Of a DNA stretch of 64,000 bases, positions 1-64,000 are shown one piece after another. A program made the translations under genes and the position numbers. The stretch lies in assembly GCF_002907375.1 (NCBI RefSeq), contig NZ_MIYK01000001.1:186001-250000 (forward strand), written 5' to 3'. A model generated the notes under the pieces. It was not told where the DNA came from. It did not search any database and worked only from the letters and a program-made list of their open reading frames with translations. Position 1 is the stretch's first letter. Each line of letters begins with the position of its first letter. The stretch comes from Fructilactobacillus lindneri DSM 20690 = JCM 11027 (GTDB lineage Bacteria; Bacillota; Bacilli; Lactobacillales; Lactobacillaceae).

Positions 1-1
1 A

Positions 2-94
2 CAGATTTGTTTGTATATTGCATTAATTGCAGCGGTTTATTCAGGAATCGAATATTTTGTGAAAAATAGAAAGGTTTTTGCTGATTCATTTTAA
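2..94 (+). CDS. pgsA: CDP-diacylglycerol-glycerol-3-phosphate 3-phosphatidyltransferase, C-terminal end (partial)
   Basis: Only the last 30 codons are inside the window, ending at a TAA at 92-94. The reading gives a hydrophobic stretch followed by a YSGIEYFVKNRKVF-like tail. That resembles the C-terminus of PgsA, the membrane enzyme making phosphatidylglycerophosphate. Established knowledge: pgsA lies directly upstream of cinA in most Bacilli, and here cinA starts 26 bases later. The body of the gene, including the CDP-alcohol phosphotransferase motif, is outside the window, so the call rests on the tail and the gene order. Confidence 0.7.
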   Translation, partial: QICLYIALIAAVYSGIEYFVKNRKVFADSF

Positions 95-120
95 TTAATA
101 ATGTAATGGGAGGAAACTAT

Positions 121-1359
121 ATGAATGCTGAAATTATAACTGTAGGAACTGAAATTTTATTGGGTGAAATTGTCGATACTAGTGCACCCTTTGTCGCGCG
201 TAATCTTGCTAATCTAGGAGTGGATGTGTACTTTCAAGATACTGTTGGTGATAATTATGAACGGCTTGAAGAAACAATTTCATTAGCAGAAGGAAGAAGT
301 AGTTTAGTTGTTTTAACTGGTGGTTTAGGTCCAACTGAGGATGATATTACTAAGCTTGTTTTGGCAAAACATCTTGGATTGAATCTTACAACTGATGAAA
401 AAGCACTGACAAAAATCAACCAATTTTACCAATCTTATGAATTAGGTAAACCGGCAAATGCTGATATTATGGCTAAATATATTGAAGGATCGACTGTGCT
501 TCCGAATGAAAAAGGATTTGCTGTGGGGATGTTTTTAAAAACTCCTAATTGTGATTACTTGGTACTCCCAGGACCTCCTGTAGAAATGCAATTTATGTTT
601 AATAAATACGCACTTCCAATTCTTGCTAAACTTACTCATGGAAATGCAGTAATTGATTCTAAAGTAATGCGATTTTTTGGAATTGGTGAAACAGAATTAG
701 AAAAAGATTTAAAACCATTAATTGACAAGCAAACTAATCCTACCCTTGCAACTTATGCTAAACGAAATGAAGTTACTTTGAGAATTACTGGGAGTGAAAA
801 GACAGAACAGGATGTTAATTCTTTAATTGATGAGATGGTAAAAAAAGTCATGGAAATCGTGGGACAATATTTCTATGGCTGGGGTGACGATAATTCACTT
901 GCAAAAGTTGTTGTAAATTTACTGAAAGAGAAGCATTTATCCATTACTGCGGCAGAATCACTTACTAGTGGGATGTTTCAAAGTCGAATTGGTAATATTT
1001 CAGGTGCTTCTGAAGTATTTCCTGGCGGATTTGTAACTTATTCAGCAACGGCTAAAGAGCAAATGTTAGAAATTCCGACTGAAATTGTTAACAAGTATGG
1101 AGTAGTTTCTAAAGAGACTGCAACTTATATGTCTCAAAATGCTCAAAGCAAAATGAAAACTGATATTGCAGTATCGTTTACTGGAGTAGCTGGACCTGAT
1201 GAATTAGAAGGCCATCCTGCTGGTTTCTTTTGGATTGGGTTATCCTTGCCAGATGGAGAAGTTTTGACTAAAAGCGTTAACTTTGCCAAAGCCCGGAATG
1301 AAGTTCGTGACTACGCTACCAAAACTGGTTTTAAAATGATTTATGATAATTTTAAATAG
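121..1359 (+). CDS. cinA: Competence/damage-inducible protein CinA (nicotinamide-nucleotide amidohydrolase family)
   Basis: A 412-residue protein with the two CinA halves. The N-terminal MoCF/COG1058 domain opens with ITVGTEILLGEIVDT and carries the TGGLGPTEDD nucleotide-binding loop. The C-terminal PncC-like domain holds AAESLTSG and FTGVAGP. Family role: NMN deamidation (pyridine nucleotide salvage) by the C-terminal domain, and association with the competence and recombination machinery. The ATG at 121 is chosen over an in-frame ATG at 106 because GGGAGG at 108-113 then sits seven bases upstream. In most Bacilli recA follows directly, but here a terminator and rny follow instead. Confidence 0.95.
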   Translation: MNAEIITVGTEILLGEIVDTSAPFVARNLANLGVDVYFQDTVGDNYERLEETISLAEGRSSLVVLTGGLGPTEDDITKLVLAKHLGLNLTTDEKALTKINQFYQSYELGKPANADIMAKYIEGSTVLPNEKGFAVGMFLKTPNCDYLVLPGPPVEMQFMFNKYALPILAKLTHGNAVIDSKVMRFFGIGETELEKDLKPLIDKQTNPTLATYAKRNEVTLRITGSEKTEQDVNSLIDEMVKKVMEIVGQYFYGWGDDNSLAKVVVNLLKEKHLSITAAESLTSGMFQSRIGNISGASEVFPGGFVTYSATAKEQMLEIPTEIVNKYGVVSKETATYMSQNAQSKMKTDIAVSFTGVAGPDELEGHPAGFFWIGLSLPDGEVLTKSVNFAKARNEVRDYATKTGFKMIYDNFK

Positions 1360-1365
1360 TTTTTG

Positions 1366-1394
1366 AAAGAAATAACTTTTGTTATTTCTTTTTT
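1366..1394 (+). terminator. Rho-independent terminator after cinA
   Basis: A perfect 9-11 bp stem (AGAAATAAC/GTTATTTCT) with a TTTT loop is followed by a T run. It ends the pgsA-cinA transcript, so rny has its own promoter. Confidence 0.8.
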
Positions 1395-1406
1395 AGTTAT
1401 AGTTGG

Positions 1407-1435
1407 TTGACACCCTATTTTTTTAACATTAAACT
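1407..1435 (+). promoter_or_regulatory. Sigma-A promoter of rny
   Basis: TTGACA at 1407-1412 and TAAACT at 1430-1435 are separated by exactly 17 bases. The -10 overlaps the left arm of a long inverted repeat (1422-1463). Confidence 0.7.
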
Positions 1436-1463
1436 TAATAAGTAGTTTTCTTTTAATGTTAAA
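1422..1463 (+). promoter_or_regulatory. 12-bp perfect inverted repeat in the rny promoter/leader
   Basis: TTTAACATTAAA at 1422-1433 is the exact reverse complement of TTTAATGTTAAA at 1452-1463, with an 18-base spacer. The left arm covers the -10 element and the right arm lies in the presumed 5' leader, about 30 bases ahead of the Shine-Dalgarno. It could be an operator or a leader hairpin. Nothing in the sequence decides which. Confidence 0.55.
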
Positions 1464-1500
1464 TTATTAGGAAACCGTGATTAAGTGATACGGAGGAAAA

Positions 1501-3063
1501 ATGATGCTTTTGGCTATTATTGGATGCGCCGCTATCGCTATAATTGTTGGATTTTTACTTGGTCAATATACTCATAAACGAACGGTTGAAAAGAAATTAG
1601 ATGCCGCTCATAAGAATGCTAATGACATTCTTGCTGATGCGAAGAAGCAAGCACAAAGCGAATTTAAAGCTAGTACTTTAAAAGCAAAGGAAAAAGGTAA
1701 TGCATACCGTTCCAAAGTTGAAAAAGGGTTAAAAAAGCGTCGTGCTGACATTCAACGTCAAGAAGATTATTTATTAAAGCGTGAGGAAGCATTAGATCGT
1801 AAAGATCGTTCTTTTGAAAAGCGTGATAATAATTTAAATCAACAAGAAGAAAAGCTTAGTAATGAGAAAAAAGGGCTAATTAAAAAGCAGCAAGATGCAG
1901 ATGCACTTATCGCAAAACGGCAAGAAGAAGTCACTAGAGTTGCTTCACTAACTCAAGAAGAAGCTCGTGACTTAGTAATTGATGAAACGAAAAAATCATT
2001 AGCTGATGTTAGAGCACAAATGATTAAACAAAATTACGAATCAGCGAAAAAAACTTCTGTTCGTGATGCTAAAAACTTGATTGTGGAAGCATTACAACAA
2101 AGCATGGCTGATATCGTTTCAGAAACTACCGTGTCTGTTGTAACCTTACCTAATGACGATATGAAAGGAAGAATCATTGGACGTGAAGGTCGGAATATTA
2201 GAACTTTTGAAACTTTAACAGGAATTGATCTGATTATTGATGATACTCCTAATGCAGTAGTTTTAAGTGGCTTTAATCCAATCAGACGCGAGATTGCCAA
2301 GATGGCACTTGAAAAATTAATCAAGGATGGCAGAATTCATCCAGCTCGAATTGAAGAAATGGTTGAGAAAAGTAAGAAAGAACTCAAACAACAGATTCAA
2401 GAAACTGGAGAAAATGTAATTTTTGATTTAGGGATTCATTCTATGAATCCAGATTTAATTAGATTGATTGGTCAGTTGAAATATAAAATTTCTTATGGTC
2501 AAAATGTTTTATCACGGTCAATTCAAGTTGCTAAGTTGGCTGGAGTTTTTGCAGCCGAGTTAGGTGAAGATGTTACATTAGCAAAGCGCGCAGGTTTATT
2601 GCACGAAATTGGAAAAGCTTCTACAAGTGGAGCTGATGAATCATATGTAGATGCAGGAATCGATATCGCCAAAAAATATGGTGAAGATCCTGTAGTAATT
2701 GACGCGATTCGTTTAGGAGAACCTGGAAGTGAACCACATAGTATGGTTGCTGAGTTAGTTGAAGTTGCAGACCGCATATCAATTGCTAGACCTGGTGCTA
2801 AAAGTGATTCGCTGGAGAGCTTCGTTCATCGTTTAGAAAAACTAGAAGCTATTAGCAATAGTTTTGATGAAGTTGAAAAGAGTTACGCTGTTCAAGCTGG
2901 GCGTGAGATTCGAGTAATTGCTCAACCGGACAAAATTTCTGATTCTCAAGCTATTGTATTGGCAAGAGAAATTAAAGATAAAATTGAAAAAGAAATGAGC
3001 CACCCTGGTCATGCAAAAGTAACTGTGATTAGAGAAGTTCGTTCTGTCGATTATGCTAAATGA
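1501..3063 (+). CDS. rny: Ribonuclease Y with a degenerate HD active site
   Basis: A 520-residue protein with the full RNase Y architecture: N-terminal membrane helix (about residues 3-20), long charged coiled coil (about 30-200), KH domain with GREGRN (about 225-232) and an HD domain (about 335-430). RNase Y is the membrane-bound endoribonuclease starting mRNA decay in Firmicutes. The length and spacing match the B. subtilis enzyme. The metal-binding residues of the HD domain are largely replaced. The first His (NVL-H-S in B. subtilis) is Arg339, the HD pair is His368-Glu369, GSHVE is ESYVD (Tyr382), and SHHGD reads LGEPG (405-409). Fold residues around them are well kept. The frame is intact and GGAGG precedes the ATG, so this is not a pseudogene by decay. 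It may be a non-catalytic scaffold. Confidence 0.92.
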   Translation: MMLLAIIGCAAIAIIVGFLLGQYTHKRTVEKKLDAAHKNANDILADAKKQAQSEFKASTLKAKEKGNAYRSKVEKGLKKRRADIQRQEDYLLKREEALDRKDRSFEKRDNNLNQQEEKLSNEKKGLIKKQQDADALIAKRQEEVTRVASLTQEEARDLVIDETKKSLADVRAQMIKQNYESAKKTSVRDAKNLIVEALQQSMADIVSETTVSVVTLPNDDMKGRIIGREGRNIRTFETLTGIDLIIDDTPNAVVLSGFNPIRREIAKMALEKLIKDGRIHPARIEEMVEKSKKELKQQIQETGENVIFDLGIHSMNPDLIRLIGQLKYKISYGQNVLSRSIQVAKLAGVFAAELGEDVTLAKRAGLLHEIGKASTSGADESYVDAGIDIAKKYGEDPVVIDAIRLGEPGSEPHSMVAELVEVADRISIARPGAKSDSLESFVHRLEKLEAISNSFDEVEKSYAVQAGREIRVIAQPDKISDSQAIVLAREIKDKIEKEMSHPGHAKVTVIREVRSVDYAK

Positions 3064-3070
3064 TAGAAAA

Positions 3071-3098
3071 GGATCAGTTTGAGAACTGGTCTTTTTTT
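3071..3098 (+). terminator. Terminator after rny
   Basis: GATCAGTT pairs with AACTGGTC around a TGAG loop, followed by seven T residues. Confidence 0.7.
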
Positions 3099-3154
3099 AT
3101 TTTATTTTATCCATGGTAAAATATATTATAAGTAAACTAGAATGGCGGAAAATT

Positions 3155-3964
3155 ATGGAATTTTTGTTTTTAGGAGACGTAGTAGGCGAAATGGGAATGC
3201 ATATGGTAAATGAGTATTTACCATTGTTAAAACATGACTTAAAACCCCAAGTTACTATTGTAAATGGTGAAAATGCAACAAAAGTAGGTCGTGGAATTAA
3301 TTTAAAATTATTTAAACAATTAATGACAGATGGTGCGGATGTCGTAACGCTTGGCAATCACGCTTGGAACAATGAAGAGATTTTTGATTTTATTAATGAT
3401 ACAGATAAATTAATTCGTCCTTTGAATTATCCTGGCAACGATGTTCCAGGTAAGGGATGCTGTAAATTAAATATTAATGGTACGAAAGTTGCGGTTATTA
3501 ATTTACAAGGAAGAATATTTATGGAAGAAACAGACGATCCCTTTGCGATAGTCGACAAATTAGTAACGCAATTAAAAAAAGAAAATATTAAGATAATTTT
3601 TGTTGATATGCATGCTGAAACTACGAGTGAAAAAAAAGCGATGGCAATGTTTCTTGATGGTCGAGTTTCTGCAATAGTTGGCACTCACACTCATGTTCAA
3701 ACTAATGATATGCAAATTCTTCCACAAGGAACTGCTTTTTTAACGGATGCAGGAATGACTGGACCTAATGATGGGGTGATTGGAATGACTTATCAGCCGG
3801 TTATTAAGAAATTTTTAACTTCACGACCTAATCGATTTGAAGTTGAAACAAAAGGCAATGGTATTTTATCTGGATGTTTAATTGATATTGATAAAAAAGA
3901 TGGACATGCCAAAAAGGGGAAAACCATTTTAATTAACAAGGACCATCCATACCAGCAAGTATAA
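3155..3964 (+). CDS. ymdB: YmdB-type metallophosphoesterase (2',3'-cyclic phosphodiesterase)
   Basis: A 269-residue calcineurin-like phosphoesterase of the TIGR00282/YmdB family. All expected metal ligands are visible: GDVVG (Asp8), NGEN, GNHAW, DMHAE and GTHTHVQ. Known role in B. subtilis: hydrolysis of 2',3'-cyclic nucleotides and a switch between motility and biofilm gene expression, with physical and genetic links to RNase Y. The ATG at 3155 is used because the family starts with M-x-x-LFIGDVVG. An upstream in-frame ATG at 3113 would add a nonconserved extension. The Shine-Dalgarno (GGCGGA) is weak. YmdB keeps its active site although its partner rny has lost most of its own. Confidence 0.9.
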   Translation: MEFLFLGDVVGEMGMHMVNEYLPLLKHDLKPQVTIVNGENATKVGRGINLKLFKQLMTDGADVVTLGNHAWNNEEIFDFINDTDKLIRPLNYPGNDVPGKGCCKLNINGTKVAVINLQGRIFMEETDDPFAIVDKLVTQLKKENIKIIFVDMHAETTSEKKAMAMFLDGRVSAIVGTHTHVQTNDMQILPQGTAFLTDAGMTGPNDGVIGMTYQPVIKKFLTSRPNRFEVETKGNGILSGCLIDIDKKDGHAKKGKTILINKDHPYQQV

Positions 3965-3981
3965 TTGAAAGAGTGAGATAA

Positions 3982-6594
3982 ATGGCAAAAAAGAATACAG
4001 CAATGATGGAGCAGTATCAAAAAATCAAAGATCAGTATCCGGATGCTTTTTTATTTTACCGAATTGGCGATTTTTATGAATTGTTTAACGAAGATGCAGT
4101 TAAAGGTTCGCAGCTGCTTGAACTAACGTTGACAGCTAGGAATCGAAAAGCCGAAAATCCCATCCCGATGTGTGGTGTTCCACATCAATCAGCCCAAACT
4201 TATATTGATACTTTGATAGATAAAGGGTATAAAGTTGCAATTTGTGAACAAGTTGAAGATCCTAAATCAGCTAAAGGCATGGTTAAACGGGAAGTTATTC
4301 AATTAGTTACTCCTGGAACCCAAACTGATAATAATTCAGAAACTGCAAAAGTTAGCAATTATTTAATTGGGCTTACTTATGATGAAATGAGTTCTCAATA
4401 TGGTTTATCATATATTGAATTGTCTACTGGAGAACTAAAAGTTAGTTTGTTAGATTCGATTGAAATGGTGTTAAACGAAGTTATAAATCTTAATGCTAAA
4501 GAAGTTGTAGTTGATGATACGATTACTAATGGAATAACTGATAGTTTGAAAAAGAGAGGGATTTTAGTTTCTATTCAACAATCTTCACAAGATTTAGATG
4601 ATTATGACATTATTACTAATGTTGATAATGTGATTTTAAAAAATTCATTAATATTATTATTATCATATGTTAATGAAACACAAAAAAGAAGTCTTTCGCA
4701 CATTCAACCAGCAGTGTTATATGAACCTAATTCATTTCTAAAAATTGATCATAATTCACAATATAATTTAGAATTAATGAAAAATATCCGGACTGGCAAA
4801 AAATCAGGAACTCTTTTGTGGGTAATCGATGATACTAAAACTGCCATGGGTGGTCGCAAACTGAAACAATGGTTAGAGCGACCATTGATTAATAAAGATG
4901 CAATTGAAAACCGTCAGCGATTAGTTGAAATTTTACTTGATAATTATTATGAAAGAAATGAATTACGTGATGCGTTAGTTAAAGTATATGATTTGGAAAG
5001 ATTAGCAGGACGAATTTCATTTGGTGGTGTTAATGGAAGGGATCTTGTCCAATTAAAATCTTCTTTAGAACAAGTACCTAAGATTAAACATGTTTTAAAT
5101 GAACTTGACACGCCGGGATTTAATGATATTTACCAACAGCTTGATGATATTCATGACGTTTTAGAGCTGATTGATGATTCAATTGTTAATGAACCACCAA
5201 TTTCAGTTACAGATGGTGGCATTATCAAACCTGGATATGATTTGAAACTTGATGAATATCGTGATGCGATGCAAAACGGAAAGCAATGGTTAGCTGATTT
5301 AGAGACGCGTGAGCGTCAAGCAACTGGAATTAATAATCTAAAGATTAAGTATAATCGTGTTTTTGGTTATTTCATTGAAATTTCAAAGGGAAACTTAAGT
5401 AAAATAGATGATCAACGTTATGAGCGAGTACAAACATTGACAAACGCTGAACGATTTACTACACCCGAATTAAAAGCAAAAGAATCATTGATTTTAGAAG
5501 CACAGGAAAAATCTCGTAGTTTAGAATATAATATTTTTACTAAGATTCGGAATGAAATTCAAAAGCAAATTCCACGAGTACAAAAACTTGCAAGTGGGAT
5601 TTCTAGTTTAGATGTTTTACAAAGTTTTGCGATGATTAGTGAAAAGCAGCAGTTTGTAAAACCAAACTTTAATCAAAAGCATCAATTGCATATTACAAAT
5701 GGTAGACATCCGGTAGTTGAAGAAGTAATGAAGACCCAATCTTATGTACCAAACGATGTTGATATGGACCCCAATACTGGTATTTTATTAATTACTGGAC
5801 CAAATATGTCAGGGAAAAGTACTTATATGCGGCAGTTAGCATTAACAGTTATTCTTGCTCAAATTGGTTGCTTTGTTCCTGCTGAAAAAGCTGAAATGCC
5901 AATTTTTGATCAAATTTTTACGCGCATTGGAGCTGCGGATGATTTAATTTCTGGTAAAAGTACGTTTATGGTTGAAATGAAAGAGGCTAATCAAGCTATC
6001 CAAAATGCGACTCCAGATAGTTTAATCCTTTTTGATGAATTAGGTCGTGGAACGTCAACTTATGATGGGATGGCATTAGCACAGGCAATTATTGAATATA
6101 TTCATAACGATGTTCATGCTAAAACTTTATTTTCAACTCATTATCATGAATTGACTGATTTAGCACAAAATTTAACTCAGTTAAAAAATATTCATGTGGG
6201 AGCAGTTGAAAAAGAAGGACAATTAGTGTTTTTGCACAAAATATTGTCTGGTCCTGCAGATAAGTCTTATGGTATTAATGTTGCTAAGTTGGCTGGTTTA
6301 CCAGATGATTTATTAAAAAGGGCTCAGACAGTTTTAACAGATTTAGAAAATTCTGAAACAAAAAAACGTTCAGACAACCTAAATGTAACACCGGAAACTA
6401 CTGAACATTCTTCAAATGGAGAGCAACAAATGGAACTTTTCAAAGTAGAAATTCCAAATCAATCAGAAAATAAAGTTAATGCTAAAACTCAGGAAATAAT
6501 TGATGAGATTAATAAAACTGATTTAATGGGGAAAAGTCCTATAGAAATTATGAATTTAGTTTATAAATGGAAACAGGCTCTAAATAAAAATTAG
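3982..6594 (+). CDS. mutS: DNA mismatch repair ATPase MutS
   Basis: An 870-residue MutS. The N-terminal mismatch-binding domain has the F-x-E motif (RIGDFYELF). Connector, lever and clamp domains follow, and the C-terminal ABC ATPase has Walker [10 protein letters not shown] (about residue 606), Walker [17 protein letters not shown] and the STHYHELT switch. It binds mismatches and recruits MutL. It starts 17 bases after ymdB and is followed by mutL after 16 bases, so mutS-mutL form one operon. The length is standard for Lactobacillales. Confidence 0.97.
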
Positions 6595-6610
6595 AATTGG
6601 GGTGAAAGTA

Positions 6611-8536
6611 ATGGCAAAGATTCATGAATTATCGAGTATTTTATCCGATCAGATTTCAGCTGGAGAAGTAATTGAGAGGCCAGCATCAGTTGTAAAAGAA
6701 CTAGTTGAAAATTCAATTGATGCTGGTAGTTCTAGGATAGATATCGAAATTAATGAATCTGGTTTAAAAGGAATTAAAATTGTAGATAATGGAAGCGGAA
6801 TTGCACCTGACCAGGTTAAATTAGCATTTAAGCGTTTTGCAACTAGTAAAATAAGTTCTCAAAATGATTTATTCGATATTCATTCACTGGGATTTCGTGG
6901 TGAAGCTCTTCCAAGTATTGCTGCAATTTCTAATGTTGCAATGAAAACTTCTGATGGAAAACAACATGGAAGTGAAATTCAAGTTTATGGTGGGGAAATC
7001 ATCAAGCAGATGCCAGCTGAATTGAGACGAGGAACTTCAGTTGAAGTTAAAGATTTGTTTTTTAACACTCCACATCGGTTAAGATATTTGAAATCAGCTA
7101 GTACGGAACTTAGTAAAATCACTGATGTTGTTAATCGACTAGCATTGAGTCATCCTGAAATAGCAATTTCATTAACGCATAACGGTAAAGAAATATTGAG
7201 AACTTCCGGTCGAAATAATTTATTACAGGTGATTGCTGGAATTTATGGTAATCAAACTATGAAAAAAATGCTTGAGATTAAAAACGAAAATGAAAATTTT
7301 AGTCTCACGGGATATACCAGTTTGCCAGACTTAACTCGAGCTAGTCGTAAATATATTTCAATAATTATTAACGGCCGATTTGTGAAGGATTTTACTTTGA
7401 ATCATGCAATTATTGAGGGATATGGATCAAAGCTGATGGTTGGTCGATTTCCAATTTCGGTTATTAAGATTGAAATGAGTCCGAGTTTAATTGATGTAAA
7501 TGTCCATCCAACGAAACAGGAAATTAGATTGTCAAATAGTAGGGAATTGAGTGATTTTATTGCAAAATCAATTTATTCGTTTTTGGCGAAAGAAAATTTA
7601 ATTCCGGATGCAATGGAAAATAAAACATTGAAACGTGGTGTCTCGGAACATAATAGTATGGAAGTGGCTTTGAATTTTGATGACTTGGATGATCAGAAAT
7701 CCCAAACAAGAAATATTGTTATTGAAAAAAGTCAAGATTCATTAAAGTTTAAAAAAACGACTAAAATTGAAAATAATAATTTTCAAAGCCATCAGCCCGC
7801 TGTCATCTTAACTAAAAATGATTTAAATTCTGAGGCAGTCATCGATTTTAAAAATCGTTATAGTCGAGAACGAGTAGAAGGACCATTTGGTACAGAAAAG
7901 GCGAAAGAAAATCATGATAATGTTCGTTTTCCTAAGCTTCGCTATATTGGGCAAGTTCATGGCACTTATCTAATTGCTGAATCTGAAGACGGGATGTATA
8001 TTATTGATCAGCATGCTGCTCAGGAAAGAATTAACTATGAGCAGTTACGAAAACAAGTTGGCATGATTGAAAGTGATGAACAGAACTTGTTAGTTCCAAT
8101 TGTGTTAGATTATCCTGCTAGTGATGCTTTGGAAATCAAAAACAACTTTGAACTTTTGGCTTCAGTAGGAATTAACTTAGAATCATTTGGAGAAAATAGT
8201 TTTGTAGTTCGTCAGCACCCAACTTGGTTTGAAAAAGGACAGGAAGAAAAAACAATTCGAGAAATGATTGATTGGGTCTTAACTAACCGAAAATTAAGTA
8301 CAGCGGAATATCGCGAAAAGGCTGCTATTATGATGAGTTGTAAACAGGCAATTAAAGCCAATCATCATTTGAATGAACAACAAGCAAAAGGATTGTTAGA
8401 AAATTTGCAAAAATGTGAAAATCCTTTTAATTGCCCTCATGGACGTCCAGTTTTAGTCCATTTCAATCCTAGTGATTTACAGACAATGTTCAAAAGAATT
8501 CAAGACCCCCATGATACTAATAGTTGGGAATTTTAA
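6611..8536 (+). CDS. mutL: DNA mismatch repair endonuclease MutL
   Basis: A 641-residue MutL. The GHKL ATPase domain shows KELVENSIDAG, DNGSGI and FRGEALPSI. The C-terminal domain keeps the nicking-endonuclease motif DQHAAQERINYE (DQHA-x2-E-x4-E), the Zn-site motif NCPHGRP and FKR, so it is the endonuclease type typical of bacteria lacking MutH. ATG 6611 is chosen over an upstream in-frame GTG at 6602 because TTGGGGTG at 6597-6604 then serves as ribosome site and the family begins M-x-KIHELS. The linker between domains is lysine- and asparagine-rich and poorly conserved. Confidence 0.97.
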   Translation: MAKIHELSSILSDQISAGEVIERPASVVKELVENSIDAGSSRIDIEINESGLKGIKIVDNGSGIAPDQVKLAFKRFATSKISSQNDLFDIHSLGFRGEALPSIAAISNVAMKTSDGKQHGSEIQVYGGEIIKQMPAELRRGTSVEVKDLFFNTPHRLRYLKSASTELSKITDVVNRLALSHPEIAISLTHNGKEILRTSGRNNLLQVIAGIYGNQTMKKMLEIKNENENFSLTGYTSLPDLTRASRKYISIIINGRFVKDFTLNHAIIEGYGSKLMVGRFPISVIKIEMSPSLIDVNVHPTKQEIRLSNSRELSDFIAKSIYSFLAKENLIPDAMENKTLKRGVSEHNSMEVALNFDDLDDQKSQTRNIVIEKSQDSLKFKKTTKIENNNFQSHQPAVILTKNDLNSEAVIDFKNRYSRERVEGPFGTEKAKENHDNVRFPKLRYIGQVHGTYLIAESEDGMYIIDQHAAQERINYEQLRKQVGMIESDEQNLLVPIVLDYPASDALEIKNNFELLASVGINLESFGENSFVVRQHPTWFEKGQEEKTIREMIDWVLTNRKLSTAEYREKAAIMMSCKQAIKANHHLNEQQAKGLLENLQKCENPFNCPHGRPVLVHFNPSDLQTMFKRIQDPHDTNSWEF

Positions 8537-8554
8537 ACGAATGGATGGTTTTTT

Positions 8555-9157
8555 ATGTTTGAGTATTTAAAAGGCAAGATAACATCAATTACTCCAAAAT
8601 ATATTGTGGTGGAAACTAATCAGATTGGTTATCTAGTGTATGTCGCTAATCCTTATCATTTTGAAACTGATAGGGATGAAGTTAAAACGGTTTATATTCA
8701 TCAAAATGTTTCTGATACTGATATTTCTTTATATGGGTTTGCTACATTAGAGGATAAATACTTATTTGAGCAATTATTAAATGTATCAGGGATTGGTGCC
8801 AAAAGTGCTTTGGCAATTATGGCTGGAAATGATAATAGTGGTTTAATTAATGCCATTCGAACTGAAAATGTTAGTTTTTTAACGAAATTTCCTGGGATTG
8901 GTAAAAAAACGGCACAACAAATTATTTTAGATTTAAAAGATAAAATTAATAAAACTATGGGAAATTCCTTACTAGAGTCTAAAGAAATCAAAACAGAAAC
9001 AGATAATGATAAAATTATAGATGCTTTGAGTGCCTTAAAGGCTTTAGGATTTAAAGAAAAGGCAGTTGATAAAATCAAACCTAAATTGTTAGAAATAACT
9101 AGCGATTATTCTACTGACCAGTATATTAGTGTTGGACTTAAAATGTTAACTAAATAA
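8555..9157 (+). CDS. ruvA: Holliday junction branch migration protein RuvA
   Basis: A 200-residue RuvA with an N-terminal OB fold (MFEYLKGKI), tandem helix-hairpin-helix motifs ([11 protein letters not shown] and [12 protein letters not shown]) and a C-terminal RuvB-binding domain. It binds four-way junctions as a tetramer and loads the RuvB motor. It lies 18 bases after mutL and 13 bases before ruvB in the same operon. Confidence 0.96.
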
Positions 9158-9170
9158 GGTGGTGATATCA

Positions 9171-10175
9171 TTGGATGATAATCGGATTATTTCCCAAGAA
9201 ACTGAGAATGATGAACGATCATTTGAGCAGTCGCTGCGCCCCCAAAATTTTTCTCAATATATTGGACAAAATAAAATAAAAAAATCTTTAAATATTTATA
9301 TTGAAGCCGCTAAACAAAGAGAAGAATCTTTGGATCATGTGCTTCTATTTGGTCCTCCGGGTTTAGGTAAAACAACCATGGCCACTGTAATTGCACATGA
9401 AATGGGTGTTAATTTAAAAACGACTAGTGGTCCAGCAATTGAAAAAAGTGGTGATTTGGCAGCCTTATTAAATGAATTGGAACCTGGTGATATTCTTTTT
9501 ATCGATGAAATTCATCGTCTTCCAAAAGTAGTTGAAGAAATGCTTTATTCTGCCATGGAAGATTTTTATATTGATATTGTGATAGGACAAGGCCCTACAG
9601 CTCATCCAGTTCATTTTTCTTTACCACCGTTTACTTTGATTGGGGCAACTACTCGAGCTGGTTTGTTAGATGCTCCCTTTCGAAATCGGTTTGGAATTGT
9701 AGAACATATGAATTATTACAACACACAAGATTTAGAAGCAATTGTAAAGCGGTCTGCGACTATTTTTCATACCAAAATAAAAGATGAAGGCGCACATGAA
9801 ATTTCTTTACGCTCGCGTGGAACACCACGGATTGCTAATCGACTTTTAAAACGAGTACGTGATTTTGCTCAGGTTTCTAATAAAAATGAAATTGATATTG
9901 AAAGTGTTAATCAAGCACTATCAGCTTTAGGTGTTGATAGTAAAGGACTTGATCAAACTGATTTAAAATTATTAGAAACGATGATTGACTACTATAATGG
10001 TGGTCCTGTTGGTCTAAATACGATTGCTGCAAATATTGGTGAAGAAACAGAAACAATTTCAGAAGTATATGAACCTTACTTATTGCAAATTGGTTATTTG
10101 AAAAGAACATCACGCGGTAGAATGGTAACAGAATCTGGTTATCAACATTTAGGCAAAGAAAATCCTCGACGGTAA
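9171..10175 (+). CDS. ruvB: Holliday junction branch migration ATPase RuvB
   Basis: A 334-residue AAA+ motor. Visible motifs are Walker [10 protein letters not shown] (about residue 61), Walker [10 protein letters not shown], sensor 1 IGATTRAG and the arginine-finger region DAPFRNRFG, with a C-terminal winged helix. It drives branch migration with RuvA. The TTG at 9171 is preferred over GTG codons at 9159 and 9162, because AAGGTGGTGA at 9156-9165 is the ribosome site and the family starts M-D-x-R. Downstream, the usual queA and tgt genes are absent and yajC follows directly. Confidence 0.95.
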
Positions 10176-10241
10176 CTCGTTGCTAGATATTTATAATAAA
10201 ATTTGGTAAAATAAAGTAATTATGAAATTGAGGTGAAAAAA

Positions 10242-10583
10242 ATGGCACAATACGGTGGAATTATTGTATTAATTGTTTTATTTGGTTTAATGTACTTCTT
10301 TATGATTAGACCTCAAAAAAAACAACAACAAAAACATCAAGAAACATTGAAGACTTTGCAAAAAGGTGATCACGTTATTACCATTGGTAGACTTCATGGG
10401 GTAGTTGATGATATTGACCGTGCAAATAACACAGTTACACTTGATTGCGATGGTGTTTATTTAGAATTCGATCTTAATGCAATTGCTAACGTTAATAAAC
10501 CTACAGCAACTAATGCTAGTTCAAGTTCTGAAGCAAAAGAAACAACTAAAGCTGATGATTCTAAATCAGATGATAATAAGTAA
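10242..10583 (+). CDS. yajC: Preprotein translocase accessory subunit YajC
   Basis: A 113-residue single-pass membrane protein. A hydrophobic segment (about residues 5-22) ends in [13 protein letters not shown], the YajC signature, followed by the [17 protein letters not shown] domain and a low-complexity acidic Ser/Lys tail. YajC associates with SecDF-YidC-SecYEG. The ATG at 10242 is used with GAGGTG at 10229-10234. An in-frame GTG nine bases upstream lies within that ribosome site. The gene directly follows ruvB and ends in a strong terminator. Confidence 0.93.
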
Positions 10584-10608
10584 AAAAGTCTGGATTCCAG
10601 ACTTTTTT
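10582..10608 (+). terminator. Terminator after yajC
   Basis: AAAAAGTCTGG/CCAGACTTTTTT stem with an ATT loop starts inside the yajC stop codon region and ends in a T run. Confidence 0.85.
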
Positions 10609-10621
10609 ATTACAAGCAAAA

Positions 10622-10633
10622 GAACGTACGTTC
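10622..10633 (+). promoter_or_regulatory. LexA (SOS) box upstream of dinB
   Basis: GAACGTACGTTC matches the Gram-positive LexA/DinR core GAAC-N4-GTTC, inside the larger perfect palindrome AGAACGTACGTTCT (10621-10634). It lies 20 bases before the dinB start codon, where a bound repressor would block transcription. Confidence 0.8.
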
Positions 10634-10653
10634 TAAAGTGTGGTGTCTTTTTA

Positions 10654-11772
10654 ATGAATGACGAGTATCTTAAAGTTAATAGTTCACGAAAAATCCTTCA
10701 TGTTGATATGGATGCCTTTTTTGCTTCGATTGAACAAATAAACCACCCAGAATTTATTAACCAGCCTTTAGTAATTGCAAAAGATCCACGTACTACTGGA
10801 GGACGAGGAGTAGTTACTACAGCTAATTATGTTGCTCGACAATTTGGGATTCATTCTGCAATGCCTGCCAGTAAAGCTTTAGATTTATGCTCTGAAGCGG
10901 TGTTTAAGACTCCTGATTTCGAATTATATCGAGGTATTTCTGATCAAATTCATGAAATATTTCATGAATATACTGACAAAATTGAGACAGTAGCATTGGA
11001 TGAGGCGTATTTAGATATAACGCAAAATAAGAAAAATATTGAAAATCCAATGTTATTAGCTCATTTAATTCAAAGTGAAATATGGGAAAAAACTAAATTA
11101 ACTTGTTCAACTGGTATTTCATATAATAAGTTCTTGGCTAAAGAAGCTTCAGATTATCGAAAACCAGTTGGAATAACGGTTATTGATACTGAAGATGCCC
11201 ATGAATTTCTTATGCAACTTAAGATTGAAAAATACCGGGGAGTCGGAAAAAAGACAGTCAAAAAGATGCAGGAGTTAAATATTAATGACGGTACAGATTT
11301 GTTTCGAATGTCAGAGATGTCATTAATTAAAAACTTCGGAAAGTTTGGGTATGTTTTATATCGACGTGTTCGCGGGATTGATGATCGGCCGGTTGAATAT
11401 CAAAGAGAAAGAAAATCAATTGGAAAAGAACGTACTTATATTCATGAATTAAAAAGTAACGAAGAAGTTGAAGAACAACTATTGTTGATAGCTAAATTAG
11501 TTAATAAAACGGTTGTAAATCATCAAAAACATGGGAAAACGTTGGTTTTAAAAGTTCGTTATAGTGATTTTTCAACTTTAACCAGACGAGTTACTAGCGA
11601 AGATTTTATTGAAAATGATGCCACTTTTTTATATGAAAAGGCGATGGATATCTTTGAATTAATGCCCTCTGCAAGTCGTGGGATTCGTTTACTAGGTATC
11701 ACTTTAACGAATCTTTCTGATATTGGGTTTCAAAACGTTAATCTACCTTTATATCCAAAACAAGTCTTTTAA
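10654..11772 (+). CDS. dinB: DNA polymerase IV (Y-family translesion polymerase)
   Basis: A 372-residue DinB. It shows [14 protein letters not shown] (first catalytic Asp), the steric region [14 protein letters not shown], the second catalytic motif [10 protein letters not shown] and the little-finger domain. The tail QNVNLPLY could act as a beta-clamp binding peptide. It performs error-prone lesion bypass. The ATG at 10654 is chosen because the reading frame extends far upstream through yajC in another frame, and conserved sequence begins just after 10654. A second ATG at 10658 is out of frame. The ribosome site is weak. A LexA box just upstream makes it an SOS gene. Confidence 0.93.
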
Positions 11773-11827
11773 TATATTATAATAAAGGTTATACTTGAGT
11801 ATTAAATGTTTTATATAGGGGTAGAAA

Positions 11828-12784
11828 ATGAATATTAAACAAGAAATTTACGAAAAAATAAATCAATACGATACGATTATCATTCATAGGCATCAGCATC
11901 CTGATCCAGATGCGATTGGTTCACAAATGGGATTAGCAGGAATTATTAAAGCAACTTTTCCAGAAAAAAAGATTTATTGTGTTGGAAAGCAATACAAAGG
12001 TTTTGATTGGCTTGGAAAAACAGACGAAATTTCTGATGATGTATATCAAAATGCACTAGTGATTGCAGTTGATACAGCAAACCAGCCCCGTGTTGATGAC
12101 AATCGGTATAATACTGGTAAATATTTGATTAAAATTGATCACCATCCTAATGACGATCAATTTGGCGATTTAATGTGGGTCAATACAGAGGCTTCTAGTG
12201 TTTCTGAAATGATTTATGATCTTTATGATGCTAATGAAGCTCTGAAAATGTCTGATAATTCTGCTAGATTATTGTATGCAGGAATTGTCGGTGATACAGG
12301 TAGATTTAAATATCCAGCAACTACTAGTCATACGTTTTTGGTTGCTAGTAACTTAGCTCAATATGATTTTTCAACGAATATTATTGCTGAAAAAGAAGAT
12401 GAAATTGACATTCCACTTTCTCATTTAGCTGCCTATATTTATCAAAATCTTGAAATTTCAGAAAGCGGTTCTGCACACGTCATTTTGACAAATAAGCTTG
12501 TGGAAGACTTACATTTGGGTGACGATAGTACTTCAGCAATGGTTCCTTTACCAGGTAATATTGGATCAGTTGTTGATTGGGCCATTTTTGTACAACAAAA
12601 AGATGAAAGTTATCGAATTAGATTACGTTCTAAAGGTCCAGCAATTAACGAATTAGCTAAAGAACACGGTGGTGGCGGGCATCCGCTTGCAAGTGGTGCA
12701 GTTGCTAAAGATGATATTGAAATAAAACAAGTTGTTAATCAACTTGACGAATTAACAAAAGAATATGTAGAGAAAAGGAAATAA
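11828..12784 (+). CDS. nrnA: DHH-family nanoRNase/pAp phosphatase NrnA-like
   Basis: A 318-residue DHH/DHHA1 phosphoesterase. N-terminal motifs are HRHQHPDPDAIGS, VDTAN and IDHHPND. The C-terminal DHHA1 domain ends in the substrate loop GGGGHPLASGA. NrnA degrades 2-5 nt oligoribonucleotides and 3'-phosphoadenosine 5'-phosphate, completing RNA decay. The gene sits between dinB and a DEAD-box helicase with only two bases to the latter, so the two are probably cotranscribed. A GGGGTAG ribosome site precedes the ATG. Confidence 0.92.
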   Translation: MNIKQEIYEKINQYDTIIIHRHQHPDPDAIGSQMGLAGIIKATFPEKKIYCVGKQYKGFDWLGKTDEISDDVYQNALVIAVDTANQPRVDDNRYNTGKYLIKIDHHPNDDQFGDLMWVNTEASSVSEMIYDLYDANEALKMSDNSARLLYAGIVGDTGRFKYPATTSHTFLVASNLAQYDFSTNIIAEKEDEIDIPLSHLAAYIYQNLEISESGSAHVILTNKLVEDLHLGDDSTSAMVPLPGNIGSVVDWAIFVQQKDESYRIRLRSKGPAINELAKEHGGGGHPLASGAVAKDDIEIKQVVNQLDELTKEYVEKRK

Positions 12785-12786
12785 AT

Positions 12787-14148
12787 ATGAGTGCTTCATT
12801 TAAAGATTATCATTTTCAACCATTTATTAACGATGCAATTAAAGATTTAGGTTTTGAAAATCCTACTCCCATCCAATCTAAAGTTATTCCAACGATTAAG
12901 CACGGTAAAAGTGTGATTGGAAAATCAGCAACAGGTAGTGGTAAGACCCATGCGTTTTTATTGCCACTTTTAGATCAACTTGATCCCAAAAATGAAAAAA
13001 CACAGATTGTAATTACAACTCCTAGTCGAGAATTGGCCTATCAAATTTATGATAATGTAAAACAACTTGTTAGATTTAGTCCTGAAACAATTCATATTGC
13101 TAATTATGTTGGTGGAACTGATAAAGAACGACAAATTGAAAAATTAGAACGAGAGCAACCACAGATTGTAATTGGAACTCCAGGTCGAATTTTAGACCTA
13201 ACAAAGGGTAATCATTTAGACATTAATACTGCTAATAAGCTAGTGATTGATGAAGCTGATATGACGCTTGATTTAGGTTTTTTAGATGTAGTTGATAAAA
13301 TTGCTGCAGGAATGTCCAAAGATTTACAAATGATGGTTTTTTCTGCAACAATTCCACCAAAATTAAAGCCATTTTTAAAGAAATATATGAAAAATCCTGT
13401 TTTAAATGATATTCCAACTGCTTCAGTAATTAATCAAGATGTTGATAATTGGTTGATTTCTACCAAAGGCCAAGATAAAAATAGTTTAATTTATAAACTT
13501 TTAACTATGGGAAATCCATATTTAGTTTTAATTTTTGCAAACACCCGTGAGAGAGTTGATGAAATTCAAGAGTACTTACAAGTCCAAGGGTTGAAAGTAG
13601 CTAAGATTCATGGTGGCATGCAGCCACGTGTTAGAAAACGTGTTATGAAGCAGATTCAAAATTTGGATTATCAATTTGTGGTAGCATCTGATTTGGCGGC
13701 TCGAGGGATTGATATCGAAGGAATTTCTCAGGTTATTAACGATGATATGCCATCTGATCCAGAATATTTTGTTCATCGAGTTGGCAGAACGGGTAGAAAT
13801 GGTATGGAAGGAACGGCTATTACTCTTTATGGTCCCGATGAAGAAGATAAAGTATCAGAATTAGAAAAAATGGGAATTAAGTTTAAGCCCAAAGAAATTA
13901 AAAATGATGAGATTGTTGATTCTTATGATCGTAAACGCCGAGCTAATTATCGTGGTCACCATGATAAACTTGATGGTTCTACACTTGGAATGATTAATAA
14001 GAAAAAGAAAAATGTAAAACCTGGTTATAAAAAGAAAATTAAACGTGCAATTAAAATGAAAGATGAAAAGAAACATAAGATTGAGCTTAGAAATCAGATT
14101 CGTTCTAAGAAGAAACAAAAGAAGCGTAGTTCACAACGTTACCGTTGA
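12787..14148 (+). CDS. cshB: DEAD-box ATP-dependent RNA helicase, CshB-like
   Basis: A 453-residue superfamily 2 helicase. In order: Q motif (NPTPIQSKVIP), Walker A ATGSGKT, PSRELAYQ, TPGR, DEAD (VIDEADMTLDLGF), SAT (VFSATIPP), IFANTRERVDE, and HRVGRTGR. A very basic tail after about residue 390, rich in KKKK clusters, probably binds RNA. It follows the CshB/YqfR pattern: cold-shock and ribosome or mRNA remodelling. AAAAGGA precedes the ATG, and the stop codon overlaps the start of the alaS promoter region. Confidence 0.92.
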   Translation: MSASFKDYHFQPFINDAIKDLGFENPTPIQSKVIPTIKHGKSVIGKSATGSGKTHAFLLPLLDQLDPKNEKTQIVITTPSRELAYQIYDNVKQLVRFSPETIHIANYVGGTDKERQIEKLEREQPQIVIGTPGRILDLTKGNHLDINTANKLVIDEADMTLDLGFLDVVDKIAAGMSKDLQMMVFSATIPPKLKPFLKKYMKNPVLNDIPTASVINQDVDNWLISTKGQDKNSLIYKLLTMGNPYLVLIFANTRERVDEIQEYLQVQGLKVAKIHGGMQPRVRKRVMKQIQNLDYQFVVASDLAARGIDIEGISQVINDDMPSDPEYFVHRVGRTGRNGMEGTAITLYGPDEEDKVSELEKMGIKFKPKEIKNDEIVDSYDRKRRANYRGHHDKLDGSTLGMINKKKKNVKPGYKKKIKRAIKMKDEKKHKIELRNQIRSKKKQKKRSSQRYR

Positions 14149-14177
14149 TTGACACGTTCGATAATTCTATATATAAT
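14149..14177 (+). promoter_or_regulatory. Consensus sigma-A promoter of the alaS T-box leader
   Basis: TTGACA at 14149-14154 and TATAAT at 14172-14177 with an ideal 17-base spacer, starting one base after the helicase stop codon. Confidence 0.9.
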
Positions 14178-14182
14178 TTTAG

Positions 14183-14376
14183 TTGAGAGATATACTAATT
14201 ATCCTTTTGAATACAGAAATGGTTATATGATGAGATTAACCAATCAAAAGCTATGAAAGTGCTCCTCTCAGATTTGTTACGGCTTCCCGCGTTATAAGGA
14301 CTAAAGAGGTAAACGACAAACATCGTTGCAAACAAAGTGGTACCGCGTCCCGGCGTCTTTGTTAGCAATGGTGTTT
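14183..14376 (+). promoter_or_regulatory. T-box riboswitch (tRNA-Ala sensing) controlling alaS
   Basis: The leader has the conserved T-box AAAGTGGTACCGCG at 14334-14347. A Stem I base forms from GAGAG (14185-14189) and CTCTC (14265-14269). A GCT Ala codon at 14261-14263, directly before the 3' strand of that stem and after GAAAGT, is the likely specifier. A terminator forms from ACATCGTTGC..AACAAAG with CTTTGTTAGCAATGGTGT, then a T run ending near 14376. Uncharged tRNA-Ala would stabilise the antiterminator and turn on alaS. Confidence 0.9.
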
Positions 14377-14400
14377 TTTATTTTATGGAGGACAATTATT

Positions 14401-17052
14401 ATGAAACAATTAACTAGTGGTCAAATCAGACAAATGTTTCTTGATTTTTTTCAAGAAAAAGGACATAAAATTGAACCAAGTGCTTCGTTAGTACCCAAAG
14501 ATGATCCAACTTTGCTTTGGATTAATTCTGGAGTTGCAACAATGAAAAAATATTTTGACGGATCTGTTGCACCAGAAAATCCCCGAATGACAAGTTCTCA
14601 AAAGAGCATTCGAACTAATGATATTGAAAACGTAGGTAAAACTGCTCGCCATCAAACTTTATTTGAAATGTTAGGAAATTTTTCAGTTGGCGATTATTTT
14701 AAAAAAGAAGTTATTCCTTGGGCATTTGAATTATTAACTAGTCCTAAGTGGTTTGGATGGGATAAAAACAAACTTTATATTACTTATTATCCTGATGATA
14801 AAATTACTAAAGAATTATGGGAAAAAGCAGGGGTTGCTCCTGATCATTTGATTCCTGCTGAAGATAACTTCTGGGATATTGGGCAGGGACCTTCAGGACC
14901 TGACTCAGAAGTTTTTTATGATCGAGGTGAAAAGTACGATGATTTAGCTCCTGATGATCCAGAAAATTATCCTGGTGGTGAAAATGAACGTTATTTAGAA
15001 GTTTGGAATATTGTATTTTCACAATTTAACCATACAGAAAATGGAACTTATGAACCACTTCCACGGAAAAATATTGATACAGGAATGGGTTTGGAACGAG
15101 TAGTGTCAATTTTCCAAGATGCACCAACAAATTTTGAAACTGATTTGTTTTTGCCAATTATAAAAAAGACCGAAACATTTAGTGATCAAAAAAAATATGG
15201 AGCTAATGGTGAAGATGATGTTGCTTTTAAAGTGATTGCTGATCATATTAGAACCATTACTTTTGCTATTAGTGATGGAGCATTACCTTCTAATGAAGGA
15301 CGTGGGTATGTGATTAGACGTTTATTGCGTCGAGCTACGGTTAATGGTCATCAATTAGGAATTAATGATGCCTTTCTTTATAAATTAGTTCCTGTTGTGG
15401 GAAAAATTATGCACTCCCATTATCCACAGGTTTTAGAGCAAAGTGATTATATTGCTAAGATTGTAAAAAGTGAAGAAGATCGTTTTAATGCCACTCTTAA
15501 TGATGGAATTAAACTTTTAAACGATTTAATTGAAACGACTAAAAAAGCTAATAAAAAGGATATTTCTGGAAAAGATGCCTTTAAATTATATGATACCTAT
15601 GGTTTTCCACTTGAATTAACTGAAGAATATGCTCATGATCGAGGAATTGATGTCAATGAAACTGAATTTGATAATGAAATGGAAAAACAACGTAATCGAG
15701 CCCGTAATGCTCGGGGCACTAAAGGATCAATGAAAGTTCAAAGGGATTTGTTATTAGACATTGATACACCTAGTGAATATGTAGGATATGATGAGTTAAC
15801 TGTTGAGAAGGCAACTTTAAAAGACATTATTTTTAATGAAAAATTAGTTGGTGATATTACTGCTTCAGCTAAAAAAGCCGAATTAATCTTTGACAAAACG
15901 CCTTTTTATGCAGAAATGGGAGGCCAAGTAGCTGATATTGGTAAGATTTATAATCAAAATGGAGAACTAGTAGCTGAAGTCGAGGATGTTCAACATGCAC
16001 CAAATGGACAGAATTTGCATACGGTGAAAATCATTGGTAATTTAAAAAAAGATGATCAATATAAATTAGTAGTTAATCGGGAATTTCATGCTGGAGTTGA
16101 AAGAAACCATACTGCTACTCATTTGTTAGATCAATCATTACGTAATGTTTTAGGTGGACATACTCAGCAAGCTGGATCTTTGGTTAAACCAGACTATTTA
16201 CGGTTTGATTTTAATCATTTTGGTTCTGTTACTAAGGAAGATTTGAAAAAAGTAGAAGAAATGGTAAACGAACAAATCTTTGCTGCTAAACCGGTTGAAA
16301 CCATCGTGACTGATAAAGAATCTGGTAAAAAGATGGGAGCGATTGCTTTATTTGATGATAAATATGGTGATAAGGTTCGAGTTGTTAAAGCAGGTGACTT
16401 TTCAGTTGAATTTTGTGGTGGAGATCATGTTAAAAATACTAGTCAATTAGGATTATTTAAAATAATCTCAGAAACTGGCGTTGGTGCAGGTATTCGAAGA
16501 ATTGAAGCAGTAACTGCTAAACCAGCATTTGATTATTTTGATGATGAAGAAAGAATGTTGAATAGTATTTCTAAGACAGTAAAATCACCTTCTAATGATG
16601 AAACTCCGGGTCGTGTTAAAGAACTACAGGAACAAATCAAAAAGTTGGAAAGCAAACAGGAATCTCTAGAAGCAAAATTAGCTAGTCAAGAAGCTAGTGA
16701 TATGTTTGAAAACCCAGTTAAAATTAATGGAACTAGTATTATAACTGGTCATTTGAAAAATGCTAACATGAATCAACTTCGGGAATTATCTGATACTTGG
16801 CGTGATAAACATGCTTCCAATGTTTTAGTTTTAGGAACTGGTAATGATGGGAAGGCTAATTTATTAGTTGCAATTGATGAAGAACATGTTAAAAAAGGGT
16901 TAAAAGCCGGTGATTTAATTAAAGCAATTGCTAAGGATATTCAAGGAGGCGGGGGCGGAAGACCTAACCTTGCTCAAGCAGGTGGGAAAAATCCTGCTGG
17001 AATTGATGATGCTTTAAAGAATGCCAAGGAGTGGTTAGCTCAAAGTAAGTAG
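14401..17052 (+). CDS. alaS: Alanyl-tRNA synthetase
   Basis: An 883-residue class II synthetase. The catalytic core begins QLTSGQIRQMFLDFFQEKGH, the editing domain keeps HTATHLL and CGGDH (the Zn and deacylation site), and the C-terminal DHHA1 domain has GGGGGRPNLAQAGG. The start is the ATG at 14401 with GGAGG at 14387-14391. An in-frame ATG at 14326 lies inside the T-box terminator and would give a nonsense extension. The gene is under T-box control. Its usual neighbour ireB (DUF965) is absent, so ruvX follows after 81 bases. Confidence 0.97.
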   Translation: MKQLTSGQIRQMFLDFFQEKGHKIEPSASLVPKDDPTLLWINSGVATMKKYFDGSVAPENPRMTSSQKSIRTNDIENVGKTARHQTLFEMLGNFSVGDYFKKEVIPWAFELLTSPKWFGWDKNKLYITYYPDDKITKELWEKAGVAPDHLIPAEDNFWDIGQGPSGPDSEVFYDRGEKYDDLAPDDPENYPGGENERYLEVWNIVFSQFNHTENGTYEPLPRKNIDTGMGLERVVSIFQDAPTNFETDLFLPIIKKTETFSDQKKYGANGEDDVAFKVIADHIRTITFAISDGALPSNEGRGYVIRRLLRRATVNGHQLGINDAFLYKLVPVVGKIMHSHYPQVLEQSDYIAKIVKSEEDRFNATLNDGIKLLNDLIETTKKANKKDISGKDAFKLYDTYGFPLELTEEYAHDRGIDVNETEFDNEMEKQRNRARNARGTKGSMKVQRDLLLDIDTPSEYVGYDELTVEKATLKDIIFNEKLVGDITASAKKAELIFDKTPFYAEMGGQVADIGKIYNQNGELVAEVEDVQHAPNGQNLHTVKIIGNLKKDDQYKLVVNREFHAGVERNHTATHLLDQSLRNVLGGHTQQAGSLVKPDYLRFDFNHFGSVTKEDLKKVEEMVNEQIFAAKPVETIVTDKESGKKMGAIALFDDKYGDKVRVVKAGDFSVEFCGGDHVKNTSQLGLFKIISETGVGAGIRRIEAVTAKPAFDYFDDEERMLNSISKTVKSPSNDETPGRVKELQEQIKKLESKQESLEAKLASQEASDMFENPVKINGTSIITGHLKNANMNQLRELSDTWRDKHASNVLVLGTGNDGKANLLVAIDEEHVKKGLKAGDLIKAIAKDIQGGGGGRPNLAQAGGKNPAGIDDALKNAKEWLAQSK

Positions 17053-17133
17053 TTACATTTAGATAGCTCTCCATATAATATGTGATAAAGATGACGATTG
17101 TTTTTAACTTATAACAATGATTGGATAAATAAA

Positions 17134-17562
17134 TTGAAAATTATGGGATTAGATGTTGGTTCTAGAACAGTTGGTGTTGCAATTAGTGATGCACTGGGAT
17201 GGACTGCACAGGGAATTGAAATAGTTAAGATTAATGAAGATGAAAAAGACTTTGGATTAGATCGTATTGGAGAATTAATTCAGCAAAATGATGTTACTCA
17301 AGTGGTAATTGGTTTGCCTAAAAATATGAATAATACATCGGGTCCTCGAGTGAAAGCATCTAAACGATATGGCAAAATGGTGCGAGCTAAATTTCATGTT
17401 CCAGTTGCATTTGAAGATGAAAGATTAACTACTGTGGAAGCTGAACGGATGTTGATTGAAAAGGCTGATGTTTCGCGTGCCAAACGTAAAAAAGTAATCG
17501 ACAAAGTAGCTGCAGAATTAATTTTACAAGGATATCTTGATCGTCAAAGTTCCAATAAATAA
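17134..17562 (+). CDS. ruvX: Putative pre-16S rRNA nuclease / Holliday junction resolvase-like RuvX (YqgF)
   Basis: A 142-residue YqgF/RuvX RNase H-fold protein: [29 protein letters not shown], and [15 protein letters not shown], with the conserved tail [14 protein letters not shown]. Family role: 5' end maturation of 16S rRNA. The TTG at 17134 gives the usual M-K-x-MGLDVG start, and TTGGA at 17121-17125 is a modest ribosome site. An in-frame TTG at 17098 would add 12 unconserved residues. It overlaps nothing and is followed by a DUF1292 gene after 13 bases. Confidence 0.9.
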
Positions 17563-17575
17563 AGGAGAATCTACT

Positions 17576-17866
17576 ATGAATAATGAAGCAGAACAAATCA
17601 CATTAATTGATGAAAAAGGAAACGAGATTTTATACAACGAATTATTTACATTTTCTTCAGATGATTTTGGTCGTTCATACATTTTAATGTATCCAGCTAC
17701 TGATGAAGGTAATGAAAGTATTAACATTGAAGCTTATGCTTTACCTAAAGGTTCAGATCCAACTGCTCCTCAAGATGGGGATTTAGAACCAATTGAGGAT
17801 GATGCTGAGTGGGAAATGGTACAAGAAACACTTAATACCTTTTTGGATCCAAATAGTAAAATTTAG
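17576..17866 (+). CDS. yrzB: DUF1292 family protein (YrzB-like)
   Basis: A 96-residue acidic protein matching the YrzB/DUF1292 family, including ITLIDEKGNE, LFTF and a Y-ILMYP segment followed by EAYALPKG and WEMVQETLNTF. Function unknown. The family is conserved between ruvX and zapA in Bacilli, as here. ATG 17576 has AAGGAG at 17562-17567. Confidence 0.9.
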   Translation: MNNEAEQITLIDEKGNEILYNELFTFSSDDFGRSYILMYPATDEGNESINIEAYALPKGSDPTAPQDGDLEPIEDDAEWEMVQETLNTFLDPNSKI

Positions 17867-17884
17867 TTTTTATTTTAAATACAG

Positions 17885-17919
17885 TAAGGTACCAACTTTT
17901 GTAAGTTGGCGCCTTTTTT
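17885..17919 (+). terminator. Terminator after yrzB
   Basis: GGTACCAACTT pairs with AAGTTGGCGCC (one mismatch) around a short TTGT loop, followed by six T residues. Confidence 0.75.
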
Positions 17920-17961
17920 GTTTATTCATGCTAAAATAAGAGTATATTGGAGGGATTTAAG

Positions 17962-18216
17962 TTGGATAATAAAAAACGATTTAAAACCATGATTGGTAAA
18001 AAGGCTTATACCTTTATTGGAACAGCATCAGATGAACATATGAGATCAGTTTCTAAAATATTAAATGATGAATTAAATAGTTTGAAAAATCAATCAGAAA
18101 ACATTAGTGATGAAGATGCAGCTATCTTGATTGCGTTCAATGCAGTTTCTAATCAATTAGATAAACAATTAGAATTGGATCAATTAAAAAACAAAATGAA
18201 AGATGAGGATCTTTAA
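17962..18216 (+). CDS. zapA: Cell division protein ZapA
   Basis: An 84-residue ZapA: RFKTMIGKKAYTFIG then EHMRSVSKILNDEL and a C-terminal coiled coil ending DKQLELDQLKNKM. ZapA bundles FtsZ filaments at the Z ring. The TTG at 17962 is used because GGAGGG at 17949-17954 precedes it. Another TTG at 17947 is part of that ribosome site. It is followed after two bases by cvpA. Confidence 0.9.
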   Translation: MDNKKRFKTMIGKKAYTFIGTASDEHMRSVSKILNDELNSLKNQSENISDEDAAILIAFNAVSNQLDKQLELDQLKNKMKDEDL

Positions 18217-18218
18217 TT

Positions 18219-18701
18219 ATGATTTTATCAATATTAATTATCTTGATTTTAATCATTGCCATTATTCATGGGTTTCATCGTGGATTTGTTCAAGAATTAG
18301 TTAATTTATTTGGAATAGTCTTGGCATTTGCTGTTTCGATCATGTTTGCAGATCCTACTGCTACTTTTTTAAGAACTATTTGTAATTTTTTAGTTACTAA
18401 TAAGTCATACGTAAATACTGATTTTTGGAAAGGAATAGGGTTTTTATTAGTATTTGCTGTATTATTGACAATTTTGCATTATGTAGAACGAATTTTGAAC
18501 AAGATTGTTTCCTTGCCAGTTATAAAACAATTTAATTCATTACTAGGCGCTGTTGTAGGTTTTATTATAAGTTTGATATTAATTACAATGGTATTAAGTA
18601 TTTTAATTATGTTGCATATTGAGTGGTTTACCAGTCTTTATAATGATTCAACGATTGCGCAATTTTTAGTAGGAATTTTTCCACAGATACTATTTCATTA
18701 G
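18219..18701 (+). CDS. cvpA: CvpA family membrane protein
   Basis: A 160-residue protein with four hydrophobic segments (about residues 1-18, 26-48, 68-88, 105-135) and the CvpA start IIHGFHRGFVQELVNLFG. Named for colicin V production in E. coli. In Bacilli it lies between zapA and mutS2, as here, with unresolved function. Start and spacing (two bases after zapA, 15 before mutS2) indicate one operon. Confidence 0.88.
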   Translation: MILSILIILILIIAIIHGFHRGFVQELVNLFGIVLAFAVSIMFADPTATFLRTICNFLVTNKSYVNTDFWKGIGFLLVFAVLLTILHYVERILNKIVSLPVIKQFNSLLGAVVGFIISLILITMVLSILIMLHIEWFTSLYNDSTIAQFLVGIFPQILFH

Positions 18702-18716
18702 TAAGGTGTTTATTAA

Positions 18717-21074
18717 ATGAATAAAAAAATATTAGATACATTAGAATATCAACAAATTAAACAGCAAATTAATCAATATTTAGCTACAGAAAATGGTAAA
18801 AAAGAATTAAATAATTTAAATCCAAGTAATGATGAAAAGAAAGTTAACCAATGGTTAGATGAAACAGATGATGGAGCTCATATTTATCGTTTGAATCATG
18901 TAATTCCAATTCCTAAGCTAAAAGATATTTCAGTCTATATGAAGCGTCTATCAGTTGGTGCTAGTTTAAATGGTAAAGAACTTGCCCAAATTAATGCCGT
19001 TTTATTAGCTGTTTCAAGGATTAAACGCTTTTTTACTAACTTAATAGATGAAAAAGTTGATTTGAAAGTACTTTATACTCAAGTTGAATCTTTTGAAGAT
19101 CTTCCGGATATTACAAATCGATTAAAAACAGCGATTGATGAAAATGGTAAACTATTAGATTCAGCTTCTAAGTCTTTATTTTCAATCAGGAAGCAGATTA
19201 CGCGCTTACAAAACAATATTCGAAGTAGGATGGAAAAATATATGCGTGGCAAGCAGGCTAAATATTTAAGTGAGTCTGTTATCACAGTTCGAGATGATCG
19301 GTATGTTATTCCCGTAAAAACAGAATATAAACAAAAATTTGGCGGAATTGTCCATGATCAAAGTGCAACAGGCCAAACTTTATATATTGAACCAGGCAAT
19401 GTAGTTGAATTAAACAATGATTTACGTAGGGAACAAATTAATGAGCGTGAGGAAACAAAACGAATTTTAACCGAATTATCTGATCTTATTCGTCCCTTTC
19501 AAAATGAATTAATTAACAACGCTGTGCAATTAGGACATTTTGATTTAATTAATGCTAAAGCAAAATATGCAGCATCAATTAAAGCAACAAGACCATTAAT
19601 TTCAGCAACTAACCAAGTTAATTTAAAAAATGCTCGCCATCCTTTAATTGATCAAGAAAAGGTAGTTGGTAATACAATAGAAATTGGTTTTGATTATCGT
19701 CAAATAATTATTACTGGTCCAAATACAGGTGGTAAAACCATAACCATCAAAACTTTAGGACTCTTACAATTAATGGCACAGTCAGGCTTATTTGTTACAG
19801 CTGATGAAGGTAGTCAAGCTGGTTTATTTGATAATATTTTTGCAGATATTGGTGATGATCAATCTATTGAACAAAATTTAAGTACTTTTTCTGGTCATAT
19901 GGATAACATCATTGATATTTTGCATCAAATTACTGCTAAAAGTTTAGTTTTGATTGATGAGTTAGGTGCTGGAACTGATCCACATGAAGGTGCTGCACTA
20001 GCAATGTCAATTTTAGATGCAATTGGTCAATCTGATAGTGAAGTACTTGCTACAACTCATTATCCGGAACTTAAAATTTATGGTTACAATCGTCCTGAAA
20101 CTATCAATGCTTCCATGGAATTTGATGAAAAAAGTTTGCAACCAACTTACCGGTTATTAATTGGAATTCCAGGTCAAAGTAATGCATTAAATATTGCTAG
20201 TCGCTTAGGGTTAGATGATGCAATAATTACTGAAGCTCGTTCCCTAACTGATAAAGATAGTCAAGATATCAATAATATGATAAAAAAATTAACGGCTCAA
20301 ACTAAGGCCGCTGATGAAAGAGCTCGTAAATTAGAAATAGAATTAAATGATGCAACAGAATTACATTCGGAACTGAGCGAAAAGTTTAACAAATTCACTA
20401 ATCAAAAAACGCAATTGATTAATAATGCTAAACGAGAAGCTAATCAAATTGTGGTGCAAACGAAGCAAAAAGCAAATGAGATTATTGATGATTTGCATCA
20501 AAAACAAAAAGCTGCAAATGTAAATGTTAAAGAACATGAATTAATTGCAGATAAAGGTAAATTAAATGCTTTAGAGCAACAACCTGAGATTAAGCATAAT
20601 AAGGTTTTAAAACGTATTAAAAAGAAACATGATTTCAAAATCGGCGATGATGTAATGGTAAAAACATATGGTCAAAGAGGAGTTCTGCTTAAGAAACTGG
20701 ATGGAAATAATTGGGAAGTTGAACTTGGAATTTTAAAAATGAAAATTTCAGAAAATGATATGGAAAAAATAATTGATAATTCTCAAAAACAAAAAAGTCA
20801 TCCAACGGTTAGACGAACCCGTTCCTCATCTATGTCTCCAACTTTAGATCTTCGTGGGGTAAGATATGATGATGCAATGCAACGATTGGATCGTTATATT
20901 GATTCGGCTTTGTTAGCTGGTTATCCATCTGTCACTATCATTCACGGTAAAGGAACAGGAGCTTTACGAAAAGGAGTTACAAATTATTTAAAACAAAATC
21001 GCCAAGTAAAATCATTTGGGTTTTCTCCTGCTAATTCTGGGGGCGATGGATCAACTATTGCTAAATTTAAATGA
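18717..21074 (+). CDS. mutS2: MutS2 (endonuclease / ribosome-rescue ATPase with Smr domain)
   Basis: A 785-residue MutS2. The ABC ATPase has Walker A GPNTGGKTITIKT, the signature region LSTFSGHM, and Walker B LVLIDELGAGTDPHEG. A long coiled coil spans about residues 515-640. The C-terminal Smr domain starts at LDLRGVRYDDAM and contains the IIHGKGTGALRKG motif. MutS2 suppresses recombination and, from recent work on B. subtilis, splits collided ribosomes. The KOW-like segment DDVMVKTYGQRG precedes Smr. Confidence 0.95.
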   Translation: MNKKILDTLEYQQIKQQINQYLATENGKKELNNLNPSNDEKKVNQWLDETDDGAHIYRLNHVIPIPKLKDISVYMKRLSVGASLNGKELAQINAVLLAVSRIKRFFTNLIDEKVDLKVLYTQVESFEDLPDITNRLKTAIDENGKLLDSASKSLFSIRKQITRLQNNIRSRMEKYMRGKQAKYLSESVITVRDDRYVIPVKTEYKQKFGGIVHDQSATGQTLYIEPGNVVELNNDLRREQINEREETKRILTELSDLIRPFQNELINNAVQLGHFDLINAKAKYAASIKATRPLISATNQVNLKNARHPLIDQEKVVGNTIEIGFDYRQIIITGPNTGGKTITIKTLGLLQLMAQSGLFVTADEGSQAGLFDNIFADIGDDQSIEQNLSTFSGHMDNIIDILHQITAKSLVLIDELGAGTDPHEGAALAMSILDAIGQSDSEVLATTHYPELKIYGYNRPETINASMEFDEKSLQPTYRLLIGIPGQSNALNIASRLGLDDAIITEARSLTDKDSQDINNMIKKLTAQTKAADERARKLEIELNDATELHSELSEKFNKFTNQKTQLINNAKREANQIVVQTKQKANEIIDDLHQKQKAANVNVKEHELIADKGKLNALEQQPEIKHNKVLKRIKKKHDFKIGDDVMVKTYGQRGVLLKKLDGNNWEVELGILKMKISENDMEKIIDNSQKQKSHPTVRRTRSSSMSPTLDLRGVRYDDAMQRLDRYIDSALLAGYPSVTIIHGKGTGALRKGVTNYLKQNRQVKSFGFSPANSGGDGSTIAKFK

Positions 21075-21158
21075 TTTGTAAGCGATTAAGTTGAAATTAT
21101 TTGATTTACTGATTATACTTACAGATAGTAAGTGTATTTTATAAAGGAGGAATTTAAA

Positions 21159-21470
21159 ATGGTACATGAAATTACAGATGCAGATTTTGAAAAAGAAACA
21201 GAAAAGGGATTAGTCGTAATTGACTTTTGGGCTCCATGGTGTGGACCATGTAAGATGCAAAGTCCTGTAATTGAGGAATTATCTGAAGAAGATAAAGATA
21301 TTAAATTTTGTAAGTTAAATGTTGATGATAATCAAGCAACTGCAAGCAAGTTTGGTATTATGAGTATTCCAACTTTATTAGTTAAAAAAGATGGTAAAGT
21401 TGTTGATCAAATTGTTGGATATCATCCTAAAGAACAATTACAAAAGTTATTGGCTGAATATGCAGCATAA
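21159..21470 (+). CDS. trxA: Thioredoxin
   Basis: A 103-residue thioredoxin with VVIDFWAPWCGPCKM. The redox pair is Cys28 and Cys31, and the cis-proline is in IMSIPTLLV. It reduces protein disulfides with thioredoxin reductase. A perfect AAAGGAGG ribosome site sets the ATG at 21159 rather than an in-frame ATG at 21132. It lies between mutS2 and a convergent yslB, a conserved order in lactobacilli. Confidence 0.97.
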   Translation: MVHEITDADFEKETEKGLVVIDFWAPWCGPCKMQSPVIEELSEEDKDIKFCKLNVDDNQATASKFGIMSIPTLLVKKDGKVVDQIVGYHPKEQLQKLLAEYAA

Positions 21471-21500
21471 AAAAAGAGCCTTTTTAAGGGCTCTTTTTTA
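21470..21500. terminator. Bidirectional terminator between trxA and yslB
   Basis: AAAAAGAGCC and GGGCTCTTTTTT pair around a T-rich loop, with A and T runs on either side, so it can serve both convergent genes. Confidence 0.8.
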
Positions 21501-21983
21501 TTCTTTAATTTTAATTGGATGACATTCGCTCGGATCTTGAACTTGCTTTGAAGTATCTGAAATAACTGTAATTTCAACAGTCGATTTAAATTTGATATGA
21601 TACTCTGCTTCTGTAGAAAATCCACTAATTTGTTGCTTAGTTTGTGCAAGGAATCCTGTTTCAAGCATAAAATCAGCATCTTGGTTTAATTTAATTCTTT
21701 TTTCTACATTTTCGCCAGAAAGTTTCCAGACCATTTTTTGATCACTGTTTTTTAATAACTCTAAGTTACCAAAACCACTTTGTTTAAAAAAAGTTGAGAT
21801 AGTATCTAACGATACGGGAAACTTAATTGCTAAATTTTTACCCGCCCAATAAAGAATATCGTGTGTATCTTCATTGAGAATATCTGGTAGTAAATTATCT
21901 CTTAATAATTCAATTCCCCAAAAGTTTAAGTCTTGGTTATTTTTACAGAATTTTTCGTATTTATTGGTTTCTTTTTTGCTCAT
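21498..21983 (-). CDS. yslB: YslB-like DUF2507 family protein
   Basis: A 161-residue protein with the DUF2507 pattern: LLRDNLLPDIL, ILYWAGKNLA-KFP, and LETGFLAQTKQQ. The family belongs to the NO-signalling/V4R-like fold and its role in Firmicutes is unknown. The start is the ATG at 21983 with TGGAGA upstream. A longer in-frame reading to 22052 is unlikely. It sits between trxA and murI, a conserved placement. Confidence 0.82.
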   Translation of the reverse strand: MSKKETNKYEKFCKNNQDLNFWGIELLRDNLLPDILNEDTHDILYWAGKNLAIKFPVSLDTISTFFKQSGFGNLELLKNSDQKMVWKLSGENVEKRIKLNQDADFMLETGFLAQTKQQISGFSTEAEYHIKFKSTVEITVISDTSKQVQDPSECHPIKIKE

Positions 21984-22107
21984 AGATTCGTCTCCAATCA
22001 AAATTGCTTCGTTGTTAATTTTAACATACTGATTTAACAAATGAGTTGGCATAGAGTAAATTATAGTATAATATCGTTATGTTAATTAGGAAGAGGGAGG
22101 AAAAATT

Positions 22108-22923
22108 ATGAATTCAGCACCAATTGCTTTCATGGATTCTGGAATCGGAGGGTTAACTGTTTTAAAACTCTCCTTAAAAGAATTGCCTAAAGAAAATACG
22201 CTTTATCTAGGTGATGAGGCCCATCTTCCTTATGGAGAAAAAAAGGCAGGACAAGTAATTAATTATGCAACTGAAATTGGACATTTTTTTGAAAAAAAAC
22301 ATGCTAAATTTATGATTATAGCTTGTAATACTGCATCTGCTACGGCGTTATCACGATTACAAACAGAGCTTGCTATTCCAGTTATTGGAGTAATTGAACC
22401 AGGAAGCAGAGCAGCAATTAAGGTCAGTAAAAATAAAAAAATTGGAATAATTGGTACTTCAGTAACAGTAAAAAGTCATGCCTATAGGGATGCAATTAAG
22501 AAAATAGATTCAAATGCAGAAGTAATTGAGGTTGCTTGTCCAACTTTTATACCTTTAGTTGAAAAAGGTGACTATACTTCTCCAGAGGCAAAGCAAATTA
22601 TTAACGATGGATTAAAAAACTTAAAAAATACTGGAATCGATACTTTAATATTAGGTTGCACTCATTTTCCAATTGTAGCTAATTTGATTCAAGCCGCTTT
22701 AGGAGATAAAGTAACTTTAATTAATCCAGGCTTTGAAACTGTTGAAACTGCTAAACAAATGTTGCAAAATCAATCATTACTAAATGATAAAACTAGTTCA
22801 AAAAATCAATTTTATACGACTAGTGGAGTGGAACATTTTGATGAGGTGGCTTCCCAATGGCTTAATAGAAAGGTAAAGGCAGAATTAATTTTGCCTAATG
22901 AGTTAAAAAGTTATGAAGAGTAA
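22108..22923 (+). CDS. murI: Glutamate racemase
   Basis: A 271-residue MurI: FMDSGIGGLTVL, GDEAHLPYG, the first catalytic Cys in IACNTASA and the second in ILGCTHFP. It supplies D-glutamate for the peptidoglycan stem peptide. GGGAGG precedes the ATG, and a TATAAT is present at 22067-22072 with only a weak -35. The 3' end overlaps rdgB by 11 bases, indicating coupled translation. Confidence 0.96.
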   Translation: MNSAPIAFMDSGIGGLTVLKLSLKELPKENTLYLGDEAHLPYGEKKAGQVINYATEIGHFFEKKHAKFMIIACNTASATALSRLQTELAIPVIGVIEPGSRAAIKVSKNKKIGIIGTSVTVKSHAYRDAIKKIDSNAEVIEVACPTFIPLVEKGDYTSPEAKQIINDGLKNLKNTGIDTLILGCTHFPIVANLIQAALGDKVTLINPGFETVETAKQMLQNQSLLNDKTSSKNQFYTTSGVEHFDEVASQWLNRKVKAELILPNELKSYEE

Positions 22924-23503
22924 AGAATTAGTGATTGCTTCAAAAAATCAAAATAAAATTAGAGAATTTAAAGAAATGCTTGAACCTATGGGATTTCAAA
23001 TTAAGTCAATTCAAGATTTTAATGATATTCCTGATATTAATGAAACTGGAAAGTCATTTGAAGAAAATGCAACTATTAAAGCCAGAATAGTTTCAAAGTC
23101 ATTAAACATCCCTGTACTGGCTGACAATTCAGGACTGGTAGTTCCATCAATTAATGGGGAGCCAGGAATTTATTCTGCTCGCTATGCTGGTGATCATGAT
23201 GATCAAGCAAATAATGAAAAATTATTAAAACGATTATTACATTCTGATGATCGTAATGCTTATTTTCATACTTCTTTGGTATTAATGAAACCTAATGGTG
23301 AAAAATTACATGTAACGGGTATTATTTCTGGAGAAATTTTAAAGACTCCTAAGGGAAATAATGGGTTTGGTTATGATCCATTATTCTTTGTTGTTGGAAA
23401 AGAAAAAACACTCGCTGAGATGACTGATAGTGAGAAAAATGAAATTAGCCATCGTGGTCGTGCTTTAGCTAAGTTAAGTGGAGTTATTAATGACTGGTGG
23501 TAA
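22913..23503 (+). CDS. rdgB: XTP/dITP diphosphatase (RdgB/HAM1) with an altered active-site motif
   Basis: A 196-residue HAM1 protein: LVIASKNQNKIREFKEML, SFEENATIKA, PGIYSARYAG, NNGFGYDPLF and EKNEISHRGRAL. It removes ITP, dITP and XTP from the nucleotide pool. The usual ADDSGL-x-VD motif reads ADNSGLVVP, so the second Asp (Asp69 in E. coli numbering, a proposed catalytic residue) is Asn, and the following conserved Asp is Pro. All other motifs are intact. It may have low or changed activity. Confidence 0.92.
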   Translation: MKSKELVIASKNQNKIREFKEMLEPMGFQIKSIQDFNDIPDINETGKSFEENATIKARIVSKSLNIPVLADNSGLVVPSINGEPGIYSARYAGDHDDQANNEKLLKRLLHSDDRNAYFHTSLVLMKPNGEKLHVTGIISGEILKTPKGNNGFGYDPLFFVVGKEKTLAEMTDSEKNEISHRGRALAKLSGVINDWW

Positions 23504-23542
23504 AAAAATAAAATGTCCGTTAAACGGACATTTTATTTTTTT
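23502..23542. terminator. Bidirectional terminator between rdgB and the MscS-like gene
   Basis: AAAAAATAAAATGTCCGT and ACGGACATTTTATTTTTT form a near-perfect 18-bp stem with a TAA loop, flanked by the two stop codons. Confidence 0.9.
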
Positions 23543-24551
23543 ATTTGGATTTTGGAGTGGGGATTGAAGGTGTGGATTCAGATGTTTCAGAAGTGTCAGT
23601 TGGAGTTGATGGTTCTGGAACCATTAAAGGTGCAAGTGGTAATGAAATTCCAGCTTTTTTAATAGCGTCCAGATAGGCAGTTAAATATTCTGATTGAACG
23701 GCTGCTTCCGTGCTGCTTTTGGAGGTAATGGCAACTTCTATTGCTAATGATCCATCATCTAAGTAAACAGTTCCAAAAATTAATGGATCTCCAATTACAT
23801 TTGGATTTTTTCCAGCTTTTTCTTTGTTAACATCTGCCATAATGTTTTCAATTTTTTGAATTGGTGCTTCAGGAGTAATACGAATATCGACAATTGCCTG
23901 AATATTTCCTCTTGATAAATTAGAAATAGTAGTAATACTACGATTTGGAATGAAATTTAATGTACCATTGCTACTTCTAATTTGTGTAGTGCGCAAACCA
24001 ACTGCTACGACAATTCCATTGATGTTATTAATAATTACATGGTCACCAACATCAATTTGATGTTCGAATAAAATAAAAAAACCACTAACAATATCACTAA
24101 CAAATCCCTGCGCTCCAAGACCAATTGCCAAACTGAAAATTCCAGCTCCAGCAATTAATGTTCCTACCGGGATACCCATAATTGATAGGATGGAATAAAA
24201 ATAAAAAAAGATTACGATGTAATAGTAAGCATTTTCCAATAAGGTATACATAGTTTTATTACGCCGTTTGGTAACATTGATGGAATTTCCAGTAAAAGTT
24301 TGCTCCTTTTTATTGTCTAATTTTTTTTGATAATTTTTGAAAAAATGTGCAATTAATCTTTTACCAATTTTAGCAATAAAAAAAAACAAAATTGAAATTA
24401 GTATAATATTAAAAACTTTGGTGGTTAAGCTAACCAAGATTTGATTCCAATCAAAGTTATTTAAGTATTTATTGATAATATTGTTATTGGTATATTTAAC
24501 TAGTTTGCTATCTGATAAATTTGATGCTAAAAAGATATTTATAATATTCAT
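23541..24551 (-). CDS. MscS-family small-conductance mechanosensitive channel
   Basis: A 336-residue membrane protein. There are transmembrane segments at about 45-65, 105-125 and the pore helix at about 130-155 with the glycine/alanine pattern IAGAGIFSLAIGLGAQGFV. The cytoplasmic domain includes FEHQIDVGDHVIIN and FIPNRSI. The tail is Thr/Ser/Pro-rich. It releases solutes on hypo-osmotic shock. The ATG at 24551 has AATGGAGA upstream, and an in-frame ATG 12 bases earlier lacks a ribosome site. It points away from the DUF948 gene. Confidence 0.92.
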   Translation of the reverse strand: MNIINIFLASNLSDSKLVKYTNNNIINKYLNNFDWNQILVSLTTKVFNIILISILFFFIAKIGKRLIAHFFKNYQKKLDNKKEQTFTGNSINVTKRRNKTMYTLLENAYYYIVIFFYFYSILSIMGIPVGTLIAGAGIFSLAIGLGAQGFVSDIVSGFFILFEHQIDVGDHVIINNINGIVVAVGLRTTQIRSSNGTLNFIPNRSITTISNLSRGNIQAIVDIRITPEAPIQKIENIMADVNKEKAGKNPNVIGDPLIFGTVYLDDGSLAIEVAITSKSSTEAAVQSEYLTAYLDAIKKAGISLPLAPLMVPEPSTPTDTSETSESTPSIPTPKSK

Positions 24552-24690
24552 AATTTTCTCCATTAATTTATTGGTAGGTTAATTTTATCAGAATATTTAA
24601 ATAAATTTAATACAAATTGTCAGATTGATTGTCTTAATTTGTTAATAATGATATTCTTAATTTGTTAGAAACCATTAGGAGGTATGTTCG

Positions 24691-25104
24691 ATGACAATTG
24701 GGGGAATCGCAGCCATAATTGCTGCAATTGCATTTGTAGTATTAGTTATTTTTATAGGTGTTTTTTTAATGCATTTAGTTAAAGTTCTTGGTAATGTAAA
24801 TCAAAGTCTTGAAGAAATTACCAAAGATGTTAATGATTTAAGTCAGGAAACTGATAGTTTATTGAACAATGTCAATTCAAAGTTAAATCAAGTAGATCCA
24901 GTGTTTCAGGCTGCTGCTAATCTAGGCACAACTGTTTCTAATGTTACAGAAACAGCTAAAGTTACTAGTGATAGTATTAAAAGAAGAATGGATAGTCTAG
25001 CTAAAGTTTCATTTTTCGGTACAGCAATGAATACTGTTTCAAAATTATTTTCAAAAAAAGATAAAAACCAAAAGAACAATAAAAAAGAAAACAAAAGGAA
25101 ATAG
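24691..25104 (+). CDS. DUF948 family membrane protein (YtxG-like)
   Basis: A 137-residue protein with one N-terminal transmembrane helix (about 4-28), a coiled-coil region with DVNDLSQETDSLLNNVN and a lysine-rich tail. This is the DUF948 arrangement, often annotated as a general stress protein. AGGAGG precedes the ATG. It is paired with a YtxH-like gene 23 bases downstream, the same pairing as ytxG-ytxH in B. subtilis. The two are upstream of ccpA here, as they are in B. subtilis. Confidence 0.85.
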   Translation: MTIGGIAAIIAAIAFVVLVIFIGVFLMHLVKVLGNVNQSLEEITKDVNDLSQETDSLLNNVNSKLNQVDPVFQAAANLGTTVSNVTETAKVTSDSIKRRMDSLAKVSFFGTAMNTVSKLFSKKDKNQKNNKKENKRK

Positions 25105-25127
25105 TTACTAACTAAGGAGAGTTAATT

Positions 25128-25583
25128 ATGAGCTTTAAAAAAGGTTTATTATTAGGAAGTTTACTTGGAGGCGCTGCTGCGTATGCTGCATATCGTTCAC
25201 TTGATGAAGAACGTCAATACAGATTAAGAAATACTATCTTAGATGCAGCTGAAGATGCTAAAGATCGTGCAGTTGATTATGCATTTTATGCCGCTGATAC
25301 TTTAGCAGATGCTAAAGATATGGTAAATGATAAAGTTGATGATTATAAAGGTTCTATTAGTGGAACGAGTGAAAAAATCACTGATAAAATGAATGATTTA
25401 AAGGATGATTTGAGTCAATTACAAACTTACCTTAATTTGGTACCAGTTCCTAAAAATCATTTAGACGATGAAGAAAAGGAAACTGAAACGGATGACATCA
25501 CAGTTGATATGGATGATGCGTTTGCACCAGAAAACGACAGTGACGATACTATTTATCCTTTACATGATGAACATCGCAAATAA
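25128..25583 (+). CDS. YtxH-like stress protein
   Basis: A 151-residue protein. A short glycine- and alanine-rich hydrophobic N-terminus (LLLGSLLGGAAAYAAY) is followed by a long amphipathic helical region with repeated AEDAKDRAVDYA/ADAKDMVNDKVDD units and an acidic tail. This is the YtxH pattern, probably membrane-anchored. AAGGAGAG precedes the ATG. It is cotranscribed with the DUF948 gene and ends at a terminator before ccpA. Confidence 0.8.
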   Translation: MSFKKGLLLGSLLGGAAAYAAYRSLDEERQYRLRNTILDAAEDAKDRAVDYAFYAADTLADAKDMVNDKVDDYKGSISGTSEKITDKMNDLKDDLSQLQTYLNLVPVPKNHLDDEEKETETDDITVDMDDAFAPENDSDDTIYPLHDEHRK

Positions 25584-25607
25584 TTAATTAGTTATGTATC
25601 TAAACTG

Positions 25608-25645
25608 AAGACTAATATCTAAATTTATAGATATTGGTCTTTTTT
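25608..25645 (+). terminator. Terminator between the YtxH-like gene and ccpA
   Basis: AAGACTAATATCTA pairs with TAGATATTGGTCTT, followed by T residues. Confidence 0.8.
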
Positions 25646-25664
25646 GATTGCTTCAGGGCTTGAA

Positions 25665-25678
25665 TGAAAACGGTTTCT
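25665..25678 (+). promoter_or_regulatory. cre (CcpA binding) site upstream of ccpA
   Basis: TGAAAACGGTTTCT fits the consensus TGWAANCGNTNWCA with only the last base different. It is 49 bases before the ccpA start codon, so CcpA probably autoregulates. Confidence 0.75.
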
Positions 25679-25726
25679 CTGCTATTCTTTAGATAAATGA
25701 ACTTGATTCGGGAAAGAGGAGTAGCT

Positions 25727-26737
25727 ATGAAAAAAAAGCAAACAGTGACAATTTATGATGTTGCCCGGGAAGCTTCGGTTTCAATGGCGACTGTTTCGCG
25801 AGTTGTTAATCACAATCACAATGTTAAACCAGAAACTGAACAAAAAGTACTAAATGTAGTAAAAAAACTTAATTACAGACCTAATGACGTTGCTCGTGGC
25901 TTAGCTAGTAAAAAAACAACTACAGTTGGAGTTATTATTCCTAATGTAACTAATTCTTATTTTGCAGCATTGGCTCGTGGAATTGATGATATTGCTGAGA
26001 TGTATCAGTATAATATTATTTTGACTAATTCAGATGGTGATGAAAAAAAAGAAATCAAGGCACTTAATACCCTGTATTCAAAACAGGTTGACGGAATCAT
26101 TTTTATGGGTAATGATATCAGTGATGAAGTCCGTGAAGAACTTAGAAATGTTCGTACCCCGGTTGTTTTAGCGGGATCAGTTGATCCTAAAAATGAGTTT
26201 CCAAGTGTTAATATTGATTATCGTAAAGCTATTTATGCTCAATTTAATAAATTATTTGAAAATGGTAATGATCGAATTGCGTTTATTGCCGATAATTTAA
26301 GTCGTTCAATTAATAAAGATTATCGAATTCGAGGGTATCAAGATGCTTTGAAAGATGCAGGGGTTCCTTTTAGGAAGTCTTTATTGATTGAAGCAACCGA
26401 TGTCAGTTATGAAAGTGGATATAAATTACAAGAACGTTTAATTAAATCAGGTGCCACTGCTGCAATTGTAAGTAATGATGATGTAGCAGCTGGAATTATG
26501 AATGCAATGGGTGATAATAGAATTAATGTTCCAGAACAATTTGAAGTTGCTACTAGTGATAATACTCAATTAACTGAAATGACTCGGCCAACGATGTCAA
26601 CAATTACGCAACCCTTATATGATATTGGGGCGGTTTCAATGCGATTATTAACAAAAGTAATGGATAATGAAGAAATTGAAAATAATAATATTTTATTGTC
26701 ATTTGGATTGAAAAAACGTGAATCTACTAAAGACTAG
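25727..26737 (+). CDS. ccpA: Catabolite control protein A
   Basis: A 336-residue LacI-family regulator. The helix-turn-helix reads TIYDVAREASVSMATVSRVVN, the hinge helix PNDVARGLASKKT, then a periplasmic-binding-like core with GVIIPNVTNSYFA and VDGIIFMGN. CcpA with HPr-Ser46-P controls carbon catabolite repression through cre sites. The ATG at 25727 has AGAGGAG upstream, whereas an in-frame ATG at 25697 would add ten unconserved residues. A cre site lies in its own promoter region. Confidence 0.95.
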   Translation: MKKKQTVTIYDVAREASVSMATVSRVVNHNHNVKPETEQKVLNVVKKLNYRPNDVARGLASKKTTTVGVIIPNVTNSYFAALARGIDDIAEMYQYNIILTNSDGDEKKEIKALNTLYSKQVDGIIFMGNDISDEVREELRNVRTPVVLAGSVDPKNEFPSVNIDYRKAIYAQFNKLFENGNDRIAFIADNLSRSINKDYRIRGYQDALKDAGVPFRKSLLIEATDVSYESGYKLQERLIKSGATAAIVSNDDVAAGIMNAMGDNRINVPEQFEVATSDNTQLTEMTRPTMSTITQPLYDIGAVSMRLLTKVMDNEEIENNNILLSFGLKKRESTKD

Positions 26738-26742
26738 TAAAG

Positions 26743-26771
26743 TTGATTAAGGACAACATTGTTGGTATAAT
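26743..26771 (+). promoter_or_regulatory. Promoter of yebC
   Basis: TTGATT at 26743-26748, a 17-base spacer and TATAAT at 26766-26771, with an extended -10 (TGGTATAAT). Confidence 0.8.
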
Positions 26772-26811
26772 TAAAAGTGTTAATTTCTGTTAGAGAGAGG
26801 AGTGCTGAATC

Positions 26812-27549
26812 ATGTCAGGACATTCAAAATGGCATAATATTCAGGGTCGTAAAAACGCTCAAGATGCTAAAAGAGGTAAGATTTTCCAAAAAATTTCACG
26901 TAACTTGTACCAAGTTGCTAAAGCTGGTGGAGTTGATCCATCCGGAAATCCCCAACTAAGACTTGAATTAGAAAAGGCACGTGCAGCTAATATGCCTAAG
27001 GATAATGTTCAACGTGCTTTAGATAAGGCTTCTGGTGTTGGTGGTGCTAAGTTCGAAGAAGTAACTTATGAAGGTTATGGACCCGGCGGAACTGCAGTTA
27101 TGGTTTCAACGCTTACTGATAATAAAAATCGTACTGCGGCTGCCATTCGCTCTGCTTTTTCCCATCATGGTGGTTCATTAGGCACTAATGGATCAGTTTC
27201 ATATATGTTTGATCGTAAAGGATATGTAGTTGTTTTGCGTGATGAAACTGATGATGATGAAGACAGTATGTTAATGGCTGCTCTTGATGCAGGTGCGGAT
27301 GATATGAAAGCAACTGAAGATGAGTACCAAATCTATACTGACCCATCTAACTTGAGTACAGTTCGAGATGCATTACAAGATGCAGGTTATAAACTTGATA
27401 ATTCTGAAGTTAGACTGTTTCCTCAAAATACTACTGAAGTTCCAGCTGACAAAATTGAACAATATTCTGGTCTGATTGATGAATTATCAGACAATGATGA
27501 TGTTCAAGATGTTTATGAAGCTGCAGTAATACCTGAAGATGCTAAATAA
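26812..27549 (+). CDS. yebC: YebC/PmpR family translation or transcription factor (TACO1 family)
   Basis: A 245-residue YebC protein: [41 protein letters not shown] and [10 protein letters not shown]. Family members relieve ribosome stalling on polyproline or act as transcription regulators. GAGAGGAG precedes the ATG. A strong terminator separates it from comGA. yebC upstream of comGA is a common arrangement in lactobacilli. Confidence 0.95.
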
Positions 27550-27565
27550 TTAAATAGAATATTTT

Positions 27566-27602
27566 AAAAGACTCAATCTAAAAAAGATTGGGTCTTTTTT
27601 CG
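27566..27602 (+). terminator. Terminator between yebC and comGA
   Basis: AAAAGACTCAATCT and AGATTGGGTCTTTTTT form a stem around an A-rich loop. Confidence 0.85.
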
Positions 27603-27628
27603 TATTTAATTATGAAGGATGTGAAGTT

Positions 27629-28597
27629 TTGGAAATTAGTGAATTATTTGATGAAATTATTGATTTAGCAATTCAGAAAAAAGCCTCTGATATTTATTTT
27701 TTACCCAAAAGTGATAATTATGAGATTAAAATTCATACTTCAAATGGTGTAATTCAACTATCAGAATTACCCTTTGAAAAAGCACAACGAGTAATTACTT
27801 ACTGTAAATATCGTAGTGGAATGGCAATTTCCGAGAAAAGAAGACCTCAACTTGGGGCAATTATGTATACCTATCAAAAACAAAAGTTGCGTTTTAGACT
27901 TTCATCTGTTGGTAACTTTAATCAACATGAATCTCTTGTCTTAAGAATTATTTATGATAATGAACAAAGCGGATGTCGATTTTTTAATGAAAGAAAGGTT
28001 GAACAACTTTTAAATATCGCTAATAAACGTGGATTAATGTTGTTTGCAGGACCAACGGGATCTGGAAAGACAACAACTATTTATAAAATTGCGCGAACAT
28101 TACATGAAAATGAAGTAGTAATGGCAATTGAAGATCCAGTCGAAATTTGTGAAGATCGTTTTTTACAGTTAGAAGTAAATGATAAGGCGGATATGACTTA
28201 TGCAAACTTATTAAAAGTTGGTTTGCGGCAACGTCCAGACGTTTTTATCATTGGCGAAATTAGAGATTCTCAAACAGCTAATATTGCAGTCAGAGCAGCA
28301 TTATCTGGACATTTAGTTTTTAGTACAGTTCATGCTAAAACACCTCAAGGAACCATTCAACGATTATTAGATTTAGGAGTGGATAAAATACAGTTGAAAA
28401 GTGCACTTACCTCAGTTTCATATCAACGATTACTACCAACTAATAATAACAGCGTCAAAGCTTTAATTACAATTTGCGATGATAATCCAGTCGATTTAAA
28501 CACAGATGATATGGATGACTGGAAGCAAAAATTAGAGGATCTTTTCCAGAATGGGGAAATTACAAATGAAACAAAAAAGAAATATTGGTATGGTTAA
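27629..28597 (+). CDS. comGA: Competence pseudopilus assembly ATPase ComGA
   Basis: A 322-residue type II/IV secretion ATPase. It has Walker A GPTGSGKTTT (about residue 141), the Asp box AIEDPVE, Walker B VFIIGEIRDSQTA and the His box SGHLVFSTVHAKT. It powers assembly of the DNA-uptake pseudopilus. The start is TTG 27629 with GAAGGATG upstream. Its 3' end overlaps comGB. I see no convincing ComX (cin-box) or SigH promoter in the 30 bases between the yebC terminator and the start. Confidence 0.93.
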   Translation: MEISELFDEIIDLAIQKKASDIYFLPKSDNYEIKIHTSNGVIQLSELPFEKAQRVITYCKYRSGMAISEKRRPQLGAIMYTYQKQKLRFRLSSVGNFNQHESLVLRIIYDNEQSGCRFFNERKVEQLLNIANKRGLMLFAGPTGSGKTTTIYKIARTLHENEVVMAIEDPVEICEDRFLQLEVNDKADMTYANLLKVGLRQRPDVFIIGEIRDSQTANIAVRAALSGHLVFSTVHAKTPQGTIQRLLDLGVDKIQLKSALTSVSYQRLLPTNNNSVKALITICDDNPVDLNTDDMDDWKQKLEDLFQNGEITNETKKKYWYG

Positions 28598-29585
28598 ACG
28601 TTCCAAAGTGACTTTAAAACAACAGGCATTCATTTTTGAATCTCTGTCTGATCTAATTGCAATTGGATTTTCCGTGAAACAAGCGTTGGTATTCATTGAA
28701 ACAGTTTCAAAGAAAAATCGAGAAGTTGTCCAATGCATTAAACAATCTTTAATCAACGGATATTCCTTGCCAGTGGCAATGAAATTTTTTTTGTCAGATG
28801 CTATTTATCAACAATTAAAAATTGCTGATGAACATGGAGATATTGTGATAGGAATGAGGGAAATAAGTCGGTTTATTCAGTTGCGTTTAAAACAACAACA
28901 AAAGATTCGTGAAGTAATGATCTATCCTTCGTTTCTCTTTGGAATCTTATTCATAATTATTTTTGCAATTAAATTTTTTATTTTGCCACAGACTTCTGAT
29001 TTAATTAAGCAAACTAATGGCAATAACTGGACTGATTATCTAATTTGGGGAATAGTTCTTTTAGTCATTCTATTTGGTCTATATCAATTTGATTTGTTTC
29101 GTAATAAAAAAATGATTGTTAAAGCAGAATTATTGGTAAAAATTCCATTAGTTGGGAAAATATTTAGTAATTATTATGAATATTATCTTTCTAGTAATTT
29201 ATCTTTGATGATAAAAAATGGGTTGGATATGAAGCAAATTGTGAATGTATTTTTAGAATTTGAAAAAGAAACTTTACTTTATGAAATTGGCTTGGATATG
29301 CAAAAAGGACTTCAAAAGGGGGAAAATATAGATGTTATTTTTAAAAAATATAGTTTTGTTTCAAATGAAATGATTGTCTTTCTCTCAAACGGAAGTGTAA
29401 AAACAGAACTTTCTAAAAATTTAGATGCTTTAGGTAAGTTTTGTTTTCAAAATTTAGTAAAGTCTTCGGGATCCATTATTCAATTAATTCAGCCTCTTTC
29501 GTTTGCAATCATTGGCTTAACGATTGTAATAACATACTTACAGATGCTTTTACCAATGTATGATTCAATGAAAGGAATTTATTAA
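28566..29585 (+). CDS. comGB: Competence pseudopilus inner-membrane platform protein ComGB
   Basis: A 339-residue GspF-family protein with three transmembrane segments (about 125-145, 165-185 and near the C-terminus) and two GspF repeats, each starting with a hydrophobic helix then a GLDMKQ- or GFSVKQ-like motif. It anchors the ComG pseudopilus. ATG 28566 is preferred since ATGGGGA at 28551-28557 gives a ribosome site. It overlaps comGA by 32 bases and its last base is shared with the comGC start. Confidence 0.9.
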   Translation: MKQKRNIGMVKRSKVTLKQQAFIFESLSDLIAIGFSVKQALVFIETVSKKNREVVQCIKQSLINGYSLPVAMKFFLSDAIYQQLKIADEHGDIVIGMREISRFIQLRLKQQQKIREVMIYPSFLFGILFIIIFAIKFFILPQTSDLIKQTNGNNWTDYLIWGIVLLVILFGLYQFDLFRNKKMIVKAELLVKIPLVGKIFSNYYEYYLSSNLSLMIKNGLDMKQIVNVFLEFEKETLLYEIGLDMQKGLQKGENIDVIFKKYSFVSNEMIVFLSNGSVKTELSKNLDALGKFCFQNLVKSSGSIIQLIQPLSFAIIGLTIVITYLQMLLPMYDSMKGIY

Positions 29586-29881
29586 TGAAACGTAAAGGTT
29601 TTACTTTAATTGAGATGACAGTTGTATTATTTATAATTTCATTATTGATTTTGATTATTATTCCTAATTTGGGTGCACAAAAAAAGCATGCTAATTCTGT
29701 ACACGGATCTGCAATGGTTTCCGTAGTTCAAACTCAAATTGATTCTTATCATGATGAAACAGGTGATAATAATGTTTCTATGAATAAACTAGTCGCAAGT
29801 AACTATTTGACTGATAAACAAGCAAAGCAGGCTAATGATGAAAAAATTATTATTCAAGATAATCAGGCATCACAAAAATAA
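29585..29881 (+). CDS. comGC: Major competence pseudopilin ComGC
   Basis: A 98-residue prepilin. The leader MKRKG is followed by the type IV pilin motif FTLIEM with the conserved Glu5, and a hydrophobic helix ending IIIPNLGAQKKHA. It is processed by ComC and polymerises into the DNA-uptake pseudopilus. It starts one base inside comGB and overlaps comGD by 47 bases. Confidence 0.93.
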   Translation: MKRKGFTLIEMTVVLFIISLLILIIIPNLGAQKKHANSVHGSAMVSVVQTQIDSYHDETGDNNVSMNKLVASNYLTDKQAKQANDEKIIIQDNQASQK

Positions 29882-30314
29882 GCGTTACGGATTTACATTT
29901 TTAGAAAGTATGACTGTGCTTTGCGTTACTTCTGTAGTCTTATTGCTATTGATATTTGGAATTCATATTTTTAATCAATTTCAAATTAATGAAAAATTAT
30001 TTTGGAATACCTTTGATGAAACTTGGAATCACTCCTTAGTTCTGGCTAGGAATGATAATACTTCTGTTAATGTTGCATTTTATCCTAATGATGAAGTAGT
30101 ATTCAAAAGTTTTAATCACGGTAAAAGATATCGAAAAACGGTTCAAATGCCACATGGTTTAAGTGTAGTTAAAAGATATGAAATGAATATTAGTGAGAAA
30201 GGTTATGTTAAACCACAAACAGTGTATTGGAAATCCAGTAATACGAACGAACGTGTACTACAAAAATTTCAGTTAGGTTGGGGAACATATCGGAATGAAA
30301 AAGAAAATTTATAA
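29835..30314 (+). CDS. comGD: Competence minor pseudopilin ComGD
   Basis: A 159-residue pseudopilin-like protein: short basic leader, then GFTFLESM and a hydrophobic helix through LLLLIFGIHIF. It is a minor ComG subunit by position and motif. The start overlaps comGC. An ATG at 29838 in the same frame (second residue) is an equally good start. Its end overlaps comGE by 20 bases. Confidence 0.87.
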   Translation: MMKKLLFKIIRHHKNKRYGFTFLESMTVLCVTSVVLLLLIFGIHIFNQFQINEKLFWNTFDETWNHSLVLARNDNTSVNVAFYPNDEVVFKSFNHGKRYRKTVQMPHGLSVVKRYEMNISEKGYVKPQTVYWKSSNTNERVLQKFQLGWGTYRNEKENL

Positions 30315-30492
30315 TCGGACTGGTTTTTCACTTATGGATTCTTTAATAGGTCTCTCATTCATTTGTTTAGGTGTTTCAATGTATTTTGAAACTAGCAAAT
30401 GGATTAACTGTCATATTCATGAAAGTGAAATTAATTTAATCAGTGCTAGGAAAATATATGAAAATAGGTATGTATCAGATTTTAAGAAATAA
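30295..30492 (+). CDS. comGE: Competence minor pseudopilin ComGE (short)
   Basis: A 65-residue protein starting MKKKIYNRTGFSLMDSL, a pilin-type cleavage motif, then a hydrophobic helix. It is shorter than most ComGE proteins, and only the N-terminal helix and a small tail remain. The position between comGD and comGF and overlaps with both support the call. Sequence divergence makes the specific name a positional assignment. Confidence 0.75.
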   Translation: MKKKIYNRTGFSLMDSLIGLSFICLGVSMYFETSKWINCHIHESEINLISARKIYENRYVSDFKK

Positions 30493-30904
30493 AAGAAATG
30501 GGTTTTCACTAGTGGAAACCATTTTTTCATTAATAATTATTTCAGTTGCCTTTAGTTTGATTAGTTGTACATTTTGGCAAATTAGAAAAGATAATCAGCA
30601 AAGGAATCAAATTCAACAATTTTACCAGTATTTAGACGTTTTAGAATCAGATAATTTTCAGTTCACAGTAGTTAAATGTGAAAATAATAATGTCGAATTA
30701 CATAGTTTAAAAGAGAGTAAAAACTATAATTTAAAAAAATATAAAAATGTAATTAAATTAAGCGGTGAAAATGGCGGTTATATGCCATTAATAATGAATA
30801 TTAAGTCGGCACAATGGTTTTTAAAAAATCATGAGCTTTTTTCAAGGGTAGTGATAGGAGAAAAACAAATTGAAGCTAAAATTAAAATCCCAGAGCAACG
30901 GTAG
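30458..30904 (+). CDS. comGF: Competence pseudopilus protein ComGF
   Basis: A 148-residue protein with NGFSLVETIFSL (pilin motif) and a hydrophobic helix. A small globular domain follows, with YQYLDVLES and a late ISAQWF-like hydrophobic segment resembling ComGF. The start is uncertain: ATG codons at 30443, 30458 and 30470 are in frame, and 30458 has GGAAAA upstream. It overlaps comGE and comGG. Confidence 0.82.
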   Translation: MKIGMYQILRNKRNGFSLVETIFSLIIISVAFSLISCTFWQIRKDNQQRNQIQQFYQYLDVLESDNFQFTVVKCENNNVELHSLKESKNYNLKKYKNVIKLSGENGGYMPLIMNIKSAQWFLKNHELFSRVVIGEKQIEAKIKIPEQR

Positions 30905-31025
30905 TTTAACCATGATTTCTATTATATTTTTAACTATTATTTCTGTAGTAGTAATTTATCGTTTACAAATAGCTAATATGAATATACAAAGTAATGAAAA
31001 TAGAATTCGACACTACCAAAAATAA
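30870..31025 (+). CDS. comGG: Short ComGG-like pseudopilin
   Basis: A 51-residue frame, missed by simple ATG searches because it starts with TTG at 30870. GGAG at 30857-30860 lies ten bases upstream. It reads MKLKLKSQSNGSLTMISI, then a hydrophobic helix to VVVIYRLQ, then a short polar tail ending HYQK. The SNGSLTMI stretch resembles the GS-x-L-x-M start of ComGG helices. It overlaps the end of comGF by 35 bases as expected for comGG. ComGG is usually about twice this long, so it may be reduced. Confidence 0.65.
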   Translation: MKLKLKSQSNGSLTMISIIFLTIISVVVIYRLQIANMNIQSNENRIRHYQK

Positions 31026-31119
31026 AAAACAAAAATAATTATAAACTATCCATCTTGAAATAGGTGCATACATTAGGTACTATATTCATAGGTAGATATT
31101 ACCAAGGGAGTTGATTATT

Positions 31120-32139
31120 TTGACAGAGGGAAACACAACTGCTTTATTTCAAGTTTTTGATCAATCAACTAAAGCTCTCATGCAAGCATTAGATATTTCG
31201 TATTTAGATGCTTTCATTGAAACTGCTGATAATATGATTGACAATAATACCGTACGTGTCGAAGATGGTATTCCTAGTGAAAAAGTTGTTAAAGAACTAG
31301 TTGATTTATATAAAACAGTTGATTATAAAAAAATGGATGCTCCTTCAATTCGTCGAGCAATTCAAATGGTAATGATAAAAGCAATAAAGGTTGATAAAAT
31401 TCAATCTACACATCAAATTACTCCTGATACAATCGCATACATAATGGGTTATTTGATCATTAGATTATATAAAAATAAGACTAAGGTAAGTATTCTTGAT
31501 CCAGTAGTTGGTTCTGGAAACTTATTAACTGCTGTTATGAATCAGCTACATGATGAAATTCATGAAGAAGTAAAAGGTTACGGTGTAGATAATGATGATT
31601 CGATGATTTCTGTGGCTAGCATTAGTGCACAAATGCAGGGTTTAGACATTGAATTAATTCATCAAGATAGTGTTGGTGATGAAATTATGATTCCAAATGT
31701 TGATTTAGTAGTAGCTGACTTGCCAATTGGATATTATCCAATTGATGAAAATGCTAAAAAATACAAAACTCATGCTGAAAATGGTCATTCTTATGTTCAT
31801 CATTTGCTTTTAGAACAATCAATTAGTTATTTAAAAGATGGTGAATTTGGAGTGTTTTTGGTTCCAAGTAATTTATTTCAAACTCCTGAGGCTAAAGGCC
31901 TTTTATCTTGGATGCAAGATAATGTATATTTACAAGGAATTTTAAATTTGCCTAAAGAATTATTTTTAAATGACAGTGCTCAAAAGGCAATTATGATTTT
32001 GCAAAAACATGGTAATGGTGCTAAGCAGGCTGATAAAGTTATGTTAGGTGAATTTCCATCATTTAAAGATACAAATGCCTTTCAAAAATTTATGGCTGAA
32101 ATTGTTGATTGGGAAGAAAAAGATTTATTAAAAAAGTGA
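31120..32139 (+). CDS. Class I SAM-dependent methyltransferase (YtxK-like)
   Basis: A 339-residue protein of the N6-adenine methyltransferase fold. The SAM-binding motif is SILDPVVGSGNLLTAVM, and the catalytic motif IV position reads ADLPIGYYP, as in YtxK proteins. The target is unknown. The gene sits between the comG operon and ackA in many Bacilli. TTG 31120 is preferred because AAGGGAG at 31104-31110 then has normal spacing, while an in-frame TTG at 31111 is directly adjacent to it. Confidence 0.88.
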   Translation: MTEGNTTALFQVFDQSTKALMQALDISYLDAFIETADNMIDNNTVRVEDGIPSEKVVKELVDLYKTVDYKKMDAPSIRRAIQMVMIKAIKVDKIQSTHQITPDTIAYIMGYLIIRLYKNKTKVSILDPVVGSGNLLTAVMNQLHDEIHEEVKGYGVDNDDSMISVASISAQMQGLDIELIHQDSVGDEIMIPNVDLVVADLPIGYYPIDENAKKYKTHAENGHSYVHHLLLEQSISYLKDGEFGVFLVPSNLFQTPEAKGLLSWMQDNVYLQGILNLPKELFLNDSAQKAIMILQKHGNGAKQADKVMLGEFPSFKDTNAFQKFMAEIVDWEEKDLLKK

Positions 32140-32162
32140 TTTAATAAATAAGGAGAATTATT

Positions 32163-33362
32163 ATGAGTAAGATTATTGCAGTTAATGCTGGTAGTTCAAC
32201 ATTAAAATTTAAACTTTATGAAATGCCACAAGAAAAAGTTTTAGCTGAAGGTTTAATTGAAAGAATTGCCATGCCGGATTCACATGTTGAAATTAAATAT
32301 GATGATGGCAAAAAGTTTGAACAAACTACCGATGTGAAAAATCATGAGCAAGCAATTCAAATTTTATTAGATCAATTACTTGATTTAGATATTATTAAAG
32401 ATTATTCAGAAATTAATGGAGTTGGTCATCGAGTAGTAGCTGGTGGAGAATATTTTGATAAGTCAGTTATTATTACTCCTGAAGTATTGAAAAAAATTGA
32501 AAGTTTAGATGAATTAGCTCCCTTACATGAACCAGCTAATGTTTTGGGAATTAAGGCTTTTAAAAAAGTTTTGCCAGATATTATTAGTGTTGCGGTATTT
32601 GACACAGCGTTTCATGCTACTATGCCAAAAAAGAACTATCTCTATAGTTTACCTTATGAATACTATGAAAAATATGCTGCTAGAAAATATGGATTTCATG
32701 GAATTAGCTACCGTTATGTTTCACAACGTACGGCTAAGTTATTAGGGAAACCAGTTGAGGATCTTAAAATGATTATCATGCATTTAGGTGCTGGTGCTTC
32801 AATTTGTGCAGTTAACCATGGTAAATCTCTTGATACTTCAATGGGGTTCACTCCAGTAACTGGTCTTACAATGGCAACTAGATCTGGCGATGTTGATATA
32901 TCACTTTTAGCATATATTATGCAAAAAGAAGGCATGAAAGACATCGATGAAATGATTGATATTTTAAACACTAAATCTGGATTATTAGGAATTTCTGGAG
33001 TTTCCAGTGATATGCGTGAAGTCGAAGCGGCTCAGGCTACTAACCCTCGTGCTAAAGTTGCTCGTGAAATTTATGTTAATCGAATTGTTAGATACATTGG
33101 TTCTTATCTTGCAGAGCTAGGTGGGGCAGATGCAATTGTCTTTACTGCTGGTGTTGGTGAAAATAGTATTACAATTCGTAAAGAAGTAACTGATCAACTT
33201 CATTATTTTGGAATCGGGGTAGATGATGAAAAAAATGATGTTCGTGGAGTTGTAAGAGATATTAGTGCCAAGGGTTCTAAGATTAAAACTTTATTAGTAC
33301 CTACTGACGAAGAATTAATGATTGTTGAAGATGTAGAAACATTATCAAAAGAAAATAAATAA
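32163..33362 (+). CDS. ackA: Acetate kinase
   Basis: A 399-residue acetokinase: IIAVNAGSSTLKFKLY, GVGHRVVAGGEYF, VFDTAFHATMP, RKYGFHGISYRYVS, HLGAGASICAV and GVGENSITIR. It converts acetyl-phosphate and ADP to acetate and ATP, the energy-yielding step of lactobacillus heterofermentation. AAGGAGAA precedes the ATG. A 23-base gap from the methyltransferase suggests cotranscription. Confidence 0.97.
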   Translation: MSKIIAVNAGSSTLKFKLYEMPQEKVLAEGLIERIAMPDSHVEIKYDDGKKFEQTTDVKNHEQAIQILLDQLLDLDIIKDYSEINGVGHRVVAGGEYFDKSVIITPEVLKKIESLDELAPLHEPANVLGIKAFKKVLPDIISVAVFDTAFHATMPKKNYLYSLPYEYYEKYAARKYGFHGISYRYVSQRTAKLLGKPVEDLKMIIMHLGAGASICAVNHGKSLDTSMGFTPVTGLTMATRSGDVDISLLAYIMQKEGMKDIDEMIDILNTKSGLLGISGVSSDMREVEAAQATNPRAKVAREIYVNRIVRYIGSYLAELGGADAIVFTAGVGENSITIRKEVTDQLHYFGIGVDDEKNDVRGVVRDISAKGSKIKTLLVPTDEELMIVEDVETLSKENK

Positions 33363-33395
33363 TCTAAAAGATTCTCAGAAGGAATGAAGTTATAA

Positions 33396-33470
33396 TTTTA
33401 AATGAAAAAATACTTTTAATATTATTCTGAAAAGAATAGTAAGAGTTAAGATATTTTTTCATCGTTTAAA
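33396..33470 (+). promoter_or_regulatory. Long imperfect hairpin downstream of ackA
   Basis: The stretch from TTTTAAATG (33396) to ATTATTCT (33428) pairs with AGAATAGT (33433) to CATCGTTTAAA (33470) around a GAAA tetraloop, a stem of about 30 bp with a few mismatches. It may be the ackA 3' end structure. A second 10-bp inverted repeat (AATTATGATT near 33468 and AATCATAATT near 33523) flanks a TATAAT at 33508-33513 ahead of the permease. Confidence 0.5.
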
Positions 33471-33557
33471 TTATGATTAATATTCCTCATGAGATCTTTT
33501 TTTTGTATATAATAAATTTAAATCATAATTAAAAATATGATGAAAGGAATGAATATT

Positions 33558-34928
33558 TTGAGTAAAGAAAAAAGTGGTGAATCTGGAATGGAACGAGGAC
33601 TTAAAAGCCGTCATGTGCAATTAATTGCTCTAGGTGGAACGATTGGTACTGGATTATTCCTTGGTGCTGGACAATCAATTCATTTGGCGGGGCCGTCCTT
33701 AATTTTGGCATATTTAATTGCTGGCCTAGCATGTTTCTTTTTAATGAGAGCATTAGGAGAGCTTTTGCTATCTAACACTGAATGCGTTTCTTTTATTGAT
33801 TTTATTAAGAAGTATTTAGGCCCTAAAACTGGATTTGTAGCGGGCTGGACCTATTTGGTTTGTTGGATAACCATTGCTATGGCAGAAATCACTGCTGCTG
33901 GTTTATATATGCAATTTTGGTTCCCTGATTTGCCAATTTGGGTTACTGGCTTATTTTTACTAGTAGTTTTGTTTTTGTTAAATTCAATTACTGTGTCAGC
34001 TTTTGGAGAAACTGAATTTTGGTTTGCTATTATTAAAGTGATTGCTATTATTGTATTGATTTTAACTGGGGTAATTTTAGTTTCAATTCACTATAAGACG
34101 CCAGTTGGCTATGCATCAATTTCTAATTTAACCAATGGAAGCTTTTTTCCACATGGATTTAAAGGATTCTTTCTTTCCTTCCAAATGGTAATTTTTAGTT
34201 TTGTTGGGATTGAAATGATTGGGATGACTGCTTCTGAAACAAAAGATCCCCAAAAAATCATTCCTAAATGTATTAATGATGTCCCCGTCAGAATCATTTT
34301 GTTTTATGTTGGTTCATTGGTTGCTTTGATGTGTATCTATCCTTGGAATTTTGTATCTCCATCATCGAGTCCGTTTGTCCAGGTCTTTCAAGGAATTGGA
34401 ATTAAATCTGCAGCTGCAATTGTTAACTTTGTTGTTTTAACTGCTGCTGCTTCATCGTGTAATAGTGCAATTTTTACGACTGGTAGAATGATGTATTCTT
34501 TAACAAAAGGAAGTAAAAACAAATTTGCTAAACGATTAGGTACTTTGTCAAAACGAGGTTTACCAACTGCAGCTATCTTTTTCTCAACATTGTTGATTGG
34601 ATTATCTGTTATTTTAGATATCGTCATGCCTAGTGGAGTATTTGATTTTATTTCTAGTGTTGCAACAACCTGTTTCTTGTTTATTTGGTCATTAATTGTT
34701 ATTACTCATTATCAATACCGTAAGTCTTTAAGTAAGGAACAAACGAATGCATTAACATTTAAAATGCCATTTTTTCCATACTCTGATTTTTTCACGGTTG
34801 GATTTTTAGTCTTTGTTGGTGTAATCTTGATTTTTAGAATTCAAACATTAGTAGCTTTATTAGGATCGGTTGTTTGGTTAATCGGTCTTTATGGTTTTGA
34901 AATTTATCGCAGTAAAAAACTTGAATAA
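33558..34928 (+). CDS. APC-superfamily amino acid permease (AAT family)
   Basis: A 456-residue transporter with about 12 transmembrane segments. The family opening is ERGLKSRHVQLIALGGTIGTGLFLGAGQ, followed by GWTYLVCWI and SFVGIEMIGMTASE. AAT members take up neutral, basic or D-amino acids with protons. It resembles CycA-type (Ala/Gly/D-Ser) permeases but the substrate cannot be fixed from sequence. TTG 33558 is chosen because AAAGGA at 33542-33547 has suitable spacing, and ATG 33549 would be only one base away from it. Confidence 0.88.
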   Translation: MSKEKSGESGMERGLKSRHVQLIALGGTIGTGLFLGAGQSIHLAGPSLILAYLIAGLACFFLMRALGELLLSNTECVSFIDFIKKYLGPKTGFVAGWTYLVCWITIAMAEITAAGLYMQFWFPDLPIWVTGLFLLVVLFLLNSITVSAFGETEFWFAIIKVIAIIVLILTGVILVSIHYKTPVGYASISNLTNGSFFPHGFKGFFLSFQMVIFSFVGIEMIGMTASETKDPQKIIPKCINDVPVRIILFYVGSLVALMCIYPWNFVSPSSSPFVQVFQGIGIKSAAAIVNFVVLTAAASSCNSAIFTTGRMMYSLTKGSKNKFAKRLGTLSKRGLPTAAIFFSTLLIGLSVILDIVMPSGVFDFISSVATTCFLFIWSLIVITHYQYRKSLSKEQTNALTFKMPFFPYSDFFTVGFLVFVGVILIFRIQTLVALLGSVVWLIGLYGFEIYRSKKLE

Positions 34929-34930
34929 AG

Positions 34931-34959
34931 AAAAGTCAGTGATTATCACTGGCTTTTTT
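34931..34959 (+). terminator. Terminator after the permease
   Basis: AAAAGTCAGTGA and TCACTGGCTTTTTT form a stem with a TTA loop. Confidence 0.8.
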
Positions 34960-35027
34960 CGGACTTATTTATTTTTAGATGTTAAAATATAAAATATCTG
35001 GATAATGAACGGATAAGAGGTAAAAAA

Positions 35028-36404
35028 TTGAAAACAAAAGTAGCTATTTTACATACAAATGATTTACATTCTCATTTTGAAAATGTTCCTAAAATTATTA
35101 GATTCATGAAAAGTCAAACTGATAAATTAAGAGCAGCTGGATATACTGTTTTCAAGGTTGATGATGGTGATGCGATTGATCGATTTAATCCGTTGACTGA
35201 TGCTACGAGTGGTAAGGGAAATATTGAAATATTAAATAAAATGAATTATGATGTCGCTACGATTGGTAATAATGAGGCACTTACTAATTCCCATTCCGAA
35301 CTCAATGATTTATATAATCAAGCTAATTTTCAAATCGTATTAGATAATGTGATTGATGAAGATACGGGTAAAGCACCTGTTTGGGCAAAGTCATTTGCAG
35401 ATTATAAATTAAAAAATGGCACTAAGCTTCGTTTTATGGCACTAACTTGTCCATATCCAACTTTTAAATTTATGGACTGGAAAGTTCTCCCAGTAATGCC
35501 GACAATTGCCGCTGATTTGAAGAAGTGGCAAGGGGATTATGATGTTTTGATTTTACTATCACATTTAGGAATTAATTATGATCGTAAAATTGCGAAGGCA
35601 TTCCCAGAGATTTCAATCATTGTAGGAGGTCACACACATCATCTATTAGAACATGGAGAAATGGTGCAACAAACTTTATTAACTGCAGCTGAAAAATGGG
35701 GTCATTACGTTGGCCAAATTACTTTTGAGGTAGATGGGTCTGAAATATTCAATCGTGATGCTAAAGTTTTTAAGGTTTCTGAAATGGAAGCTGAAGATAC
35801 TGATTTTGAGATGATTTCTGCTTGGAATGATAAAGGGAAAAAACTTCTAGCGAGTCAAAAAGTTGCAAAGTTGCCCCAAAAATTAAAAAATAATTTACTT
35901 GAAGATAATCCATTAATTGAAATAGGTTTAAAAGCTATCGAGCAAGCGACAGATACTGATGCTGCGGTACTTAATACTGGATTATTTTTAGATGACCTGC
36001 CAAAGGGAATTGTTGATATGAATCAAATTCACAAAATTTTACCTCATAACATTCACGTTATGAAAACCGAATTTTTAGGATATAATTTGTGGAGAATGGT
36101 AAAAGAAATGGAAAAAAACAAGGGATTTTTGATTCGCTTTACACAAAAGGGAATGGGATTCCGTGGTAAAAATTTTGGGTTATTAATCTATGATGGAATT
36201 AAATATGATCAGTCTAAACAGCAACTTTTTTGGCATGATAAATTAGTATTGCCAGATCAAAAATATAAAATTGCATTGATTGATCATTATGATTTCATTC
36301 CATTTTTCCCAACTATTAGTATTGTGGGTAAAAATACAATTTATTTTAACGGCACTCTTGAAAATGTTTTTGCTAAATATTTAGCGAAAAAATATCCATT
36401 ATAA
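35028..36404 (+). CDS. Bifunctional metallophosphatase/5'-nucleotidase (YunD-like)
   Basis: A 458-residue protein with a calcineurin-like phosphoesterase domain (LHTNDLHSHFENV, GNNEAL, ILLSHLGI, VGGHTHH) and a C-terminal 5'-nucleotidase domain with NTGLFLDDLPKG and KGMGFRGKNFGLLIY. It probably dephosphorylates nucleotides in the cytoplasm since no signal peptide is present. The start is TTG 35028 with AGAGG upstream. It leads the yunD-yutD-yutF run conserved in lactobacilli. Confidence 0.88.
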   Translation: MKTKVAILHTNDLHSHFENVPKIIRFMKSQTDKLRAAGYTVFKVDDGDAIDRFNPLTDATSGKGNIEILNKMNYDVATIGNNEALTNSHSELNDLYNQANFQIVLDNVIDEDTGKAPVWAKSFADYKLKNGTKLRFMALTCPYPTFKFMDWKVLPVMPTIAADLKKWQGDYDVLILLSHLGINYDRKIAKAFPEISIIVGGHTHHLLEHGEMVQQTLLTAAEKWGHYVGQITFEVDGSEIFNRDAKVFKVSEMEAEDTDFEMISAWNDKGKKLLASQKVAKLPQKLKNNLLEDNPLIEIGLKAIEQATDTDAAVLNTGLFLDDLPKGIVDMNQIHKILPHNIHVMKTEFLGYNLWRMVKEMEKNKGFLIRFTQKGMGFRGKNFGLLIYDGIKYDQSKQQLFWHDKLVLPDQKYKIALIDHYDFIPFFPTISIVGKNTIYFNGTLENVFAKYLAKKYPL

Positions 36405-36414
36405 GGAGCATAAG

Positions 36415-36939
36415 ATGGACCATAGTCAAATTGAAGATTTAATTGAAAAAAGGAAAATAGAAAGAACTCCATATGCTGAAATTAAACGAGTAAATGAAAA
36501 TACCTTTAGCATTAATGGTCATAAATATATTCTTGAAGAAAATGTTCGCGATGCTTTTGATATTTTAGAATTTTCTAATGCCTTTAACCCGATTTTTACT
36601 CATTTTGATTATATTGTTGGTGATTGGGGATATGGACAATTACGTTTGAAGGGTTTTTATGCTGATAATCGCCAAGTAGATCAAAATTTAAAAAAGGCAG
36701 CAATTCCGGATTATTTAGTTGATTATACAAATTTTGGTTCAAATTATTTTGTTTTACATAATTTAGAAGTCACTAATCGACCAGAAATCAAGAAAAATAT
36801 AAAACAAAACAAAAAAAGTTCTCATTCTCAAAAAACAAATAAAAATCATCGAAAAACAAAGACTAATCAAAGTACTTATGACAAACATAAGTCCAATCAT
36901 CGCCGAAAATTCACAATTCGACAAAAAAATGGAGATTAA
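36415..36939 (+). CDS. yutD: YutD family protein (DUF1027)
   Basis: A 174-residue protein. The conserved YutD core is in residues 1-120 (DAFDILEFSNAFNPIF, FDYIVGDWGYGQLRLKGFY). The rest is a lysine-, asparagine- and serine-rich basic tail of low complexity. Function unknown. AAGGAG precedes the ATG. It lies 10 bases after the phosphatase and 5 before yutF. Confidence 0.88.
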   Translation: MDHSQIEDLIEKRKIERTPYAEIKRVNENTFSINGHKYILEENVRDAFDILEFSNAFNPIFTHFDYIVGDWGYGQLRLKGFYADNRQVDQNLKKAAIPDYLVDYTNFGSNYFVLHNLEVTNRPEIKKNIKQNKKSSHSQKTNKNHRKTKTNQSTYDKHKSNHRRKFTIRQKNGD

Positions 36940-36944
36940 TACTT

Positions 36945-37724
36945 ATGAATAAATATAAAGGATATCTGATTGACCTTGATGGTACTATTTATCAAGGATC
37001 AAAAAAAATCCCAGCTGCTAAACGTTTTATTGAAAGATTACAAAAAGACAAAATCCCATTTCTATTTGTGACCAACAACACTACTAAGCAGCCAATCGAT
37101 GTAGTGGAAAATCTAGCAGTTAATCATGATATTAATGTATCAGTTAATAATGTGTATACAGCTGGACAGGCCACTGCTGAATTTCTTAGTGCTGATGCTG
37201 AAAAACATAAAAGAAATCAAACAGCTTATGTAATTGGTGAAAATGGGTTAAAAGCACTTTTAACTAAGGCTGATTTTGATTTGTACTCTGACAATCCAGA
37301 TTATGTTGTCGTTGCCTTAGACTATGATGTAACTTATCACAAACTTGCTACAGCAGTTTTAGAAGTTCAAAAAGGTGCACATTTCATTGGAACTAATGCT
37401 GATTCTTTGATACCAAGTGAAAAGGGGATGCTACCTAGTGCTGGTTCGATTGTTGACTTGGTTCGTTATGCTACTAAAGTAGATCCAGTTATCGTAGGGA
37501 AACCCAATAATTTGATTATTGAAAATGCTATTAAGAAGATTAATTTACCTGCAAAAGATGTGGTGATGGTTGGAGATAATTATGATACTGATATTTTGGC
37601 AGGAATTAATGCTAAAATTGATACACTTTTAGTTTATTCGGGTGTATCAAAGCCAGATGTTATAAAAGATAAAAAAATTAAACCAACAAATGAGATAAAG
37701 AGTTTAGATGATTGGAAATTATAA
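36945..37724 (+). CDS. yutF: HAD-IIA family phosphatase (YutF/NagD-like)
   Basis: A 259-residue HAD hydrolase of TIGR01457 type. Motif I is LIDLDGTIYQG, motif II LFVTNNTTKQP, the Lys motif VGKPNN and motif IV MVGDNYDTDILAG. These phosphatases act on nucleotides or sugar phosphates, and the physiological substrate is not known. GGAG lies 12 bases before the ATG. Its end overlaps the next gene by 17 bases. Confidence 0.92.
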   Translation: MNKYKGYLIDLDGTIYQGSKKIPAAKRFIERLQKDKIPFLFVTNNTTKQPIDVVENLAVNHDINVSVNNVYTAGQATAEFLSADAEKHKRNQTAYVIGENGLKALLTKADFDLYSDNPDYVVVALDYDVTYHKLATAVLEVQKGAHFIGTNADSLIPSEKGMLPSAGSIVDLVRYATKVDPVIVGKPNNLIIENAIKKINLPAKDVVMVGDNYDTDILAGINAKIDTLLVYSGVSKPDVIKDKKIKPTNEIKSLDDWKL

Positions 37725-38352
37725 ATTAAAAGATGTTTTTAATTATGGAGTAGTTCTTTTATTTAGTTTTACTTTTGCTACATTTATTACAATTAATTCA
37801 AGTTGGATATATTTGATAAATGTTTTTTGGCTGAAACTAAATATTAAACATCAAGTTTCTGAAATCATTTTGATGAAAAACTTTTATAAAATGATTATTT
37901 TTATTCAAAATCCATTATCTGACAAATTATCTTTACAAAAATATAATTTGTCAGATAATGCTTTATTACATTTTCAAAATGTGAAGTCTTTGGTTGTTGT
38001 AAATAACGTGATTTTGTTGATCACAAGTATTATTTTAATTGTGCTGCTATGTAACGTTAATTTTAGGCGTAATATTTGGCGTTTAATGGAGTTTATTAAA
38101 ACTTCTTGGGTAATTATTGGAATATGTTTTTTGATGGTTATAGCTGATTTTAATGATATATTTATTTATTTTCATGAAATTTTATTTCGTAACAAGGATT
38201 GGGTTTTTAATCCAAAAAATGATCCTATTATTAATGTTTTACCAGATCAATATTTCTTTCTCTGCTTTGCGGTTTGGTTTTTAATTGTAATAGTAATTTT
38301 AGCTTTATTTTATTTAATCGGTAGGCGGCAAATGAAAAGAGCAAATCTTTAA
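37708..38352 (+). CDS. TIGR01906/DUF1461 integral membrane protein
   Basis: A 214-residue membrane protein with four hydrophobic segments (about 11-36, 94-115, 130-147, 185-207). The DUF1461 signature is FHEILFRNKDWVFNP followed by DPIINVLPDQYFF. Function unknown. The gene overlaps yutF by 17 bases and ends in a terminator shared with dedA, matching its usual location at the end of this run. Confidence 0.85.
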   Translation: MIGNYKLKDVFNYGVVLLFSFTFATFITINSSWIYLINVFWLKLNIKHQVSEIILMKNFYKMIIFIQNPLSDKLSLQKYNLSDNALLHFQNVKSLVVVNNVILLITSIILIVLLCNVNFRRNIWRLMEFIKTSWVIIGICFLMVIADFNDIFIYFHEILFRNKDWVFNPKNDPIINVLPDQYFFLCFAVWFLIVIVILALFYLIGRRQMKRANL

Positions 38353-38366
38353 GATTTGCTCTTTTT
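38335..38366. terminator. Bidirectional terminator between the DUF1461 gene and dedA
   Basis: AAAAGAGCAAATCTT and AAGATTTGCTCTTTTT form a perfect stem, lying over the two stop codons. Confidence 0.85.
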
Positions 38367-39002
38367 GTTATTTAAATTATTTTTTATAATGCCAATTAGG
38401 GCAGGAATCAATGAAATAACAATAATGGATAACACCACTAACGAGAAGTGTTCCTGTACAAATGGAATGTTTCCAAAGAAATAACCTCCACCACAACACA
38501 ATAAAACCCATGCTACACATGCTGATAAATCATATTTTACAAATTTCTTATAACTATAATCACTACTTGCAGCAACAAAAGGTGCAAAAGTTCTTACAAT
38601 TGGCATAAAGCGTGCTAAAAATATTGCAATTGCACCATATTTATCAAAGAATGTACGCGCATGATCAAAATCTTTTTTCTTAATAAATTTACTTAAAAAT
38701 TTATTTTCAGTAATTGTCATTCCTACTTTTCGCCCAATGAAAAAGTTAACTGAATCACCTAAAGCTGATGCACAAAAGAAAAGAATAACAAAAATCCAAA
38801 TATTTAAGTGATATTGCGAATTTGCCGATAGAGCTGCTGCAGCAAAAAGCAAGGAATCACCAGGAAGAAAGGGGAGAATAACTGCTCCCGTTTCAACAAA
38901 AATGATTAAAAATAAAATTAAATATGTCCAATCACCAAAAGTATTAACAATCGATATCAAATGGTTATCGATGTGTAAAACAAAATCTATTAATGTACTC
39001 AT
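38349..39002 (-). CDS. DedA family (VTT domain) membrane protein
   Basis: A 217-residue protein with the DedA features: FVETGAVILPFLPGDSLLF, FIGRKVG, FLARFMPIVRTFAPFVA and several transmembrane helices. DedA proteins include flippases that recycle undecaprenyl phosphate or phosphatidylethanolamine. CGGAGAAG precedes the ATG. It is transcribed convergently with the DUF1461 gene and away from the tRNA cluster. Confidence 0.92.
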   Translation of the reverse strand: MSTLIDFVLHIDNHLISIVNTFGDWTYLILFLIIFVETGAVILPFLPGDSLLFAAAALSANSQYHLNIWIFVILFFCASALGDSVNFFIGRKVGMTITENKFLSKFIKKKDFDHARTFFDKYGAIAIFLARFMPIVRTFAPFVAASSDYSYKKFVKYDLSACVAWVLLCCGGGYFFGNIPFVQEHFSLVVLSIIVISLIPALIGIIKNNLNNKKSKS

Positions 39003-39160
39003 ATACTTCTCCGTTCTTAAAAAATAGCTACACTATATTTTATCAAAGATTGCCTAAGAGATGTTATAAGATTTTTTTAATAAAAATGTTGACGATTTCT
39101 TTAATTCTTGATAACATTATCTATGTTGATGAGCAGGGCACAGGGTAAAACAATTTTGTG

Positions 39161-39189
39161 TTGACACAAATTAATTGTCATGTTATATT
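39161..39189 (+). promoter_or_regulatory. Strong promoter of the tRNA cluster
   Basis: TTGACA at 39161-39166, a 17-base spacer and TATATT at 39184-39189, with an extended -10 TG. It lies about 35 bases before the first tRNA. Confidence 0.88.
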
Positions 39190-39223
39190 TATATAGTTGT
39201 CTTGTGAGACATTGTTAGATTAT

Positions 39224-39296
39224 TCCGACATAGCTCAGTTGGTAGAGCACCTGACTGTTAATCAGGTTGTCGACGGTTCGAGCCCGCCTGTCGGAG
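39224..39296 (+). tRNA. tRNA-Asn (GTT)
   Basis: Cloverleaf with acceptor TCCGACA/TGTCGGA, anticodon loop CTGTTAA and T loop GGTTCGAGCCC. First gene of the cluster. CCA is not encoded. Confidence 0.96.
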
Positions 39297-39302
39297 TATT
39301 AT

Positions 39303-39394
39303 GGAGAGTTGTCCGAGTTGGCCGAAGGAGCACCATTGGAAATGATGTAAACTGGTAAAAGCCGGTTTCGAGGGTTCGAATCCCTCACTCTCCG
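39303..39394 (+). tRNA. tRNA-Ser (GGA)
   Basis: Acceptor GGAGAGT/ACTCTCC, anticodon loop TTGGAAA and a long variable arm. The anticodon stem CACCA/TGATG has one C-A mismatch at its middle pair. Confidence 0.94.
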
Positions 39395-39409
39395 TAAGAA
39401 ATATTATAT

Positions 39410-39482
39410 GACCCGCTGGTCAAGTGGTTTAAGACACTGCCCTTTCACGGCAGTAACATGGGTTCGAATCCCGTGCGGGTCA
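39410..39482 (+). tRNA. tRNA-Glu (TTC)
   Basis: Acceptor GACCCGC/GCGGGTC, anticodon loop CTTTCAC, T arm GGGTTCGAATCCC. Confidence 0.95.
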
Positions 39483-39487
39483 CTTTT

Positions 39488-39560
39488 GGAGGATTAGCTC
39501 AGCTGGGAGAGCATCTGCCTTACAAGCAGGAGGTCACAGGTTCGATCCCTGTATCCTCCA
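39488..39560 (+). tRNA. tRNA-Val (TAC)
   Basis: Acceptor GGAGGAT/ATCCTCC, anticodon loop CTTACAA, T arm CAGGTTCGATCCCTG. Confidence 0.96.
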
Positions 39561-39568
39561 TAATTTTT

Positions 39569-39642
39569 GGTTCGTTGGTCCAGTCGGTTAAGACGCCTCC
39601 CTGTCACGGAGGAGATCACGAGTTCGAGTCTCGTACGAACCG
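39569..39642 (+). tRNA. tRNA-Asp (GTC)
   Basis: Acceptor GGTTCGT/ACGAACC, anticodon loop CTGTCAC, T arm CGAGTTCGAGTCTCG. Confidence 0.96.
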
Positions 39643-39701
39643 TTGTTGCTTTTTAGCAACTATAATTAAATAGATTTACTTATTAATATCATAATTGGTT
39701 C

Positions 39702-39774
39702 GGCTCGGTAGCTCAGTTGGTAGAGCAACGGATTGAAGCTCCGTGTGTCGGCAGTTCGACTCTGTCCCGCGCCA
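39702..39774 (+). tRNA. tRNA-Phe (GAA)
   Basis: Anticodon loop TTGAAGC, D arm GCTCAGTTGGTAGAGC. The acceptor stem GGCTCGG/CCGCGCC has a T-C mismatch at the fourth pair. It is separated from tRNA-Asp by 59 bases containing a small GTTGCTTTTTAGCAAC hairpin. Confidence 0.93.
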
Positions 39775-39779
39775 TTTAT

Positions 39780-39862
39780 GGAGGGGTAGCGAAGTCTGGC
39801 TAAACGCGGCGGACTGTAAATCCGCTCCTTCGGGTTCGGTGGTTCGAATCCACTCCCCTCCA
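39780..39862 (+). tRNA. tRNA-Tyr (GTA)
   Basis: Acceptor GGAGGGG/CCCCTCC, anticodon loop CTGTAAA, long variable arm CTCCTTCGGG, T arm GTGGTTCGAATCCAC. Confidence 0.96.
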
Positions 39863-39867
39863 TTTAT

Positions 39868-39938
39868 AGGGATATAGTATAACGGTAGTACATCGGTCTC
39901 CAAAACCGCTAATGTGGGTTCGATTCCTACTATCCCTG
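39868..39938 (+). tRNA. tRNA-Trp (CCA)
   Basis: Acceptor AGGGATA/TATCCCT, anticodon loop CTCCAAA, T arm GGGTTCGATTCCT. Confidence 0.95.
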
Positions 39939-39952
39939 TTTTATGATATTAT

Positions 39953-40026
39953 GGCGGTAGTGGTGAAGTGGTTAACACATCGGTTTGTGGTACCGACACG
40001 CGTGGGTTCGATTCCCATCTACCGCC
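39953..40026 (+). tRNA. tRNA-His (GTG)
   Basis: Acceptor GCGGTAG/CTACCGC preceded by the tRNA-His-specific extra G (-1) opposite a C discriminator. Anticodon loop TTGTGGT. Confidence 0.95.
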
Positions 40027-40079
40027 TTTTTGGTTGACTTGCTTTTTGCAAGAAAAGGGCATTTTGATAATATTGTTCT

Positions 40080-40150
<71 letters not shown>

Positions 40151-40174
40151 TTGTATTGTTTCAATCAAACTTTT

Positions 40175-40259
40175 GCCGAGATGGCGGAATTGGCAGACGC
40201 GCTGGACTCAAAATCCAGTGATCATTGCGATCGTGCGGGTTCGACCCCCGCTCTCGGCA
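40175..40259 (+). tRNA. tRNA-Leu (CAA)
   Basis: Acceptor GCCGAGA/TCTCGGC, anticodon loop CTCAAAA, long variable arm TGATCATTGCGATCG. It is the last gene of the cluster and directly borders the integrase remnant, so its 3' end is a candidate attachment site. Confidence 0.95.
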
Positions 40260-40273
40260 TAAATAAGTATTTT

Positions 40274-40318
40274 AAAGGCTTTGTATAAACGGTATAACGT
40301 TGATTCAGAGCCTTTTTT
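40274..40318 (+). terminator. Terminator after the tRNA cluster
   Basis: AAAGGCTTTG pairs with CAGAGCCTTTT (one G-T pair) across a 22-base loop, ending in T residues. Confidence 0.7.
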
Positions 40319-40374
40319 GTTTGTTCATGTTTGTGGGTGTTCATATCATTTTGACCGTTTTTTGACCGCCAAAA

Positions 40375-41491
40375 CTAATTAACTTCAACTTTATCTTTTG
40401 AAGTTATTAATTTACTAATTGAGTTTTCAATTTCATCATTTGCACGATCAAGATATTCATCAATCAAATAAGAATAAACACGAGTAGTAGTTCCAACATC
40501 TGAATGACCAAGTCTTTTACTAATGATATAAATATCAACGTGATGATAAAGTAGAAAAGCTATGTGAGTGTGTCTTAAAGAGTGGAAATGAAAACCATGT
40601 ATACTTATATTAAGTTCTTTAAAACTTTCTCTCAAAACTTTATTTACGGCATTAGAAGTAGGAATAGTCTTAAATTGATTAATAAATACGACTGAATTAT
40701 CATTCTGTTTTAATTCTTTTAACAAATCCATGATTTTTTTATTTACTCGAATTGAACGAATGGACGATTCCGTTTTTGTTGGAATATATTCTTTATTTAA
40801 AGCATTCCAAGATCGATTAACATTAATCATATTATTTTTAAAATCAATATCTTTCCATTTAAGTCCTTGAATTTCACCAAGACGCATGCCAGTATAAATT
40901 GCTAACAATATCATATACTTTTATGAATAATGATAATTTCTAGTTGTTATTAGATGATTTACTAATTTATTTAAATCATCAATATTTAAATAATCAATCT
41001 TCCAAGTTTTAGATTTGTCATAAACTAGATTAGTTCTTTGAATAAAATCTTTTTTTATGTGTCCATCATAAATTGCATCTTTAATACAAGCATGAATTAA
41101 TGAATTTAATTTAGAAACAGTTTCTTTAGCATGGGTAGAGCCATATTCATCTAAAAAATGCTGATATTTTTCGCGTGTCATATCTTCCAGCTTTACGTTG
41201 GGTAAGTAATCCTTCATTACGTTAAAAGTGTGTGTATAGTGTCTTTTAGTACGTTCAGAGATAGTTTTTTCTTTATATGTTTCAAACCCATTTCCAAAAA
41301 TAGTCATAAAATAGGGGAGATTTATTTTTAACCAGTTCGCTGTTACGTTGATCTAATTTCATTTGTGATAAATAGAATTCAGCTTCTCGTTTAGTTTTAA
41401 AACCACCTTTGGCGATTGAATGTCGTTTACTTTTGTCATCTTTATAGTAAGCTCGTGCCATCCATTTTCCATGATGCTTTAATATTGCCAT
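40375..41491 (-). pseudogene. Tyrosine recombinase (phage-type integrase), broken by a frameshift and a stop codon
   Basis: Read together, the pieces form one integrase of about 370 residues. The N-terminal arm-binding region (KHHGKWMARAYYKDDKSKRH, KTKREAEFYL) spans 41282-41491. The SAM-like core-binding domain lies at 40924-41307 and the catalytic domain at 40375-40914. Catalytic residues are all visible: Arg in TGMRLGE, Lys in TKTESS, His-x-x-Arg in FHSLRH, His in RLGHSD and Tyr in TTRVYSY. Around 41290 an extra G (TGGGTTT instead of TGGTTT) shifts the frame. At 40921-40923 an in-frame TAA interrupts the protein just before KYMILLAIYTG. It borders tRNA-Leu, a typical integration target. A LexA box lies 16 bases before its start codon. 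Confidence 0.88.
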
Positions 41492-41506
41492 AACTTATGC
41501 CTTTCT

Positions 41507-41518
41507 GAACATATGTTC
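41507..41518 (-). promoter_or_regulatory. LexA box upstream of the integrase remnant
   Basis: GAACATATGTTC matches GAAC-N4-GTTC exactly. It is positioned 16-27 bases before the integrase ATG (41491, minus strand), next to its AAAGG ribosome site. This implies SOS-linked control of the recombinase when the gene was intact. Confidence 0.75.
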
Positions 41519-41568
41519 GATAAAAGATTTAAAAATAAAAAGTCCATAAAATGGGCTGATTATTTATG

Positions 41569-41591
41569 TGATATAATATGAACAAACGTTC
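41569..41591 (+). promoter_or_regulatory. Promoter with overlapping LexA operator for the 55-residue membrane protein
   Basis: An extended -10 (TGATATAAT, 41569-41577) is followed at once by GAACAAACGTTC (41580-41591), a perfect LexA core covering the expected transcription start. No good -35 is visible, as often with extended -10 promoters. A bound LexA would directly block RNA polymerase. Confidence 0.8.
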
Positions 41592-41613
41592 GTATTATAT
41601 AAGGGGAGATAAA

Positions 41614-41781
41614 ATGTTTATTATTTTAGCTATGTGTATAACAATTGTCATTAATACAGCAATTACAGTTTTTGCTTTTAGAATCAATGCTGATTTCATG
41701 ACCAAATTTTTATTTGAAACTGAAGATAGATTCGATAAAAAATTAAAGTTGAAAGAATCAATCAATAACAAATGTTTATAA
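41614..41781 (+). CDS. SOS-controlled small membrane protein of unknown function (55 residues)
   Basis: A 55-residue protein: one N-terminal hydrophobic helix (MFIILAMCITIVINTAITVF, residues 1-20), then a short charged tail (FETEDRFDKKLKLKESINNK). AGGGGAG at 41602-41608 sets the ATG at 41614. An in-frame ATG at 41578 lies in the promoter and LexA operator and cannot be the start. I do not recognise a family. The layout (one helix plus charged tail under direct LexA control) resembles SOS division inhibitors such as YneA or the TisB toxin class only in outline. Its 3' end overlaps the convergent Abi-alpha gene by 20 bases. Confidence 0.75.
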   Translation: MFIILAMCITIVINTAITVFAFRINADFMTKFLFETEDRFDKKLKLKESINNKCL

Positions 41782-42565
41782 ATTCATATCCTAATTCAGT
41801 CAAATTTATTGTTTTTTCAACAAATTCTATTTTATCTATGTCAAAGTTAGCTTTTCGGGCTTCTTTTGTTAGTTTTTTTCTCATAAATAAATATACTTCT
41901 TCAGCATTTTCTTCACGTGATTTTCCTGATTTTGTTATTATTCCCAATGATTCTAGAACGTTTATACTGCTTTCCATCATTACTACTTTTGGGTTAGTTT
42001 CTTTTTTAAATTCTGATAAATTTACTGTATTACCAGTTGATATAACTCTCATTGCTCCATCAGATTTAGATTTTAAAAATTCAACTACTTTAACATATGG
42101 AAGCCATTTTATTTCGTTTTTGTATAGCATTCTTAAAACTTCTGCAGACTCGGATGATAAATTGCTAATAACAGTTGCAAAGTAGTTGTTTATATTTTTA
42201 TTTTTTCTATTATCAACAGTGTTAGCGATTATTTTTTTGTACATGTTTCTTATTTCATCATCACTTATAGAATGTTTTGAATTTTCTATAATATTCAATA
42301 ATTGGTCTGCTTTTGAATTATCAATATTTTCTTTTGGTATTTTACTTATTTTATCTGCTGTGCCATTCACTAAATCATTAAAATGTTTTTTTGATACTAT
42401 ACCGAATTCTAATGGTTTGTAAAATATATAGGTAAAACATCCGGCAATTCCTCTTCCTACGACATCGCAAATTGGATCACATAATTTTTCCAAAGAAGAT
42501 TTAGGTATTGTATCTACTACTTGTTTCCAAGCAAATTCATCTGCTGGAGTTAATTCATCACTCAT
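41762..42565 (-). CDS. Abi-alpha / DUF4393 family protein (putative abortive phage infection)
   Basis: A 267-residue protein fitting the DUF4393 (Pfam Abi_alpha) pattern. It has an N-terminal alpha-helical region with a hydrophobic patch (GRGIAGCFTYIFYKPLEFGI), then IPKENIDNSKADQLLNIIENS, then ISDDEIRNMYKKIIANTVD and the DAEVL-like segment LSSESAEVLRML. Family members are linked to abortive infection, with no known biochemical activity. The C-terminal half is predicted to be winged-helix-like from its LESLGIITKSG and LTELGYEFI motifs. AAAGGTGGTGAT precedes ATG 42565. A hairpin and a tRNA-like remnant lie just upstream. Confidence 0.8.
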   Translation of the reverse strand: MSDELTPADEFAWKQVVDTIPKSSLEKLCDPICDVVGRGIAGCFTYIFYKPLEFGIVSKKHFNDLVNGTADKISKIPKENIDNSKADQLLNIIENSKHSISDDEIRNMYKKIIANTVDNRKNKNINNYFATVISNLSSESAEVLRMLYKNEIKWLPYVKVVEFLKSKSDGAMRVISTGNTVNLSEFKKETNPKVVMMESSINVLESLGIITKSGKSREENAEEVYLFMRKKLTKEARKANFDIDKIEFVEKTINLTELGYEFINICY

Positions 42566-42584
42566 ATTAATATCACCACCTTTC

Positions 42585-42606
42585 AAAGTCTGCATTTGCA
42601 GGCTTT
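42585..42606. promoter_or_regulatory. Hairpin directly upstream of the Abi-alpha ribosome site
   Basis: AAGTCTGC and GCAGGCTT pair (one G-T) around an ATTT loop. On the plus strand a T run follows, as in a terminator. On the minus strand, the sense of the Abi-alpha gene, the hairpin ends about five bases before its AAAGGTGG ribosome site, so it could also influence translation. Confidence 0.5.
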
Positions 42607-42616
42607 TTTATTTATC

Positions 42617-42669
42617 GCAAACCCTAAAGCTGGAGTTGAACCAGCTTCGTGCAACCGGGGAGGATGGTT
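42617..42669 (-). other. tRNA 3'-half-like remnant, copy 1
   Basis: Read on the minus strand, GCTGG-TTCAACT-CCAGC forms a perfect T arm (42629-42645). It is followed by TTTAGGG, which would be the 3' acceptor strand, and preceded by GTTGCACGA. No matching 5' acceptor CCCTAAA is found upstream, so only a 3' half is present. A related copy occurs at 45610-45665. Confidence 0.55.
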
Positions 42670-42671
42670 GA

Positions 42672-43478
42672 CTATTTTGATTTTTTAGACTTTTTAATAG
42701 AAATATTGTATCCAAATAATTTGTATTTGCGCTTTTTGTTTTTCAAACTTTGATTATTATCTTTCAAAAATTTTAATGTTAAATTTCCATTTTTGAAATT
42801 TTTTACAAAAGGTTTTAAATTGTATGAATTTTCAATTTCACGAAAAGGGATATTGTTCTTAATTTTTTTATTAGGAATTAAAAATATAATGTTTGTTTTA
42901 GAAAACTGGTTATTATCTGTTTCAGGAAACCCTTTAATGAGTGTTTTAAGTACCTGTTTAATATTTGTTTTAGGAATTTGTTTAGTATTTAGCTTGTTTT
43001 TATCCTTTTTATTATTGGGTTTATATTCACTATTTAGTTCTATTAAGAATAAATAATTACCATCTTCTCCAATTATGCAATATTCTATCTTATTAAATTT
43101 AATTAATGGTAAGTATTTAGTTTTAGGACCTAAAATTTGTTCCGATATAGATGTCATTTCAAAACTTAAAAGCATTACAACTAATGTTAAGCAAATACTT
43201 ATAATACTAACCCAGAATAAATTAAGATTAACTACATATAGACCAATTCCTATGCAACCTAATATTAGTATTGAAAATCCTATTGTCTCTGTTATTATTC
43301 CTCCCAATGTAAATGAAACGTTATTTTTATGTATTATTATATTTATAAACCTAACTGGGTTATTTAATGAAACTTTATTAGATTCAGAATTTCTATATTT
43401 AATATATATATTAAATATAGAAATAATAATGGTTAATAATGGTAGTATAGACACTAATGTTTTTATAAAATCAATCAT
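42672..43478 (-). CDS. Uncharacterised membrane protein next to Abi-alpha
   Basis: A 268-residue protein that I do not recognise. There are three hydrophobic segments: about 4-22 (IKTLVSILPLLTIIISIFNI), about 58-78 and about 84-105. A cytoplasmic-type Lys/Asn-rich domain follows (IKFNKIEYCIIGEDGNYLFLIEL, then PFREIENSYNLKPFVKNF). TTGGAGAA precedes ATG 43478, and a longer in-frame start at 43532 has no ribosome site. Located between a secreted protein and the Abi-alpha gene, on the same strand. It could be a membrane partner of the defence gene, but that is inference from position only. Confidence 0.7.
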   Translation of the reverse strand: MIDFIKTLVSILPLLTIIISIFNIYIKYRNSESNKVSLNNPVRFINIIIHKNNVSFTLGGIITETIGFSILILGCIGIGLYVVNLNLFWVSIISICLTLVVMLLSFEMTSISEQILGPKTKYLPLIKFNKIEYCIIGEDGNYLFLIELNSEYKPNNKKDKNKLNTKQIPKTNIKQVLKTLIKGFPETDNNQFSKTNIIFLIPNKKIKNNIPFREIENSYNLKPFVKNFKNGNLTLKFLKDNNQSLKNKKRKYKLFGYNISIKKSKKSK

Positions 43479-43556
43479 TTTTATTCTCCAATCTTTAAAT
43501 TTAAACCCTACGAACGGAATCAAACTACTCATAATCTGCCAAGTAGGGTGTATATA

Positions 43557-44291
43557 TTAATTTTGTGTAACTGTTCCGTCGTCTTGAACAGTTACATTAT
43601 TTTCTTCTGGATGTTGTGCCAACCAATCTAGTTGACCTTGTACCCAAGGATCTGGTGTTCCGTCAGGATTTGAACCGGGAGCATGGTAAGTCCCATCTGT
43701 TTCGTCATAAAACTTAGAGCTATTAGGGTCACTATTCTCGTAATTATTTTGCTGATTATTATTCGTTGAAGAATTTTGTTCGTATATATTACTATTTTGA
43801 TTGTTTGAAACATTTTTAGTTGACTTTTGCTGTGTTACATTGTTATTTTGCTGGGTATTATTTTTCACTTGAGGATTATCTTTATTAACAGAACTTTTGT
43901 TAGTTTGCTTAGAATTCATAGTTTCATTATTAAACTGAATTTTCTGTTTTCCGTAATTAAATTGCATTGTTCCATTTTTAGATGTTGTTAATGAATAGTC
44001 ATTAGTTTTATCTAATTTTTTACCGTCCGCTTTTAATTTAAAGCCTTCATCAATTTTGCTTTTTAGTTTAAATTTATATGTACCTTTTTTCTTGCTATTA
44101 GCAATCTTTAAAATTGCTTTAGAACCCTTAATTTTAAAAGTATTACCAGCTTGATTATTCCATTTACCTTGAACTTCTTTTGGGAATGATTTATTTGAAG
44201 CGTAAACGCTAGGTTGATTAATAGTAGTAACGGATATTCCAGTTAATGCAATCATACTTGCGCCAGTTACGCTCAATAAAAATTTTTTCAT
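43557..44291 (-). CDS. Secreted Asn/Gln-rich protein
   Basis: A 244-residue protein with a clear signal peptide (KKFLLSVTGASMIALTGISV, likely cleavage after VYA). A small beta-type domain follows with PKEVQGKWNNQAGNTFKI and KKKGTYKFKL. Next comes a long Asn/Gln/Ser low-complexity linker (about 125-190), then a short Tyr/Pro-rich end with DWLAQHPEEN. There is no anchor motif or transmembrane tail. TAAGGAGATT precedes the ATG. The family resembles small extracellular proteins of lactobacilli, function unknown. The terminator region overlaps the next gene closely. Confidence 0.75.
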   Translation of the reverse strand: MKKFLLSVTGASMIALTGISVTTINQPSVYASNKSFPKEVQGKWNNQAGNTFKIKGSKAILKIANSKKKGTYKFKLKSKIDEGFKLKADGKKLDKTNDYSLTTSKNGTMQFNYGKQKIQFNNETMNSKQTNKSSVNKDNPQVKNNTQQNNNVTQQKSTKNVSNNQNSNIYEQNSSTNNNQQNNYENSDPNSSKFYDETDGTYHAPGSNPDGTPDPWVQGQLDWLAQHPEENNVTVQDDGTVTQN

Positions 44292-44367
44292 AGTTAATCT
44301 CCTTATGTATAACCTTAAAGTTTGAATTTAACTAACTTTATACTACCAAGTAGAGTAGTGAAATTAA

Positions 44368-45242
44368 TTATCTTGCAGATTTTCTATATCCAGCTGCTTC
44401 TGCTTCGGCAGGTGAATTAAAGTAAACAACATTATTTGAACTCATGCGATAATTTTTTGATCATCTAAGTGGTAAATATGTGTCTTAGAATTTCCAACTA
44501 CTTTTTGGCTTTGAGCGGAATCAGTATCACCAGATTGAAAATTACTTTTAGATTGATTTTCTTGACTTGAATCGTCTGAGTTAGAATCAGTTGAACTTGA
44601 ATCGGTCGTAGATGTATCAGGAGCTGATGTGTCATCAGGTTTAGCGTTTGTATCAACAGAACCTAAATGTAATGTGTCAATAGCATATTTAGCTTCATCT
44701 GGAGTGTATTTATCTCCTGAATCAGAAATCAACTGTTGATATACATCATTTGCAGACATGTGCATGTCGCTTGAATACGTTTTAGCAGATTTAACAGCTG
44801 CAGCTTTATAATCATCTTCACTAATTTTATTAACAGCATATGTAGCAGCTTCAGGCGTAATTTTACTTCCATATTCAGAAGTTAGTTGTTCATACAAACC
44901 TTTTTTAGACATTCCGCTAGTTTCCATATAGTCTTTAGCAGATTTATAAGCATTGTCTTTTTCAGTGTCATCACTACCGTTATCATCTTTTGAAGTAGGG
45001 ACTTTAACTTTTGCTACTTTATCTTTGTCACTATCATCTTTCATGGTAGTGTCTTTTTTATTATCATTAGACTTTTTCTTTGAGTCATTCTTTTTTACTT
45101 TGGTTGTTTTATCTTTAGAATCAGATGAGTTCTTTTTATCATCATTGCCACTAGCACTTGCAATGATAAATATAACTACTATTACTAATAACCAAAACCA
45201 CCAACGCTTATAAAATTTTTTCTTTGTTCCTTTTTCAGACAT
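44368..45242 (-). pseudogene. Ltp-domain lipoprotein-like (superinfection exclusion type) protein with a C-terminal frameshift
   Basis: The open frame runs 45242-44442 (266 residues): a cytoplasmic basic start, one transmembrane helix (WWFWLLVIVVIFIIASA), a Lys/Asp/Ser linker, then two Ltp (PF07553) repeats. Repeat 1 is AYKSAKDYMETSGMSKKGLYEQL to ITPEAATYAV, and repeat 2 is AVKSAKTYSSDMHMSANDVYQQL to YTPDEAKYAID (quoted in short pieces: AKDYMETSGMSKKGL, AKTYSSDMHMSANDV). The tail reads KTHIYHLDDQKIIA then stop. With one more A in the six-A run near 44454 it would continue NYRMSSNNVVYFNSPAEAEA to AGYRKSAR at 44368, the normal end of this family. In streptococcal phage TP-J34, Ltp blocks DNA injection by other phages. 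Confidence 0.78.
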
Positions 45243-46080
45243 ATTGTCCTCCTATAAATTTAATCCATCTTTTAAAGACATAAGTTTTTGGTCTATTAGG
45301 TTTCACTATATTAAGTTAATAATTAATTAAGATGATAGTTAAAAAATTTTAGTAATTATAATTTAAAATAATTAATTTTTTGATAGTAAGTGTGCTGTAA
45401 TATTTTTTCATAACCATTAAATAATATAATGATAAGTTATCTATTCGAATTTTTTTATTTAATAATACATAATCATTGTGTTTGATGTTATATTACATAA
45501 AGTTTCAATCAAAATTTATTTACTTAATTAATACTTAGATAAAGTATACTATTACATTATAATTATAATACCATTACAATGGTAAACGCACCTAACGAAC
45601 TTTTTCTTTTTAAAATCCTAAAGCTAGAATCGAACCAGTTTATACTATACAAGTAGAGAAGATCAACTTTTAAAAATAATCATTATTAATTTTTTCTAAA
45701 CTTATTCTAATTTTTAATGGAAAAATTGTTCATTGAGTCGTTGATGAAGAGAGTAGCATCGTCTCATTGCAAGAGCATTATAATAGTTGGACTTAATCCT
45801 ATTTAAATAAGTTGCTAGCGCATGATGCTGATGATTAATATGACAGTGAGTAGTTTTTTGTCCACGTTGATTGAGTTTGTGGCTAACTTTGCCACTGATA
45901 ACGAAATAAAAGCTGAAAATTAAACGAATTTATGAAGATTCTTATGCTGAAGTTGCATCTTATGTGGATAACCAGTATCAAAATGAAATAGGTGATTAAA
46001 CCAACTGCTATGGAAACTACTATTAGAGAAATTTTGCAAAATAGTTAAACTTAATTTCTGGTTAATTAAGAATTTAAAGA
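45243..46080. other. Non-coding interval with decayed gene fragments
   Basis: About 840 bases with no intact gene. It holds the upstream region of the Ltp-like gene, a second tRNA 3'-half-like remnant (45610-45665) and two gene scraps. On the minus strand, 45714-45923 reads open for about 70 residues (including GQKTTHCHINHQHHALATY and NALAMRRCYSLHQRL) without a start codon. On the plus strand near 45915-45999 a reading begins IKRIYEDSYAEVASYVDN and ends in GD-stop. Neither fragment is recognised. The AT content is very high between 45300 and 45590. Confidence 0.5.
45610..45665 (-). other. tRNA 3'-half-like remnant, copy 2
   Basis: On the minus strand, ACTGG-TTCGATT-CTAGC forms a degraded T arm (45623-45639), followed by TTTAGGA. 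The flanks resemble copy 1 at 42617-42669: shared CCTAAAGCT and GAACCAG strings in the same spacing and the same orientation about 3 kb apart. It may be an attachment-site relic or a decayed phage tRNA. Confidence 0.5.
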
Positions 46081-46124
46081 TGTATGGTATAATTTACTTA
46101 TATTAAATTAGGAGGAATATCATT

Positions 46125-46370
46125 ATGAAAGAATTTACAACTGATGGAGCTAAGCTTGAAAAGAAACTCCAAGAAATTTTAAAAGATCCACGTGTGATTG
46201 AAGAATTAGGTAATTCAGCAGGTCACATTGATAATACCAGTGTAGAACATCAACTTTTAAACTTTGCTAAAAACAAAGCTAAGAAGACTGATATGTATAA
46301 AGTTGAATTAAAACAAGGACGTTTTGATATTTATAATGAAACTTCTCATAGTCGAGAATTTTTTGAATAA
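46125..46370 (+). CDS. Hypothetical small protein (81 residues)
   Basis: An 81-residue soluble, mostly helical protein (LEKKLQEILKDPRVIEELGN, then VEHQLLNFAKNKAKK and a C-terminal DIYNETSHSREFFE). I do not recognise a family. AGGAGGAATATC precedes the ATG, an extended -10 (TGGTATAAT, 46085-46093) is upstream, and a strong terminator follows, so it is probably a real single-gene unit. Confidence 0.7.
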   Translation: MKEFTTDGAKLEKKLQEILKDPRVIEELGNSAGHIDNTSVEHQLLNFAKNKAKKTDMYKVELKQGRFDIYNETSHSREFFE

Positions 46371-46373
46371 AAA

Positions 46374-46415
46374 TAAAAAGGGGTTGTCAATTTAAAAACT
46401 GACAACTCCTTTTTA
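46374..46415. terminator. Terminator after the 81-residue protein gene
   Basis: AAAAGGGGTTGTCA pairs with TGACAACTCCTTTT around a ten-base loop. A and T runs on both sides allow it to serve the convergent small gene too. Confidence 0.85.
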
Positions 46416-46425
46416 TAACTTATTA

Positions 46426-46587
46426 TTAATATTGTTTATTTAAATGATTTTTTTGTGCGGCTTGATTTCTTGTTAGTGACCAGTAAGTTAATCCTACTAG
46501 GGAAGTTGCTTCAAGAGCAATTGCAATTCCTCCAACAACGAGGGATTCAACTAATAATGGAGTATTACGCTGACTATTTTTTTTCAT
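46426..46587 (-). CDS. Small single-pass membrane protein (53 residues)
   Basis: A 53-residue protein with a short polar start, one hydrophobic helix (LLVESLVVGGIAIALEATSL, about 10-30) and a polar basic tail. CAGGAGC precedes ATG 46587. Its start codon lies inside the end of the upstream membrane gene (14-base overlap), a sign of translational coupling. No family recognised. Confidence 0.65.
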   Translation of the reverse strand: MKKNSQRNTPLLVESLVVGGIAIALEATSLVGLTYWSLTRNQAAQKNHLNKQY

Positions 46588-47110
46588 AAGTTTGCTCCTG
46601 ATGGATTTTATTTTTATGGTTTTTAGCAATTTTTTTGACGAGATTGATTTTACGGTTTGAACTAACCATATAGTTAGTATAAGAAATCCCGCCGTACGTT
46701 AAAATGACTACAATAACAATGAAGATAATTAAACTCCATTCTCCAATAGGAAGATATTCAGTCATTTCATATGTAGTATAGAGAGCATCTAAAAATCCAG
46801 CATATGAAACATAGTACCAAGCAATCGATTTATTATAAAAGCCGTAAAATTTTGCAAAGTCTTCTTTATTTAATGACAAATCAAAAAGTTCTTTGCCAGC
46901 ATATTTTTTTAAGTAATAAATCCGTAAAGGTGGTATTACCCAAATAATATTTTTGAATAAACCTTTGAGACTGAACCCCTGATGATGTGAGCTTTGATAT
47001 TTTTTGAAAACACTATTAGAATCCATTAATTCCATTTTTCCTTGAAGTAACGGAAAAATAAATAATAGCCAATCCGCAACAAAAGCACAAAATGTAACAA
47101 AAATTTTCAA
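46574..47110 (-). CDS. Uncharacterised membrane protein (178 residues)
   Basis: A membrane protein of about 178 residues with hydrophobic segments near 3-22, 56-70, 98-112 and 128-150. It includes YYLKKYAGKELFDLSLN and NKSIAWYYVSYAGFLDALY between them. Function unknown. TTG 47110 is the preferred start because TTGGAGATGG lies just upstream. An in-frame ATG (47119) and TTG (47125) sit inside that ribosome site. It is coupled to the 53-residue gene and divergent from the acetoin reductase gene. Confidence 0.7.
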   Translation of the reverse strand: MKIFVTFCAFVADWLLFIFPLLQGKMELMDSNSVFKKYQSSHHQGFSLKGLFKNIIWVIPPLRIYYLKKYAGKELFDLSLNKEDFAKFYGFYNKSIAWYYVSYAGFLDALYTTYEMTEYLPIGEWSLIIFIVIVVILTYGGISYTNYMVSSNRKINLVKKIAKNHKNKIHQEQTYEKK

Positions 47111-47179
47111 GCTGACCATCTCCAATTATTATATTTATAATTAATAAAACAGATTGTATTATAACACTTGTTTTTGAGA

Positions 47180-47208
47180 TTTTGATAATCAAAAATAAAT
47201 TATCAAAA
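47180..47208. promoter_or_regulatory. Perfect inverted repeat between divergent genes
   Basis: TTTTGATAAT (47180-47189) and ATTATCAAAA (47199-47208) are exact reverse complements with a 9-base spacer. The site lies midway between the divergent starts at 47110 and 47263. It is a candidate operator for either gene. No regulator can be assigned. Confidence 0.5.
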
Positions 47209-47217
47209 CAATTGTGA

Positions 47218-48036
<819 letters not shown>

Positions 48037-48055
48037 AGTTTTAAATTAGATTATA

Positions 48056-48089
48056 TAAAAAAAGATGAGCTATTTAACTCATCTTTTTG
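48056..48089 (+). terminator. Terminator after the acetoin reductase gene
   Basis: AAAAAGATGAG and CTCATCTTTTT form a perfect stem with an eight-base loop. Confidence 0.85.
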
Positions 48090-48198
48090 TTCACGTTACG
48101 TTTGTAAGCCAATATTTTTACCCAGCTTAGTTAATCATATTAATAATCATGTTACAAATCAGAGTTGGTAGTAACAATAAGTAACAAATGATTTTATA

Positions 48199-48282
48199 TG
48201 CACCAGGCGAGATTCGAACTCGCACTTGAAAAATCAAACAGCGACCTGAACGCTGCGCGTCTGCCAATTCCGCCACTGGTGC
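48199..48282 (-). tRNA. tRNA-Leu (CAG)
   Basis: On the minus strand, acceptor GCACCAG/CTGGTGC, anticodon loop TTCAGGT between CAGCG and CGCTG, long variable arm, T arm GCGAGTTCGAATCTCGC. It stands alone between the acetoin reductase gene and the OhrR-like gene. Confidence 0.95.
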
Positions 48283-48422
48283 GAACTTCTTTATTTTACT
48301 ATAAATCATTTATAAATGGAATAGAAATCAGGGGTTGTAATATATTGTGGTTATGCTATATATTAAATATAATTAAAAATTTCATAAGAAATATTATGGA
48401 ATAAACATTGGTGGGAGTAGAT

Positions 48423-48881
48423 ATGGAAAAACTTACAGGGGTCGATAGCAAAGTTTGTTTTGCAATTTATAATGCAAATAAAAAGTTTAATAGATTTTAT
48501 CAAAATGCTTTGTCTTCATATGATTTAACATACCCACAATATATCGTGATGGTAGTTTTATGGCAATATGCTCCAATGACAGTACGCGAATTAGGTTCTC
48601 ATGTTGACTTAGACAGCGGAACATTAACACCACTTTTGAAACGGCTTGATAAAAAAGGATGGATAACTAAAGAACGTTCTAAAAAGGATGAGAGAGTAGT
48701 AAACATCGGTGTGACAGATCAGGCTAAAAAGTTAGAAGATGATATTTGCACACATGTTGATACGTGCTTTGATATTTTAGGGATGTCTAAAACACAAATC
48801 GCAGATTCAGTCGAAGTGATTGATAATATACTTGATAAATTAGATAAAGTTGATACTAAAAAAATAAAAGATGCAAAATAA
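48423..48881 (+). CDS. MarR-family organic peroxide sensor (OhrR-like)
   Basis: A 152-residue winged-helix regulator. LTYPQYIVMVVLWQYAPMTV, then LDSGTLTPLLKRLDKKGWI and RSKKDERVVNI match the OhrR branch of MarR proteins. Cys12, Tyr26 and Tyr37 have the exact spacing of the B. subtilis OhrR redox triad (Cys15, Tyr29, Tyr40), so a peroxide-sensing role is likely. ATG 48423 with GTGGGAG upstream is used, and an in-frame GTG at 48408 lies within the ribosome site. No ohr peroxidase gene is adjacent, so its target is elsewhere. Confidence 0.82.
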   Translation: MEKLTGVDSKVCFAIYNANKKFNRFYQNALSSYDLTYPQYIVMVVLWQYAPMTVRELGSHVDLDSGTLTPLLKRLDKKGWITKERSKKDERVVNIGVTDQAKKLEDDICTHVDTCFDILGMSKTQIADSVEVIDNILDKLDKVDTKKIKDAK

Positions 48882-48920
48882 AATTAATGGTTAAATAGCT
48901 ATTAAGAATTGTTTAATTAT

Positions 48921-48947
48921 AGAACCTCATTTAAGAGGTTCTTTTTG
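48921..48947 (+). terminator. Terminator after the OhrR-like gene
   Basis: AGAACCTC pairs with GAGGTTCT around an ATTTAA loop, followed by a T run. Confidence 0.8.
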
Positions 48948-49062
48948 TTTTTAGTCATTGATTTTGCTAGAATTAAAATGCTGCAATATGTAAAAAGTAT
49001 AAGATTTAATATAAAAATAAAACTCGCTAATTTATAAGATAGCTAGAATGGGGTATGGTAAA

Positions 49063-50613
49063 TTGTCGTTAAACATTGATGAGATTCAAATTCTTTTACA
49101 AGAACATAATTTGTTGAAATCATCTGTTTCAGCTAATCAAAAAAAATATAGTTATATTAGTTATGATTCTCGTGATGTAAAAAATGATACTTTATTTTTT
49201 TGTAAAGGAAATTTCAAACCAGAGTATCTTGAGATTGCAAAAGCATCTGGTGCAACAGGTGTTGTAGCTGAAAAACATCTTCCAGCTAGTTCTGGAATGG
49301 ATGAATATATCGTAACTGATATTCAAAAAGCTTTGTCGTTATTATCAGTTGCATTTTATGATTATCCACAAAATGATTTGTTTATTATAGCGGTTACTGG
49401 AACGAAAGGGAAGACTACCTCATCATATTTGTTACGAGATGCTATTGATAAAGCATCAGGAAATAAGACCGCGTTATTTTCTACAGTTAATACTGTGATT
49501 GGAAATAAAAGCGGGGATACATTTAAATCTCAGTTAACGACCCCTGAGTCGCTAGATGTTTTTCGCAATATGCGTAGAGCTGTTGACAATGGCATGAAAA
49601 TTTTAGTGATGGAAGTTTCATCTCAGGCTTATTTAAAAAATCGAGTTTATGGTTTGAAATTTAATATTGGATCTTTTTTAAACATTTCACCGGATCATGT
49701 AGGAGAGAATGAACATCCAACTTTTGCTAATTATTTACATTGTAAAGAACAATTATTGATAAATTCAAAAGTAACAATTATAAATGCAGAAACGAAAAAT
49801 CTAGATGACGTTTATTATGCTGCTAAGGCAACTTGTAATCCTGAGAATGTTTATTTGTTTGCTAGAAATGGTGCTAAAACTGAAATTCCAGTTACTTTGG
49901 ACTTTGTTTTTGATAGTAAATCCGATACTTTAAGTGATAATGAGATTTATTTGAAAAGTTTAACTAAAAAGGGGGAAAAGTTAAACTTAGATGGAAATTA
50001 TCGAATTGGAATTCCGGGAGATTATAATGAAGCCAATGCAACTGATGCTATTATTGCAGCAGGGTTAGCTGGTTTTAAACGGACCGATTTGTTAAAAGGA
50101 ATTGCAGACACTAAAATTCCAGGACGAATGGAAATGTACTCAAGCCAAGATCATGGAACAGTTTATGTTGATTATGCACATAATTATGCTAGTACACGTG
50201 CATTGCTTGGATTTTTAAAACGACAAAATCCAAATGGTCGGGTAGTAGCAGTGGTTGGAAGTCCTGGTAATAAAGGGATTGACCGTCGTGAAGGCTTTGG
50301 GAAAGCATTAAATGAAGAAGCTGATGTGGCTTATTTGACAACCGATGATCCCGCTTATGAAAATCCCCAAAAAATTGCTCAAGAAATTGATTCATATATT
50401 GATCATGATAAAGTTGATGTTCATTTTAATCTTGATCGAGAACAAGCAATTAAGGATGCAATTTTGTCTGGAAAAAAGGAAGATATTATTGTAATTCTTG
50501 GAAAAGGGCAAGATCCATATCAAAAGGTCAAGGGAATTGATATTCCTTATCCCACAGATTCTGCAATAGTTAAAAAAATTGTTGAATCATTAAATCAAGA
50601 TACTAAAAATTAA
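49063..50613 (+). CDS. murE: UDP-MurNAc-tripeptide synthetase, L-Lys type (MurE), copy 1
   Basis: A 516-residue Mur ligase. The N-terminal domain includes YDSRDVKNDTLFFCKGNF. The P-loop GTKGKTT is at residues 113-119, followed by TTPESLDV, MEVSSQAYLKNRV, the carbamylated-lysine region YLHCKEQLL, VDYAHNYAS and GSPGNKGIDRREGFG. The specificity motif reads DDPAYE, as in L-Lys-adding MurE (DNPA) rather than meso-DAP enzymes (DNPR). It adds L-Lys to UDP-MurNAc-L-Ala-D-Glu. TTG 49063 is chosen because the tandem paralogue then aligns residue for residue. ATG 49048 is an alternative. Followed by a divergent copy, then the D-Asp side-chain genes. Confidence 0.88.
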   Translation: MSLNIDEIQILLQEHNLLKSSVSANQKKYSYISYDSRDVKNDTLFFCKGNFKPEYLEIAKASGATGVVAEKHLPASSGMDEYIVTDIQKALSLLSVAFYDYPQNDLFIIAVTGTKGKTTSSYLLRDAIDKASGNKTALFSTVNTVIGNKSGDTFKSQLTTPESLDVFRNMRRAVDNGMKILVMEVSSQAYLKNRVYGLKFNIGSFLNISPDHVGENEHPTFANYLHCKEQLLINSKVTIINAETKNLDDVYYAAKATCNPENVYLFARNGAKTEIPVTLDFVFDSKSDTLSDNEIYLKSLTKKGEKLNLDGNYRIGIPGDYNEANATDAIIAAGLAGFKRTDLLKGIADTKIPGRMEMYSSQDHGTVYVDYAHNYASTRALLGFLKRQNPNGRVVAVVGSPGNKGIDRREGFGKALNEEADVAYLTTDDPAYENPQKIAQEIDSYIDHDKVDVHFNLDREQAIKDAILSGKKEDIIVILGKGQDPYQKVKGIDIPYPTDSAIVKKIVESLNQDTKN

Positions 50614-50749
50614 CCTTGTATTTTAAATTAAAAATAATCAAACTAAAGATTTTTTTAATTTATGAGTAATAAAGCTGTAATATAAATCATTTAAAATAAC
50701 ATTTATGAACTCATTGAAAAATAGATACCGCAGAACGGAGTCCTAACAT

Positions 50750-52297
50750 TTGTCGTTAAATGTCAAAAAAATAAAAACAATTTTATATGAACATGGTTTG
50801 TTGCAATCAACTAACGCAATGGGTCATCCTGAATTTGAGTATATAAGCTATGATTCCCGAGACATTCAGAAAAATACTTTATTTTTTTGTAAAGGAAATT
50901 TCAAACCAGAATATTTAGAAACAGCTAAAGAGGCTGGTGCTACTGGTGTTGTTTCCGAACGTCATCTTCCAGCAAGTGCTGGAATGAATGAATTTATTGT
51001 AAAAGATATTCAAAAATCGATGGCTCTGCTCTCCGCCGCTTTTTTTAATTATCCACAAGATGAATTGTACATTATTGCAATTACTGGAACTAAATGTAAG
51101 ACAACTTCAGCATATTTTGTGCGTGATGCAATTCAAAACGCTACTAATGATAAGGTTGCCATTTTTTCCACCATCAATACAGTGATTGGGAATGCACCTA
51201 GTGATAATTTTAAATCTCATTTAACAACTCCCGAGTCTTTAGATATTTTTCATAATATGCGAAGAGCAGTTAATAATGGAATGAAAATTTTGGTAATGGA
51301 AGTCTCTTCTCAGGCCTATCTTAAAAATCGTGTTTATGGATTAAAATATGATATTGGATCATTTCTCAATATTTCTTCTGATCATGTAGGGGAAAATGAG
51401 CATCCAACGGTTGCTAATTATTTGCATTGTAAGGAACAGTTACTGGTAAATTCTAAAATCACAATTATTAACGCCGAAACGGATAATTTAAAAGACGTTT
51501 ATTATACTGCTAAAGCAACTTGTAATCCTGAAAATATTTATTTATTTGCTAGAAAAAATGCAAAATTAGAAATTCCAATTAAGCTAGATTTTATCTATTC
51601 AAGCGAAGTGGATACATTAAAGCTAAATGAGATTTATATGCAGTCTTTAACTAAAAAGGCAAAAAAACTTGACTTAGATGGTAGTTATCGCTTAGGGTTG
51701 CCTGGCGATTATAATGAACCAGATGCCGCAGATGCAATTATTTCTGCTGGAATTGCTGGATTTAAACGTTCTGATCTTACTAAAGGAATTGCTAGTACAC
51801 AAATCCCTGGAAGAATGGAAATTTACGAGACAAAACATAATGGAACGGTTTATGTTGACTATGCACATAATTATTCTAGTATGCATTCGTTATTATCTTT
51901 TTTAAAAAGTCAAAATCCAGATGGAAAAGTTATCGTAGTAGTTGGTTGTACTGGCAATAAAGGGATTATTCGTCGAAAGGGAATTGGAAAAGCATTAAGT
52001 GAAAATGCCGATGTGGCGTATCTAACCATGCAAGATCCAGCTTTTGAAGATCCCAAAGAAATATCAAAAGAAATTGATTCCCATATTGACCATAGTAAAG
52101 TCGATGTTCATTTTGTGATGAATCGGGAAACAGCGATTGCTGATGCAATCAAACAAGGTAAAAATGATGATATAATTGTAATAGCGGGAAAAGGAAGAGA
52201 TCCATATCAAAAAATTAATGGGGTTGATACTCCATATCCTACTGATACAGTTATTGTTAAAGAATTAGTAAAGGAACTGAATAAAAATGACTGTTAA
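50750..52297 (+). CDS. MurE-like ligase, tandem copy 2 with altered ATP and substrate motifs
   Basis: A 515-residue paralogue of the preceding gene, colinear over the whole length. The P-loop Gly116 is Cys (GTKCKTT, codon TGT instead of GGN). The Lys-binding DDPA motif reads MQDPAFE, losing the first acidic residue, and GIDRRE is GIIRRK. The carbamylated-lysine region, VDYAHNY and the C-terminal GKGRDPYQK are kept. The frame is intact, and TTG with ACGGAG upstream starts it. Its end overlaps the D-Asp ligase gene by 11 bases, so it is still translated in the operon. It may be weakly active, regulatory, or specific for another substrate. Confidence 0.82.
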   Translation: MSLNVKKIKTILYEHGLLQSTNAMGHPEFEYISYDSRDIQKNTLFFCKGNFKPEYLETAKEAGATGVVSERHLPASAGMNEFIVKDIQKSMALLSAAFFNYPQDELYIIAITGTKCKTTSAYFVRDAIQNATNDKVAIFSTINTVIGNAPSDNFKSHLTTPESLDIFHNMRRAVNNGMKILVMEVSSQAYLKNRVYGLKYDIGSFLNISSDHVGENEHPTVANYLHCKEQLLVNSKITIINAETDNLKDVYYTAKATCNPENIYLFARKNAKLEIPIKLDFIYSSEVDTLKLNEIYMQSLTKKAKKLDLDGSYRLGLPGDYNEPDAADAIISAGIAGFKRSDLTKGIASTQIPGRMEIYETKHNGTVYVDYAHNYSSMHSLLSFLKSQNPDGKVIVVVGCTGNKGIIRRKGIGKALSENADVAYLTMQDPAFEDPKEISKEIDSHIDHSKVDVHFVMNRETAIADAIKQGKNDDIIVIAGKGRDPYQKINGVDTPYPTDTVIVKELVKELNKNDC

Positions 52298-53540
52298 AAC
52301 ACCAGATTTTACACCAATTCTTTTAGGCAGTGATTTTAATGTCTATGGAATGGCACGTTCTTTTTATGATTTATATGGAAAGCCAGTTAAGGCAATTGCT
52401 CAAACGCGATTAGCACCAACTCGTTATACTAAAATTGTTGATTTAGAAATTGTGCCAAATTTCAGTGAGGATCCTGCTTGGATTGAAGAAATGCGTAAGC
52501 TAAAAAAAAGATATGCAAATCATTCAGAGCCAGTAATTTTAATCGGCTGTAGTGACGGATATGCTGAATTAATTTCTAAGCATAAAGATGAATTAGAAGA
52601 TGTTTTTATTTGTCCTTATGTTGATTATTCATTGATTAAACAATTAAACAGTAAAGAAAAATTTTATGAATTATGTGACAAATTGAATATTCCTTATCCA
52701 GGAACTAAAGTGATTACTAAACAAGATTATAAAGATGATAATTTTGCTCAGCCATTTGGATACCCAATTGCGGTTAAGCCTACTAATAGTGTTGAATGGC
52801 TTGATATTCATTTTGAGGGTCGAAAAAAGGTATTCATCATTAAAGATGAAGCTGATTATCGAGATAAAATTGGAAAAATTTATGACAATGGTTATACTTC
52901 GGATGTAATTGTTCAAGACTTCATCCCTGGTGATGATAGTAATATGCGAGTTATTAATGCTTATGTTGATAAGAATCATAAAGTTAAAATGATGTGTTTA
53001 GGTCATCCTTTACTTGAAGACCCGGCGCCGGGAGCAATTGGCAATTATGTAGCTATTTTACCGGAATATAATGCACAAATTTATGATCAAATCAAAAGAT
53101 TTTTGGAAAGCGTTAACTATACTGGTTATGCTGATTTTGATATGAAGTGGGATTCTCGGGATAATACTTATAAGTTATTTGAAATTAATCTTCGGCAAGG
53201 AAGAAGTAGTTTTTATGTAACTTTAAATGGTTATAATTTAGCAAAATGGTTAGTGGATGATTATGTTCTTGATAATTTAAAAGATAAAGATACTGTTTAT
53301 GCTAATCAGGATAAAAATAACTATCAACTATGGCTGGGTGTACCAGAAAAAGTTTTTGAAAAGTATGCTAAAAACAATCAAGATAAAAAAGAAGCTCAAA
53401 AATTAATTTCACAAGGTCAAGTTGGCAATACTTTTTGGTATAAAAAAGATGAAAATTTTATGCGTTGGTTATTAATGAAGTGGATTGATCATAATTATGT
53501 TGAAGACTTCAAAAAGTATTTCCATGCAGAAAAAGGGTAA
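52287..53540 (+). CDS. ATP-grasp carboxylate-amine ligase, D-aspartate ligase-like
   Basis: A 417-residue ATP-grasp protein. An N-terminal domain (ILLGSDFNVYGMARSFYDLYG) is followed by the ATP-grasp core with PFGYPIAVKPTNS, VIVQDFIPGDDSNMRV and the Mg-binding LFEINLRQGRSSFYV. It resembles Aslfm of Enterococcus faecium, which adds D-Asp to the Lys side chain of UDP-MurNAc-pentapeptide. The position between murE copies and an aspartate racemase gene supports that role. It overlaps copy 2 by 11 bases. Confidence 0.83.
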   Translation: MTVKTPDFTPILLGSDFNVYGMARSFYDLYGKPVKAIAQTRLAPTRYTKIVDLEIVPNFSEDPAWIEEMRKLKKRYANHSEPVILIGCSDGYAELISKHKDELEDVFICPYVDYSLIKQLNSKEKFYELCDKLNIPYPGTKVITKQDYKDDNFAQPFGYPIAVKPTNSVEWLDIHFEGRKKVFIIKDEADYRDKIGKIYDNGYTSDVIVQDFIPGDDSNMRVINAYVDKNHKVKMMCLGHPLLEDPAPGAIGNYVAILPEYNAQIYDQIKRFLESVNYTGYADFDMKWDSRDNTYKLFEINLRQGRSSFYVTLNGYNLAKWLVDDYVLDNLKDKDTVYANQDKNNYQLWLGVPEKVFEKYAKNNQDKKEAQKLISQGQVGNTFWYKKDENFMRWLLMKWIDHNYVEDFKKYFHAEKG

Positions 53541-53545
53541 AGATT

Positions 53546-54262
53546 ATGAAGGATTTTTTTACAATTATTGGTGGAATGGGAACAGAAGCAACAGAATCGT
53601 ATATTCATCAGTTGAATAAAAAAACTGATGCTCATCAAGATCAAGACTACTTAAACTATATTCTTGTAAATCATGCGACGGTTCCTGATCGAACTGATTA
53701 TATTATTGATCCCAAGAATCATCCTGATCCTTTGAAACCATTAGCTGAAGATATTAAGCAACAAAGTAAGCTGGGACCAGAATTTTTTGCACTTCCATGT
53801 AATACTGCTCATTATTTTTATAATCAATTACAGTCATTAACATCAATTCCAATTTTGCATATGCCAAATTTAGCAGTTGCGGCGATTAGCAAAAAATTTC
53901 CAAGTGCTAAACGTGTTGGTCTAATTGCTACTAAAGGAACATTAAAAGACAAAGTGTATGAAACACCAATTAAAAAAGCTGGATATGATTTAGTGATGCC
54001 AACAAGTGAAATTGCTGATGAAACCATGCAATTAATTTATGATGATGTTAAAGAACAAAATTGGGTTGATGCTGATTTATACCATCATATTCTTGATCAA
54101 ATGACGAATGATTTGAATTGTGATGTTGTTATTTTAGGTTGTACTGAAATATCAGTTGCAGAAGAACGTGCTGGTAGTGATGGTTATCATGTAATTGATG
54201 CTCAAAGCGAATTAGTTGATGAATCAATTAGATTGGCTGAAAAAATGCAAAAAAGTAAATAA
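53546..54262 (+). CDS. Aspartate/glutamate racemase family protein (likely aspartate racemase)
   Basis: A 238-residue racemase: IIGGMGTEATESYI, NHATVPDRTDYI, the first catalytic Cys in ALPCNTAHYFY and the second in VILGCTEIS. This matches aspartate racemases, distinct from the MurI already present at 22108. It would supply D-Asp for the ligase encoded just upstream (five-base gap). A strong bidirectional terminator closes the unit. Confidence 0.88.
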   Translation: MKDFFTIIGGMGTEATESYIHQLNKKTDAHQDQDYLNYILVNHATVPDRTDYIIDPKNHPDPLKPLAEDIKQQSKLGPEFFALPCNTAHYFYNQLQSLTSIPILHMPNLAVAAISKKFPSAKRVGLIATKGTLKDKVYETPIKKAGYDLVMPTSEIADETMQLIYDDVKEQNWVDADLYHHILDQMTNDLNCDVVILGCTEISVAEERAGSDGYHVIDAQSELVDESIRLAEKMQKSK

Positions 54263-54265
54263 TCA

Positions 54266-54302
54266 AAAAATTCGTTTAGACTTAAAATCTAAACGAATTT
54301 TT
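54266..54302. terminator. Bidirectional terminator between racD and the DUF1516 gene
   Basis: AAAAATTCGTTTAGA and TCTAAACGAATTTTT form a perfect 15-bp stem. The minus-strand gene's last codons lie inside it. Confidence 0.92.
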
Positions 54303-54636
54303 GCTTTAACATGAATAATATAATAATAGCAATGATGATTAAGATAATAGTTATCCAAATGATAGATAGCTTTAATGTTCCTTGTATTTTTCTTTGAAAA
54401 GAAATGTCAATAAACGAAATAGCAAAAATGGATATAATGAAACTAAAAATAATTAAACTGGGTTGTTGATTAAATTTTTGAATAGAGAAAACTACCTCTA
54501 TCATTAAAAGAACAAAATAAAGTGCCCTAGTATACATTAAAGCTTTAACAATTTGTTTGTCTTGTTTACGAGTAACTCCTATCGTTAGAGAAATTATGAG
54601 TAATAGCCATAAAATAATAATTAAATAAATAAACAT
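54289..54636 (-). CDS. DUF1516/YisL-like membrane protein
   Basis: A 115-residue protein with four hydrophobic segments filling most of its length and the pattern ALMYTRALYFVLLMIEVVFS and FQRKIQG resembling YisL (UPF0344). Function unknown. ATG 54636 with TGGAGGC upstream is used rather than a longer in-frame reading to 54690 that has no ribosome site. Confidence 0.68.
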   Translation of the reverse strand: MFIYLIIILWLLLIISLTIGVTRKQDKQIVKALMYTRALYFVLLMIEVVFSIQKFNQQPSLIIFSFIISIFAISFIDISFQRKIQGTLKLSIIWITIILIIIAIIILFMLKQKFV

Positions 54637-54683
54637 GATATGCCTCCAGTAGAATTTTATCATAATTAATAAAGTAAATACTA

Positions 54684-54712
54684 ATGACAAGCAACTTATT
54701 TAATGCTATAAT
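54684..54712 (+). promoter_or_regulatory. Promoter of tRNA-Gly (and probably the argS leader)
   Basis: ATGACA at 54684-54689, a 17-base spacer and TATAAT at 54707-54712 with an extended -10 TGC. The start would be about 54719, five bases before the tRNA. No separate promoter fits between the tRNA and the T-box leader. Confidence 0.82.
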
Positions 54713-54723
54713 TTTCATGTATT

Positions 54724-54794
54724 GCGGGTGTAGTTTAGTGGTAAAATTTAAGCTTCCCAAGCTTACGTCGTGGGTTCGATTCCCGTCACCCGCT
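54724..54794 (+). tRNA. tRNA-Gly (CCC)
   Basis: Acceptor GCGGGTG/CACCCGC with a T discriminator, anticodon stem TAAGC/GCTTA with loop TTCCCAA, T arm TGGGTTCGATTCCCG. It is directly followed by the argS T-box leader. Confidence 0.95.
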
Positions 54795-54799
54795 TTGGG

Positions 54800-54998
54800 A
54801 AGCTGTCTATGATAAAAGAGTAGTAGCATTTTTAAAATCACAGCAAGTCTAGGATGATGGAAGCTAGATATTTGGGGAATGTGAAGGCGTACTTTTTAGG
54901 CAATAATTTGAATAATTAAAGTGGGTAATATGCCTATTAGAGTGGTACCGCGGGTTAACTCGTCTCTTACATTAATTTTTAATGTAGGAGTTTTTTTA
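54800..54998 (+). promoter_or_regulatory. T-box riboswitch (tRNA-Arg sensing) controlling argS
   Basis: The conserved T-box AGAGTGGTACCGCGGGT is at 54939-54955. The 5' part has the AAAAGAGTAGTA region typical of Stem I. GAAGGCGTA near 54884-54891 offers CGT (54888-54890) as a candidate Arg specifier. The terminator CTCTTACATTA/TAATGTAGGAG with T run spans 54964-54998. The leader starts only a few bases after tRNA-Gly. Confidence 0.88.
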
Positions 54999-55016
54999 TT
55001 ATAAGGAGTGAATAAA

Positions 55017-56708
55017 ATGGATTATAAACAATTAGTGGCAGATGCTATTTCGGATGCAATTGACAATCAGGTTTCAACCAGTGATATTTATACTAAAATC
55101 GAAAATCCTAAACTTTCAAAAAATGGTGATTTAGCTTTTCCAGCTTTTGTATTATCAAAAACAATGCATAAAGCTCCACAAGAAATTGCTCAAGAAATCG
55201 TTACTAAAATTGATGGAGTTAGTTTTGACAAAGTTGTAGCTGCTGGTCCTTATGTTAATTTCTTTTTAAATAAACAAGGTGTTAGCGAACAAGTAATTAG
55301 TGACATATTGGTTGAAAAAAATCATTATGGAGATAATCAGGATGGACAAGATCGTGTTGTTACTATTGATATGTCTTCTCCTAATATTGCTAAACCAATG
55401 TCAATGGGTCATCTTCGTTCTACTGTGATTGGAAATTCAATTGCTAAAATTTTAACTAAAAATGGTTATAAACCAATTAAAGATAATCATTTAGGTGATT
55501 GGGGTACGCAGTTTGGAAAATTAATTACAGCTTATTTAAAGTGGGGTAATGAAGAAGATGTAAAAAAAGATCCAATTCATTATCTAGTGCAGTATTATAT
55601 TAGATTTCATAAAGAAGACCAAGAAGACCCTGAATTAGATGTTGAAGCACGTGAATGGTTTAAAAAACTTGAAGATGGAGATCCAGAAGCAGTAAGACTT
55701 TGGGAATGGTTCAGAGATGCTTCTTTAAAGGCTTTTAAACAAACCTATCAAAAACTTAATGTTGATTTTGATACCTACAATGGTGAGTCATTTTATAACG
55801 ATAAATTACAAAATGTGGTTGATACCTTAAAAGAGCAGGGATTATTAGAAAAATCTCAAGGTGCTTCTATTGTAGATTTGAGTGATGAAGATTTAAATCC
55901 AGCTTTGATTTTAAAAACTGATGGTGCTTCATTATACGTTACTCGTGATATTGCAACTGCTATTTATCGTGATAAAACTTATCATCCAGTTATGAACTTA
56001 TACGTGGTTGGTTCAGAACAAACTTATTACTTTAAACAATTAAAAGCAGTTTTGAAGAAAATGGGTCTCGAATCAGCAGATGGATTACACCATGTTCCTT
56101 TTGGCTTAATTACAGTTGATGGTAAAAAACTTTCCACACGACACGGAAATATTGTTCTCTTAAATGAAGTTTTAAATGAATCAGTTAAAATGGCTAAAGA
56201 ACAAATCGCTGAAAAGAATCCTGGATTAAATAATAAAGATCAAGTTGCAGAAGATGTTGGGGTTGGGGCAGTCATTTTTGGAGATTTGAAAAATGCTAGA
56301 GTGGACAGCATTGATTTTAACTTGAAAGATCAATTGAAATTTGAAGGTGAAACTGGTCCTTATGTACAATATGCACATGCTCGAGCTGAAAGTATTTTAA
56401 AAAAAGCTGAAAATCCTAATTTTGAAAAAAGCAATCATTCCTTAACCGATGACGATTCATGGGAAGTAATTAAATTATTACAAGAATTTCCTAAAGTTGT
56501 TAAACATGCAAATCAGAATTTTGAACCATCGGACATTGCTAAATACTCATTAAAATTAGCGAAAGCATTTAATAAATATTATGATCATACTAAGATCTTG
56601 GTCGATGATGATGAATTGAATGCAAGACTATCGTTAGTTAAAAGTGTTTCAATTGTTTTAGAAGAATCTTTGAATTTGCTTGGAGTTAAAGCACCAAATG
56701 AAATGTAA
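55017..56708 (+). CDS. argS: Arginyl-tRNA synthetase
   Basis: A 563-residue class I synthetase. It has the HIGH-like SMGHLRST, KMSKS-equivalent KKLSTRHGN, the GDWGTQFGKLI segment and a C-terminal anticodon-binding domain with YVQYAHARAESI. It charges tRNA-Arg. ATG 55017 with AAGGAG at 55003-55008 is used, and an in-frame GTG at 55008 overlaps that site. Expression is under the upstream T-box. Confidence 0.97.
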   Translation: MDYKQLVADAISDAIDNQVSTSDIYTKIENPKLSKNGDLAFPAFVLSKTMHKAPQEIAQEIVTKIDGVSFDKVVAAGPYVNFFLNKQGVSEQVISDILVEKNHYGDNQDGQDRVVTIDMSSPNIAKPMSMGHLRSTVIGNSIAKILTKNGYKPIKDNHLGDWGTQFGKLITAYLKWGNEEDVKKDPIHYLVQYYIRFHKEDQEDPELDVEAREWFKKLEDGDPEAVRLWEWFRDASLKAFKQTYQKLNVDFDTYNGESFYNDKLQNVVDTLKEQGLLEKSQGASIVDLSDEDLNPALILKTDGASLYVTRDIATAIYRDKTYHPVMNLYVVGSEQTYYFKQLKAVLKKMGLESADGLHHVPFGLITVDGKKLSTRHGNIVLLNEVLNESVKMAKEQIAEKNPGLNNKDQVAEDVGVGAVIFGDLKNARVDSIDFNLKDQLKFEGETGPYVQYAHARAESILKKAENPNFEKSNHSLTDDDSWEVIKLLQEFPKVVKHANQNFEPSDIAKYSLKLAKAFNKYYDHTKILVDDDELNARLSLVKSVSIVLEESLNLLGVKAPNEM

Positions 56709-56719
56709 CATTATTTTAA

Positions 56720-56751
56720 AGGAGGGTCACTTTTGTCAGTGACGCTCTTTT
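56720..56751 (+). terminator. Probable terminator after argS
   Basis: GAGGGTCACT pairs with AGTGACGCTC (one mismatch) followed by T residues. Confidence 0.6.
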
Positions 56752-56820
56752 ACTGTCTTTACAGCTTTTTAAAGTCTTTGTGATACAATGATGATTAAGC
56801 TTATTTAGGAGAATTTTTTT

Positions 56821-58929
56821 ATGGCAAAATACAAAGACAACTCATTTTTTAAAACTTTTTTTAAAAGAATTTGGTATTTTATTTACAAATATTGGAAAAA
56901 ATTTCAAATCACAAAATGGATTGTAGTAATAGTTTTGTTTTTTTCTTTAATATTCACAATCTATTTGACAATTATTGCTAAAACATCTCATGTTCATAAT
57001 TTACAATCTAATTTATCACGCTCAACTTTAATTTATGACAAAAATGGTACTAAAGCTGGGGGTCTTTATTCACAAAAAGGCACCTATGTTTCAAGTCAAA
57101 AAATTTCTCCTAATATTCCTAATGCAATTTTATCAACTGAAGATCGTAATTTTTATCACGAACACGGTTTTTCAGTAAAAGGATATGGGAGAGCTATTCT
57201 ACTGGCAATTGGCAATAAAATAATGGGTAGAAATCAAATTAGTGGTGGTGGAAGTACAATTTCACAGCAATTAGCTAAAAACACTTTTCTTTCCCAGCAA
57301 CAAACGTTGTCGCGTAAGTTTAAAGAATTGTTTATTTCGATTGAAATTGAAAATTTGTATTCTAAGAAACAAATCATCACAATGTACATGAATAATGCGT
57401 ACTTTGGAAATGGGGTTTATGGCGTTCAAGATGCATCTAGAAAGTATTTTGGAATGGACGCTAAAAATTTGCCAGTCCAAGATGCAGCTGTTTTAGCCGG
57501 AATGTTGCAGAATCCTAGTAATAATCCAATTGATCACCCAGAAGCAGCTAAACAACGACGAAATGTTGTTTTAGAGTTAATGGCTGAAAATGGTAAGATT
57601 TCTAAGAGTGAACTTAAAAATTATCAGAAATTGCCATTGGGGACTAAAGATACCTTTAAAGTAAAAGATGGTTATAAATATCCGTATTATTTTGATGCAG
57701 TTATTAATGAAGCAATTAGTAAGTATGGTCTAACTGAAAAGCAGATTATGAACGACGGTTATAAAATATATACAAACCTTGATCAGCAACAACAAAGTAG
57801 TTTTCAAAAAGATTTTAAAAATCCAGAATTATTTCCTCAAAATGCAGCTGATGGTACTAAAGTTCAAGCAGCTTCTGTTGCTGTTAATCCTAAAAATGGT
57901 GGTGTTCAAGCTGTTGTAGGAGGACGTAATAAAGATATTTTCCGTGGATTTAATCGAGCGACAGATATCAAACGGCAACCAGGTTCAACTATGAAACCGT
58001 TGGCGGTTTATACGCCGGCATTAGAAAATGGATTTAATTATGATTCAAAATTAGTTAATAAAAAATTATCTTATGGTAAAAATAATTACACGCCAAATAA
58101 TTATAATAATCAATATAGTGGTAAAGTTCCGATGTATGAAGCATTAGCACAAAGTATGAATGCTCCAGCTGTCTGGACTCTGAATAAAATTGGAGTTAAT
58201 AAGGGTTACGAATCGGTACAAAAATTTGGTTTACCGGTTACTAAAAAGGACGATAATTTAGCCCTTGCTTTAGGTGGATTATCAAGTGGTGTTTCACCAC
58301 AACAAATGGCAGGAGCTTATACTGCATTTGCTAACCATGGTCAAGTTTCTAAACCTTTTTATATTACTAAGATTGTGGATTCAACTGGTAAGACAGTCGG
58401 TAAACATGAAAGTAGTCCGAGTCAAATTATGTCTGATGATACTGCAAAACAAATGACAAGTATGATGATGGGCGTATTTGATTATGGTACTGGTGCAACT
58501 GCTAAACCAAGTGGATATCAGATTGCTGGAAAAACTGGTAGTACAGAGGCTGATAATAGTAAAGATGCAGATGCTACCAGGGATAAGTGGTTAGTTGGTT
58601 ATACTCCAGATGTAGTAGTAGCTACTTGGGAGGGTTTTGATAATACTAATTCTTCCCATCATCTAGAAAATTTAAGTGGGACTGGTGTTAATACTTTATA
58701 TAAACAACAAATGGAACAAATTATTCCATATACTAAGCAAACCCCATTCAAAACTCAGGATGCAGCTACGTTAGTTAAAGAAAAAGATAAACAAAATAAG
58801 CATAGTAGTAGTAAAGATAAGAATGACTTAGCTGGAAAAGTTCAAGATTTTAGTAAAAATGTTGAAGTTGGAGCTAAAAGTGTAGCTCATAATTTAATCG
58901 ATGGAGCACGCAGTTTGTTAGGTCGTTGA
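56821..58929 (+). CDS. Class A penicillin-binding protein (PBP2A/PBP1A type)
   Basis: A 702-residue bifunctional enzyme. One transmembrane helix (about 35-55) is followed by a glycosyltransferase-51 domain with STEDRNFYHEHGFS and GGGSTISQQLAKN. The transpeptidase domain has Ser389-x-x-Lys (GSTMK), Ser445-x-Asn (SMN) and Lys571-Thr-Gly (KTGST). The tail is Lys/Ser-rich and cytosol-like in composition but extracellular by topology. It builds and cross-links peptidoglycan outside the membrane. An extended -10 (TGATACAAT) lies near 56781-56789. Confidence 0.95.
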   Translation: MAKYKDNSFFKTFFKRIWYFIYKYWKKFQITKWIVVIVLFFSLIFTIYLTIIAKTSHVHNLQSNLSRSTLIYDKNGTKAGGLYSQKGTYVSSQKISPNIPNAILSTEDRNFYHEHGFSVKGYGRAILLAIGNKIMGRNQISGGGSTISQQLAKNTFLSQQQTLSRKFKELFISIEIENLYSKKQIITMYMNNAYFGNGVYGVQDASRKYFGMDAKNLPVQDAAVLAGMLQNPSNNPIDHPEAAKQRRNVVLELMAENGKISKSELKNYQKLPLGTKDTFKVKDGYKYPYYFDAVINEAISKYGLTEKQIMNDGYKIYTNLDQQQQSSFQKDFKNPELFPQNAADGTKVQAASVAVNPKNGGVQAVVGGRNKDIFRGFNRATDIKRQPGSTMKPLAVYTPALENGFNYDSKLVNKKLSYGKNNYTPNNYNNQYSGKVPMYEALAQSMNAPAVWTLNKIGVNKGYESVQKFGLPVTKKDDNLALALGGLSSGVSPQQMAGAYTAFANHGQVSKPFYITKIVDSTGKTVGKHESSPSQIMSDDTAKQMTSMMMGVFDYGTGATAKPSGYQIAGKTGSTEADNSKDADATRDKWLVGYTPDVVVATWEGFDNTNSSHHLENLSGTGVNTLYKQQMEQIIPYTKQTPFKTQDAATLVKEKDKQNKHSSSKDKNDLAGKVQDFSKNVEVGAKSVAHNLIDGARSLLGR

Positions 58930-58982
58930 GGTTAAAATATGTTAAAATGATAATATAATACTTATCAAGAGGAGATATATTT

Positions 58983-59330
58983 ATGTCAGATAACAAAATT
59001 ATGGAACAAGCTAAAAAAATGCAAGATGCAGTTGCTCAATCAGAAGAATTCACTAATTTAAAAAATGCTTTTGATGCTTTAAAAGCTGAAAAAGATTCAT
59101 ACAAGATTTTTACTGAATTCCAAGCAAGTCAAAATGAATTAAGACAAAAACAAATGTCTGGCCAAGAAATCACACCAGATGATATGAAAGCTGCAAGAGA
59201 ACTTGCTGATAAAATGAACAAACTTCCTGCAATTAAAATTTTAATGGAAAGAGAAAAAGCAATGGGTAAATTAATTGATGATGCTAACATGGTTATCACT
59301 GAACCATTGCGTAAACTTTACGAAGGTTAA
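58983..59330 (+). CDS. YlbF/YmcA (Com_YlbF) family regulator, YheA-like
   Basis: A 115-residue all-helical protein: IMEQAKKMQDAVAQSEEFTN, FTEFQASQNELRQKQMSGQE and EREKAMGKLIDD. It matches the Com_YlbF fold. YlbF and YmcA act with RNase Y in B. subtilis, while YheA's role is unknown. GAGGAG precedes the ATG, and a terminator follows. It is upstream of yhaO-yhaN, as in many lactobacilli. Confidence 0.85.
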   Translation: MSDNKIMEQAKKMQDAVAQSEEFTNLKNAFDALKAEKDSYKIFTEFQASQNELRQKQMSGQEITPDDMKAARELADKMNKLPAIKILMEREKAMGKLIDDANMVITEPLRKLYEG

Positions 59331-59344
59331 TTCTTTTAAATTAG

Positions 59345-59375
59345 GAAGCACTTAATTTAGGTGCTTCTTTTTTTA
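59345..59375 (+). terminator. Terminator after the YlbF-family gene
   Basis: GAAGCAC pairs with GTGCTTC around a T-rich loop and is followed by a T run. Confidence 0.75.
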
Positions 59376-59394
59376 TTGTCTAGGAGATGAGAGA

Positions 59395-60627
59395 ATGAAA
59401 TTTATTCATGCGGCTGATTTACATTTGGATACACCTTTTGAAGGAATTAGAGATGATGCTAATTCCCCACAATCTTTATGGAAAAAACTACAACAAGCTC
59501 CTTATGATTCTTTTACTAGAATTGTAAATGATGCAATTGAAGAAAAGGTTGATTTTGTTTTATTAGTTGGGGATTTGTTTGATGGTAAAAATCAAAGTGT
59601 AGCAGCTGTGAGTTTTTTTATTGATCAGTTAAATAGATTGGATCAAGCAGATATTCCGGTTTTATTATCGTTTGGAAATCATGATTTTCAAAAAGATGAT
59701 GAAGTAAAGTTTGCGTTCCCTAAAAATGTTTTTGTTTTTCCAAGCGAAGTGACGACCCATCAATTGATTACAAAGGATGGGGAAAAAGTCAAAATAACTG
59801 GATTTAGTTATGATAAACAAGCAATAACTGAGGATATGGTAGCTGAATTTCCTACCAATAGTGATGCGGACTATCAAATTGGAATGGTTCATGGTGCTAT
59901 AAAATCGGGAAATGATTCTAATTATGCTCCATTTACTATTAATGAAATGATTGATAAAGGATACGACTATTGGGCGTTAGGACACATTCATAAAAGACAA
60001 GAATTAAATCAAAATCCTTTAATAGAGTACCCTGGTGATATTCAAGGACGTCATAAAAATGAAGCTGGCAAAAAAGGGTATTTGATGGTAACTGATGCGG
60101 ATGATAAGCTTCATGCTAATTTTGTTTCGACATCTGAGGTTGATTTTACGAAATTAAAAGTAAAAATTAATGGTTCGATGAACATCACGGATGTCGTTAA
60201 TCAAGTGTTAAAAACACTTGAACAAAATCAATTTACCAACTTGAAGTTATTGGACGTCATTTTGGTTAATGATGATAATAAAACTAGTAATGAGGTAACA
60301 AATGGATTACTAAATGATTTATTAATAGAAAGTATTCAGCAAGAATTAAAAAATGAATATCAAGAGTTAAACGGCTGGGTTTATGAAATTAATCTTGATG
60401 AAAAAGAAGATATTCATTTTTCTGATTTAGACGAATCATTTTGGAATGAAACACAAAGTTCAGTTTTTAACCATGAAATGATTAATAATTTAGCTAAAAA
60501 ACTATTTAAAAATGCTTTTATTCGTGATAATTTTAGTTCTGATGAGGCACTTCAAAATTTATTAGATCAAAGTAAAATACTTTTGAAGACCCAAACTGAA
60601 GGGAATGAAAAAAATAGTGAAAATTAA
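59395..60627 (+). CDS. yhaO: YhaO-like DNA repair exonuclease (SbcD/Mre11-type phosphoesterase)
   Basis: A 410-residue calcineurin-like phosphoesterase with HAADLHLDTPFE, VLLVGDLFDGKN, SFGNHDF, GMVHGA and ALGHIHKRQ, the five metal motifs of SbcD/Mre11 nucleases. It pairs with the YhaN ATPase encoded next, as SbcD pairs with SbcC, in double-strand end processing. GGAGATGAGAG precedes the ATG. It overlaps yhaN by 23 bases. Confidence 0.9.
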   Translation: MKFIHAADLHLDTPFEGIRDDANSPQSLWKKLQQAPYDSFTRIVNDAIEEKVDFVLLVGDLFDGKNQSVAAVSFFIDQLNRLDQADIPVLLSFGNHDFQKDDEVKFAFPKNVFVFPSEVTTHQLITKDGEKVKITGFSYDKQAITEDMVAEFPTNSDADYQIGMVHGAIKSGNDSNYAPFTINEMIDKGYDYWALGHIHKRQELNQNPLIEYPGDIQGRHKNEAGKKGYLMVTDADDKLHANFVSTSEVDFTKLKVKINGSMNITDVVNQVLKTLEQNQFTNLKLLDVILVNDDNKTSNEVTNGLLNDLLIESIQQELKNEYQELNGWVYEINLDEKEDIHFSDLDESFWNETQSSVFNHEMINNLAKKLFKNAFIRDNFSSDEALQNLLDQSKILLKTQTEGNEKNSEN

Positions 60628-63187
60628 AAAAATTGAAATCTTTAATTATGGCAAACTCAGCCATGTTACTTTGGATTTTAATCAATTTCAGGTCATTTAT
60701 GGTAAAAATGAAGCAGGTAAGACTACTATCATTAATTTCATTAAAGATATTTTATTTGGATTTGAGCATCGTAGCACTACGCATCTCTATGGTCCTAAAG
60801 ATAAAAGCGAAATGGGTGGTAAGTTAGTAATTGTTAATCATGGAGTAACTTTTGAAATCCAACGTGTTGATGGTAAAAATGGTGGAGATTTAACTATTTT
60901 TGATTATCAGGGGAATGAACTTTCACAGCAGACTTTAAAAGAAATTTTAGGACCGATTAATCGCAATGTATACGATAAATTATTTTATTTTGGTTCACTT
61001 GATCTTGATGCTATTGCAAAAATGACTAACGACGAGTTAGAGGAACGAATTCGTCGAGTAGGGGTCGTTGGTATTGAACAATGGCTTAAGTTAAAAAAAG
61101 ATTTAGACGAAGAAGCAGGCTCAATTTATCGGCCAACTGGGAAAAAGCAAAGATTATATATGGAATTGAAAAATTATGAGAAACTACAGGATGAATTTAA
61201 AGAAGCAAAAAATAAATATCCTGAATTTGTTGAGTTGACAGAACAACTAAATAAATTAGATAGTGAAATAAAAAAGGATAATCAAGATTATAATCAATTA
61301 GTTCAAACTTATTCAAAAGTCTACGAAGATAGTCAAAATTGGAATAAATACGATCAATTAAGTCAATTAAAAAATAAAAATCTTAAGGTTAAAGATGGAT
61401 TTGAAGATCATGATTTAGCAAAAATTAATGATTTAAATAATAAATCCAAACTAATGGCAGATGATTTAAATAATAATAATTTGAAAATTCAAAATTTAAA
61501 AAAACAACATTTTGTGACGCAACCACATTATCAATTTTATTTGGACAATCAAGCTAAAATTAATGATTTATATGTACATCTTGATCATCAAATTGAAAAG
61601 CAACGTGAGTATGATTCATTACTTCATGATATTAAAAATGAAGAATTAAGATTACACCAGGATAATATCGATGCTGGGGGAACGGATAGTAAACCTTTTG
61701 ATTCTGAGATGTTAAAGCATGTTGATGAATTGATTCATTATAAAAATGATTTAAAAAGCCAAATTACGTTTGCTAAACAAAACAGTCGCAGTAAATCTGA
61801 AGTTTCAATTACTAATAATCAATTACCAATTGGGATTATGGGTCTTGGATTAGTCATAATTATAATTGGGTTTTTATTTCAAGGAGTCATGCTGCCAATT
61901 TTATTAGTAGTAGGATTATTATTGATTCTTGGTGGTTTTTTGTTAACAAGAAAGCCTAAGCAAAATCATACTAATCCAAACAATCAAATTTCAGTTGATG
62001 AATTAAATTCTCAAATTCAGAACATTGAAAACGAATTAATGTCGATTGGTAAAAAATATGAAATTCAAAGTATTTCGCAAAATCAATGGACAAATGTACT
62101 ACAAACTGCAATTAAGCGTCGTAATAATGAATTGGAAGAAATTAATGCTTTAAAAAATGATGCACAAAATAAATTAGTATCACTTAAAAATTATTTGGAT
62201 AATTGGAGTTTTGCATTTAACGAATTAGAATTAACTGATGTTTCTGACGGAATGAAATACAATACTATTAAACAGTTTGTACTGGGTGCCAAAGACCAGG
62301 AACAAAAGAGCACACAATATCATCAGAGATTACAGGAATTAGAAAATGATCGTGATCAACATCAAAAGCAACTTGATGAAATTCAAAATGAAATGCAACA
62401 ATTTTATATCTCACGTGGAGCTAAAGATTTAGCTGAATTTAAATCTTTATTTGCAGAACAAAATAAGTTAAAAAAACAACTAGAACAATTAGCTAGTTTA
62501 CAAAGTGAATTAGATGATTCTGTTATTATGCGATTAAAAAATTATCCTAATAAACAAGTATTAGATGATAAATTACAGATGTTAAAAGATCAACAGGAGC
62601 AATTAAAACTTAAAATGGTTTCTTTAACTCAAAAACAAACTGCAGTTAAAATTAAAATTGATCAGTTAAAAAAAGATGGAACCTTTTTAGATCTAAAACA
62701 AAAATTAGCTACTTCTCAAAGTGAGATTAATGATTTGACGAGTAAATGGTTGGTTTATAAGTTAACAAATGAATGGATTGAACGAGTTTTAAATCAAGCT
62801 AGTCATGGAAGATTCCCTCAAGTTCAACAACAAGCACAAAAATATTTTGATATTTTGACCGATCATCATTATATTGAAATTAAATATGGTAAAAAGATTG
62901 AAGTTGTTTCAAATGATGGAATGAAATTTAAGATAAAAGAGTTATCAAGAGGAACAATGCAACAACTTTATTTGTCATTGATTTTTGCTTTGACAATCTC
63001 GTTTAGTGACGAATTTCCAATGCCAATTATTATTGACGATGGTTTTGTAGAATTCGATCATGTTCGGACAAACAATGCAATTGAATTAATGAAATTAATT
63101 TCAGAAACGACTCAAATATTGTATTTTACAGCCGACGACAGAATTATGAATGAGATTTCAACGGATTTAGTATTAAAATTAGATTAA
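60605..63187 (+). CDS. yhaN: YhaN-like SMC/SbcC-type ATPase with central membrane segments
   Basis: An 860-residue protein. Walker A VIYGKNEAGKTTI is near residue 34, then come two coiled-coil arms. Two membrane segments are in the middle (about 406-447, IMGLGLVIIIIGF and LLVVGLLLILGGF). The C-terminal signature is ELSRGTMQQLYLSL with Walker B IIIDDGFVEFD. It is the partner ATPase of YhaO, with the YhaN hallmark of a membrane-embedded hinge. The start is ATG 60605 or GTG 60617. The second fits the family start (M-K-I-K-K) better, but neither ribosome spacing is ideal. Confidence 0.88.
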   Translation: MKKIVKIKKIEIFNYGKLSHVTLDFNQFQVIYGKNEAGKTTIINFIKDILFGFEHRSTTHLYGPKDKSEMGGKLVIVNHGVTFEIQRVDGKNGGDLTIFDYQGNELSQQTLKEILGPINRNVYDKLFYFGSLDLDAIAKMTNDELEERIRRVGVVGIEQWLKLKKDLDEEAGSIYRPTGKKQRLYMELKNYEKLQDEFKEAKNKYPEFVELTEQLNKLDSEIKKDNQDYNQLVQTYSKVYEDSQNWNKYDQLSQLKNKNLKVKDGFEDHDLAKINDLNNKSKLMADDLNNNNLKIQNLKKQHFVTQPHYQFYLDNQAKINDLYVHLDHQIEKQREYDSLLHDIKNEELRLHQDNIDAGGTDSKPFDSEMLKHVDELIHYKNDLKSQITFAKQNSRSKSEVSITNNQLPIGIMGLGLVIIIIGFLFQGVMLPILLVVGLLLILGGFLLTRKPKQNHTNPNNQISVDELNSQIQNIENELMSIGKKYEIQSISQNQWTNVLQTAIKRRNNELEEINALKNDAQNKLVSLKNYLDNWSFAFNELELTDVSDGMKYNTIKQFVLGAKDQEQKSTQYHQRLQELENDRDQHQKQLDEIQNEMQQFYISRGAKDLAEFKSLFAEQNKLKKQLEQLASLQSELDDSVIMRLKNYPNKQVLDDKLQMLKDQQEQLKLKMVSLTQKQTAVKIKIDQLKKDGTFLDLKQKLATSQSEINDLTSKWLVYKLTNEWIERVLNQASHGRFPQVQQQAQKYFDILTDHHYIEIKYGKKIEVVSNDGMKFKIKELSRGTMQQLYLSLIFALTISFSDEFPMPIIIDDGFVEFDHVRTNNAIELMKLISETTQILYFTADDRIMNEISTDLVLKLD

Positions 63188-63189
63188 TA

Positions 63190-63228
63190 AAAAAATAATC
63201 ACCTAAATTGATTAGGTGATTATTTTTT
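63190..63228. terminator. Bidirectional terminator between yhaN and prsA
   Basis: AAAAAATAATCACCTAA and TTAGGTGATTATTTTTT form a perfect 17-bp stem with an ATTGA loop. Confidence 0.92.
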
Positions 63229-63233
63229 ATTAT

Positions 63234-64000
63234 TTAGTTTTTAGGGGTGTCAATATATCCAGAAAGAATGTTTTGTAAACTCTTATCTTCAATATGAACA
63301 TCACCATCTTTTAGAACCTTAGAAACAACGTTATGAAGTGTATCACTATCATTCATTCTTTGGGTTGCTAATTGATCTTTAACTTCTGCTTTGTGGTCGT
63401 TTAAAGATCCCTTAGATGGATGGTTAACCATTTCGATTACTTGGTAACCTTCCTTAGTCTTAACAGGGGTCTTAGTATATTCACCATTCTTAAGCTTAAA
63501 TGAAGCTTTCTTGAATGATGAATCAACCGTTGAATTACTGTTATCAAATGCTGGTAATTTACCACCATCATTTTTATTTGAAGAGTTGATTGAGTATTTC
63601 TTAGCTAAAGTATCCCATTTTTGACCATTATCCAAGTCTGAGATTACAGTTTCAGCTGTACTCTTATCTTTAGTAACGATTGCTTTAACAGTTACCTTAG
63701 GTTGATAACTCTTAAATTGCTTTTCAAGATCTTTGTTTGAGAAGCTTGTTTTATCTAGGACAGCTTGTTTTAATAATAAATTATCTCTAATTGAATCTTT
63801 AAGCTGTGATTCAGTCATACCCTGCTGTTGTAACATAGCAGAGAATTGACTACCATATTGTTTTTTGTATTTATCAAGTTGACTGTTTACTTCTGATTCT
63901 TTAACTTTATCTCCGTATTTATGTTCCAATACTTTGTTTAGAATCATTTGTTGAAGTTCTTGCTTACCTTGTTGGGTACCCTTCATTTTGTTGTAATATT
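63234..64000 (-). CDS. prsA: Foldase PrsA (parvulin-type peptidyl-prolyl isomerase), C-terminal part
   Basis: The gene enters from the right edge and is open to the window end, so the start, signal peptide and lipobox are outside. Visible are the N-terminal SurA-like helical region (LQQMILNKVLEHKYGDKV, MTESQLKDSIRDNLL), the parvulin core (VKAIVTKDKSTAETVISDL, KYSINSSNKNDGGKLPAF, VKTKEGYQVIEMV) and a C-terminal helix. PrsA helps secreted proteins fold at the outer membrane face. The usual neighbour yhaM is not present between it and yhaN. Confidence 0.92.
   Translation of the reverse strand, partial: YYNKMKGTQQGKQELQQMILNKVLEHKYGDKVKESEVNSQLDKYKKQYGSQFSAMLQQQGMTESQLKDSIRDNLLLKQAVLDKTSFSNKDLEKQFKSYQPKVTVKAIVTKDKSTAETVISDLDNGQKWDTLAKKYSINSSNKNDGGKLPAFDNSNSTVDSSFKKASFKLKNGEYTKTPVKTKEGYQVIEMVNHPSKGSLNDHKAEVKDQLATQRMNDSDTLHNVVSKVLKDGDVHIEDKSLQNILSGYIDTPKN

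Follow-up and report, generated by a model that had tools for sequence, protein, structure and literature searches.

MurE determines which amino acid stands third in the stem peptide of peptidoglycan. In PMC3829189, the L-lysine ligase of Staphylococcus aureus is described as binding the epsilon-amino group of lysine through Asp-406 and Glu-460, and substitution of the former (D406A) raised the Km from 0.55 to 2.8 mM and lowered the kcat from 4.833 to 0.001 per s, so that kcat/Km for lysine fell from 8.787 to 0.001 per s per mM, a loss of about 8,800-fold. Overexpression of D406A was followed by no lysis, and A409R, which imitates the E. coli form of the motif, gained no mDAP activity, as reported in the same paper, from which the MurE ATP motif TGTxGKT and the role of the carbamylated lysine are also taken. 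A MurE homologue of plants, PAP11, has been reported as a peripheral component of the plastid RNA polymerase (PMC12681378), and in L. lactis one operon holds both aslA and racD (PMC4155827).

Here, a second murE gene (copy 2) is described that lies in tandem with an intact one (copy 1) in Fructilactobacillus lindneri. Judged by its sequence, copy 2 is a catalytically suspect, long-constrained second MurE derived from a real tandem duplication, found in one genome. Like other Lactobacillaceae MurE proteins, it is full-length and scores above the cut-offs of both NF001130 and TIGR01085; it differs from them by Cys in place of the P-loop Gly, Gln in place of the first Asp of DNPx, Asp in place of Asn325, and an intact copy alongside. 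Its predicted fold matches MurE structures including that of S. aureus (4c12), although the model is of moderate quality (pLDDT 68.7 on average, below 50 at residues 114-117, 141-163 and 187-224, among others) and was used for the fold alone. The solved sequences and folds closest to copy 2 include PAP11, but this protein comes from plants and carries a long extension at its N-terminus, and the tobacco protein keeps both GTNGKTT and DNPK; the likeness would thus lie in the repurposing of a MurE, not in the lesions. As to the view of the initial annotation that Mur ligase pseudoenzymes would be unusual, no paper bringing a Mur ligase and a pseudoenzyme together was found in the open part of PMC, but PAP11 is a known MurE homologue with a role outside peptidoglycan synthesis. 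Among the papers listed from the open part of PMC, none deals with this particular murE duplication, as judged by title or abstract opening. If the reading of copy 2 given here is true, the pair would offer a natural paralogue model of an essential ligase turning into a regulator or changing its substrate, and annotation, which scores both copies above the MurE cut-off, would count two working enzymes.

The duplicated murE locus

Two complete murE ORFs lie in tandem on the forward strand of the window, the 64,000-nucleotide stretch of DNA that was analyzed (GC 31.5%; Table 1). Copy 1 starts with TTG and encodes 516 amino acids, or 521 if the ATG farther upstream at 49048 is used, and copy 2 encodes 515; the N-terminus TTGTCGTTA is common to both proteins. 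Over 515 aligned codons the two are 69.1% identical in protein and 73% in nucleotide sequence, with no internal gaps and, as the sole unmatched column, one extra C-terminal residue of copy 1. The residue-for-residue alignment and the intact frame of copy 2, both noted in the initial annotation, are thereby confirmed. The spacer between the copies, in which no terminator-like site was found, is touched by one promoter-like match (50610-50638), which is at noise level, the scan having given 30 sites against 23.3 +/- 4.7 in shuffled sequences.

Table 1. Features of the murE region, numbered from the first letter of the window
Feature	Position	Strand	Evidence or remark
MarR/OhrR-like regulator, upstream neighbor	48408..48881	+	hmmscan; upstream of murE in 9/9 other Fructilactobacillus loci
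Promoter-like stretch TTTTGCTAGAATTAAA upstream of copy 1	48962..48977	+	spotted by eye; a similar one upstream of F. sanfranciscensis murE
murE copy 1, intact MurE	49063..50613	+	NF001130 779 bits, TIGR01085 289 bits; 0/87 invariant columns lost
Copy 1 P-loop Gly codon GGG	49408..49410	+	
Inter-copy spacer, 136 bp	50614..50749	+	no terminator-like site; one promoter-like match
murE copy 2, full-length paralogue altered in the catalytic site	50750..52297	+	NF001130 760 bits, TIGR01085 285 bits; G116C, D428Q; omega 0.05-0.06
Cys116 codon TGT, replacing the P-loop Gly	51095..51097	+	
Lys228, carbamylated-lysine position, kept in copy 2	51431..51433	+	aligns with Lys of Thermotoga MurE and tobacco PAP11
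Asp325 codon GAT	51722..51724	+	Asn in 28/29 orthologues
Ile407 codon ATT, GNKGIxRR loop	51968..51970	+	copy 1 and the 12 relatives listed have Asp or Ser here
Gln428 codon CAA, at the place of the first Asp in DNPx (S. aureus Asp-406)	52031..52033	+	alignments of orthologues and solved chains; PMC3829189
asl, putative D-Asp ligase gene	52287..53540	+	position; beside murE in 8/9 other genus members
racD, aspartate racemase	53546..54262	+	TIGR00035 209 bits, above cut-off; PF01177

Nine other Fructilactobacillus genomes carry a single murE at the same place, downstream of the MarR gene (with one additional gene in between in G003), and two murE genes were observed in 1 of the 10 genomes of the genus, the window's own. 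Since the other nine have one murE at that place, the two copies go back to an in-situ duplication, and the tandem duplication proposed in the initial annotation is supported. Copy 2 is 54-67% identical to the MurEs of these nine genomes, and among the named ones the closest loci are those of F. fructivorans, F. florum and F. sanfranciscensis. In AU tests, a tree with the two copies as sisters was accepted (p = 0.46 for protein, 0.18 for codon positions 1+2), as was one placing copy 1 beside the remaining species (0.71 and 0.63), while joining copy 2 with F. fructivorans was marginal (0.052 and 0.13) and joining it with the remaining species was excluded (0.003 and 0.007). The copies may therefore be sisters, or the duplication may predate part of the genus. 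Gene conversion between the copies found no support, as the longest identical run, of 37 nt, was reached in 166 of 2000 permutations.

Across the family, a MurE match at E values up to 1e-60 was found in 345 of 397 genomes, at least seven of which have two; this count is a lower bound, at most three candidates per genome having been scored. The other six two-MurE genomes belong to genera g6 and g23 (G014, G158, G181, G230, G239 and G336), and in five of them the two MurE-type genes are adjacent, as they are here. However, their 12 copies are 40-52% identical to copy 1 and thus come from other, older events, and the P-loop Gly is kept in all 12.

Downstream, the start of asl overlaps the stop of copy 2 by 11 nt, so that the frame of copy 2 is indeed joined to this gene, as had been noted, though its identity as a D-Asp ligase gene is putative. 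The product has no Pfam or PDB match, its NCBIfam matches are to carbamoyl-phosphate-synthase-like proteins alone and far below cut-off, and the name was given because the aspartate racemase gene adjoins. An asl gene follows murE in eight of the nine other genus genomes, the exception being F. sanfranciscensis, which has no asl match. The single murE overlaps asl in F. fructivorans (11 nt) and in G003 (17 nt, longest ORF) as well, and the overlap is therefore probably ancestral and no peculiarity of copy 2, even if it can shield the frame.

Catalytic residues and conservation

Both copies pass the cut-offs of NF001130 (715 bits) and TIGR01085 (257.3 bits), and both fall below that of the lysine-ligase model NF010628 (428 bits for copy 1 and 420 for copy 2; cut-off 536). 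The best model for both is NF001130, which is named a DAP ligase and fits better than NF010628. Lysine is the presumed substrate of either copy; for copy 1 it is suggested by the motif DDPA, which resembles DNPA of S. aureus and is without the Arg of DNPR. Copy 1, in which the P-loop reads TGTKGKTT, with the ATP-binding motif TGTxGKT present, and the second motif TTDDPA, would be the copy that makes UDP-MurNAc-tripeptide.

In copy 2 the same stretches read TGTKCKTT, which departs from TGTxGKT, and TMQDPA, and both replacements listed in the initial annotation are present in its codons (Table 1). A third change, N325D, which that annotation had not listed, was also observed. Lys228 is kept in both copies and the P-loop Lys117 also in copy 2, and Asp484, found in both copies and the 12 relatives listed, is the acidic partner at the position of Glu-460, aligning with the E of GKGHE or GRGHE in the solved chains shown. 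Replacement of a P-loop Gly should harm ATP binding given the chemistry of the P-loop, and the change probably harms ATP use by copy 2. In each of the five solved-chain alignments shown, position 428 falls opposite the leading Asp of DDPR, DNPR or DNPK; 4c12 lies outside these, its residue match resting on the motif named in PMC3829189 and on the other chains. As D428 matches Asp-406 of S. aureus, where D406A is reported to have lost about 8,800-fold in kcat/Km, copy 2 is predicted to be a very poor L-Lys ligase. The altered lysine-binding motif proposed in the initial annotation thus gains support from alignment with solved MurEs and from the S. aureus mutagenesis, with lysine itself as the presumed substrate. 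The change D428Q (GAT/GAC to CAA) requires two nucleotide changes, as does D407I.

The two copies were compared with 29 orthologues, the best-matching family loci with one per genome. At the 87 columns invariant among these, copy 1 departs nowhere and copy 2 at two (G116C and D428Q), keeping the other 85. When the columns conserved in 28 or 29 of the orthologues are considered (125 in all), copy 1 departs at one and copy 2 at five (G116C, D428Q, N325D, H364N and F412I). Whether five is an excess depends on the comparison set: it is against 11 hand-chosen near relatives (mean 0.55, P = 0.0003) and against the nine other Fructilactobacillus (mean 1.33, P = 0.012), but hardly against all 29 orthologues, long branches included (mean 2.90, P = 0.17). 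For the two losses at the strictest level the corresponding values are P = 0.05, 0.11 and 0.38, and two or more such losses also occur in 9 of the 29 orthologues. None of the 29, by comparison, has lost G116 or D428, and copy 2 is therefore extreme in the kind of its changes, not in their number.

Of 397 Lactobacillaceae genomes, the window's own alone showed the exact P-loop Cys pattern GGNACNAARTGYAARACNAC; the same pattern with any codon at the Cys place scores 321 of the 397, the remaining 76 being unscored by it. Among the matches listed, those P-loops without Gly that were inspected were second matches beside one with Gly, or came from genus g55, five of whose genomes have no MurE match in the family survey. 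Residues found in neither the orthologues nor the other copy number 28 in copy 2 and 10 in copy 1, the latter including its extra C-terminal residue.

Selection on copy 2 and its possible roles

Under a codon model with 12 sequences and two topologies, branch omega was 0.048 or 0.057 for copy 2 and 0.069 or 0.064 for copy 1, against a background of 0.066, and other single end branches ranged from 0.016 (L017) to 0.104 (L022); because synonymous distances are high (dS of 1.3-1.9 on the branches of the two copies), these absolute values are rough. An omega of 1 on the copy 2 branch was rejected under both topologies (2dlnL of 54.6 and 47.3), and values above about 0.08-0.10 are disfavored, while those up to there pass. 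With an omega of 0.05-0.06, near that of copy 1 (0.06-0.07) and of the background, copy 2 has been constrained as a protein for nearly all of its history. Seven of eight Tajima comparisons place the larger number of unique differences in copy 2 and not in copy 1, two of them with a chi-square above 3.84, which hints at slight relaxation. Averaged over its branch, in this one genome, copy 2 combines purifying selection with a loss of catalytic residues that may have come early or late in its history.

These results rule out a long-standing pseudogene (the frame has no stops, omega is about 0.05 and 85 of the 87 invariant residues remain), and had the frame been kept solely for the translation of asl throughout the branch, omega would be near 1. 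Of the three functional options that the initial annotation had set out unranked, the early pseudogene under weak decay accordingly fails as a long-standing state and is compatible with the data only if very recent, as is a brief recent period of upkeep for asl.

Our tentative preference, somewhat short of an even chance, is that copy 2 is an old in-situ murE duplicate that has been kept whole by purifying selection and has lost, or severely reduced, L-Lys ligation. Copy 1 would supply UDP-MurNAc-tripeptide, and copy 2, translated beside Asl, would be a catalytically crippled paralogue, a pseudo-MurE that may still bind UDP-MurNAc-dipeptide or tripeptide, or a pathway partner, ligand and partner both being guesses. 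The two-change D428Q, in a codon whose residue is otherwise invariant, is easier to reconcile with a long altered regime than with a short one of recent date. Counting against a pseudoenzyme, the 85 other invariant residues kept are more than a long-lived one would seem to need. Not far below an even chance, in our estimate, stands the statement that copy 2 is a stable Mur-ligase pseudoenzyme or a retuned ligase, which would add no lysine, would be under selection to bind cell-wall precursor or to use another amino acid, and would be produced along with the D-Asp ligase, tuning precursor flow or cross-bridge supply.

An inactivation of very recent date is unlikely, though it deserves weight: copy 2 would have been a working second MurE nearly throughout, and stops arising since would uncouple the translation of asl, the 11-nt overlap being a reason in cis for upkeep of the frame. 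Branch-average omega would miss neutrality lasting a few per cent of the branch, as values up to about 0.08-0.10 are unrejected, and in simulated neutral evolution (200 runs per divergence level) 41%, 6%, 1% and 0% of the genes were free of stops at 0.01, 0.03, 0.06 and 0.1 changes per site. A brief spell of full neutrality, of about 0.01-0.03 changes per site, would therefore be invisible to the tests, and it would roughly account for copy 2 having 28 unique residues and copy 1 having 10. D428Q, which takes two hits in a single codon whose residue is otherwise invariant, is improbable in so short a spell, and both invariant-column losses fall in catalytic motifs, a weak point with just two losses. 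The two-step D428Q argues against so short a neutral spell and the kept catalytic residues against a very long-lived dead enzyme, and for these reasons belief is split among a pseudoenzyme, a retuned ligase and recent decay.

Compared with the crippled paralogue that we prefer, an active ATP-dependent ligase whose pocket has been retuned off lysine, for a minor variant precursor or another amino acid, is rather unlikely. Most of the residues of the ATP- and Mg-associated motifs are kept (Lys117 and Lys228), omega is low, D428Q and D407I each took two nucleotide steps, and D428Q, D407I, F412I and S400C all belong to the C-terminal domain, where motif position puts them within or close to the substrate loops. 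On the other side, the P-loop Gly, whose replacement should harm ATP binding, is present in 29 of 29 orthologues, position 407 is Asp or Ser among relatives, and Cys at position 400 also occurs in the DAP-type MurE 7d27 and in PAP11. The A409R change in S. aureus toward the E. coli motif brought no activity with mDAP (PMC3829189).

A working second L-Lys MurE that tolerates its substitutions, as a dosage or differently regulated copy, is the least probable reading, and a poor prospect: the model score is near that of copy 1, omega equals that of single-copy genes, and the sole MurE found in the genome of G019 is altered at equally critical positions, including K228G, but the loss of activity reported for D406A (PMC3829189) and the P-loop Gly in all 29 orthologues and in all 12 copies of the six other two-MurE genomes count against it.

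A MurE lacking the carbamylated lysine

Genus g11 of the Lactobacillaceae is represented by one genome in the set compared (G019). In the single MurE found there, a GGC codon puts Gly where the carbamylated lysine is expected (K228G), and the protein also carries the changes T112A, L231I, N325D, A326G and P435A. Judging from its sequence, and provided that the assembly is correct, this sole MurE would function without a carbamylated lysine. Speculatively, small carboxylates could perhaps rescue the missing Lys228.

Coordinates of the features
Feature	Position	Same gene in
murE of G019	L024 1495-3045 = G019:C31:48046-49596	L068, L069
tRNA-Gly (window)	54724-54794	

Paired MurE-type genes and the asl-racD neighborhood

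Two divergent MurE-type genes per genome were observed in six other Lactobacillaceae genomes of genera g6 and g23 (murE loci L037 and L051-L061), side by side in five of the six. The sequence around the DNP position differs in one member of each pair, and a second substrate specificity is possible for one gene per pair.

Neither asl (putative D-Asp ligase) nor racD (aspartate racemase) adjoins murE in F. sanfranciscensis (locus L040, around 6527-7272), and a search of that genome for asl returned no match; these absences should entail altered cross-bridge chemistry.

Additional observations in the window

The longest identical run between the two tandem murE copies spans 37 nt (49187-49223 vs. 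50874-50910) and is not significant (166/2000, permutation test). The segment 54724-54990 starts with tRNA-Gly; a T-box-like stretch, GAGTGGTACCGCGGG, was noted by eye between this tRNA and argS, where no T-box was detected by Rfam at gathering scores.
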